DNA from: Lucifuga dentata
Lineage: Eukaryota > Chordata > Actinopteri > Ophidiiformes > Bythitidae
Length of the DNA: 64,000 nucleotides
Assembly (NCBI GenBank): GCA_014773175.1
Contig: VXCM01001516.1
Span: 36,303-100,302, forward strand
Direction: 5' to 3'
Of this stretch, positions 1 to 64,000 are shown one piece after another. The notes under the pieces are model-generated. The model was not told where the DNA came from. It saw only the letters and a list, made by a program, of their open reading frames with translations, and made no database searches. The position numbers and the translations under genes are program-made. Numbering within the stretch: the stretch's first letter is position 1; the number at the start of each line of letters is the position of its first letter.

Positions 1-632
1 TGGATCATAAACCTTTCAGGTTGGGAATTTTGGAGGCAGACGGTTTTGTTTTTTTTTTTTGTTTGTTTATTTTTTAGAACAAAGTTAATAAAATGCCAGC
101 ATACACTCAAAATGAAGCATAAAAAGGATAATTTCTTGCTGTCAGTGAACAATCATGTGGTGATTTAACAGTGAAGTTAAACTATTAGTTTTGCTGGATC
201 CCCTGGAAGCTCCTCAAGGGCATTTTGGGAAACTATAGACGACCCTGACACCTAAATTCTCTCTCAGGATCCATTACTGGATCCATGTATATGAAAATAT
301 GACTGTGAGAGTAATTGGTTCTACACAAGCTGATCAAACGTCTGATGCCTTTATATTATATAAAGGTTGCAGCTATACTTAGATTACAGGAAAATAATGA
401 CATGTAGATATTTTGGTTGCATACAAAGTTTACCAAAAAAAAAAAAAAAAANAAAAAAAAAAAAAAAAAAGGCCAAAATTTTAAATGAAGATGAAAGGAA
501 ATATAAATGACTATGAGTATCCTGAATAGCATGCATTTTGGAAATACTTGCAGATCATGCATTTGTTTCCTGTGTGTCCAAATTTGGCACTTTGATTCAT
601 TGCTAAATATATTCCTTAAATTCATGTCATAA

Positions 633-635
<3 letters not shown>

Positions 636-668
<33 letters not shown>
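636..668. repeat. (CT)n microsatellite
   Basis: Uninterrupted CT run of about 16 units, next to the GC-richer patch at 690-935. Confidence 0.95.
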
Positions 669-673
<5 letters not shown>

Positions 674-689
674 ATTTTCCACACTTATA

Positions 690-935
690 GCTCTTCCTTC
701 TGGAGATGCAATTTCGTCTTCACATGCACATCCACATCTTGTGCACCATGTAGTGCAACACGTTTCCATCGGAGTCCACAGAGCTCTGTTGCCAGACGGT
801 GGCGCCATTGGCCCGCCTGTACCTTCCTCTTCTCCAGGGAGGTGTGGGCCGCTCCTTCTATTCCTGGCAAGCCCAGTGCAAACACGCATCTTCCGTTTCC
901 ACGGAGCTGTGGTCCACTCCTCCACACAGAGCTGA
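690..935. other. GC-richer patch of unknown nature
   Basis: About 245 bp of balanced, GC-richer sequence open in one plus and two minus frames, standing out from AT-rich repeats on both sides. None of the translations resembles a family I know. On the minus strand the 3' side lies against poly-pyrimidine (GA)n sequence. It could be an exon of an unrecognised gene, a pseudogene fragment or a CpG remnant. Confidence 0.3.
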
Positions 936-1182
936 AAAATGTTGCATTTGCTGCGTGATTATTGGCTGATATGATCAGTTTCTCTGCTTAATCTTATTTT
1001 TAATAGAAGATCTTTGATTTTTTTTTTTTTTTTTTTTTTGGAGAGAAAATCTGGTGATGTGGACAGATTTGGAGATGTTTTGTGTTGAAATAATACTGCT
1101 TTGATGTAGGGATGGACACGCACACACACACAACAACCTTTTCAAGCTGCTTATTATATCCATAGGAGAGCTATTGATAATT

Positions 1183-1184
<2 letters not shown>

Positions 1185-1222
<38 letters not shown>

Positions 1223-1825
1223 CGCATTGGCCTCATTTCCACTGGAGTGTGAAATTATGCTGATGCCTATACATTTCACTTTCATTTCCGCACCTTATAA
1301 CCCCCCTCTCTCCTTCTCTTTCCTTTCTTCAAATCTCTCCGTTTCTACCTCATTTCCTCCACCTCCTTCCTCCTTACTATCTTGCTCGCCCATGCAATCT
1401 TTCTCTCCCAGCCTCTCTGTCCATCTCTTTCTCTCTCAGCCTCTGATCACTTCCTCTTTCTCCTCCATAATGCTCCATCTCTCTCATCCTCCCTCATCTT
1501 TCTCTCCTACTCATCTCTTCCTTTCTTTTCCTCCCTCTCACTCCCTCTCTTGTGTGTTTTTGAGGCAATGGGTTTCAGTGGATTATTCATTGCATTTGAA
1601 AGCACAGGAACAACATATTATTATTATTTTTTTATTTTTCAAGAAATCTGTTGGTGGAACCCCATGAGTCATCACAAAAAAAGACAGTGTCAGCCCCCCC
1701 CCCCCCCCNCCCCCACACACACACACACGCCTTTCTCTTGTTTTAAACTGAAATGTCATGTCTGCTGGCAGCTTCAACAGATTTGACTCTGTAGGCTTTC
1801 CCCAATGTCTAGAAGGTGTGTGTGG

Positions 1826-1871
<46 letters not shown>

Positions 1872-2114
1872 ACATATGTGGATAAGAGATTATCTCATTA
1901 AGATCCAGCAGAGGTTTGCTGGCCTGGGGGAGGCCTTTTCATCTTTCTACATGTTGTACACTCCACCCACAGCTTGGGAGACCTCTGCCTGTCAAAACGC
2001 ATCACTGTCCCCACCAGGGTCACACCACACTCTGATGCGACAACCAACATCAACGTCACAGCGTCTCCATAGCAACAGAGCAGGGTGCAGAATCCCCAAG
2101 CAGATGTGAGAGGG

Positions 2115-2150
<36 letters not shown>

Positions 2151-2178
2151 GGGAGTGAAAGGAGAGGAGAGACTGGCT

Positions 2179-2217
<39 letters not shown>
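1185..2217. repeat. Cluster of simple repeats: (GA)n, CT-rich, C-run, (GT)n
   Basis: (GA)n at 1185-1219, CT-rich pyrimidine sequence to 1560, a C-run broken by an N at 1709 followed by (CA)n, (GT)n at 1828-1869, (GA)n at 2118-2147 and (GT)n at 2176-2217. The long open frames here come from pyrimidine bias and are not genes. Confidence 0.9.
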
Positions 2218-2224
<7 letters not shown>

Positions 2225-2295
2225 TTCTGTCTGTTTTTAGCATTTCTCTGTTATTTTTTGCTGTGTGAATCACTTTCCAAATCTCTTTCATACCA

Positions 2296-3400
2296 GCGGT
2301 GGCAAGTATTCAGATTTTTTCAGAAGTGCTAATAACATAACATAATAATAACATAAGTGCTAATAACATAACATAATAATCTCTTTGTGATCCTTGTCAG
2401 TGTTAAATTCATGATGCATGTATGTGGAACAGGTTAAGCATCAGTTTTAAAAATCCCCCAAATAGAGATTCATTTTCTCTGGACACGGTACAAAATCTAA
2501 ACTAAAAACCATGAAGATTTATATGCTTAGCACAAAATTCTCCAACCTGTTTTTCTTAAACCAGGCTGAGATAGAAGAATATTTTTTACCCAGCGGAATT
2601 TCAATCTGTAATCTACAGCTGTCAGATAAATCCAGTGGGTTTAGAAAGAAGTGGAAAATGAAAAGAAAGGAGTGCAAAATGAAAAGACTCAAGTAAATAC
2701 ATGTACTTAAACTGTACTTAAAGGACCATACTGGTGGTTTTGCATGTTTGAGCCCAATAAATACTACCTGCATGCACAATGCATTGCTGCCAACCATTTT
2801 CCAAAATATAAAACCGTATTTTTAGTTTTCATGTTACTTTGCCAAATCCTCTAATCTTTGAGAATCAAATTTCAGGTGATGCACCCCTTTAAAATTTAAT
2901 GTTTCACCTAATAAAGCTTATACACAACTGTAGAAGTTACAGTCATTTTAATTTTTCAGTGAAAGCAGTTTTCTCCTGGGACTACATTCCCTGGCAGAGA
3001 CATACATTTTCTTCTGTGGAGCTCTGTGTTGAATCTGTGTCAAAACTTTTAAATGACATTATTTTGACAAAAAAATAAAAAATAAAAATTATTAATTTAT
3101 TTGCTGTGATGGATTGCCTATCTCAAGCATATTTTAAGTCTCCATAATTGGATTTTTTTTTTTTTTTTTTTTTTTTATAGCGTACTGGAATGAACTGAAA
3201 TTCATTGGCAGTTTGGAAGGTCGGAAAAACAATTCTAATATTTACCACTCCAGTAGTACGGTTAGGAAAATGATTGGGAATACAATAATGTGTATTTGGG
3301 TTGTATAGGTTCAACATGTAAAATCACCATTATGGTCCTTTAAGTACATTACTTGAGTAAATACATTTCTTTGTGTCATTCTGTAGCACAGCATACAGAT
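2296..3400. repeat. Dispersed fish repeat hosting MITE copy 1
   Basis: Fragments such as GCGGTGGCAAGTATTCAG before the MITE and GTACATTACTTGAGTAAATA after it belong to a common teleost repeat made of GTACTT/AAGTAC-rich sequence. The two halves are separated by the MITE at 2722-3339. Confidence 0.5.
2718..3343. mobile_element. TTAA-flanked inverted-repeat MITE, copy 1
   Basis: Element 2722-3339 begins AGGACCATACTGGTGGTTTT and ends in the imperfect inverse, TGTAAAATCACCATTATGGTCCT, with terminal inverted repeats of about 75 bp; TTAA stands on both outer sides. The inner block CTCCTGGGACTACATTCCCT is shared with the other copies. It has no coding capacity. It sits inside an older fish repeat, which shows the empty site (see findings). 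Confidence 0.85.
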
Positions 3401-4725
3401 GAGAAACACAACTGAGTTCACATTTTTATTAGGAAAATCATTTTGCAGATTTGATTATTATCATCTATATATGTTATTTTCAGTTATTCAGAGGATGCAT
3501 CAGCACAGTATATATTAATAGGAAGACTATTGCTAGAATAAATATCTATACATCATAATTAGGTAAATTAAAAAAAACTCCCAACAGAAAAAATAAAACA
3601 ACATAATCATTTACAAAACCAATAAGTGCTTGAAAACAAAATTTGCAAAACTGAAGCCATAAATGCTGCTGAGGAATTTATTTAAAAAATACAAATCTGA
3701 TTCACAGTTTGTGTCCTTGTTCTCATGCTGGCTGGAACACCAATAGGGACCATGCAGGAATGAGGGCTAGAGCGACAGGATAGTACCAAACTTCATTACC
3801 CACAGAGTCCATACACTCCCGAAACAGTTTGTGAGGATCTGAGGCAATCAGATTTGATGTAAAGGGGAATCAGGGAGCCAGAGGAGGTTAACAGGGTCAG
3901 TGGGAGCCATGCCCACTTTTCCTCCAGCACCAGTTTCCTTCAGATCCTCAGATTCAGATTCGAAACCGACTCGACAGGACAGCAGCTGCCCTCATGGGTA
4001 GATATGAGTTTATGGAACATACCTTAGATGGATTGGAAAACCACAACCTTTCCTGTGTGTTCAGATTCTACTGATTGCCCCTCGTTTAGCATCAACTTTT
4101 CCATCCTGCTATGGAAGAACATATGAGAACCGTGCTGCTTTCTTTAATGTTTGCTGTTACCTCACTAATAGACAACTGAGGTGAACTTCCCCTTGTCCTA
4201 ATCCAAATTTGGGACAAGAAGAGTCAGTGTATATTTCCTGTTAATGACATATTGTAATAAGGAAACCCTCTTACTGATACTTCTTACTTCTGATTGGTCA
4301 CTTTGACAATATAAGAGGGAAATGCACCTTCTCACCACAGCATCCTTTACTCTGCACAAACTCCCTCCACTCTCTCATCTCTGAAATATTAAGTCCTTTG
4401 AACACTATTTACAGCTATCTACAATCAGATGTGAGCAGGGTTGCCATTCAGTCTGTTCAACCAACTCACAAATACAAAAACAAAGTCAGTGGGGATGAAT
4501 TTGGACGAGACTGAGCTCCGATCCAGAATACCGGACTGGAATGAGGATTTATGGATTGTACAGCTGACAGTGTAAGAGTGCAGTGACAACGTGAAATGTG
4601 AGGACAGTGAATGTAACATGTGCGCATGTTTGAACGTATGTGCAGCTGAGGGCATGCAGTCTGTCGATTTTGCCTCCATGCCTGCGTGTTTGTGCATGAC
4701 TGTCCATATGCATGCACGAATGCCT

Positions 4726-5155
4726 CTGTGTGTGTGTGTGTGTGAGTGTGTGTGTGTGTGTGTGTGCGTGTGTGAGTGAGAGAAGCGCAGGATGACTCAT
4801 GCAGAATGTGTAGGTATTCTCCACGGGAAGGCTTCAAATATCTGATAGACACTTTAGAAAATGATATAATGGCACACAAACATGCACAAACGCCCACATA
4901 CGCTCATGCAGGGCAGAGTGAAGAAATGGCTGAATACACACAAATATGCACACACACACACACACAAACATGCAGAGACAGCAGCGGTGAATATGCTTCA
5001 CTGACAAATGAGATGAGACGAACCATGGGAGGACGGGGCAGAGGTGTCTGTCCTGATTCATACCAGCATGAACTAACACACTCCATCATCACATAGTCAA
5101 ACTCAGCAGACACACACACACACTCCTATACGCACACACACACACAGCATGCACA
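4726..5155. repeat. (TG)n and (CA)-rich tracts
   Basis: (TG)n at 4726-4772 followed by scattered CACACA blocks up to 5155. Open frames on both strands are repeat-driven. Confidence 0.85.
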
Positions 5156-6345
5156 CGTACAGTACACACACCTATCTTCTTTCACAATCTCCCACGTGTA
5201 AGTGATTTCATCCTAAACAGGCCACATTTAGTGCAAATGCACACCATATTTTCTCACTGTTTCTATTAATAGCGTAACTCGTGGTTGTTGTCCATGCTGC
5301 TCTCACACACTGTGTCATTGTTTTCCCCCGTGTATCATATTCCATGTAGGAACATGAACAACAACAGGTTCCTTTTAGACGTCAGCAGAGCAACAGATTG
5401 CACAAACATGCGCTCGCAGTCTGATGCTCTGTGAAACAACCAGACATGTCAAACTGACCATGCGCGAATGCTGGCTTTGATGTTCATTAGGAGCTTTTTT
5501 GGGTTTCTAAACTGCTTAGCTTAGCATGTCAACCAAGACCTTTTCAAACACGATTAACCCAGATCTGTTGCACTCATCTTACTTTATGTCTGAAACTGAC
5601 AGCAAAAGTGTACAGGTGAGTGTCCCTGGCATCTAACAGGTAAAGGGTATGTCTACGAGTTAAGAATAAATACTTAAATGCAACTTTTTGATTGAACAGG
5701 ACCTCACATTAATGCAAAATACATCACACTGATAACAACTGATTAAATTAGCTTAAAAAAAGCAATGGAATGGAACTTTTAGATACATATTCACATTTTG
5801 TAAGTATTGTCTGATTGATAAATCTGAAGAGTGGGTGTGTCAGATACAGTATATTATGAGCATCAGTAAGCACTATAATAAAGTACATAGCAACATTGAA
5901 CCTCCTACATTTCCTGGTTACAAAGGACATATTCCCAGATATTCCCAGAAAGATGGTGGGTACAGGAACTCTTTACTGGGAAACTGGGTAACATCTTACT
6001 TGAAGCTTCTATAACATTTTTTATTTATGTACAATAACTACACATTTGGAACCGTTCTTATGTAGGATCTGGGCATGAATAATGCAGGAAGGACATTTTA
6101 TATGGTCATTAGTATAGCAACACTGTTATAAATGAGGAATTGCTGTGTAATAAGCAAGTCTTCAAGTAAAATGTCACCATAAAGTGCCCAGCTGTTGATT
6201 CTGCTGCACACGCATAGACAAAGAAGAAGACAGAGAGCTAATGCTAACGAGCTGTGCTTTTCTTTAGAGAGATAGACGTGTGTCAAACGGGCATCATCTG
6301 TGTCTTTGGGTTCAACAGTACAGGAGAAGATTCCCTAAATTGTTA

Positions 6346-6914
6346 TTAAAGGGCCATACCATTGGTTTTACATGTTTGAGCCCAATAAATTACCTGCATA
6401 CTCATTATGTTACTGCCAAAGTAAAACTGTATTTTAGGTTTCATGTTCTTTTGCCAGATCCCCTAATCTTTCAAAATCAAATGTTCAGGTGTTACACGCA
6501 CCTTAAAATTCAATGTTTCTCTTGCTAAAGTACACATTCATGTGCAGAAGACATTGCCATTTTAATTTCTCTTTTAAAAACTGTCTTTTCTCCTGGGACT
6601 ATATTCCCTGGTAGAGAGATACATTTTCTTCCATGTTGCTCTGTGTTGTATTAAATTAAGAAAATTTGATCAAAAATAGTAACGACAGGTTCGCTGTGAT
6701 GGATTGCCTATCTCAAGCATGTTTCAAGTCTCTACAAGTTGATTTTGATAGTGTACTGGAATGAGCTGAAACCAGTGGCTGCCTGGAAGGTAGGAAAAAC
6801 AATTCTAAAATGTACTGCTACACTAATATGCTTTGGAAAATGCTGGGCACGCAGTGTAACATGGGTAGTATTTATTGGGCTTACACATGCAAAACCACCA
6901 GTATGGTCCTTTAA
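6346..6914. mobile_element. TTAA-flanked inverted-repeat MITE, copy 2
   Basis: Element 6350-6910 begins AGGGCCATACCATTGG and ends ACCACCAGTATGGTCCT, bordered by TTAA. It shares CTCCTGGGACTATATTCCCT and the TIR block TGTTTGAGCCCAATAAAT with copy 1. Non-coding. Confidence 0.85.
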
Positions 6915-9063
6915 AACCACCTGAGAGATGAAGATAAGTAACCCGGGACAAAGAATTCAATCCTCTTCCATTTAAAATCGGGGGTGGCTATGTTATGTTA
7001 CATTTACATGTTTCACAAGTACAACCATCACTCACATCACGATACCCTGTTGTTCAGCAGAACCACAACCTCATTGTGCCATGTACTGGACAAATAAAAC
7101 ACATTCCGTTTGGATATTCTACATCTACAAAGACTGAGGATTAGCTGTGATCATGTGATTGCTCCTCCATGTCCGTGACCGGTGAAATAATAATCAAGAT
7201 GCAGCTTACACAAAGAAGACAAAGAAACATATACAAAACAAACACAAAAGAACATACAAATAGATATGTCAGTTAAAAAGTATTGTGCTTTTGGCTGTCC
7301 TGCGTACACTGTGTACAATATTCAGAGCTCTTGCGTGAAAAGGGTGTATTTGCACTTTGGATAAACTACACAGAACTATTCAATGGCTCCAGAAGGAGGA
7401 ATCATTAATACATAATGTAAGCAAAAACATGGCAAATTTCAACTGTGTGTGATATAAAGTGCAATGTGAGGGCATTTAGGCTGTTTGAGCCCCATTTCTC
7501 TTCATGTGATGTTCAGTCAGCTACGTGTGTGTGTGTGTGTATTCATTTTCGACAGCAGAATGATTGCATCTGTGTGTGTGTGTGTGTGTGTGATGAATGT
7601 ATGAGAGGTGCTGAGAGCAAACGAACCAAAAATAAAACAGAACTTGCGTGGAGCCTTTTACATCCGTCCATGTTTTTTTCTCTCTGTGCTTTTTGTTTAA
7701 GGAGGTTTTGACTTAATGTGAAAGCAAGCAAAAAAGAAGACAAAAATGAAAGGCAGAAAGAAACCTTCGTGCAAAAGTGCCAAAGCAAACTAACATTCTC
7801 ATTTTCATTTTCATTTTTTTCTCTTACCAACTTAGCAATGATTATCCAATTCCAAGTGTTTCATCCCTGTAGAGAAAGTAGGCTTTTGTGTCAGAAACCA
7901 GACTTTCCTTCCATCCTTAACTGAGCCAACATTCTACACTAAACCAGAGTCTTAAAAGGATTGTTGCTCGTATCGGTAGCATGTATATATACCCTGCCGC
8001 TGGATGCTTCTCCAGTTAAGATGAGGACAATCAGAGGTTTCACAGAGACGTTTCTTAATATAATGACAGCAGGATAAAGGTAAAGAAGGCGTCTATGACC
8101 TATTGTCTTTTTATCTTTCAGGAGGATGAGTAGCTGGATGAAATGAGCCTCTAATCAACAACCTGGAGAGATGGGTGGGTAGAATTACCCTTATTTCTGT
8201 AAATGATATAGCTGGATCAAGATGGAATATGTATAAATATTCCATGTATATATACATCTGACAATGGAAACCTTAGGATTGGCTCTGGGAACATATTTTT
8301 AATGTCCATTAAAATTTGCTGCTGTAATGCATTCCGGTTGTCTTTCATGCTGGCAGGGATGGTCACAAGTCCCTCTATCAGTCTCAGACCCTCCAGTCCT
8401 TTGCTTACGACATGACCGACAACTGTGGTGAGAATTTTAGTCAGTCCAAAAGCTCTTGAAATAGTGTTTCTAGCAAAGGAGTGAGTTTAACTAATTTTGT
8501 CAACATGTACATGATGGTTTTCTATATTTCTTATCATATGGGGGTTGGGGAGTGCAAAGGATGAGGGTACTGGGTTGTCTGGGGAGGTGTAGAAGTGACA
8601 GAGGATGCTAAATGTTTTACCTTCAGTCTTATTTGAGGCATGGTCTTTATCGCAGTCCAAAAGTTGCGACGACTTGCTATTGGCTGATGCAAAAGTCCAC
8701 ATGGCTGATTTCCACATACATACATTTGTAACACACACTTTTTTGTTTCTTGCTCTTCTCCCCACCTCCATCCCCTCACCTTTCTCTCTTTTTGAACATA
8801 AATGTAGTATGATACAAACTGAAGTGAAGGTCCTGTAGGTTTTGAAAAGGACTGCTGAAATGCACTTGTGAATGCACTGGTCAAACAGAGGAGGATGCGG
8901 CTGCTATTTTCATGTGAATGATGGACTTCGTGCTGCCTTCCATTCCATCCAGACATCAGTAGCGAGTCTATACGAGTGAAGAATTCTCTTCTCCTCCATT
9001 TTTCTTCTCCTCTTCTCTCTTCTCCACCTCCTCTCCTCCTCTCCTCCTCTCCTGGATTCTGTT

Positions 9064-11715
9064 TTACATCACGCTGCATTTGCCCTTCAGTCTCTCCGCG
9101 CGGGACTGCTTCCCCGAGCGCTTGCCGTCAATGTTGAGGCTCATGTTCCTCTTCTTGTCTAGGTTGAGCAGCTCCTGGAAGAGCTCAGTTACATTGTGGT
9201 TGGTCTTAGCGGACGTCTCCATAAAGGCGCACTTCCACTGGTTGGCCTGGGCTTCCCCGTCCTTTGTCTCCACCTCTCGTTGGGTCTCATCGCTCTTGTT
9301 GCCCACAANTGGCCTGGGCTTCCCCGTCCTTTGTCTCCACCTCTCGTTGGGTCTCATCGCTCTTGTTGCCCACAAGCATGATGGGGATGGCTTCAACATT
9401 TCCCTTTATAGCCAACACCTGCAAGAGGAGCAAACCGGGGGAAGGAGTGAGACGTTTGGGCCAGAAGACAGGCAGCAAGTTTATTTATATAGGACATACA
9501 CAGAGGCAACTCATAGTACTTTACATCAATATTAAAAGCAGGCATGATGGTTAAAATGATATAGCATAGCTTTAAAGAACCTTAGTGGTGATTTTGCATG
9601 CTTAAGGCCAAAATATTTCCTGTATATGTGAAGGTTACTGGCAACCATTTTCCAAAACGTGAAACCATATTTTAGTTTTACTTCCAAATTCTCTAATCAT
9701 TCAAAATCAAATGCTCAGGTGATACATCCACCTTAAAATTCAATGTTTCACCTGCTAACATGTACAAAAGGGAACAGTCATTTTTAATTTCTTGTTAAAA
9801 GAAGTCTTCTCCTGGGACTATATTCCCTGGCGGAGACATACAGTTCCTTCTGTGCAGCTCCGTGTTGGACCGGTTAAATAAAGTTACTTTGACAAAAAAA
9901 TGTAATAGACTACATTCGCTGTGATAGGTTACTTATCTTGAGTTCTTGGTTGCAATAATATTTTGGCTGCATAGTTACAATCTAGTTTGATTTACTAAGA
10001 ACTTTTATATAAGGAGTGTTTTGGTTGTTTACTCTGGAAGTTAGATTGGCACATGTGTGCACTACTGAATGTATAGTAATAATGATCTTATAAGTCTGAC
10101 ATTGAGACCAAGCAATAACAGATTTTAACAGGTCAGAGGTAAGCACAATTAATAGCATATTTCTCTAGGTTTATAGAGTAAATATTATAACATCCACTTT
10201 TAATAAGCAATATTATAAATGGGAAAATCTATTTAAGAGTGATTCACACCTTTATCTTTATATCAGTTCTTTTCCTTTCAAGTTTATTCCAAGACACCTT
10301 TCAGGTCTCTACAAGCTGATTTTAATCACATCCTGAAATCAAATGAAACCAATGACAGACTCAACGGCAGGAAAAGCAATTAAAATATTTTCTGCTCCAG
10401 TAGCGTGTTTTGAGAAATGGTTGTCAGTAACGTAATGTGTGTGGGTGTGTATATATTTTCAATGCAAAACCATCAGCATTCAACCTTTAAGGGAAGATTT
10501 GTTTTGGGAGAAAATTTTTTCCCCAAAACAGCCAGCTTTTCCCCAAAGCTGGCTGGTCTGTAGCTCCAGCTACAGACCAGCCAGCAAACATTAATGTCTC
10601 GCTCAAGGACACTTTGAGCCAGCTGGAAAGTTGCAGACAAGGTGTGTGATCCGGTCATCTGGCTCACTTTAATAACTAGGCCACCCTGTTGCCCAAAAAA
10701 AGGCATTCAGTGTCTCTAAAAGCAACTAGATCTGTGCCGGGTAATTTATAGCACCTCTGAGGACTGTTTGAATTTTCCAGATCAGTGGTTCTCAAACTGT
10801 ATGAACCAAGTTCCATGTCTGAGTAAACCACGACATCCAAGTACCACCTCAATAACAGGACACCAACTCTAAGACAAGATACAACCCATACCAATCCAGT
10901 TTATCATGTGTCATGTATCGTGTATCATGTATTGTGTATCATATATTGTGTGTGTCATGTATCATGTGTATCATGCATCGTGTGTATCATGTGTATCATA
11001 TATCATGTATTGTGAGTATCATGTATCGTGTGTATCATTATCGTGTGATCATGTATGTATCATCTATCGTGTATCATGTATTGTGTGTGTCATGTATCAT
11101 GTGTGTTGTGTATCATGTGTATCATGTATCGTGAGTATCATGTATTGTGTGTGTCATGTATCATGTGTGTTGTGTATCATGTGTATCATGTATCGTGAGT
11201 ATCATGTATTGTGAGTATCATGTATAGTGAGTATTGTGTATTGTGAGTATCATGTATCATGTGTGTCTTGTATCGTGTGTATCATGTATCATGAATTGCC
11301 TGTGCTGTTATAGTGAGTTATCACAAACATACTTTTACACTCCCAAATATATAAATATACTCACTATACAGTCAAACAAACACCACTAAATTACACACAC
11401 ACACACCTGTTGGTATATGGGTTTGAGCTCCTCCAGAGACTGTTTACTGGTGATGGAGTAGACCAGGATGAAGGCATGGCCCTTGGAGATGGACAGGCGC
11501 TGCATGGCAGGGAACTGGTGGCTCCCTGTGGTGTCGGTGATCTGGAGGGTGCACACGCTCTTATCGCAGCTGATCACCTGACGGTAGGTGTCCTCCACCG
11601 TGGGGATGTAGGTGTCCCTGAAGGTGCCTTTTACAAAGCGCAGGACCAAGGAGCTCTTCCCCACTCCACCTGCCCCGAACACCACCACTCTGTAGTCGTT
11701 GCTCTGCTCCGGCAT
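9064..11715 (-). CDS. diras1: DIRAS-family small GTPase, diras1-like
   Basis: Two coding exons on the minus strand: 11715-11407 (103 codons, donor GTGTGT) and 9418-9064 (acceptor CTTGCAG, stop TAA). The protein starts [20 protein letters not shown], which is the DIRAS N-terminus with its P-loop. Further visible motifs are YIPTVEDTY (switch I), DTTGSHQF (G3, with the DIRAS replacement of the Ras catalytic Gln), NKSD (G4), ETSAK (G5) and a C-terminal CSVM prenylation box. Exon 2 contains an N at 9309 with the same 66 bases on both sides. Removing one copy plus the N restores the frame and gives 198 aa, the length of DIRAS1. The C-terminal stretch [14 protein letters not shown] is DIRAS1-like, while FILVYSITS and LKPIYQQ resemble DIRAS2, so diras1a/b versus diras2 is not fully settled. 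DIRAS proteins are membrane-attached Ras-like GTPases with low intrinsic GTPase activity. A plausible 5'UTR acceptor (TTTTGCAG) lies just upstream of the ATG near 11755. Confidence 0.95.
9478..9545. repeat. Dispersed repeat fragment in the diras1 intron
   Basis: TTTATTTATATAGGACATAC followed by ACTCATAGTACTTTACAT resembles a common fish repeat whose reverse end reads TATATAAATAAA. Short and fragmentary. Confidence 0.4.
9572..10500. mobile_element. TTAA-flanked inverted-repeat MITE, copy 3 (in the diras1 intron)
   Basis: Element 9576-10496, more diverged and longer (about 920 bp). It begins AGAACCTTAGTGGTGATTTT and ends in an inverse sequence before CCTTTAA. It keeps the inner CTCCTGGGACTATATTCCCT block. 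It lies in the intron between the two diras1 coding exons. Confidence 0.75.
10548..10585. repeat. Perfect 17-bp inverted repeat (hairpin)
   Basis: Arms GCTGGCTGGTCTGTAGC (10548-10564) and its exact reverse complement (10569-10585) flank a 4-base loop. It lies at the edge of an interspersed repeat fragment and just past MITE copy 3. Confidence 0.85.
10560..10695. repeat. Fragment of a fish interspersed repeat
   Basis: GTCTCGCTCAAGGACACTTT and CTAGGCCACCCTGTTGCCC are the landmarks of the same family found more fully at 43.9 kb. Confidence 0.45.
10900..11295. repeat. Minisatellite with TATCATG/TATCGTG units
   Basis: About 400 bp made of irregular repeats of GTATCATGTATYGTG with variants (GTGAGTATCATG, GTGTGTCATGTATC) and higher-order copies of roughly 60 bp (11064-11146 versus 11127-11210). 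It is open in two plus frames, but the product is a Cys/Val/Ser/Tyr-rich repeat with no gene character, so it is treated as non-coding. It lies in the diras1 intron just beyond coding exon 1. Confidence 0.9.
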
Positions 11716-12089
11716 TCTGCCCCCTTCAGGCTTCAGACAGTGTTACACCTACACTGCAAAACACACAAGAAGAGTCGTACGATCTTGTTTTAAATGGATT
11801 CAGTTTCATTTTGTTTCTGATCAAATACTAGATTGTTGATCTTTGTTACATCTAGAACTGACTAAAAATAAGTCAGAAAAGTGGACCCAATGGTTGACCA
11901 ATTATCATCCCAAACATCTATGAGAAAACATGCTGAATTTGCTTATTTTAGAAATCAGACCAGTCGTAAGAAATCCTTAACAATGAAAGTTTTAATTTCT
12001 TAAGGGAAATAATTTACCATATAATAAAAAAAAATAAAGAAAAAAAAGCTTCATTAGAACATTTCTCAAGACTCGATTGCCTTGATTTA

Positions 12090-12240
12090 TGCTGCGTTCA
12101 ATTGAAATTTCTGATCTCCAAGTGGGAAAAGTCAAAGAAAAGTCCCCATCCACTAGGAATTCCAAGTCGGGGAAGACTCCTCAACCCCGAGTTCAGTAGT
12201 GAGATCATTTCAACATGGCTGCTCAAACCATAAACAATAA
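12090..12240. repeat. Possible DNA-transposon fragment
   Basis: GCTGCGTTCAATTGAAATTT, CCAAGTCGGGGAAGACTCCT and TTCAACATGGCTGCTCA resemble one end of a common fish hAT-like repeat. Weak call based on style only. Confidence 0.3.
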
Positions 12241-13888
12241 TTTCTCTATTTATAAATGAACATTTAGAAGCATGTTCTTTAAATCAGTCAGACACAGTAA
12301 CAGGTTAAACATAAAACAGCAATGCAGAAGCTGTTTCAAACAGACAAACAGCTAATAAATCTTAAAATGTAACTTTTTTGGTCCAACAGGGCAAACAAAA
12401 CAAAAATTTTCATTGAGATGTCCATGTTGTCTCCCACTTTGTTTAGCTCAAACTTGCAGTGGCAGTAAATGAAGTAATTCCAAGTTACAGCTTCCCAGGT
12501 CTGAGCTATAATGAACACAGCGTTGCTTATATAAACCTAAACAGGCTTAAATCAAATTCATTATATCTAGTTTTACAGTCAAGTAGTGTTTGGTTTTGGT
12601 GAGAGTTTCATGCTAGTTTCAAGACATATGACTAAGTCATGTTAACTCACCCATTTGGCTGATTTTTTTTCTGTGTAATATGAGCAATTTTTACTGGATT
12701 GCAACAAATTTGCCTGTAGTTGTGGATTTTTTGAAGTGTGTGACCTTATAACCAGGAGGATTGGAGAACAGAAATGTGTCGAGGAAGACAAAGAGAAGAG
12801 GACATATTTAAGCATGTATTACTTTTTGTATTGACATCAGGGAAGTATAACAGATAGGGGAGGAAGAGCTGGGGCCAGTGGTTGAAAAGGCTTGAAAAAT
12901 GGGGGGGTCAAACCACTTTATCTGTTTTAGTGGTCTGACTATGAGCCAGAGTAGAAATTAGACAGGATGAGGTCGCCGTGGCTCCAAGTGTTTCACCTGA
13001 TGCAGACACTTCCCTGATCGATCCTGTTTCACACAGCCACAGTTTCTCAGTTTCAAACCCAAAAACATCTCAGCGCTTCTTCGGTTATTAACTACCAACT
13101 TCAGCACTTGCAGCAAAGATTTTAACAAACAGAAAATGGAGGATAATAATCCCCAAAATTCCAGGGTGTGGACACAATAATACAACCCACTACAGCATCG
13201 GAAATTGGTACTGATGTGTTAAATATTATCAAAGCTAAAAAGAATCTAAAACCAAGATTGAAACTAGTAAAAAAATGAATATGTGTGATATATATTTTCT
13301 GTTTTTAATTTGTTTTCTGTTCATGTGCAAGATTAAAATAAGTGTGACTTTGGACAGAGAACTGGCCAATTTTTTCTCTGAATCAGAATGCAATTAGGAC
13401 AAAATTATGGCTCTTCTCTTTTCTTAACTCACTTCAAAAATTTTTCAAAAGAAGGTAATTTTAAAATGGTTCATGATTTGTTGTTTTACAAAATGCCTGC
13501 TATGAGTGCTTAAGTCTTAAAAATACAAGAACTATAAATGAAATAATGAAACATAGATACAAACCTAAGTTGAAACTATTAAATCCACAAGACCTGAACT
13601 CCTTGTTAATACTTTTGTTCCTGAGTTAGTTGTTCAGTTTAAGAAGTTCTTTACCTTGAAATTGAAATAAAAAATAGAAGACAGTTTAAATAAAAAGTAA
13701 GAAATCAAAGCTCTAATAACCCTGGTTAGCAGCAACATTGCACGCTGACATGTTTTTCAGCATTTCAGTCTCCATATTGCTGCATCTCATACATACAGTA
13801 TACATCTTTGCCACTTCCTGTCATAATCTATTGTTATCTTTGTAAGTACTTGTGTGTGTTCTTAACACTTACAGAGTGCGATGTGTAC

Positions 13889-15504
13889 AGTTCTGTGAAA
13901 AACTATTCGACACTCTCCTGATTTCTTCTATTTGTGTGTGTATCTTATCATAAATTGTGTCAGATCGTCACACAAAATCTAACATAAAACAAAAGCAACC
14001 TGAGTAAACCTAAAATACAAGTTTTAAAGGATAATTGTATTTATTGAAGCAAAAAGGTTATGTAATACCAACTAGGCCTTTGTGAAAAAGTAATCGCTCC
14101 CTGAGCTTAATAGATAGTTGTGCCTTAGCAGCAACAACTGCAACCAAATGCTTCCAATAACTGGAGATCAGTCTCTGACATTGCTGGAATTTTGTGGTGG
14201 AATTTTGTTCCACTCTTCTTTGCAGAACTGCTTTAGTGTTGCCACAGTGGAGGATTTGCCAGCATGAACTGCTCTTTTCAGGTCCCACCACAGCATCTCA
14301 ATGGGGTTCAGGTCAGGACTGACTAGGCCACTCCAGAACTTTAATTTTATTCCTTTTGAGCCATTCAGAGGTCAAATTACTCTTATGCTTGGGATTGTTG
14401 TCTTGCTGCAAAACCCAGTTGCGCTTGAGCTTCAACTCAGAATGATGATCTGGCGTTCTCCTTCAGAATTCTCTGGGAGAGAGCGGAATTCATGTTTCCC
14501 TCAATTATGGCAAGCCACCCTGGCCTGGAAGCAGTAAAGCATCCCCACAACATTACACCACCACCTCCATGCTTGACCGTAGATATAATGTTCTTTTTGT
14601 GGAATTCTGTGTTTGGTATACGTCAGACGTAGCGGGACCCCTGTCTTCCAAACAGTTCAACTTTCGACTCATGAGTCCATTCTCCCAAAAGATTTGAGGG
14701 TCATCAAGGTGTGTTGTGGCAAAATTCAGATGAGCCTTAATGTTCTTCTGGGTTAGCAATGGTTTTCGCCTCACCACTCTCCCATGGATGCCATTTCTAC
14801 CCACCCAGTGTCTTTTGGACAGTGGAGACATGACATCTGACCTTTATTGAGGTGAGAGAGGCCTGCAGTTCCTTGGATCTTTTCCTTGGATCTTTTGTGA
14901 CTTCCTGGATGAGTCGTCGCTGCTCTTGGAGGAATTTTGGAAGGTCGGCCACTTCTGGGAAGGTTCACTATAGTTCCAAGTCTTCCCTATTTGTAGATAA
15001 TGTCTTTCGCTGTAGATTTCTGTGGAGTCCCCAGAGCCTTAGAAATAGCTTTGTAACCCTTCCAGACTGATGTATTTCAATCACCTACTTCCTCATCTCT
15101 TCTGGAATGTCTTTTGATCTTAGCATAGTGTGCTACTGATGAGACCTTTTAGACAATTTCATGCTTCTGAAAATGTCTATTTAAATGATCAGGGCTGGTA
15201 GTAATCAGGCCTAGGTGTGTCTAGTGTGTCTAGCCCAGCTACAACCAGTTATCAATGCAGTTTAGTAGTTTTTTGGATGTAGTAACTAAGGGGGTGAATA
15301 CTTTTTCACACAGGAGTAGTTGGTATTACATAACCTTTTTGCTTCAATAAAATATAATTATCATTTAAAACTTGTATTTTGTGTTTGCCGGTTGCCTTTG
15401 TTTTATGTTAGATTTTGTTTGAAGATCTGAAACAGCTTAGTATGAGCTACACACAAAAAGAGAATAAATCAGGAGGGGGTCGAATATTTTTTCACAGCAC
15501 TGCA
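13889..15504 (-). mobile_element. Degenerate Tc1/mariner transposon
   Basis: Inverted ends: CAGTTCTGTGAAAAACTATT at 13889 and its counterpart ATATTTTTTCACAGCACTG ending near 15504, with inner ATCAGGAG/CTCCTGAT pairs; TA precedes the left end. On the minus strand, frames between them read as Tc1 transposase: LPRSGRPSKIPPRA (HTH), VVRRKPLLTQKNIKAHLNFA, HLDDPQIFWEN, VYQTQNSTKR, and GGGGVMLWGCF-type and LISSYWKHLVAVVAAKA ends. Many stops and frameshifts make it a fossil. It lies in non-coding DNA upstream of diras1. Confidence 0.88.
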
Positions 15505-16138
15505 AGCGAGAGTGTGTGCATGTGCGAGCGTGCGTGACTCTGCATTGTATCTGTTGCATTATTTATCTGTTGTGGCTCTAAACTTGCTATAAGATCCCAT
15601 AATAAGGTTCTCCTTCAGTTGCGATCATACGGCACTCTCTAAGCACTAGCTGTAATGAAACAGTAAATTGACATCAATACCAGATGGAATAAGTGGATTT
15701 CTGTCACGTTCGCACTGCTCGCACCACTATTGATGGCAGGGCCTCTGTAATTGCATTGCAAGGTTCTAGTTAATATCAGTCAAGGAGTTCAAAATAAATG
15801 GGGATTCAGGGAGTGCCTCTTGAGTTTTATAGTCAGTCTACAGAGTTGAAAGTCTGGGCGATGCATAAGAATGTTTTACATCCATGAAGACACACAACTA
15901 TGGTTTAATTTGGAGGAAAGATCTCTGCATATTAACTGTTTTAATCTGGTGTGGCAAAGCAGAAAATAGTGCTTAATGGCTCCGTGATGATGCATTCAGT
16001 GTTTTTGAGATAGTGAGAGATACTGTCAAAAATCTGTCTAAATGTTGCTTGGCAATAAGATCCGTCTTGTGTGACTGAATCAGAAATGGTGGGATAACAC
16101 CTCATGAAGCTTAGCACTGTTGCTCTTCAAAGTTATGG

Positions 16139-16860
16139 GTGGAAGGAATACTCAAATGCTTTACTTAAGAAAAAATAATGTAAGAACAGAAAAATATTCT
16201 TAAACAAGCAAAAGTCTCACATTCAAACTTTAACTTCAGTGCAGGTAAGTATTTATAGTAGAATTTACTTGAGTATCAAAAGTAAAAGTAAACATAGTGA
16301 GGGATGGTCATCACACTGTAAATTATTGATGCATAAATGAATTGAGGAAAAACTGAGAAATTTTATCCATGTAGTTCCCACCCCATTGTACTTAAGTAAA
16401 ATTTTGAAGTACTTGTACATCTATTGCACAATTTATTGTACAAGCTAAAACCTCATATCTTAGCTTTGTTTTAGCAAGACAGGACAAATCATTTTTGATA
16501 TTTTCTAAGGAGTTTTAAAAAGGGAAAGAGGTTTGCGAATTTTATCAATCTCTGGAACAGCACGTAATCTTTTTAGTGATCTGAAAAAAAGGACCAAAAA
16601 CACCTTGTCTCTTCAAATATTTCCCTATATTTCCAGTTTTTTTATATACGGTAATTCCAATCTCCAAATTTGCAGATACAAGGTTTTTCCACAGTATTAG
16701 GTGAGAAAACCCTGATCTCTAATTTTGAGGATATTTAGAATTTAACACAAGAATCAGGATGTACTTTTGATGCTATAGCATAAATACTACAAATACTCCT
16801 TTACTTGCACTTACATAAGTTAAATTTTGAATGGATAACATTAAATTATCTACATTTGTC
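16139..16860. repeat. Dispersed fish repeat (AAGTACT-rich type)
   Basis: GGAATACTCAAATGCTTTACTTAAG at the left and ACAAATACTCCTTTACTTG at the right, with AGTATCAAAAGTAAAAGT between, match the style of a widespread teleost interspersed repeat. It is diverged and has no coding capacity. Confidence 0.45.
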
Positions 16861-16892
16861 TGCCAGTTCATTTTTAATACAAAATGACAATC

Positions 16893-16893
<1 letters not shown>

Positions 16894-16942
<49 letters not shown>
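16894..16942. repeat. (CA)n microsatellite
   Basis: Uninterrupted CA run of about 24 units. Confidence 0.95.
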
Positions 16943-16943
<1 letters not shown>

Positions 16944-19900
16944 CTTTTAATTATGATTTGCTTCACTGATTATCTTCTCTCATTTTCTCTCCATCTTTTT
17001 TCTGCATCTTAACATCATCAACCTGCTGTCTTTTCCTTTATCCTGCTCTCTGAGCATCCTCCTCTCGCTGTTCCTCTCCTGTCTCCTGCTCCCTCACTCC
17101 CCAGGTCTCCATGCTGTTTAATCAATAATCTAAGGCCGCTGTGGTTTTGATCGATGGTGTCGTCTGTCTGGGTCCCGTCAGTCTGTCATCCTGCCTCTGT
17201 GCCTGTTGGTTTTTGGATGAGGGATTCAGCTCGGTGACAGCGATCCTGCTTATCAAAACCTTCCTCTTCTCCCTCCTTTCCTTCTCTCTCACCTGAACTA
17301 AAATTAGATACCTCCCTCCCTCTGTCACCAGCTATAACAGCACTCACATATACAGTACCATCCATGCACACACATATACACACACGCACTGTGGTGCTGC
17401 TGTTTCACATTCGTCCTTCACACCAGGCCTCAGATTAATGACACTCCTTTTAAACTCAACCTGTCTCTCTTTCTCCTCCTCTCCTTTCATTTGATTTGAA
17501 ACAGGGCTGCAGATTCTTCATGAATTAATGGTATACTATAAATGCATGTGTTGCAGCATAGCCATACTCCATTAGGAGAAAGCTTTGACACAGACCAACA
17601 GGCCTCCTCTCCTCTCAGTCAGAAAATGGATGCAACGCGGCTTTCTCCACTCGTGTATTTCACAGAGTGAGCAAGGAAATGTCACCTTTTGTGAAAATAT
17701 GCACATAATTTCCCTCAAGAGGGCCACTTACATGGCAGCACAAAGGAAGTGCATTAACCAACATCAAACACAATGCCATTCAACAGATCAAGAGCCTGAT
17801 TAAATAGACACCCACAAAGCAGTCCCATGATGTCTTGCAGAAAAAGGGTCTGAATCGAGGTTCGGATACTGGAATGCTGCGGACACATGACTATTTGGTG
17901 ATCAAGATTGACTCATTTTCAGTTTTGGAATATTTTGTCAGGATTACTGGTTTGCTGACTGTCATCCATGTTCTTCTGACTTTTACATACAAATAGCACA
18001 CACTCACACGTGCAGCTGTGCAAACACACAGTCACACACACCTATCTGAAACCTGCACAGACTTTGTCAGGCAGATGTCTGGCCTATTCTTTACAGCTGA
18101 GTGTGTGTGAGGGATGAATCATGACTGAGGCTTTGCCATTGTGAAAACACTGTAGAGATCCATGTATACATGTTCATTCAGTCTCACATATTCAGTCACA
18201 CTGTGGCTTTCCCGTGTTTGCACTGGCAACCAAAACACACAAATCAAAAATTCACGGAGAAGAGGATTCACGTGTGTTTATCTTAAAATTTGATGATGTG
18301 TTGGAATTAAGTCAAAATTTAAGAATATCACTTATTTTTTGCCACAAAAAAAACACAAAAAAAACAAAAAAAACAACACAAGACAGATAAGACTATCTGT
18401 TTTCCATCTTTATGCGTGTTCCTGCTTAAGGGTGATGATGCAAAGAAAGGAAACAAGCTCTAGGATTTCCTTTCATATCCAGCAGAATAAAATCTATAAA
18501 ATATGTTTATGATCCAACTGAACTGTGAATTTTCTCCACTGAATGCACTGCAGGGTGCTGTGTGGCTAACGTGCCAGTATTTTAAAAAGAGTCAAGGGAT
18601 GAGCACTTCATTTATGGCCTCATTCTGAACTTTTCTGCTAGTGAAATAGTGGTTTATTATTTTAGATTGCATTGTTTATGATCTATGATGATTATTTTTG
18701 GCTAATAAAAACTTTTTCATTTTACATCCCACCAATAACTTCATCTCTCCAAAATTTGAGCTTTTCAGAAACTCAAAAATGCAGGTTTGGTTGGATGTAT
18801 ATGACATAGGTTTTAACACATTAATGTTTTACTCAAATGTTTAAAATTATGTAAATAAACAATTTGCAGCTAAAGACACATAAAAAATATCTGTTTTCAT
18901 GTTTTCGTGTCTATGTACAATATTGCCAAGTTAGCTTTTTGATCCAAACATGAAAGCGCAAATTAAGCATTATGCAAAATTAAAAAATTACATTTAAATA
19001 CAGACTTAAAATTTATCATCATTTCCTTGTGCAATATCATTCAAATAGGTGCCTTGTATACATTAGGATATAGATGTCATAATAACTGTTTGTGGAGTGT
19101 TAGGGGTGTGAGAGAGGTTATGGGTTGTCAACAGTGTCAGTCTATATGGTGAGTGATCCTACACATGTCGTGGAGTTTGCATGGTGTGCATTCAACTGTG
19201 TGAGAGATTGAGGCACTGTGGTCTTGGCTTAGTAGCTAATCATTGAGCTTAACCTCCTCTGTGCTCCTGGCCTGATCTGCATTGACCCAATTCCCAGGAC
19301 TTAAGTCACCAGCAGTCTCACTATAAGACTCCATGCAGCTGCTGAAGCCCTCTAATACACACATACACACACACACTTCACTTTAATGCCCCACTGTGGT
19401 AAGGACGTATCAGCTGAACCAGACACAGTAAAAGTAACAGTTATCTGTTGACACTCATGCCGTCTTGTTTAACCCAGAGTAGATTTTTTTTTTTTTTTTT
19501 TTTTTTTTTGTGATTGTGAAGACGCATTTTGTTGTTTCTGGGTGGGAAAATGCCTCCAAAATGTTGATTTTTAAAGTACTAGTAAAAACAATTTTAATGG
19601 TAAGTATTTTTTGTCAATCTATTCTGAAAATGTTGCAGAAATTCTTCATCCTGTTGATTTAGAGAACTTGGAGTCCTACAGTAGCTCTATCTGCACTGTG
19701 CTTGGTCAGTAGAAACATCTGGTGGAACCCTTTATTATTCTACAAAAGGTGAGTAAAATATTTATGAAGCGTAGTGGCCCAGCCCTTTTTTTTTTCAAAG
19801 TTGAAGGCATTTTTTTTGAATATGTGAAGGAGGTGTGGTCAAGCTAAAACAGGGGGTAAAGTTGCTCTTTAAATAGCTTTAAAACAGTCCACAAAATGAA

Positions 19901-22829
19901 CCAAGCACACCTTTCTTACTGCACAATCCAAATGCTTCTCAGTATTTTCTCTCATTAGCATATAGCTTGTCAGATTGAATGGCTGTTGCTCATAAAAAGT
20001 GGCAAGGGAGATCGAAGGAGTGAGAAAGGAAGCAGTATGAGTCTAACAGCGAGAGGCTGGACAGTCAGATTTAGAATTTCTGATTATTATGGTGAAGTTT
20101 AAACAGAAAATAACTTTTAGAATATTACAGGAATTTTTACCACTGTATGTGTAAGCAAGAAACCAAACAAAAAAGAAACACATAAGCAGCATTACTTGAG
20201 CCTTCAGCTCTTTGAAAACTACTCCAGCTGCAGCATTTATATACAAAATAAATGCTGCAGCTAGTCATTATGTCTCTCTGAAATTCATCGATTAAAATAC
20301 AATATGTTAGAGATGAACTCCTACTCATTTTTACTTGTTCAATAGGAGTTCAAGAGAAAAATATTTTAATTCCCACAATAAACCCCTGAGCAGGAATCAA
20401 ACTTTCTATCCATAATTAGATGCTACAGCAGAAGCTTTACACTGACTGGATGTAAGATGTCCATCTAATTAGTGTTTGAGTGTATATTAGTACAAACTTG
20501 ACCTGGGGAACCCTGGGTTTCTCCGTCTGGCCTCTCCATAAGAACTTGCTAATACCACACCTTCACAATCTGGGAAACAGAGATGCACCAAAGCTGGGTC
20601 TCGGAAAAGCAGAGAAATTCAGTTTTCAGCTCCAGTAATTCTCAGTGTTTCTTGATGGTGGAATCAATCTTCTTTTCGTTTGTCCTCAAAATGTGTTTTA
20701 CTCTATCCCCCCNCCCCCCCCCCCCCCCGAAAGAAGACCTATTTTTAGAAAGTACATGGGCTCTAACATGACTGATGTACTAATTACAGCTTGGTGAAGT
20801 GTGTTACAGGAGTCTGGCTGCAGTGACAGATGGTGACGGAGTAGGGAGTTTTGGAATGACTCCATTGATACAGGCAAGATCAATCAGACACAGCTTCTTT
20901 ATAATACCAGCTGATCCAGGTCCGATAACAACGCATATGGTTTAACTCAGAAACAACAGGGGAATCCCACTGCTGACTCTGTACAATTTTGATAAAGTGA
21001 ATTTATGTTTGTGCATCTCAAACTATTACAACCAAATTATTTTCTCAGATTTGATGAACAAATGATGAAGGATGAATGGTGATGACAGTATTAAATGAAT
21101 GCAAACATTTACCCAAAATGTCAAAAGAAACAACATAATTCAGAGGTCACAGTTTGCATAATTGACTAGAACAGCCATCTTGACCTTCAATTAGTTATGC
21201 ATAAGCAGAAGAAATGCTTCGTAATCTGATGCATAATGAATAGAATATGGACCCTTCAAAGAAGGAGATGCCATCAGAACAACTACAAACACTTTCATAT
21301 TGATCTGTTCCAGTTTTAAAGAGGATGTTTTATATTTATCTCAGAGGTGCTCAGGAGCCATGATGGATAAATTTAGATGCCATGAAGAAACACCACTTAA
21401 CCATTTTTATCAGCAAGAATAAAGAGGTGAAGAACTACCACTCCAATCTAGATCTTGGAAGAAGTATTACAGGATACATTTTTGTTTCCTTTTAAGGTGA
21501 AACTGAAATGTTAATGAAGCCTGAGATAATACATATTTTTAAATAGTCGTTTTATTCATGGAGACACAAGTTCTTCCTCAGCAACAAACTGGATCACATT
21601 CACACTGCCTCACACATTCACACCAGGCAGCTATCCAACACAACAGCTACTTCACACAATGTGCAATCCCTGAATAAAACTTACTTCACAGTCATTTTTA
21701 AGTAAGAGAGAGCTTTTGTTATTCACTTTCTTCACTCAGACTTCATATCAGCAAGTAACCTTGAACTCACAAGTGAATTGCTGTGTATTCTGGGCTACTG
21801 CCAACTCACTGCTGACAAGGACGGTGACACTGACAGAATGAAAATGGTGAAAATGAAACATTATTGGATGGACTTTCACTGAAGAAAAGCGCTGTTAGAT
21901 TGAATTTATTACTTAGCAACTTGTTGGACAAAAAGCAAATAAAAGCCTCTTTGATCTTAGATGCGTGTAAGATATTAATTCATTTAGTCGTGTTTATAGA
22001 AAAAACTGCACCCAAACAGTCCCAAAAATGAATGTGCTTCATTCTCTGGAGCCTGTTTCTTGGCCACAAAAAGCTATTTAAGAGACAAATTGGACTCAAG
22101 GTCCCAGTTTTGGGTGGATCTGACTCTGCAGTTGTAGAAAACTATGCTCCTGTGTGTGTTTTAAGCTTCCACTGCCACATCCTTGGCAGAATTCACATCT
22201 TTCTCTGCATCTGGCCAAACACACCCTGAAGTGCTAAAAATATCTGCTGGAGATGTGGCAATATTGTCATCGTAATCATCAATGATGATAATCAGCACTG
22301 ATACTCTAACATCTAACATCATCAGCATGGTCATAAATGTCACCATCACAGCCAGCATCATCTTGCATTTCTGTTTTCTTTGCTACATTAGGTAGAAGCA
22401 TTTTCTGTCCTTCTCAGCTTGAGCTACTCTTATGCAACCACACAGTGGTCATTTCAGCGCAGATAAACTCCCTCACACTTTCACTTATCCACCTCTTTGA
22501 GCAACACATGCAAGCTGTGCTACAACAATCCATCTCCACTATGCTCAATCACACACTTTGATGCTTAATCACTGGATTTACTGCCATGAATCCCTCCTCT
22601 CCTCTATTAGCAGCATTTCTCTGAAACCAACACACACACACACAGATTGGCAGCCTTCAATGCATACAGGAAGTTGAGTCACATACAGCATGGGGGGTGG
22701 GGTTGGGGGTGGGGACTACATGATTCACTAGTCCTTTTGTATGACACAACAGACCCACAACAAACAAGAGATAGACGCACAGAGATCCAGATGGCGGATA
22801 TATACTGTATGTGGGATTAACTATGACAT

Positions 22830-23077
22830 TTGCCACAGAAATCAGGAGTTATGCGTCACGCTGGCGTCATTATATTGCACACGTATAGTCTGATGTTGAC
22901 GTGCATTTATGCTTCAGCTATAGGCAGGAGGGGCTGGCAGGATGGCTGGCTGTCGGTCCGCAGATTGGTGCGCGACGCCATTACAGACCACCCTACTCTT
23001 GCTTGTTTCATTCATAAATACCGGAGGATCGCCATCTCGCAGCTATGCCATCATTTCGCAGTGGTGGCCCCCCCCAN

Positions 23078-23121
<44 letters not shown>

Positions 23122-23532
23122 GCTGACTGCCAATATGGCTGTGCGGGCATCGGCTTTGCATACCATTGACACGACAGAGGTTATCAAATGCAATTGTGAG
23201 ACGTGATAAGAGCTGGTGGAGATGCAGCTGATACGCATCTAAATCGGCAACATAAATAAAGAAAAAAGAAGATTTGGTGTCCCGTTTATAGGCGGGAATC
23301 GTGTGCGCACAGCCAGAATAAGGCAATGAAGCGCAGTTACGCCACTGAATACCAACATCTAACCGCCGTATAAGATGGGAATGAAGAGCATCTTCATACC
23401 TGGACGTGAAGAATAGCTCCGCTTCAGGATTGTCTTTGGTCGAGACGGATGAGACAAACGCCGAAAGCGTCTTAAAGCATTTTACGCGGTTCATGTAGAG
23501 CTCATGTCGTCCGATTTCCAACCACCACAGCA

Positions 23533-23570
<38 letters not shown>
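22830..23570. promoter_or_regulatory. CpG-rich patch flanked by two (CT)n tracts, candidate promoter/5'UTR
   Basis: Between about 22.85 and 23.53 kb the AT-rich background is replaced by sequence with frequent CpG (GCGCGACGCC, CGCACAGCC, CCGCCGTATAAG). It contains (CT)n at 23078-23120, just after an N at 23077, and ends in a second (CT)n at 23534-23569. A long minus-strand open frame (about 140 non-repeat codons) runs through it, but I recognise no domain. An untranslated first exon or promoter of diras1 (minus strand, 11 kb downstream) is one possibility; a transposon end is another. Confidence 0.35.
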
Positions 23571-23571
<1 letters not shown>

Positions 23572-23744
23572 ATAGGACGTGGGAGGTGCTATGCCTTTTC
23601 TGTCCACACTTAATTTTATTTTACTTCACTTCTAGACTTGTAGAGATTGGATAACAGCAAGACTGTTTCTGATTTCCCCTTTCATCGACATATATTATCC
23701 TTTTCCCCTGAGTGGGATTCTGGTTGCAAAATAAGACCAAATGT

Positions 23745-23746
<2 letters not shown>

Positions 23747-23798
<52 letters not shown>

Positions 23799-23802
23799 AA
23801 AA
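23747..23802. repeat. (CA)n then poly-A
   Basis: (CA)n at 23747-23776 running straight into a 26-base A-run. Confidence 0.9.
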
Positions 23803-26801
23803 GGAAAGAAAATGAAAATGAGGAAAAATATGAATATGAATGGCAAAACTCCATGCCTTGGCCAATTGATCTTAATTTGCAGTTAGAGCTGAATTTAGAT
23901 ATACAGTAAACATGAAAGTAAAAATATTGATGGTCTCTGAGCAAATCATATTCCAGTAGCCTAACTGATGAAATTCACAGTCAAAATGTAACCCAAGCAG
24001 AGCCCCATTTCATTTCCAAATGATTTTGTCTGTGTTTCAACCACAGCCATTAGCTACCTGATCTCTCTAGAGCCATGGGAGATTTACGGATTCTGCCAGT
24101 TTGAATTTGGCTTATAGCTGCAGAAATTAAACATAAAAAACTAGTTAAATCTACACTGAAATTTTGCAAGAACAAATGTCAGGATTTTTTTTTTTTTTTT
24201 TTTTTTGACTTATTGGTAATTGTTTGGCATTGTAAACTGTGGCTAGAGAAAATATATTTTAATTAATAATTACTTATAATTCCCAAATAAATAATGAGGA
24301 CAAAAGCTAAATGCACATTACAGTACATCAAGTCTAAATGTACTGCATAAACCAGATGTATGTTATAACATGCAAATATATACAAATATGATTTTTTTTA
24401 AATCAGTAAATGTTACTGCAGGTCATGTGGCTGTAAAGTCAGATGGGACCTCTTTTAAGCACCATGGACAGCGTCACCATTGTGTTTCAGCACCATGGAC
24501 AGGGTATGATCAGGAAGATTCATAATATAGTAGTCCAAGCTTACTGATAAAACTACATTTACTGAATATTTATACAGATAATAAAACATATCGAAGAAAA
24601 TGGCTCCAAGAAATCTGTCCACAGAACAGGAGGGAGAGACATTTAAGGGGCAGCCGATCAATGACAAGGAAGTAAAGCAGCCCAATAAAAAGAGGCCGAA
24701 GGAAATTCATAAATGTGCACATTGTGATCAGTACATAACAGTTTTTTAAAATTAATTTTATGAATCAAGCATAGCATGAGAGTGTGCCTAGTGTGAATGC
24801 AAGTAAAAGCCTGTAGCCAAGTCAGACCAGGCCTTGTTTGGAGCTCACCAACTAACCAACCAGACAGATAGCGTTGTTTGTCTCCCTCTGTCGGTGAGCT
24901 GAAGAACTGCAAGAGAGCAATCGGCAGGGATGATCAACCAAGCAGACGCAGTGATTACAAGAACATCGATTATATCACTGGGATTATGAGCAGAGGAAAG
25001 AAGAAGAATGCAGGATAATGCAGCACAAATGCAAAATCAGTTTGCATAGATGTGTGAGCTTAAAACTCAAGGCAAGATGATTCATGAAAAATACAGCTTG
25101 CAATAGGAAAGTGCTGAAAAATGTGTGTGCGACCATCTAATCAGTCCTCGCCCTTCTCTGCTCCTTTCTTCTGTCTTCCAAAGTCATTTCAGGCAGTCAA
25201 TACAAGTCCCTGGAACGAACACACACACACACACGCAAAGATGCAATAACTGGTTTCTGTGTTCATTTTTGTTAAATCAATAACCCTGCTTCCATTGGCC
25301 ACCGGTAGCTGAGGGGATACATACACTCAACAGATGAATCTTCGCAGCAGTCCAGATGATTTCCAGATGGGTGCCTTCCTCCCCGTGGGGATGTGTGACC
25401 ATCGCCATGTCTCCATTGACCATTTCCCTGTGCATTACATCAAGAGCAGGAATACAAAAGGCCTCCATTCAGAGTCCTTCAAGCTTGAATACATATTCAA
25501 GCAAATTATGTGGGTGGTTAGGCTGTCTGAATGCTGGTAGAGACTTCAGGGTGAAAGGTCAAAAGCTCAAATGGATGTTTCAGGGAAATTGTGTCATCGG
25601 TATTTCCCTTATATTAAGAGGAAATGGAGATGTATAATACTCTACAAAAATGACAGCATGATAAAATGCTGTTAGGTATGGAATTTAATTCCAAATTATC
25701 CGGTTAGTCACATCTTAAAAATGGATAGCATAAATTAAAATGAAATATGACACCATAACGATGTTGAAAAAAATCTGTATTTAAAAATAGGTTTTTGATA
25801 TTTGTCAGATATTCAGCACAATCTCAATGATTACAGATGAAAGTACATTAATCAGGAAAAAGAAGTAGTGCTGCAAAGTTATTGAGAGCTAAACCCAGGG
25901 GGATTTGATGGAAAATATAATTTTCTCCTCTCCCAAATGCCATTAAAAAACATTACAGAACTTCCTGGTGCATGTTTACTGCAATTCAATCTAAATAAAA
26001 TTCTCTTCCCCACTTCCGAAGGAGCGACACTGTTTGGGGAATGCATGCATTATGAGCAGCAGAAGGTGCAAGATGCAGCAGACATGGAAATCTGGAGGAA
26101 AAGAAGTGCAATGTTTTCTTTAATCAGGACTCCACTTTTATTACTTCATTACGAGATAAATTAAGACATTACAACAGACTGAAATCTTCCAGTTAAAGCA
26201 TTACAGTATGAACCTCCCCACTACTTCAAACTTTAAATGGTTGGCACATGAGAATATAAAGCTTTCAGGCAGGAAGCACCAGGATGCTAATCAGATGTAA
26301 ATTTCCAGTTTTGATTAACAATGTCTGATTATGCTATTTAAATATTTAATATTATAACCTTAGTTTTATCAGCCTTAACAGTCACAAACGGCTTAAAGTG
26401 CAGGTGTAATATCACAGTTTTTTGCTATGAATATACAGTATAGCATTTATTTCCACCTATGCTGAAGAAAACGAGAAGGGGGAAATGAAAGCATTTTAGG
26501 ATTATGCAACATGATACAGTTTGCAGTTAGTTACAACAAAGAAAATGAGATGACATTAAAAAAAAGGTCACAGCTACACTTATTGTCCTGGCAGCACCAA
26601 TGGCAGTAGAATGATGCAACTAAACAAGCTTTTATTTATCACGATGGTCTCATGATGAGGGTCAATCATCTTCATTTGTCATGGGGGGAAAATAAACAAC
26701 AACAAACTGAAGCAAACTGATGAAATACAGGAAAAAACACACATACAGTTACTCTTCCATCTACCCACACACACATGCACACACGTAGCTTCATCTGGTC
26801 C

Positions 26802-32688
<5,887 letters not shown>

Positions 32689-32705
32689 TTGCTGGCCTTA
32701 TTCGA

Positions 32706-32860
32706 CCTGTAGGAAACACAGAGCACAGAGAAAACAAAAGAATGTCACAAGTGACGAAGTTTGACGGATTTATAGCGTGTTCAAGGGTTATTTTACTAAC
32801 CATAATTTGTTACTTTGCCCTAAGGCTCGCCGCACACTGACTATCTGTCGCTGACTCCGC
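32706..32860 (-). other. REEP 5'UTR with a 94-bp leader intron
   Basis: Upstream of the ATG at 32688 the minus strand reads TTTCCTACAG then GTCGAATAAGG, a good splice acceptor with the exon starting at 32706. A donor ATTATG then GTTAGT ends a non-coding exon at 32801. The intron is therefore 32800-32707, 94 bp. The exon and the sequence above it (32801-32890) are richer in CpG than the surroundings, consistent with the promoter lying around 32.8-32.9 kb. The transcription start is not visible from sequence alone. Confidence 0.55.
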
Positions 32861-32899
32861 TCCTGCGCCCGGTTGCGGTGGCAGTAGGAGGAGCTTGAC

Positions 32900-34150
32900 T
32901 TGGAGTCTCTCGACCAATCAGACATCTCCATTGATCACCGATGATTGCAGCAGGTGATAAAAGAAACGGACTGTTGCGTAGTTTATTCCTCTCATTTAGT
33001 AAATGTACATAAGGTCCACAAATTTAGGGAAAGCTCCTCCGAATATCACTTGAATTGATCTAGTTTATTTTATTTATTTATTCAATTAATTTATTTTATT
33101 TTATTGTTAAAAAAATTTTCAATATAAAAGCAGCTTTAACTTTTATGTTTTCTAAGGTTAAACTATATTTTAAAAAGCTTATTGTATATCTGATGAATTA
33201 CTGATCTGTGCAATTAAGTAACCAGACCAAGCTCAAGTTTGTATTTACTGATTTAGTTTAACAGTCCTCTGATTAAATATGTTCTAAAACTTTTAAAGTA
33301 TGTATATTGGCTATTGACAGAGATCTACAAACTTGAAGCAAACAACAAGGAATAAATTTATGTTTATTTATTTCGAAATAGTCTGCTGTGGCCTAAATCT
33401 ATATGATGTATATAACTTTATGTCACATTTACTGCGATCCAATTACCTAATGTTAATTTAACTTAATTCCAAAATTTAAATATAAGAACTAAGGTTAATT
33501 GGGTTTACAATTACCGGTAGGTTTCCTTGCTAAAAAAAAAAAAAAAANAAAAAAAAAAAACCCGATGATTTCCCACTATCACAAGTAAAGCACCATTATG
33601 AGATCACAATTACGTATATGACAGCAAGGAAGGGGATTCAACAAATACCAATCTCATGCCAGTGGATCCGATTTGCCAGCAGAGGGCATCCTGCTGCAAT
33701 TTATGAACAAAGTCTTATAGGGAGTTTTGTGAGGTCAAAAAAGAAAGAAAAAAGGTCAGGGAGTTTTCTTAATCAGTCCCTTGAGGAGATTTTTTTTCAC
33801 TCCACCCCACTGCTTACTCTCAGTTTCACAAAGACAGCTGTATGTTAAAATATTTTGCATTATTTTTATGCATCAATGCTTCCAAGAGTTTAAAGTCTAA
33901 AGTGAGAGTTTATTTGAATTGTTTTAATGGTCTGCATCAAGATGATGTTTCCAGTAGCTCTTCTTATCATGTTGGTCTTGCTAAGTCAGGGTGTGAAATT
34001 GGAATCATTTATCAAATATTGATAGATAATACATTAATGAATGAAATCTTTTCCTTACCCCATTCATCTATTCTTGGGAAAATAATCAAAGATGTTGTTA
34101 ATGCTATAGGCTGTTTCAGATTTTAAGAAAGACCTACAATTGTTTCACTT
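32900..34150. other. AT-rich spacer between REEP promoter and Ig V relic
   Basis: Very AT-rich, with an A-run broken by an N at 33548. The open frames at 33.6-34.1 kb have no recognisable domain. Confidence 0.5.
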
Positions 34151-34160
34151 GTTATTTCAG

Positions 34161-34340
34161 AGTCATCTGCCAACACATTTCTCACTCAGACTGAAAAATC
34201 CAAGTCTGTTGGTGTTGGAGGGACTGTGGTGTTGATCTCAGCTTAAGAAAGCTGGTCAGGCTTCAAAATGGAGCGTCAAAGCTAAACTCAGGAACTCCAT
34301 CTAAATTCAGTAGCAGTAAATTTGGCTCTCAAACTTTAAA
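34161..34340 (+). pseudogene. Ig light-chain V segment relic
   Basis: After a splice-acceptor-like TTATTTCAG, the sequence translates as SSANTFLTQTEKSKSVGVGG, the framework-1 start of a fish light-chain V. The reading then breaks (stop after VVLISA), and only short scraps resembling AGQAP and GTPSKFS follow in mixed frames. The start is closely similar to the minus-strand V at 60.9 kb ([14 protein letters not shown]). No leader exon or RSS is visible, so it is a truncated relic. Confidence 0.75.
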
Positions 34341-34740
34341 AATTTTATTGAATTTACAAAAGTTTCAGTTTGATATTGATTGTTTTTCTTCAGTGAATCA
34401 TGTAATTTTTTTTTCTTTTTGTCATCTTGCTTTAGTTTTCTTGAAGTGAGAAACACTTTTCCTGTAACAACTATTAAAGATTTTCCTAATAATTTTGCAT
34501 CATTTCAGACAATGTTACAAGAATGTGATATTGTGTGATGATGAAACAAAATAGAAATTATCAACTTTGAACAACCATTTTAAGCCAAGCATTGTGATTT
34601 TTCACCTGTATGTCTAATGTAAATATATTTTCCATAATTAGATCAGATGGTGTAAATAAAAGTTGTTTTTCCTGCTGGTTTTTGTCCCATGAAGCCTTCA
34701 GTCTGTAGAGAGCAGAGAAATCATTTCCATAGAGAGGAGG

Positions 34741-34790
34741 CTTTGCATCATCAGCTGATCCTCCAGTGAAGTGAGAAGGTTTATAGTCCT
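34741..34790 (+). promoter_or_regulatory. Ig V promoter: octamer-like and TATA-like boxes
   Basis: CTTTGCAT at 34741-34748 matches 7 of 8 bases of the Ig octamer ATTTGCAT. A TTTATAG box near 34779 sits about 70 bp before the leader ATG at 34851. Octamer, then TATA, then a short leader is the standard light-chain V promoter layout, which supports function of the V segment that follows. Confidence 0.6.
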
Positions 34791-34850
34791 GTGAGTTCAA
34801 CACTGCAGGACTCAGATGTGTCAGTGAACACAGCAGAAAGCAGCAACACC

Positions 34851-35321
34851 ATGACTCTCATCACCATCCTCATCTGGACGCTGGCCTGCTGCTGCTTTAC
34901 AGGTTCATTCACTCAGCAACACTTCAGACTTCCTGTGCTGCCTTTTCTCTGATTGATTTCTGTTCATCAATCAATGATTTGTTTCTGTCTGCAGGATGCA
35001 ACGGTCAGGTGACTGTGACTCAGCCTCCACTAGTGACATTTACTCCAGGATCCACTGTTACTATCACCTGTAAAACGAGCAGACCTGTTTATGTGGATAG
35101 CGACAATGATGAGTATATATTCTGGTATCAACAGAAATCTGGTCAGGCTCCAAAACTCCTAATAAGATATGCGAGCACACGTCTGTCAGACACTCCAGCT
35201 CGGTTTAGTGGCAGTGGAAGCAGCACTGACTTCACTTTGACCATCAGTGGAGTTCAGGCTGAAGATGCAGCAGTTTACTACTGTCAGAGTGAAAATGACG
35301 TAAAGTTTGCGGCTCTGTTCA
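34851..35321 (+). CDS. Immunoglobulin light-chain V segment, apparently functional
   Basis: Leader exon 34851-34901 ([17 protein letters not shown], donor GGTTCA-type) and V exon from about 34996 (acceptor TCTGCAG) to 35321. The V domain reads [20 protein letters not shown] then TCKTS with conserved Cys23, [15 protein letters not shown] (framework 2), [19 protein letters not shown] (framework 3) and AEDAAVYYC. It has no stop or frameshift up to the RSS. Framework signatures and the 12-bp RSS spacer point to a teleost kappa-like light chain. It is a germline V segment needing RAG rearrangement to a J. No J or C exon lies near it within the next 24 kb on either strand. The codons after Cys ([12 protein letters not shown]) are an unusually long germline CDR3 start. 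Confidence 0.92.
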
Positions 35322-35349
35322 CACAGTGATTTCTGGTCATACAAAAACC
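35322..35349 (+). promoter_or_regulatory. 12-bp-spacer recombination signal sequence
   Basis: Heptamer CACAGTG (35322-35328), a 12-bp spacer (35329-35340) and nonamer ACAAAAACC (35341-35349), all matching consensus perfectly. It directly follows the V coding end. Together with the 23-spacer signal seen at 59.4 kb this gives the kappa arrangement (V-12, J-23). Confidence 0.95.
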
Positions 35350-35449
35350 TCCTCAGTCAGACTGCAGAGACTCTGAGCTGTTACAGCAGGAACCAATTGC
35401 AGCTGCTGAAGGAGAAGGAACTCTGACACAGACCACTGAACACAAACCT

Positions 35450-36157
35450 CACCAAGCACAACAGTCTTCCATTCACACAATTATGTACTGCAGCACACAT
35501 TTTTCCATTATGAAACTTTGAAGTGACATATTTGACTTTAAAAGCTTTTACTTCCAAACTTAGTGGACACAACTTTGAAGAGGGTTCACTGTTCATCCGA
35601 AAGGCTTCTTCATTCTAACTGTAGCAGGAACAGTTGCATTTATTTCCACAGGCAGACACACCCACACCCACCAATGAGACGCTTTAGCCTCATTGTGGAA
35701 AGCAGTTGTGGCAGTTTTGCCTCACTGTGTGCAGCAGCGTTTCACCAAATCATCCCCACAGATGTGAGGAGCTGAGAAGGATGTGTAATTTCGGCCTAGG
35801 TCAGGGAAGTAACTGTGTTTTTTGTCTCTCCCTCCCAACCTATCAACATATTTTACCATAGATTTCAGAAAAACATCTAAATCAAGACAGTGGGAGTTCA
35901 CATTATTTATTGACACTGTATGCATAATTCAGATTGTTTCATTAATATGATCTATTGTGTCTGATCCACACACTGCAGATTTGTGAATCCTGGATATAGA
36001 AAAATCCTGCTCTTTAAACCACATTTTAAAGCTCATTCTTGTCATCACCATTACAACATTAAGTTGGGTTCCATATATAAAAATGAGAACTGGCATTCAT
36101 TCTCTTTTCCTGGAACAATAGAAGAGATCACATAAAACAGCTTCCTATGGTGTAGAT

Positions 36158-36221
<64 letters not shown>

Positions 36222-36308
36222 ATTAGCATATGACAAAAAAATCTTCCCAGATACAGAAGACAAAATATATTTGTGTGTACAGTACACGTGTGGGAATGTG
36301 TATCTGTA

Positions 36309-36362
<54 letters not shown>

Positions 36363-37925
36363 CTGTCCAGTACATCACTCAAGGCAGGGATTAAAGGTTA
36401 TTGGATTGGCTAAAGGTGACGTTGTCAGAAGAGAGCCAAGTTTGGATCTGTTCCCAGGTCGACATGGAAGCTGTGATGTCAACAGACGTAGGTCCACCCC
36501 AGAATTAACACGGCATGAAAACTACAAGCACTGGAAAAGACAGATAACTGTTCAGCTGATCGTTATTGCAGTTTATGAGTCCTCTTAACAGTTCAATTGG
36601 TTGTTGACATTTTGTAATTCCTTATTAACATTAATTTATCATACAACCATAAACAAATATATGTAAATCCTCCCTATGTGGTAGTTTAAAAGAATTTATT
36701 TCTGCATGGATAAGAACAAGAACATACAGTATATTGGTTTGCAGATGACACAGCACCAACACTTTCACCTCAACGACCTGTCAGCTTAAGTTCAAGCTAA
36801 GTACAAGTTCATTTGAAAGTGTCTGAAGGGCAAAGAGGTCAGTTAAAAGGACTTTAACACTTCTAAGTGCCCTGAGCCTTTACAGCAGAGCTGACATCAC
36901 ACAGCAAGGCCAAAGGATAAAAAACTGTGTAAATACTGATGGCTGATGCTGGTGTACTCCTGCACAGTACAGCTCCACATGTATACATGTGAAATCAAGC
37001 ATTACTGTAGTACTTAGAAAGCAACAAATATGGCAGGTAATATTTGAAATATTTCTAATAAAAGCAGATTGTTTTCACTAGCAATAAGGCATTAAAGCGT
37101 AACTGATCACCAAGCTGAAAAGCATTGTTTCATTGACCTCCTCTGGTTAAAAAAATTCAAGCCCAATGCACCTAAAGCAGCACCCAACCTTCAGTATGTT
37201 TACATCCGTTTAAGGCAATAAAAAGTTTTTTTTTTTTCCAGACATCATGTAAACACCATAATTTGACTGAAATGGGCATCGACATATGCTTACTTCAAGT
37301 AACAGACCTACGTAGATTATTGGATTATAAATCAATTCATTTAAAATCAGAATAAGTTATTTTGTTGACCCATTTGGAAAACAAACAGAACTCCTTTTAA
37401 CAAATGTTGATATAACTGTAAGCATAAGTAGAATAGACATCAAACCCAAAAAATAAATCAAACTGAGAATATGTGACATGTTGGTCATGTTTGGTGTTGC
37501 TATGACCTATGACCTATGCTATGATGTTCAAATGAATGAGAACTAATTTGATGACTGGTCATAAGAGCTTGTAGAGGTTTAAGTGAAAACACCAACAGTA
37601 TCTTGTGAATGGAATTACTTAGAGGCAGGTAGCAATAACTCATGTTAATCTGTGCTGATGTCAGGACTCTTAAGCCTGGGTGTCTTTGGAGGAGCCTCTG
37701 ATAGCATGGGAGAAAGATAATCCTTTTACCAGGAATCAATTAGTCAACACTTCCTCTCTTAGACTAGATGAGCTCTTCAGTGTGAGACTGGACTGACGTT
37801 TGATCAGATTTACTTGCTTGGATCTTGTGGAATACGTACTGTCTACCTCACCCACCTGGAGAGTCACTGGATAACACTAGGCAGGCATCCCAGACTTCTG
37901 GGATACTGAACAAGCCAGAATCAGG
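35450..37925. other. Spacer between the intact V segment and the glutamate transporter
   Basis: The first ~100 bp after the RSS is V-flanking sequence shared with 59.3 kb. The rest contains the GATA/GT microsatellites and otherwise unique AT-rich DNA. No J or C exon of a light chain is seen. The transporter promoter presumably lies just before 37.9 kb. Confidence 0.5.
36156..36359. repeat. (GATA)n and (GT)n microsatellites
   Basis: About 16 perfect GATA units (36156-36220) and a 49-bp GT run (36311-36359) separated by 90 bp of unique sequence. Confidence 0.95.
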
Positions 37926-40218
37926 ATGGGGTGGTCGGAGAAGTTGTTTCAGAATGTGGTTTCATTAAAAGTCAGGAACTATGTGAAGGACTACTGCAAA
38001 AAGAATGGACTGCTGACACTATCGGTCTTTGCTGTGGTGACGGGCTGTGTGCTTGGATTTCTCCTCAGATCGCTTAATTTGTCCACACAGGTATGGATGA
38101 ACGGATGGACAGATGGATGGGTGGGTGGATGGGTGGTCCAGGCTTTAAAAATGGGACTTACAATCTTCTATCATGTTTAAATAATGAAGTTAAGACAAGA
38201 TTCAGGTAGGACTGACAGTGATAAACTCAAGTTAAAGCCAGCCAGCCTCGATGAAGCAGAATGTCAGGTATAAAGTGGAAGTGAAGGCATCAAAAAGGAG
38301 CCTGCTAAAGTTCAGAAATGGTGAAAAATTGTACTCTATAGTATATATATTCTAATATGTGTGATAAAGAAATTTGAGTGTTTTGCAGTATTTTCAGTTG
38401 TCATTTCAGTCCAGTGTTCTTTCCATAGCTTTTGTTTCTGTTTCACAGGCTAAGATCTACTTCTTCTTCCCTGGTGAACTGCTGATGAGGATGCTAAAGA
38501 TGTTGATTCTGCCCCTCATCACCTCCAGGTAAAACAACAATCCTCACTTTTGTGTAATTGAAAGAAACACAAAATACAATAACAGAAAATGCTGCTGGTT
38601 TTTAAGTTGTTATGAAAATATTTAAAATGCTATTTTATTGCCACCTGAGAGGCAATATGGACTTTATCAACCACAAAATGTTCCATTAAAAACAAGAATC
38701 ACATATGTTCATCAAAGACACATTCAGGTTACCAAAAACAATACTGCTATGTCTGTAAAAACACAAACTATTTTAGCAATACATTGCGCCAGTCTCAGGC
38801 TTCATATGTTCAATACATCCCAAATACAAATTTATTATCACAAAAACAAATGAAACCACCTCCAAACTCATCAGCCAAGATGTACCTTAGACCAGTAAAC
38901 TGGCAGGCAGTCCTTCATAATTGATGAATTACCCTGACTCCATGCTCAATCTGCATTGATTGAAGCATATGAAGTGTCAGAGTATCAAACAAAGCAGGAT
39001 TCCTGACTGATGAACGAGTCAGAATTACTGATTTTACAGAATACTAGCCAAATCTAACAACTTATCAATTGAATGGATTACCATCCAACACATATCCCTT
39101 GCTCGTCCCATCCAGTCTCATGTCAGGCTTGTCAGCCATGGACACCAAGGCTAGCGGTCGGCTTGGAGTCCTTACCATCACCTACTACCTGTGGACAACC
39201 TTCATCGCTGTCATTGTTGGAATCGTGCTGGTGCTCATTATCCACCCGGGAACAGGCTCAGAGAAGGAAGGGCATCACGCCAGTTCAGGGCCTGTCATGA
39301 CCTCTGCTGATGCTCTGCTGGACCTGATCAGGTAGAAATTCACACACAAGAACTAATGAACAAGCATCTTCCTAAATATACAGAGTGAATCAGGGTTCAT
39401 CATACAGTACATCCACCGTAATGAAGCAACTATGAGGTACTCTGTATAGCTGACATCTAATTTATATTCAATTTCAAATTTAATTGAATGAGGAACAGAT
39501 GATGAACAGATTATATGTCTATTGTTAAAACACGATAAACAAAAATAGTCCAGTCAGACTTTTCTGATAATCAAATTTTCTGCATTTTACATTCTTGATT
39601 TTTTTTCTCTGGCTTATTAGTGTTGTTTTCAATGAGGATTTAAATCCATGAAAACCAGTAACAACCAATTATATGCGGTGTAGATCCCACTGTCCTCTCT
39701 AACAGGAAGCTCCTTAAGGGATCAGTTTGATCCGGTGTGCTGACATAATACCTTTCACATCAAAGCAAGTGGAAGACTGAATTAACCATCATCATTAACC
39801 ATCATTCTATAAAGACTCCTAAATATGTGCTTTTTTATGTTTCATTCCATTGTTTTGTGAATCCCAAGTAAAAACACAATTCTCTTAATGTGTTAAGCAT
39901 AAAATGAAGAACAGAGAAAAAATATGGTAAATCAAATAAAATTTCAACAAATTATAGTCAGTTAAAACAATCTGAAACAAATAAAAGAAAACCAGTCCTC
40001 TGATCACTTTCTGCACTGAATCTTCAAAAGAAAAGGTGAAGAAAAAAGTGCATGCCAAATAGTTGCAGCGTCACTCCTACACAGTAGGCAGCCTAAGAAT
40101 AAGGAGTCAGTTAATGCTATCTGCTAAGCCTGCACTTTCTTAAAAGGTCTTTGTGTGCTGTTAGGCTTTCTAACGTTGCAGTGTCTAGGTGCGTGTGTGT
40201 GTGCGTGTGTGTGTGTGN

Positions 40219-40253
<35 letters not shown>

Positions 40254-41055
40254 CAGGCTTACTGCAGGGCCTTCATGTCACAGGTCCAATAATACTTGCC
40301 TAAAATTAGACTGTGTCTGTTCTCTGTGAGCCAAGGGTCAGCTGTGTCTTGCTGTGCTCTTCCGTGTTTGTGTGCGTCAGTACCATTGTACAGATATAGA
40401 TTCTAAGAGCTTCCTGCATCAACCCACCTTGTTAACACACGTCTCTTATGTTTATTTGCGGAGTGTGAAAATTTAACAGATCTGGTTGGTCTTTATTAGG
40501 TTACTTTTTTGAACATTAACACAAAACTATAGGTTCATGCCAAAAAAAAAAAAAAAAANAAAAAAAAAAAAAAAAAGTGCATCCAGTAACACAAACCCAC
40601 AGGTCCTGAGATGAACTGAACATCTAGTTTTTGATTAATCCCTTTTAAAAAGGTTAACCCAACATGTTGGCATCAGCATTTGACATACCTAGATTAGCCC
40701 CACCCACAAAGTATAAGGGTTGCATTCGGTTCCACAATAGCACGTTGTCTTCCCTTGATGTCTTCTCTTCAGCGATGAAATCGGTAACATGCAAGAATTG
40801 AGCCCTTCTGCTCCTGAGCAAGGGGACGAGAGCAAGAGACCAACTGAAGTTGGAACCGAACAGCTCTCACAACCAATAAAAGGAAGTGTTGTCATAAACT
40901 TTAATTTGTTAACTTGAATTAAGGTGAATTAAAATTAGAAGCATGCTTTAGGCCTTTTAAAAAAAAAAAAACCAACAACTTCAACCTGTCCACAGTGTAG
41001 CATTGCTAATGAACAGACAACAGAGCTTTTTGGTAGGGGCCTCAAAAAGATATTA

Positions 41056-41098
<43 letters not shown>

Positions 41099-44000
41099 AA
41101 TGGCCTGTTTTCATTCAGTGTGCATGGACATGCTGCAAGGGACAGTAGAACTGGATCAATGTGCTTCTTTGCACATTGAATCATTGCAAAGGTTTCAAAA
41201 TAGAATTGAAAAGATAAGATAAATCCTCTTTAGTATTTGCCCCTTTGATATTTGCCCAGGCTGTTTATGTGTTTTATACAAAGGAAAGCAACAAATCTGT
41301 AGTTTTGATTTTATATTACACCACAGATATGATCCAGTACATTTTTTCTGTCTTTTATAGGAACATGATCCCATCAAACCTTATAGAAGTAACTTTTCAG
41401 CAGGTTAGTGAATGAAATTATAAAACTTGAAAGCTTTTCAGATCCCAAAGTGATAATAAAATGTTTGAGATTAAACTCATTATCTGTGGGTCATAATGTA
41501 TTCCATGATTAATTCAGGCATTAATTTGCAATTATTAACCAACTTTTATGGTTGTTCCCTTTTGTCCCATCTCAGTACAAAACAGAGCTGGTGCCTATTG
41601 TGCAGAACTCCAATATAAAAGAATCTCAGGCCAACTATGTGTATGTCATGCCCGATTATCACAACCCTAAACTGGGCCACCCAGTCTTCCTGGAGATCAC
41701 CCCTGCTCCTGACATCAAGTATAAGATTGTCCCCAGCAGCAGCAAGGGCATGAACGTCCTGGGGATTGTCATCTTTTCAGCCGCCATGGGTAAGACACAC
41801 AAATATAATTACATAATACACATGAATGTAACTTACATTTACCCCCTTACACACATTTAAGCACACAGACACCAACAAACAGGACATAAATTGAGGCTAA
41901 TTCTGTTTTCCTGTGCAGGTCTGCTGTTGGGAAAGATGGGAGAATGTGGAGCGCCACTAGTCAACGTGTGTCAGTGCATCAACGAGTGTGTCATGAAGAT
42001 CATTAATGCAGCTATGTGATAAGCTTGCACTCCCTTCTGTAAAATATTCTGCCAAAACTGGAAACACCACACAGTTTACAGAGATCAGTCAGATTATATC
42101 TAAAAATAATGTCACACAGCAATTCAGCGAAGAGTAATTAGTGTCGTCTCAACTGTTCTCTGTGTGAGCTGATTATATGACTGCAGGATGAGTGATCTGT
42201 TAGATTACATGTGCATGAAAGGAGGCACTCACATGAGATTACAGGCTGCTCAGTGCTAAATAACCTCATGGATGGCATAAGAAAAATAGAGCTGATGTTA
42301 TAGGGTAAAGTATGACCTCTTCTCTTCTCTTTAGGTATTTCCCCTTCGGCATTGTGTTTCTGGTGGCAGGGAAGATTCTGGATATGCACGACCCGGCTCA
42401 TCTGGGGGAGAAGCTGGGCATGTACTTCATGACGGTCCTGTCTGGTCTGTTTGTACATGGCCTTATCCTGCTGCCTCTATTCTTTTCCTTCTTCACTCAC
42501 AAAAACCCCTTCACCTATATCAGAGGGCTACTGCAGGCTCTTGTCATCGCACTGGCCACCTCATCCAGGTCAGTAGGGATCATTTTGGAATGTTTGTAGT
42601 GCAACCAGGAAAGATTGTGTGCCAATACTCAAGCCAGAAAATTACAAAAATAATTTTTATTCAAAATTGATTTATGGGTCCATCTCTTCCTCTGCAGCTC
42701 AGCCACTTTGCCTGTCACCATGAAGTGTCTTTTGGAGAACTGTGGACTGGACAGGCAGATCGCTCGCTTTGTGCTGCCGGTGGGAGCTACCATTAACATG
42801 GATGGGACAGCCCTGTATGAGGCTGTGGCAGCCATCTTTATCGCTCAGGTTAACGAGTATGACCTGGACTTTGGCCAGCTGGTGACTATTAGGTGAGAAT
42901 AAACTGCGTTTTTCTTCTACTCGCTTGCTCTCCCTGCTCTGCTGACATGATGACATGATGAAATTGTGTAAAGAACTGATTATCTTTTACATCCCTAACA
43001 CCAGCCATTTTTCATCAGTATAACAGCAACAGCAGCTAGTATTGGCGCAGCAGGGATACCTCAAGCGGGTCTGGTTACCATGGTGATTGTCCTGACCTCT
43101 GTGGGATTACCTCCTGCTGACATCTCCCTAATTGTGGCCATTGACTGGGTTCTGTGAGTCCCATTACAACTTTACATTCTACAATCGCATTAGTAGTTAA
43201 CTACAACTTTGTGCACAGCTTTGGAGTGTTGTGTTTATGTACTTATTTTCTCCATCCGATTCTCAGTGATCGTTTCCGGACAATGATCAATGTTCTTGGT
43301 GATGGCTTTGCAGCAGGGATCATGGCTCACCTATGTAGAAAGGACTTTGAGAAAGCAGGTGGTACTTCTGCTAACGCCACTGCAGCCAGTAATGGAGGAG
43401 GCCCCAAACGGGTAAGGAGAGAGAGGTTGGATATGTTTTTCATATATTTTATTTATGTGTTGGTTCCTATAAATCATGGCACTTGAAATGCTGGTTTTTA
43501 ATACATAAATGGATTTTTTTTTTTTTTTTTTTTTTTGGTCAATTGATTTGACATTTTGGGGCATTTTGGTCATTTTGGTGTGAGATAACTCAAGGAACCT
43601 GTGTACTAGCAAAGGTCTCTTGACCAAAATAGTTTCTTTACATCAACATTATTACATTAAACCCACATACCAAGACAACGCTCATTTTTGGAAATAAAAA
43701 AGAGAGCCCTGTTGATTTTTGTTCCAAATTTTTGGTCCATCTTTACAGTATTGACTAAAATAAAAAATATACTTAACAAACTCACACCATTTTTTCAAAT
43801 TTTTTAAAACTTTAAAAAATAATTTTAAATTTTTATTTATTCAGGTTAGGTCCACTGAGCACTGATGCTCTGTTGCATGAATGCCCTGCTCACATACTCA
43901 TACACATTCACGGCTGGAACCTGCCTAGTACAACCACATGCTTCTTTGCTGGCCCCTAAGCAGCCCCACAACAGTTTGGGATTAGGCACCTTGCTCAAGG

Positions 44001-44583
44001 GCACCTCAATGGTGGTAATGTGGGAGTCTGATATTTATTCACCTCACACCAGATCCCCACAATGGAAGGAGAAATCTGCCAGTCTGGGGACCAAACCAGC
44101 AACCTTTCAGTCACAAGTTAGCTTCTCTTACCTCTAGATGACCATTGCCCCAATTTTTAATGTTTTAATCTAAAGCAAAACTGGCTAGATTGGTTGTAAG
44201 TTAAAACAATAAATCACCTGCTGAAATTGTAGTGATTTTCACAAAGTAAAAAGTGAACAGTGTGAAACGAGTACTGTTAATCACTTCTTTTTTAGTTCCT
44301 CTGTGTTTTATGAAATTCCAGGGGACATTTTTCTCTGTGCAGCCATGATTCTTAACCCTGCTTTGATGTACGAACCTTGACTTTTGGTTGTTTCATGTAT
44401 AACTGCCTGAACTAACTATTGGTGTCTTTCCCACAGAGAGACACTATAATCTCCTTTAGCAATCAGAGTGTGGCACCATCCGAGGCACCGCTTATCACCC
44501 AGCGCTGTGATTGTGTATATGAGGTGGATGGAGACAACGTGCTGGAGAGATCCATACCGTGTTACAACCTCTACCAAGTCTGA
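37926..44583 (+). CDS. Excitatory amino-acid transporter, EAAT5/6/7-type (SLC1 family)
   Basis: Eleven exons on the plus strand: 37926-38090, 38449-38528, 39116-39331, 41361-41403, 41576-41789, 41919-42015 (or 42018), 42335-42568, 42698-42892, 43019-43153, 43267-43411 and 44437-44583 (stop TGA). All are phase-consistent and give 556-557 aa. The order of motifs matches SLC1 glutamate transporters: [18 protein letters not shown] (TM2), HP1 serine motif ATSSSSATLP across the exon 7/8 junction, [10 protein letters not shown] (TM7), [18 protein letters not shown] (HP2) and [12 protein letters not shown] (TM8, substrate Arg/Asp). The N-terminal [15 protein letters not shown] and the middle domain are closer to human SLC1A7 (EAAT5) than to SLC1A6. 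The C-terminus is different (ends NLYQV, not ETNV), so this is the fish slc1a7/slc1a8/slc1a9 clade; which member cannot be fixed here. It is a plasma-membrane Na+-coupled glutamate/aspartate carrier, and this clade is retina-rich. Intron 6 has an abnormal donor, described in the findings. An AATAAA at 45142 fits as the poly(A) signal. Confidence 0.94.
40192..40254. repeat. (GT)n microsatellite with N, transporter intron 3
   Basis: GT run broken by an N at 40218, ending in a short GCGCGC stretch. Confidence 0.9.
41061..41099. repeat. (AAAT)n microsatellite
   Basis: About ten AAAT units in intron 3 of the transporter. Confidence 0.9.
43850..44155. repeat. Fish interspersed repeat in transporter intron 10
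   Basis: CCTTGCTCAAGGGCACCTCA, ACCAAACCAGCAACCTTTCA and the ending CCTCTAGATGACCATTGCC mark an abundant teleost repeat. It lies in intron 10 of the glutamate transporter and is not coding. Confidence 0.55.
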
Positions 44584-45165
44584 GACGCTTTTACAACATT
44601 AACAGCAGAGAGCGCTGCCCCCTACAGCACATACATTCACCTGTCATGACTCAAGGGATCATCTAAGAGCCAAAACCTTTCATTGGGTTAGAGAATGTAA
44701 CTGACAAACACCAAGAGTTGTGGATTTGCAACCTAAATGTACTGTTTGAGTTTCAGGTCTTAAATTTACTTTGCTTGTGTTTATTTCAAACCAGAAACCT
44801 TCATTACTTGATGTGTTTTCATGCATGACTGCAGGACCTGACTGAGTGGGTTTTGTGAGAAAATGCAGTGAATTAAACAAAACAAGAAAAAAAAACAAAC
44901 ATAAATCACTCAGCAATCGCACAATTTTTTAATGCAACTACAGCCAGAATAATATGTTGTAATGGTAAATTGGAGGGAAATTAGTGTTAACTAGTGAGTT
45001 TCCATTAAGGTGAATTTGAGTTTAGTCTTGCTCAAAATGATCATGTGCTTTTATACTGTTTTTTTTTTTTTTTTTTTNTTTTTTTTTTTTTTTTTTGTGA
45101 CATCACTGTTCATATTTTCTTCTCTTTTGTTGAAATTTTCTAATAAACCCCCAGTTGAATTGAAA
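44584..45165 (+). other. Probable 3'UTR of the glutamate transporter
   Basis: AT-rich sequence directly after the transporter stop codon. It holds a long poly-T run broken by an N at 45078 and an AATAAA hexamer at 45142-45147, which is the best plus-strand poly(A) signal before the next repeat. No other gene is seen here. Confidence 0.5.
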
Positions 45166-45194
45166 GCACTGCAAATAACTGATTTTATTATTAG

Positions 45195-45305
45195 TTAGAA
45201 GCATAGTCAGTGATGTCCTGGGTTCAAACCTGACCAGGCTGGCTGAGGCGTGTGTGTGGAGTTGACATGTCTGCATTGATTCCCTCCCACCCCACCCCCA
45301 CCCCA

Positions 45306-45336
<31 letters not shown>

Positions 45337-45475
45337 AGCACAAATGTGAATGAGTGTAAATGCGGTTGTGTGTCTTGGCCTGATTTCCCAGTGCATGCTG
45401 GGATATGTTCTAGCCCCTTAAACCCTTGAACAGCCTATAACCTGCATAGAAAGAGAATGAGTGTTCATGAAACTA
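45195..45475 (+). repeat. Degenerate fish interspersed repeat between the converging genes
   Basis: GGGTTCAAACCTGACCAG, GTGTGGAGTTGACATGT, GTGAATGAGTGTAAATGC and TGCTGGGATATGTTCTAGCC follow the order of a very common teleost repeat. It is interrupted by a C-rich stretch and (CA)n at 45305-45333. It lies between the 3' ends of the transporter and elavl1. Confidence 0.55.
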
Positions 45476-45599
45476 GACAATTGCAGATGCTACTACAAAG
45501 GTTCTTATCTATTAGTTTTCATGCTATTGGCAGCATTTGTCAGTCCTTTATACTGTGATTTACTAAACTAATGCAGTACAAAAGCCCTGCAATAATTTT

Positions 45600-48534
45600 T
45601 TTGTGAGGTTTATGCTTGTTTTATTGACAGTGTTGGAAATGTTGATTAGCTCTGTGGAGACATATTGGATTACACCATATAAATGGGGTGGACAAACGTT
45701 GGTAAACCCTGTCAATTCTGTGTAGTCCAGTACAACTCCTAACCTTGAATCTTATGCAAGCATGTTTCCCCATCTGGTCTCAGATGATACAAACCCCAGT
45801 CCGTGTGGACAGACTGAGCCAATAAGTCACCACTGCTGTTGTGTTTCCAGATTGTGCTTGTGTTTTGTGATAAATTTGTGGCTCTACTTTAACACGCATA
45901 AACAAAACGCAAGTGAAATAAGAGCGTAGTGCCCTTAAATTGCTGAGACAAAAACAAATTCCGACATCAGTCATTCCATTTGGCAAGTAAACCACTAGTT
46001 AAACAACAAACTTCTAAAAAGACATTGTTCTTTCTGTTTCAAAAAGCCACTGTGTTTTAATTGAAATGATCCAATGTTTGAAGACAGTTTAATGGACATC
46101 AACTTGGCATCCATTAAGAAAAACAAACAAAATCCAACACTCCAATAAGTAACAACTATAATCACATACATTGTCCAATAAATTATTCTTGCCTCCTCTG
46201 ATGCAAATACATCATTTGCATCTTTCATGCAACTCCAACTGCTTTTGATAAGAAATTTGTGAGCAGTAACATAACGTCAATAGAAAAAAACTTCAAAAAG
46301 GATGAATCAAAAGACCAAAACATTCTCTTACCTGCTTTCAGTAAGTCATGAAATATTGCACAGGAAATAACATGGAATTGCTCAACAAAAAAATGCACTT
46401 AAGACCTAAATTTGAAGCTTGTAATGGGCAAAGAGTTTAACGGCATTGATGCCAGTAAAGAGTCATGGGAATTATTGCTAAAAAAGCAACTATGTTTAGA
46501 AATGAAATCCTAAAAGTGGCCACATGTAGTCCCTATAGTGGTTCCATTGTTTTATTTGTAGTCAGGAATTTAGAATCAGCCTTTCATGCACCTTTCAAAC
46601 AAAGTAAACACAATAATTTCATCAGTAGAAAATAAATAGGGAGCTGTGACATGCTATTTTTCTAAATGGACTGGTGTGGATGTGTCATTTAAAGCAAGTG
46701 AGTTAAAATTAATCTATAGACAAATCTTATTCGCTGAAATTGAATTACCACTGGACCATATCAAAACAACTGTTTGGGTCGAAAAGCATTGAAATTAATT
46801 GTCAAACACTTTCAGCCTCACTTGGGATAACCAATCAAGAGCAGACAAACCAAAATTAGTCACCCTCCCTTGGCAAATGGATATTTCAAGATGTAGATTT
46901 ACTGAGCCAGATGATGGAAAAAACTCTGACAATCAACTCATAACAGTTTAAAACAACTGGAAACTCTAAAAAAAGAAAAAAAAAGAAGAAACAGTTTTCA
47001 TTTAATAATAACTATAGTCATCAATTAATCTTAGGTTATTTCAGAAATGTTCAGAAATACTTCCTGGACACTGACTTCCCTCCTAAGTTAACCTTACCTC
47101 TCCTGTAAGTGGTTCATATAGAGTTGGTCTTTCAAGCATTTAGACAGCTCACAGCGTGTCTGTTTAGTCAGAAAACAGAATATCTCTCAGGTGGGTGCTC
47201 TATTTACCTGAGTTATCCTAAAAATTAGATAAACCCAAATATCTGGTCAAAGGTAAAGCCCTAGTGCTAGAAAAATAACAAAAAGTTACTAAATCTGAAC
47301 ATAAATAACAAAAGAAACAAACCAAACAAAACTTTCGGCAAAACAAAAGAAAATTTAATGGTTTATATTGAAATCAAAACAACAGAAACAAAAAGAAAGG
47401 AAGGAAAATAAAGCAAACCGGAAACTGAATCAACAAAGGCCATTAATTTCTCCAAAACTTGAGATAAGCATTTGTTAAAACAAGCTTGTAACTTAACAAA
47501 TATAAACCTAAGTCTCCAGAGAAAAAAATTTCAATCAAAAGGAAATTAAAGAGGAAAAAAAAAAAAGACAGAACAGGAAACTGGCGATGTTCTTAATTAG
47601 CCTGTGATCAAATCTTAGTACCTCTTCAAAACAAAACAAAAAAACTCAAAATGTGTACTTTCTGGAAAGACTACTCAACCGGGTAATAGAATCAAAACTC
47701 TCCCCATCTTTGGTCCATCTTAATCCACTACTGACTGGGGGATCACTTTCAACAGGACTGAAATAAACCTATAAAAATACAAACCATACAGGGAACAAAA
47801 CAAAAACATCTTCCTTCCAGAGCCTGACTTGTTTACAACTGTTAACTTTGGATGAGGGGTAGACAGAATCATAGGTCAACACCATAAAGACCGATATTGA
47901 TAGTAACCTAAAAAAGGCTGGTTAAAAGTGCTTTGCTCTTAGTTTGAGACTGTGAGTGTCTGTTGGATGATAATTTAAGGCATCTATTCCTACGTAGGAC
48001 CAGGGTCCAGGACACAGCGCTGCTTTTCACAGCAAAACAGCCACTGCCTGCAAGCAAGATATTGTTCTTTGCATTCTTTAGACCACAAACTGAAGTATCT
48101 GACACTTTGACACCAACGCAGTGCTGGCCCAACTATTGTATTTAGTCCCTAGTGACTCTATTTGTACATGCAACACATAAAGACAACATTTTTGCCTTAT
48201 AAGAAATCAATTTTCAAAAATTGGTCAGAATATCTTGAGATTTCTGCCCTATCCACAGCCTCCCTAAAATTAAATTAAAACTACCGAGTGTCCTCAACTC
48301 TCACGCATGAGTAGAACGATGAAAGAAAAAAGGAAATAAAGCAAAAGAAGAAAAAAAAACAATGATGTCTAGACACTCTTTTAGACAAATACAAAGAGTA
48401 ACTTCTTAGAACCAGAATACACTAAAAACCACATTATTGTGCCAGACTTCGCCCCCTTCCAGCCTGGCACCTGGCTCATCCCTCTCTCCCTCTCTCTCTC
48501 CCTCCCTCTCCTGCACCTGATTGTCCAGCTCTCT
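45600..48534 (-). other. elavl1: Probable long U-rich 3'UTR of elavl1
   Basis: From the elavl1 stop down to roughly 46 kb the plus strand is strikingly A-rich and T-poor, meaning U-rich on the elavl1 transcript, with many short U-runs interrupted by G or C. This agrees with the known long AU/U-rich 3'UTR of HuR mRNA. Candidate minus-strand AATAAA signals are at 46556-46551 and 45625-45620. No open reading frame or repeat of note is seen in this span. Confidence 0.5.
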
Positions 48535-54330
<5,796 letters not shown>

Positions 54331-55470
54331 GTCATCAAGAAGCCTCAAGGAGGAACTACGTGCCAACCTAGCCACGCCCACTGACGCTCTGCCCCGCCTC
54401 TGCAGGAGCTGCAGAGTGGTCTGCGTGATTAGAAAGGGTCAAGTAGCTAAAAGGAAAATTAAAAACATCCGCCCACGGCCTTGCACAAATACTTAAACAC
54501 GCATGCTCAAACTCATACTCCAACAACATAACTACAATTATTATTCCCAAAGTAATTAAGAATCAAATTGCAATCTATTACTAAGAAAGTAAATTATTAG
54601 TTTTTGGAATTATTACTCTTGGAGTAATCTATTACTTTTAGAAGTAAAATATGAATCAAAATTTAAAGTGTTTTTTTCAAATTACATACAGTCATACAAA
54701 GAGGGTTAAGAGAGACTGAAAATGACATTCATTTTATTGTTCTTTATATAATCACAGGAGGTTTACTTTTTCATAAAATGTCCTCAGTCGCTGGAGATTT
54801 CTTCTGGCAGGATGATTATCAAAGACTTACTTAACTTTTTCATTTTGTACTTTGTTTGCAGAATCTGTGGATAAAGTTTAGGAGAGTTGACAAGTAGTCT
54901 ATTTGTGATATAAACATATAAACTTAAAACTCTTTTGTTTAAGGTTTTGTGACTTTACTATAATGTACTGTATATATTTTAATACTAACAAATACTAGTC
55001 TGCAATATAAAGTTTATCTTAATACAAGGTAAACTAAGATGTTGTTCAATATAGGTACAGGTAAGATCTTTACCATGCGCAATGAGTGCTTGATATACTG
55101 CAGTGCTTAAAGAAGAACTGTCATTTTATGAGACACGACATGTAACTATTGCATAAAGTACACAATGAAAAACAGCATTCATGCAGGATCACAGTGCAAT
55201 CAGATGGGCCTATGAACAGACTGAATATTGCAACAGTATAGCTATAAAGCTATGAAGAGCTTTTTTATAAATCATCACTATCTTTGTTTGGAGTCAAAGC
55301 AAATAATTGTAAATTGTGATGCAATAGTGGCATTCTGTTATTTAAGATGCCGCGGGAGTGTCTGCCAACAATAATGCCTTTGCCTTGAAATAATATTAAT
55401 AATGTTCTGCATAGATTAAATAATGTGATTTACTATCTACAATACAGTATACAGTATTTACAACATTGCC

Positions 55471-58400
55471 CTATCTATAATAGGGACTATAGTTTATCTG
55501 CAGCTTGTCATATTTCATAAAGGGCTGCTCTGTCATCACCTGGACCATCGTCATAAACCCAAAAATCTGCATGAAGGAAAAAAGAAAAGGAAGTTAACTG
55601 CCAAATAAGTGTAACAAGATAACATTGTGCAGTTAATCTAACTGCAGATGCAGTACTGATTTGCAATGAAAAATGAAAAGCACTATGTACCTCAAAGTTT
55701 TGAAAATTCAAATACTGACAAATGAAGTTAAAACTCATTTGGATTGCATAAAAATGTTCATTCAGATTGCCTTCCAGTTGAAGAGTAAAACATCACAGAT
55801 CCCATATCATTGCATTTTTGTCCAATCAAACCTCAACTGAAAACATATAATGTTACACGACTGGGTACAATAATTTTCATATAGATGCAACTACTACATT
55901 GTTTTGGAATTCACTCTGGGAACCCCTTACCTAGCTTTAACATGAATAAGTGCCTCTGAATCATTCTCTCATAATCATCCAGGGTGCATACTGCATGAAG
56001 TATATACAGAATAAACAATCCAACAACAGTATTAAGTGTTTCCTACCTCCACCACCAGTACCAGTGGAAAGGACCAGATAATGAGTTTCAGCATAAACAA
56101 AAAGGCCACCTTCAGCTTCATCTGGCAGCCCTGACATGTACAAGAGACACAAAGACAGCAGGAGGAAAAAAGGGGTTCAATCAGACTTGCAGGATGGATC
56201 ATGTTTGTTTGTTCCTGTTTGTATATTTCTACCTCTGGATACAGCTGCCAAGGTTGATCTAGAGTCGCGTTGCAGGAATGAAAGGTGATGTTGCAGCAGC
56301 TGTGAGGAATCCTGAGTCCTCCGCTATGGTTAAACCAGGCAGTTTCCTCCCAGTCCCTGAAGTCATGAACACCACAGCACTGCAACTAACAGGGATCAGA
56401 GCAGAAAATACTGAAATAATTCAGATATCGCTGGAACATGATGGATAATATGTGAGTCTTGATGAGTGCAAAATAGTTTTGGTTTTGCTGTATTGACTCT
56501 AGAAAGTCATGGACAAAAAATATGTGTGCGATTTTATGGACCCAGATGGAGCCTCTATTGAATAAGCAAACGCACAACTTTTGGCATTAATATTCTCATT
56601 AGAATAACATAATTTGAAATCACCATCAAGGCATGAGGTGTAATTAGCTGCTGAGGCTCTAAAATCATATGGAAAAATGCTAATGACTTTGTATTTTAAG
56701 ATAGACGTGGGGATTTTTTAAAATTTATTTCATAAAAGTTCAATCCATTCTTTTGCACTTTTACTCTTTTAAGCTTAATTGTGCTGCCTTTTTTTCCTTT
56801 CCCTATTACCTGCAGCCCCTTATTAAATCGAGTTAGTGCCTTTATCCACATTCTATTTACTTCTATCTTCAAATATCCTATTTTTGATAATTTGATCATT
56901 ATTTTGAACAGGTTTTTGAATGGATGCTTTGTAGCCTGTATTGTTCAAAGTATGTGGATGCTTACTGTATATTCATTTATTGAGTTAATTCACACTACAT
57001 TTCTGTGTTTGCATGCATCTTAGTGTGTGTTGATGCATGTGATCAGGGGATTAAGTGTGATATTCTGTTTGAAAAAAGTCACCTGGAATGAGGTGCAAAG
57101 AAAATGGAGTCATGCTCTTCTCATATGGTTGATCAAATTGTTGCGAGCTGAAAATATATGGCACACAGACACAGACACACATGGATACACAAGTACAAAG
57201 AAACACACACCTCTTCTTGCAGGGCATCCACAGCATGAGTGGTGGGATTCTGGCTGCTCCCTGTGTATTTATTAAACACTCCACTGAGTGGAGCTATTTC
57301 TGAATCCAGCTAAAAAATAAACATGAAGAATTTTCTGAAGTCTTAAGTCTGGATAACATATACAGTTCCAATGCATATCAAAGCATGGGGCAACCCCTAT
57401 ACCTGTCCAGAGTGGAAATAGGCCAATGCAGAAGCTGTGCTCTCCAGGCAAAAGACCACAACCAGCAGATAAACAAACTGTAAAGAGGAAACACTTTATT
57501 ATCTGAACACCAATGGGCACACATCCACACATTCATATTCACACACAGAGACAAGAAATAACATTACCAGTCCCTGCAGAAATGTGGATTCCCTGGTGGC
57601 CAAGCAAAAGATGAAGCATCCGCTGACCAGTAGTAACGCTGCGCTGGCGAGAGCAAAGACTGCTGGCAGGATGATGGAAGAGTGAGAGAAGAACAAGCTG
57701 CTCTGTTTGTACTTTAACAGCAGGTAGACTCCACTCAGGCCCACCACCAACGCCACCAACTGTAAAGTAAAAAAAACAAACAAACAAACAAAAAAAAACT
57801 GATATTGATTCAGTTCAGATATTGATTCATTTTCAGACAAAATATAATTGTGTTGTAATTTTTAACCTCTCAGCCACTCTGGGTTGAATTTTGGTATCAT
57901 ACAGGAAACTTTGCAAATTACAGAGAAGCATAGGCTCTCATGAAAGACTATTCTGCTCTATTCTCTTGGACATTCCTCTAGTTCTGGCCTGGTTACCCCA
58001 GCTTTAGCTACCATGAGAACACACAGATCATGTCTTCTGAAATCTGTGGAGGTAGACCACCAGAGGGTCTACATGGACCAGATGGGTGTACAAAATATAG
58101 AGGGTTGTCCAGCACCATCATTTGCTGCATCTCTCACTAGTATATCAGAGTGCTTCTACTCTGAGTTGGTTTAATAGCAGCTTAAATTTGCCTTCTATTT
58201 GAATTGATCTTGCAAATAATGTTCTCAGGCTACTTTGAATAAATCAATTACCCGCAATGAAAACCAGAATGGTTTTAAACAAGATATCCAAGTATATTGG
58301 ACCTGCCTTAAATCCATATCATGAGAAATCACCCTGAATGAAGGTGATGATTTGTTCAGATCACAAAACATGTTCTGCATATTCTGGCTTTCTGACATGG

Positions 58401-58723
58401 GTGCAGCCATGAGAAATGGATACTCTGTGTAGTATTATGCTGTTCATACTTCCTTAAACTGAAACACACGCACGCACGCACACACATATTTCTATAGTCT
58501 TGAGTCAAACAATAGGGCCATTGACAAATCATGCTGCTTATTTCTAAACATAAGAATTAATGAATTAATTGAAAAGGATTTTATCATTATTATTAGCAGC
58601 AACGAGTGCCATCTTGGTGTAAGAAAACAACAACACGAAAATAAGTGTCATACTCACCCACAGAAGCTGACACGTGATCTGAAGGCTCAGTCTTAAAGTT
58701 TTTCTTCTCTGATTGATCATCAT
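55471..58723 (-). CDS. Tetraspanin
   Basis: Seven exons on the minus strand: 58723-58658, 57759-57568, 57477-57403, 57309-57211, 56385-56233, 56130-56047 and 55566-55471 (stop TAG). Every internal junction is phase 0 with GT-AG, giving 254 aa. TM1 starts at LVALVVGLSGVYLLL, TM2 is PAVFALASAALLLVSGCFIF, TM3 is FVYLLVVVFCLESTASALAY, and TM4 is VAFLFMLKLIIWSFPLVLVV. The large loop carries the tetraspanin CCG (LQCCGVHDFRDW), then SCC, C and a final GC before TM4, six Cys in all, plus N-glycosylation sequons NHS, NIT and NAT. The N-terminus MMINQRRKTLRLSLQ is basic and cytosolic. Tetraspanins organise membrane microdomains with integrins, Ig proteins and enzymes. It is not a clear orthologue of a human family member that I can name; a fish-specific member such as tspan37 is possible. 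Candidate poly(A) signal AATAAA at 54738-54733. Confidence 0.9.
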
Positions 58724-59281
58724 TGGTCGTTCCTGTGGCTGTGGCGAATTAGAGTTCGCAATTCTCGATGCAACCAGCAGACTGTAAGGCGAAAGCTACA
58801 TGAACCAATTCTTCATGTAAAATCTGTCTGACAAAAACGAAAGCAGACTGAGAAGGGTTTTTTTTTTTAAATCATTGCAGCAATTGCTGTAGAGCAACTT
58901 TGCTTCCGCGATGTGCAATAATTAACTTCTCCAAAGAACGCGGAACCATCAGGAGTTTGAACTGACAACTCATCAACATTAAAACCACATGATGTGTCCT
59001 GTAATATGGGTGGAATTAGCATCATGATATGATTCAGATGCACAACAACAAATCTCGGCACACAACAGGGTGTGTGCGTGTGTGTGCTCGCGCGCTTGAC
59101 AGACAGCGAGACTTGCATACCTGTGGTTTTAAAAGGTCTGATACAGATACATGTTCCTCAGCAGCCATTCTTTGTTGATCGACATGCTGTAAAGATAAGC
59201 CTGATGTTCCCAGTAAGACTTTTAAGTCAAATATGCCATCGCACAGTTTCATAATCGAAAAATATGTGCAGAGGGACATTG

Positions 59282-59428
59282 CTGTCAGAGTTTCTTCTCC
59301 TTCAGCAACTGCAGTTGGTTCCTGCTGTAACAGCTCAGAGTCTCTGCAGTCTGACTAAGGAGGTTTTTGTATGACCACAAATCACTGTGCACAGTGATAC
59401 AAACTCATGAAGTGGCTGTACAAAATAA
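59282..59428 (-). promoter_or_regulatory. V(D)J signal joint: 12-RSS fused to 23-RSS
   Basis: On the minus strand, CACAGTG (59389-59383), a 12-bp spacer and ACAAAAACC (59370-59362) form a perfect V-type RSS. The sequence beyond it, down to 59282, is nearly identical to the 3' flank of the intact V at 35.35-35.43 kb. Touching it with no base between, on the plus strand, is CACAGTG (59390-59396), a spacer of exactly 23 bp (59397-59419) and the nonamer-like ACAAAATAA (59420-59428). Heptamer-to-heptamer fusion of a 12- and a 23-signal is the signature of a RAG signal joint. The V that this 12-RSS belongs to is missing from the minus strand beside it, and a V of the same family appears joined to a J just downstream. 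Confidence 0.88.
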
Positions 59429-59588
59429 ACCTCCTACACTTAGAGCAAACAACTTTCCTGTGAAAAGCTGTCTGATTTTCCAATAAAACTGCAAAACTTT
59501 GCAATATTTTAAAATTTTCAAAAGTACTTCTTTGATATTTATCTGTTTTCCAGTGAATCAAGAATTTTTGTTGTCAGTTTTTCTTCAG

Positions 59589-59925
59589 GATGCAGCAGTC
59601 AGCCTCCACTAGTGACATTAACTCCAAGATCCACTGCCACTATCACCAGTAAAACTAACCCAGCTGTTTACAGATATTCTCCCTTTGGTGACGACATGTT
59701 CTGGTATCAACAGAAATCTGGTCAGCCCATACCGAAGCTCCTAATAAGATACGCGAGCAAACGTCAGTCAGACACTCCAGCTCAGTTTAGTGGCAGTGGA
59801 AGCAGCACTGACTTCACTTTGACCATCAGTGGAGTTCAGGCTGAAGATGCAGCAGTTTACTACTGTCAGTTTCCATAGTGGCTATGTGTTCACTTCTGGT
59901 GGAGGAACCAAACTTGTCGTTGACT
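59589..59925 (+). pseudogene. Germline-joined VJ light-chain pseudogene
   Basis: V exon after acceptor TTCTTCAG with framework blocks [34 protein letters not shown] and AEDAAVYYC, close to the intact V at 35 kb. Defects: 15 bp lost in framework 1 between two CAG repeats, and conserved Cys23 changed to Ser (TGT to AGT). The V frame stops at TAG 59876-59878. Only about 10 bp after the stop, in the +1 frame, is a J segment reading FTSGGGTKLVVD (the usual FGGG with Phe mutated to Ser), ending in a consensus donor GTAAGT at 59926. No RSS lies between V and J, so this is a V-J coding joint. No leader exon is visible in the 150 bp upstream and no C exon downstream. It cannot encode a light chain. 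Confidence 0.88.
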
Positions 59926-60192
59926 GTAAGTACCAGAAATTTCTACTTTAATATTTAGTTTTGGTGGATTTTTCTTGAACAACAAAGAAAATATTAGATT
60001 TTTTTTTTATTCAAATTGTGTGATATTTACTGTTAATCATATCAGTTTGATCTGAATATGCTGTAATGATCTATGTCCAATTGGTTTATATTTGGTATTG
60101 ACAGAATTTTGAAATACATTTTACTTTTTACACACCATGTAATACTTATGAGGGAATGTAATACATTTGAATATCATGTGTTTCTGCTGATG

Positions 60193-60231
60193 ATGATGGC
60201 TATGTTCTGTTTTGCAGAACATAGCCATCAT
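60193..60231. repeat. Perfect 17-bp inverted repeat (hairpin)
   Basis: Arms ATGATGGCTATGTTCTG (60193-60209) and its exact reverse complement (60215-60231) are separated by a 5-base loop. No T-run or gene context suggests an RNA gene. Confidence 0.8.
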
Positions 60232-60488
60232 TCATGTTATTTGTTACACCTGTGTTGTATCTGCTCTGACAGAGTGAAAATGTGCACCATGAGAAATTCT
60301 AGGTTAACCTTTCCTTTTTACATCGTGAAGTTTAATAAATATAGATTTAAAGTTGGAAACTGCTTTTCAGTTGGTTTTATTTAGAATCACTTGTGTGGCA
60401 GAGACAGAGTGTTGTGTTCACTGGTCCAGTTTTGCTCATCACAGTTTCCTCAAACAGCTGCAGTTTTCAGTGCAGACAAACAGCAGGA

Positions 60489-60516
60489 GGTTTTTGTACG
60501 ACTCTAAATCACTGTG
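60489..60516 (-). promoter_or_regulatory. 12-bp-spacer RSS of the minus-strand V pseudogene
   Basis: On the minus strand: CACAGTG (60516-60510), 12-bp spacer and ACAAAAACC (60497-60489), both elements consensus. It follows the V end [12 protein letters not shown]. The signal has stayed intact although the V itself is broken. Confidence 0.92.
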
Positions 60517-61080
60517 TGAACACACCACTACCATGGTAACCCAGGCAGTAATAATTTCCAGCATCTTCAGCCTGAACTCCACTGATGGTTAAAGTGTAAT
60601 GAGAACCAGATCTACTACCACTGAATCTAGATGGAGTTCCTGAGTTTAGAGTTGATGCATCATATATAAGAAGTTTGGGAGCCTGTCCAGGTTTCTGAAG
60701 GTACCAGCTGAGATCAGCACCAATATNTCATATATAAGAAGTTTGGGAGCCTGTCCAGGTTTCTGAAGGTACCAGCTGAGATCAGCACCAATATTTGAAC
60801 TTCCTGTGGAGCTGATAGTCACAGTCCCTCCAACACTGACAGACTTGGATTTTTCAGACTAAGTCAGAAAGTTGTTGGCCGATGATTCTGTAATGAGAAA
60901 TGAAATGAAAAAAAATCTAAAATTTAATTAGAGTGGAAAAAACAAATCAGTGCCAAAAGTCAATAAATCAGACAGGATTTGCAGCACAGAAAAATATCAG
61001 AAATATTACGTAAATGTTTCAAGTTTCTCACCCTGACTCAACAAAGCCAACATGACAATCAGAGCTACTGGAGACATCAT
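60517..61080 (-). pseudogene. Ig light-chain V pseudogene with intact leader and RSS
   Basis: Leader exon 61080-61032 (MMSPVALIVMLALLSQ, donor GTGAGA) and V exon 60887-60517. The V reads [10 protein letters not shown], then [52 protein letters not shown] and NYYCLGYHG. Two defects: a TAG in framework 1 where Gln is expected (FLT-stop-SEKS) and Cys23 replaced by Ser (TCC for TGC). An N at 60727 has the same 67 bases on both sides, and an N at 61110 likewise duplicates most of the leader; both look like assembly artefacts. An octamer-like ATGCAAAA lies near 61244. Orientation is opposite to the other V segments. The defects could be read from trace data before accepting them. Confidence 0.85.
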
Positions 61081-62008
61081 CCTGATGCAGTTTTCAGCGT
61101 GAGAGCACANAAAGCCAACATGACAATCAGAGCTACTGGAGACATCATCCTGATGCAGTTTTCAGCGTGAGAGCACGAAAACAGTTCACTTTTGCTGTCA
61201 TATAAGAACATAAACTTCAACTAGGAGCAGTGATGCATAAAAATTATGCAAAATACATCCTAACAAGAAAAATACACACGTGTGTGAAACAGAGAACAGA
61301 GAGGTGAGGTGGCCAGAAAACTGATTCTAAGAGAATTTGTTGTTCTATTTAAAAAATAATCTGAGAACTCTTCTGCTTTTTGTTGGTTTTGTTTCTATGT
61401 CATCGACACAAAGTGATTCAAGATTTTAATTCTTATTTTATTGGACCTGGGTGCCCCCACCTGGTAATCCTCCATGTTTGGTGGGAAGTTCAGATTGATC
61501 AACAGATGCAAGTAATTCAATACAAATGAGTGAAAACTGTGAAAATACAAAATCAATAATCAGGATTATGAATACACTGGTTACATGTGAAAACATTTAC
61601 CTTCGCCTCAAAGAAATCACTCTTCTACTCTTAAGTATAAAAAAAACAAAAAAAAACCCCACACAATTAGTCTTTTTACAAGATTGAACATGACACTCAT
61701 TGCTGTTAGGAACATAACTCTTTTAAAAGATATATCTTAAAGACTAATTTCTAAATGACAAATCAGTTGGTTTAGATGATATATTTGTTTTAAAAAATGA
61801 GAGATGAAACTGTTATGGGAACACAGAGACTCTTGGTTCATTAAAACCTTCACTTGGGCTCCATGAACAGGCCCTCAGGCTCTTTCCTTCTCCAAAACCT
61901 GCAGAGTAATGTGTGTAAGTCAGCAGCTCCATGTGCATCATAAGTGATTATATTAGAAGTTTTGCTAATAAAGTTCACATTGATCAGTCACATTAGTCAT
62001 TTAGTTCA

Positions 62009-62047
62009 AAAAGCCAACATGACAATCAGAGCTACTGGAGACATCAT
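62009..62047 (-). pseudogene. Orphan Ig V leader exon
   Basis: A copy of the V leader (MMSPVALIVMLA, then a break) reading from 62047 down to about 62013. At the duplication junction the splice donor and V exon are missing and unrelated sequence follows. It belongs to the second unit of the local tandem duplication. Confidence 0.75.
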
Positions 62048-62261
62048 CCTGATGCAGTTTTCAGCGTGAGAGCACAAAAACAGTTCACTTTTGCTGTGAT
62101 ATAGGAACATAAATTTCAACTAGAAGCAGTGATGCATAAAAGTTATGCAAAATACATGCTAACGAGACAAATACACACGTGTGTGAAACAGAGAACGGAG
62201 AGGTGAAGTCAAGAGAAAACTGATTCTAAGAGAATTTGTTGTTCTATTTAAAAAATAATCT

Positions 62262-63302
62262 CAAATAGTTTAATCTTTCTTCAACTCATTTCTATAGGTA
62301 TCTATAGGTGCGCAGTTTTATTTCTTCCTTAATTAAGTTGTATCCAAATGGATCCTTTTGCTCTCCTGTAGAAAAAGTGTTGCAAGATTCTGAGCCCTGA
62401 AGGCTAGATTTTATAAGGCACTTTCCATTTCGGGGGAGAATATGAGCCATCTCAAGTCTCAGTGGGAATCTGATTTTGGGGAAATTATCTCAGATGATGT
62501 TTGGGAAAAGGTCTGGTTAAGTTCATCCAGATGTTTATCCACCAATAAAATTAGAGAGTTGCAATTTAGGATTATACACAGACTTCAAATTACTCCATTA
62601 CAACGAAATAAATTTAATCCAGCGCTTTCAAAATTTTGTAATAAATGTAAGATTTGTCAAGGGACATATTATCACTGCATTTTTCAATGCCCCTTAATAA
62701 TTTTTGGGAATTGGTTTATATAGAAATTTGTAAAGTGTTTGGGGAAAAATTGAACCTTAGGCTTGTGTCATGTATCCTTGGATTACATACCACTGTGAAC
62801 CTTAAACCCCATATGATGAAATTTTTGGATATTTTGCTGTTTAATGCCAGGAGATGTGTTTTACTTCATTGGATTGATGATAAACCTCCTGGTCTTCCAC
62901 AATGGTTTCATGGTATTATGGAATTTATGAAGCTTTAGAAGCTTTGAGCTTCTGGGGTAAGGACAGGCCTGTAATGTTTTATAAAATCTGGAATCCCTTC
63001 TTGGACTACATAGATGCTAGAGATACTCAGACTCTGCGTTGTGGCCTTTTTGGACTTGCGGTCAGGTATAATTTAGATTTGCTGATTAATGTCATGTTCA
63101 TTTCCTGTCTCATCCAACACTTAGATGCATTGTTATAATCTATGTCTGTATTACCCTTCACTTTTTGGTTTGTTTTGTTTGGTTGCCTGCGTTTTTTTTT
63201 TTTTTTTNTTTTTTTTTTTTTTTTTAGGTAGATGTTTTTGTTGTTCGTTGTTTGTTTTGTTGTTGAAAATTAATAAAAATAAAATAAAATAAAATAAATC
63301 CT
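62262..63302 (+). mobile_element. 5'-truncated LINE (L1-type ORF2 C-terminal end)
   Basis: Plus-strand frames encode the end of a non-LTR retrotransposon ORF2: EKVWLSSSRCLSTNKIREL then LQFRIIHRLQITPLQRNKF, a Cys-rich motif KFCNKCKICQGTYYHCIFQC, and after a frameshift GLHTTVNLKPHMMKF, RRCVLLHWIDDKPPG and FYKIWNPFLDYI, typical of fish L1-like elements. It ends in an A-rich tail of AAAAT repeats. It interrupts unit B at the site that is intact in unit A (AAAAATAATCT then GAGAAC), which gives both boundaries. The element is disabled by truncation and frameshifts, and there is an N in a T-run at 63208. Confidence 0.8.
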
Positions 63303-63939
63303 GAGAACTGTTCTGCTTTTTATTGGTTTTGTTTCTATGTCAACACAAAGTTACTCAAGTTCTTAATTCTTGTTTTCCTGAACCTGGGTGCCCCAGTAAT
63401 CCTCCATGTTTGGTGGGAAGTTCAGATTTATCAACAGATGCAAGTAATTCAATAGAAATGAGTGAAAATTGTGAAAATACAAAATCACTAATCAGGATTA
63501 TGACAAACATTGGTTACATGTGAAAACATTTACCTAGCCTCAAATAAATTATTCTTCTGCTTTTAAATATAAAGAAAACCACAATTAGTCCTTTAACAAG
63601 ATTGAACATGGCACTCATTGCTGTCAGGAACATAACTCTTTTAAAAGATATATCTTAAAGACTAATTTCCAAATCAGTTGGTTTAGATGATATATTTGTT
63701 TAAAAAAAAATGAGAGATGAAGATGTTTTGGGAAGTCAGAGACTCTTGGTTCATTAAAACCTTCACTTGGCTCCATGAACAGGCCCTCAGGCTCTTTGCT
63801 TCTCCAAAACCTGCAGAATAATGTGTGTAAGTCAGCAGCTCCATGTGCATCATTAGTGATTATATTAGAAGTTTTGCTAATAAAGTTCACATTGATCAGT
63901 CACATTAGTCATTTAGTTCATGGAGATGTTCGTGGTATG

Positions 63940-63941
63940 CT

Positions 63942-64000
<59 letters not shown>
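63940..64000. repeat. Terminal poly-T run
   Basis: Sixty or more T to the window edge, starting after GGTATGCTTC. A contig end at a homopolymer is likely. Confidence 0.8.

Follow-up and report, generated by a model that had tools for sequence, protein, structure and literature searches.

A signal joint beside a V-J coding joint in a teleost kappa-type light-chain locus: probable scar of an inversional RAG rearrangement in the germline

How does a V segment come to be joined to a J segment in a genome assembly of Lucifuga dentata, close to two RSS that stand head to head? The window, i.e., the whole stretch of DNA analysed here, is the right-hand 64 kb of scaffold C1261 (both ending together) from an assembly of 598 Mb in 8189 contigs; positions are those of the window unless another scaffold is named. 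The two-joint structure sits between two other V segments, V35 and V60, and the features concerned are the following:

34851..35349, plus strand: V35, an intact, unrearranged relative serving as reference (leader, V exon, 12-RSS at 35322-35349)
59212..59361, minus strand: 3' flank of the original V, outside the proposed inversion (identity to the V35 3' flank)
59362..59389, minus strand: 12-RSS of V, CACAGTG-12-ACAAAAACC, heptamer 59389-59383, nonamer ending at 59362 (RSS scan)
59390..59428, plus strand: 23-RSS of J (inverted), CACAGTG-23-ACAAAATAA, heptamer 59390-59396, nonamer 59420-59428 (RSS scan)
59429..59588, plus strand: remaining inverted spacer, comprising J 5' flank and then probably the 3' part of the V leader intron (shuffle-tested scores against V35)
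59589..59892, plus strand: V59, V exon with a 15-bp FR1 deletion, Cys23 changed to Ser and a CDR3 frameshift (alignment to V35; Pfam V-set, E 2.9e-11)
59893..59925, plus strand: J fused to V, Phe changed to Ser (similarity to the germline J of scaffold C3423)
60489..61100, minus strand: V60, representing a second V type; its 12-RSS is perfect (heptamer at 60516)

The explanation favoured here, with a probability of about 0.86, is that a RAG rearrangement by inversion reached the germline and decayed afterwards. In a teleost kappa-type (L3/L1-like) cluster with V on the minus strand, left of a plus-strand J, RAG would have cut at the 12-RSS of V and the 23-RSS of J, and end joining would have inverted the piece between the cuts. 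The products would be a precise signal joint at 59389/59390 and a V-J coding joint at 59892/59893, the latter lying 503 bp further right. The rearranged cell would have been passed on to offspring, with subsequent decay comprising loss of leader and C, the CDR3 frameshift, the changes of Cys23 and of the J Phe to Ser, and alteration of the J nonamer.

At 59389/59390, the minus-strand 12-RSS meets the plus-strand 23-RSS, heptamer against heptamer and with no base lost. A preliminary description of this DNA had reported a perfect 12-RSS touching a 23-RSS here, and the scan agrees: the 12-RSS has 0 mismatches, and the spacer of its partner (59397-59419) is 23 bp long. Perfect 12-RSS occur three times in the window with both strands scanned, at V35, at V60 and at 59389. 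The nonamer ACAAAATAA of the 23-RSS agrees with the consensus at 6 of 9 positions; its three mismatches could be read as the consensus GGTTTTTGT carrying a 3-nt insertion. Compared with the RSS of torafugu J1a-c/J3a-b (L1/L3), as given in Table 2 of PMC5241823, the J 23-RSS 39-mer is identical at 33 of 39 positions and its spacer at 20 of 23. Kinship of the V and J signals to torafugu IGL marks the DNA as that of a teleost.

Chance occurrence of these signals was modelled with simulated sequence (first-order Markov, dinucleotides of the window). In 20 Mb, there were 0 heptamer-heptamer 14-mers, 0 perfect 12-RSS and 2 23-RSS with an ACAAAA core, compared with 1, 3 and 1, respectively, in the window. 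The torafugu J signal reached at best 26/39 in 4 Mb of simulated sequence. RSS arising by chance were rejected on the basis of these simulations. The second-best score in the window (27/39) belongs to a 23-RSS-like site at 5725-5763, which has no J motif and probably represents chance.

The DNA beyond the 12-RSS had been described as V flank left behind in opposite orientation at 59282-59361; the match to the V35 flank in fact extends further, down to 59212. Identity to the V35 3' flank is 95 % for 59389-59283 and ~82 % for 59269-59212, and ~56 bp of V35 flank are absent in between. From left to right, the order is thus V 3' flank, 12-RSS (minus), 23-RSS (plus), V (plus) and J (plus), and this order, as well as the orientation of both joints, can be read directly from the DNA. 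The inverted segment corresponds to 59390-59892 (503 bp), and flipping it in silico restores both parental segments. V59 together with the reverse complement of the left flank is then colinear with V35 through V exon, GTTCA coding end, RSS and flank, the colinearity being less clear in the 3' leader intron.

With gaps set aside, the un-inverted V agrees with V35 in FR2-FR3 at 162/171 positions (94.7 %, 5 gap columns), in RSS and near flank at 101/106 (95.3 %, 1 gap column), in the distal flank at 54/66 (4 gap columns) and in the FR1 piece at 34/38 (10 gap columns; ends clipped by the chosen coordinates). That identity is alike to either side of the coding end speaks for the V59 exon and the displaced flank having belonged to one V. 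CDR1 and CDR3 differ from those of V35 in length and sequence, and BLAST of 59599-59869 against V35 yields 86 % identity over 271 columns. J regains an L1/L3-type 23-RSS upon un-inversion. The arrangement is, as had been proposed, that expected from inversion of a minus-strand V left of a plus-strand J, and one such inversion accounts for every piece. V with a 12-RSS and J with a 23-RSS conform to the kappa-type (L1/L3) pattern, and the V-set domain is kappa-like, with antibody light chains, several of them named kappa, among the best 60 matches listed.

The coding joint at 59892/59893 agrees with the description of a V running straight into a J: V59 enters J with no RSS in between, and the donor GTAAGT follows at 59926. 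V35 and V60 end in GTTCA\CACAGTG, and V59 in GTTCA\CTTCTGG (the backslash marking the coding end). Since GTTCA precedes the heptamer in both V35 and V60, the V59 coding end is probably complete or nearly so. For the J side, comparison is offered by an unrearranged J on scaffold C3423, which agrees with 59888-59931 at 36/44 positions (including 5 V-side and 6 donor bases) and with the fused J proper at 26/33 (counted by hand from the alignment). The RSS spacer of the C3423 J is like that of torafugu at only 12 of 23 positions; because of this other spacer, it is not the same J. TCA is common to the V end and to the start of the C3423 J (GCTCACTTTTGG), and at these shared bases V-side and J-side origin are indistinguishable. 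Judged from these ends, the joint could be an ordinary trimmed or microhomology joint, in which either J lost ~5 bases to trimming or TCA served as the point of joining.

The cluster on C3423 (13.3-16.8 kb) comprises a V with altered heptamer, the unrearranged J and a C, all on the plus strand; with this organization, rearrangement would be deletional. The stretches scanned in pieces (all of C5138, C3423 and C7158; C1729:54655-94654; C1261:1-36302) yielded no unrearranged J with the RSS type of the locus; J of another type were present there once on C3423 and once on C7158. In a DNA search of the own genome (15 matches listed, best candidates scored), the window itself was the sole full-length match. 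At the end of scaffold C1729 (94334-94654), promoter and leader share 98 % identity with those of V35. They adjoin another V, its 12-RSS reading CACAGTG followed by a spacer of 10 bp; this is a close V35 paralogue that the scaffold end truncates.

The joined gene had been characterized as decayed, which the following details bear out and extend. Cys23 is replaced by Ser (TGT in V35, AGT in V59) and the J Phe likewise (TTT in the C3423 J, TCT here), both as previously noted. In the torafugu IGLV1 group, an Ala occupies the Cys23 position (PMC5241823, in the passages on this group), so that loss of Cys23 alone need not mean death of the gene. The statement that the join is out of frame with a TAG requires partial revision. 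The TAG does lie in the V frame, but the last V codons are in frame with J, which places the frameshift upstream of the joint, within CDR3. The first bases of the Cys104 codon and of J codon 118 lie 31 nt apart, a distance not divisible by three. Between Cys104 and the V end, hand counts give 40 nt in V35, 31 in V60 and 29 in V59, only V59 being out of step. TTC A stands at the V end in all three, and V59 reads through the joint into J in one frame. The join was probably in frame originally, and at least one indel in CDR3, upstream of the joint, would have broken the frame before or after joining.

No leader exon was found within 59390-59588, where the best score (14) was reached by 169 of 200 shuffles. 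The V35 leader intron, placed directly before the V exon, scores 37 against the inverted spacer (reached by 1 of 200 shuffles). The V35 promoter, for which no match is expected, scores 35 (5/200), and the V60 intron is also above the shuffles (3/200). Because the promoter scores so high, the presence of a leader-intron remnant in 59429-59588 is weakly indicated on its own. The missing leader needs either an extra deletion or a V that was leaderless at the time of the event.

A C exon was not detected either, neither as a C-type motif in the window (the same scan found the C on C3423) nor as an Ig domain by Pfam in three forward frames from 59900 to ~60515; the search ends at position 64000, together with the scaffold. 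Having a J for which no C exon was found, the locus is classed as a decayed remnant rather than an intact kappa-type member. Within the window, 59926-60470 shows no further similarity except for a self-complementary hairpin in the former J-C intron (60193-60231), 39 bp of which match their own inverse at 87 %.

Further V remains lie in the surroundings. A degenerate V of the second type (leader and part of the V exon) is located at 33850-34331 (plus strand) just upstream of V35, with 69-72 % identity to pieces of V60. This V with V35 and V59 with V60 form two V-type pairs in opposite orientation, ~24 kb apart. To the right of V60, 61111-61330 recurs at 62010-62229 (93 %) and 61353-62000 at 63291-63912 (88.5 %); between these repeats lies what we take to be a LINE-like reading frame.

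V(D)J recombination involves breakage by RAG exactly at the heptamers. The position of both breaks exactly at heptamers therefore argues for RAG as the enzyme. Counted against a RAG inversion are the missing leader, the imperfect nonamer of the 23-RSS, the failure to find an unrearranged J sharing this RSS type in the stretches scanned, and the reliance on a single assembly. Passage through the germline is likely, as the gene's parts are dead and the assembly, albeit a single one, shows only the rearranged state. If lymphocytes were present in the sequenced tissue, the assembler might have picked a somatically rearranged molecule; inversional VJ joining is a normal somatic event in fish (zebrafish cDNA), and all data come from one assembly. 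Yet rearranged molecules should represent a small minority of the DNA, and RAG would have had to pick a dead V (no leader found, no Cys23, FR1 deletion) as well as a dead J (Phe and proper nonamer lost), rendering a somatic origin unlikely. Highly improbable is carriage of a gene joined in a lymphocyte into germline DNA by a transposon, for which passages of PMC6170632 argue in the case of catfish TCR, i.e., germline VDJ with retained introns. Here, signal joint, V flank outside the inversion and J donor are all present in the expected order, and V60 adjoins.

Misassembly or chance, as the cause of two RSS standing head to head next to a V-J fusion, deserves consideration, since overlap artefacts do exist in this assembly. 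The single-N joint at 9309 is flanked on both sides by an exact 66-bp repeat and that at 60727 by one of 67 bp; the latter joint interrupts the V60 exon, and a 66-bp exact copy adjoins another single N at 61110, by the V60 leader. The joints at 60727 and 61110 are probably unmerged contig overlaps, the former falsely splitting V60. This explanation is nevertheless scarcely credible for the two junctions: both breaks fall on heptamer borders, the longest repeats across them within the window measure 17 bp (the palindrome of the signal joint itself) and 9 bp, no N occurs between 51763 and 60727 (51764 to 60726), and the nearest N is >800 bp from either junction. Two separate events, a deletional V-J joining at this place and re-insertion of an excised circle, which could in principle supply the signal joint, have a virtually negligible probability. 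Two steps would be needed, and the signal-joint flank (95.3 %) and the coding-joint V (94.7 %) match the same V35 alike, as for one V split by one inversion. Retrocopying was likewise rejected: J is followed directly by its own splice donor, and both breaks coincide with RSS heptamers. The weakly supported leader-intron remnant also speaks against it, as does the signal joint standing beside the coding joint at the original place.

The inversional RAG rearrangement favoured here has a somatic counterpart. Opposite orientation of V and J with inversional rearrangement is a usual geometry of teleost kappa loci according to the relevant passages of PMC5241823, PMC5192425, PMC3014032 and PMC11223323. 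In zebrafish, torafugu and cod, segments, orientation and products are the same as here; in these sources, however, the inversion is somatic, being seen in zebrafish cDNA and, for torafugu and cod, deduced from how the genes are oriented, whereas here it stands in a genome assembly.

Germline-joined V genes had been stated to be known in cartilaginous fish, which is right, though incomplete. Lee et al. 2000, as cited, attributed the germline-joined Ig V(D)J genes of these fish to RAG in germ cells, and the chromosome carries V already joined to J, as though RAG had acted in the germline, which is also the present case. V, D and J of their clusters, however, tend to share one orientation (PMC5192425, section on these clusters), with deletional joining, so that the signal joint leaves with the circle that is cut out. 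In the present locus, a dead teleost light-chain gene, inversion has preserved both joints. In channel catfish, germline VDJ has been reported in IgH (Ventura-Holman and Lobb 2002, as cited) and TCR (passages of PMC6170632). These too are rearranged genes in the germline DNA of a teleost, but of heavy chain or TCR; the same passages explain the TCR copies by transposition of DNA transposons, and the IgH copy reportedly adjoins a Tc1/mariner element. The terms 'signal joint' and 'inversion' have 0 occurrences each in PMC6170632, as has 'signal joint' in PMC12698447. The latter describes, in the parts concerned, a pre-joined V-J of newt TRD, fixed in the genome as here, but at another locus and expressed. 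The fused V of marsupial TCR mu is likewise fixed in the genome, but belongs to another locus and is a proposed retrocopy (per passages of PMC6170632).

Statements on the distribution of germline joining vary among the passages concerned: it appears peculiar to cartilaginous fish in PMC5192425 and is called unique to them in PMC3308330 (IgH) and PMC4279169, whereas PMC8355894 mentions few teleost cases and one mammal. Among the matches listed in a literature search on germline-joined genes and signal joints, judged by title and start of the abstract, none presented a germline signal joint beside a coding joint; priority cannot be claimed on this basis.

Few records show how far RAG acts in the germ line of animals other than sharks, and a germline signal joint comes close to a signature of RAG itself. 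In a wider and still tentative sense, which we consider somewhat doubtful, teleost light-chain clusters with opposite V and J may undergo germline RAG rearrangement, inversion leaving a datable two-joint scar of a kind that deletional joining cannot produce, and this locus may once have been an in-frame, possibly expressed germline-joined light chain that lost its frame later in CDR3. The scar, a V-J with a 12-RSS and a 23-RSS standing head to head next to it, provides a simple search pattern for counting such events across fish genomes.
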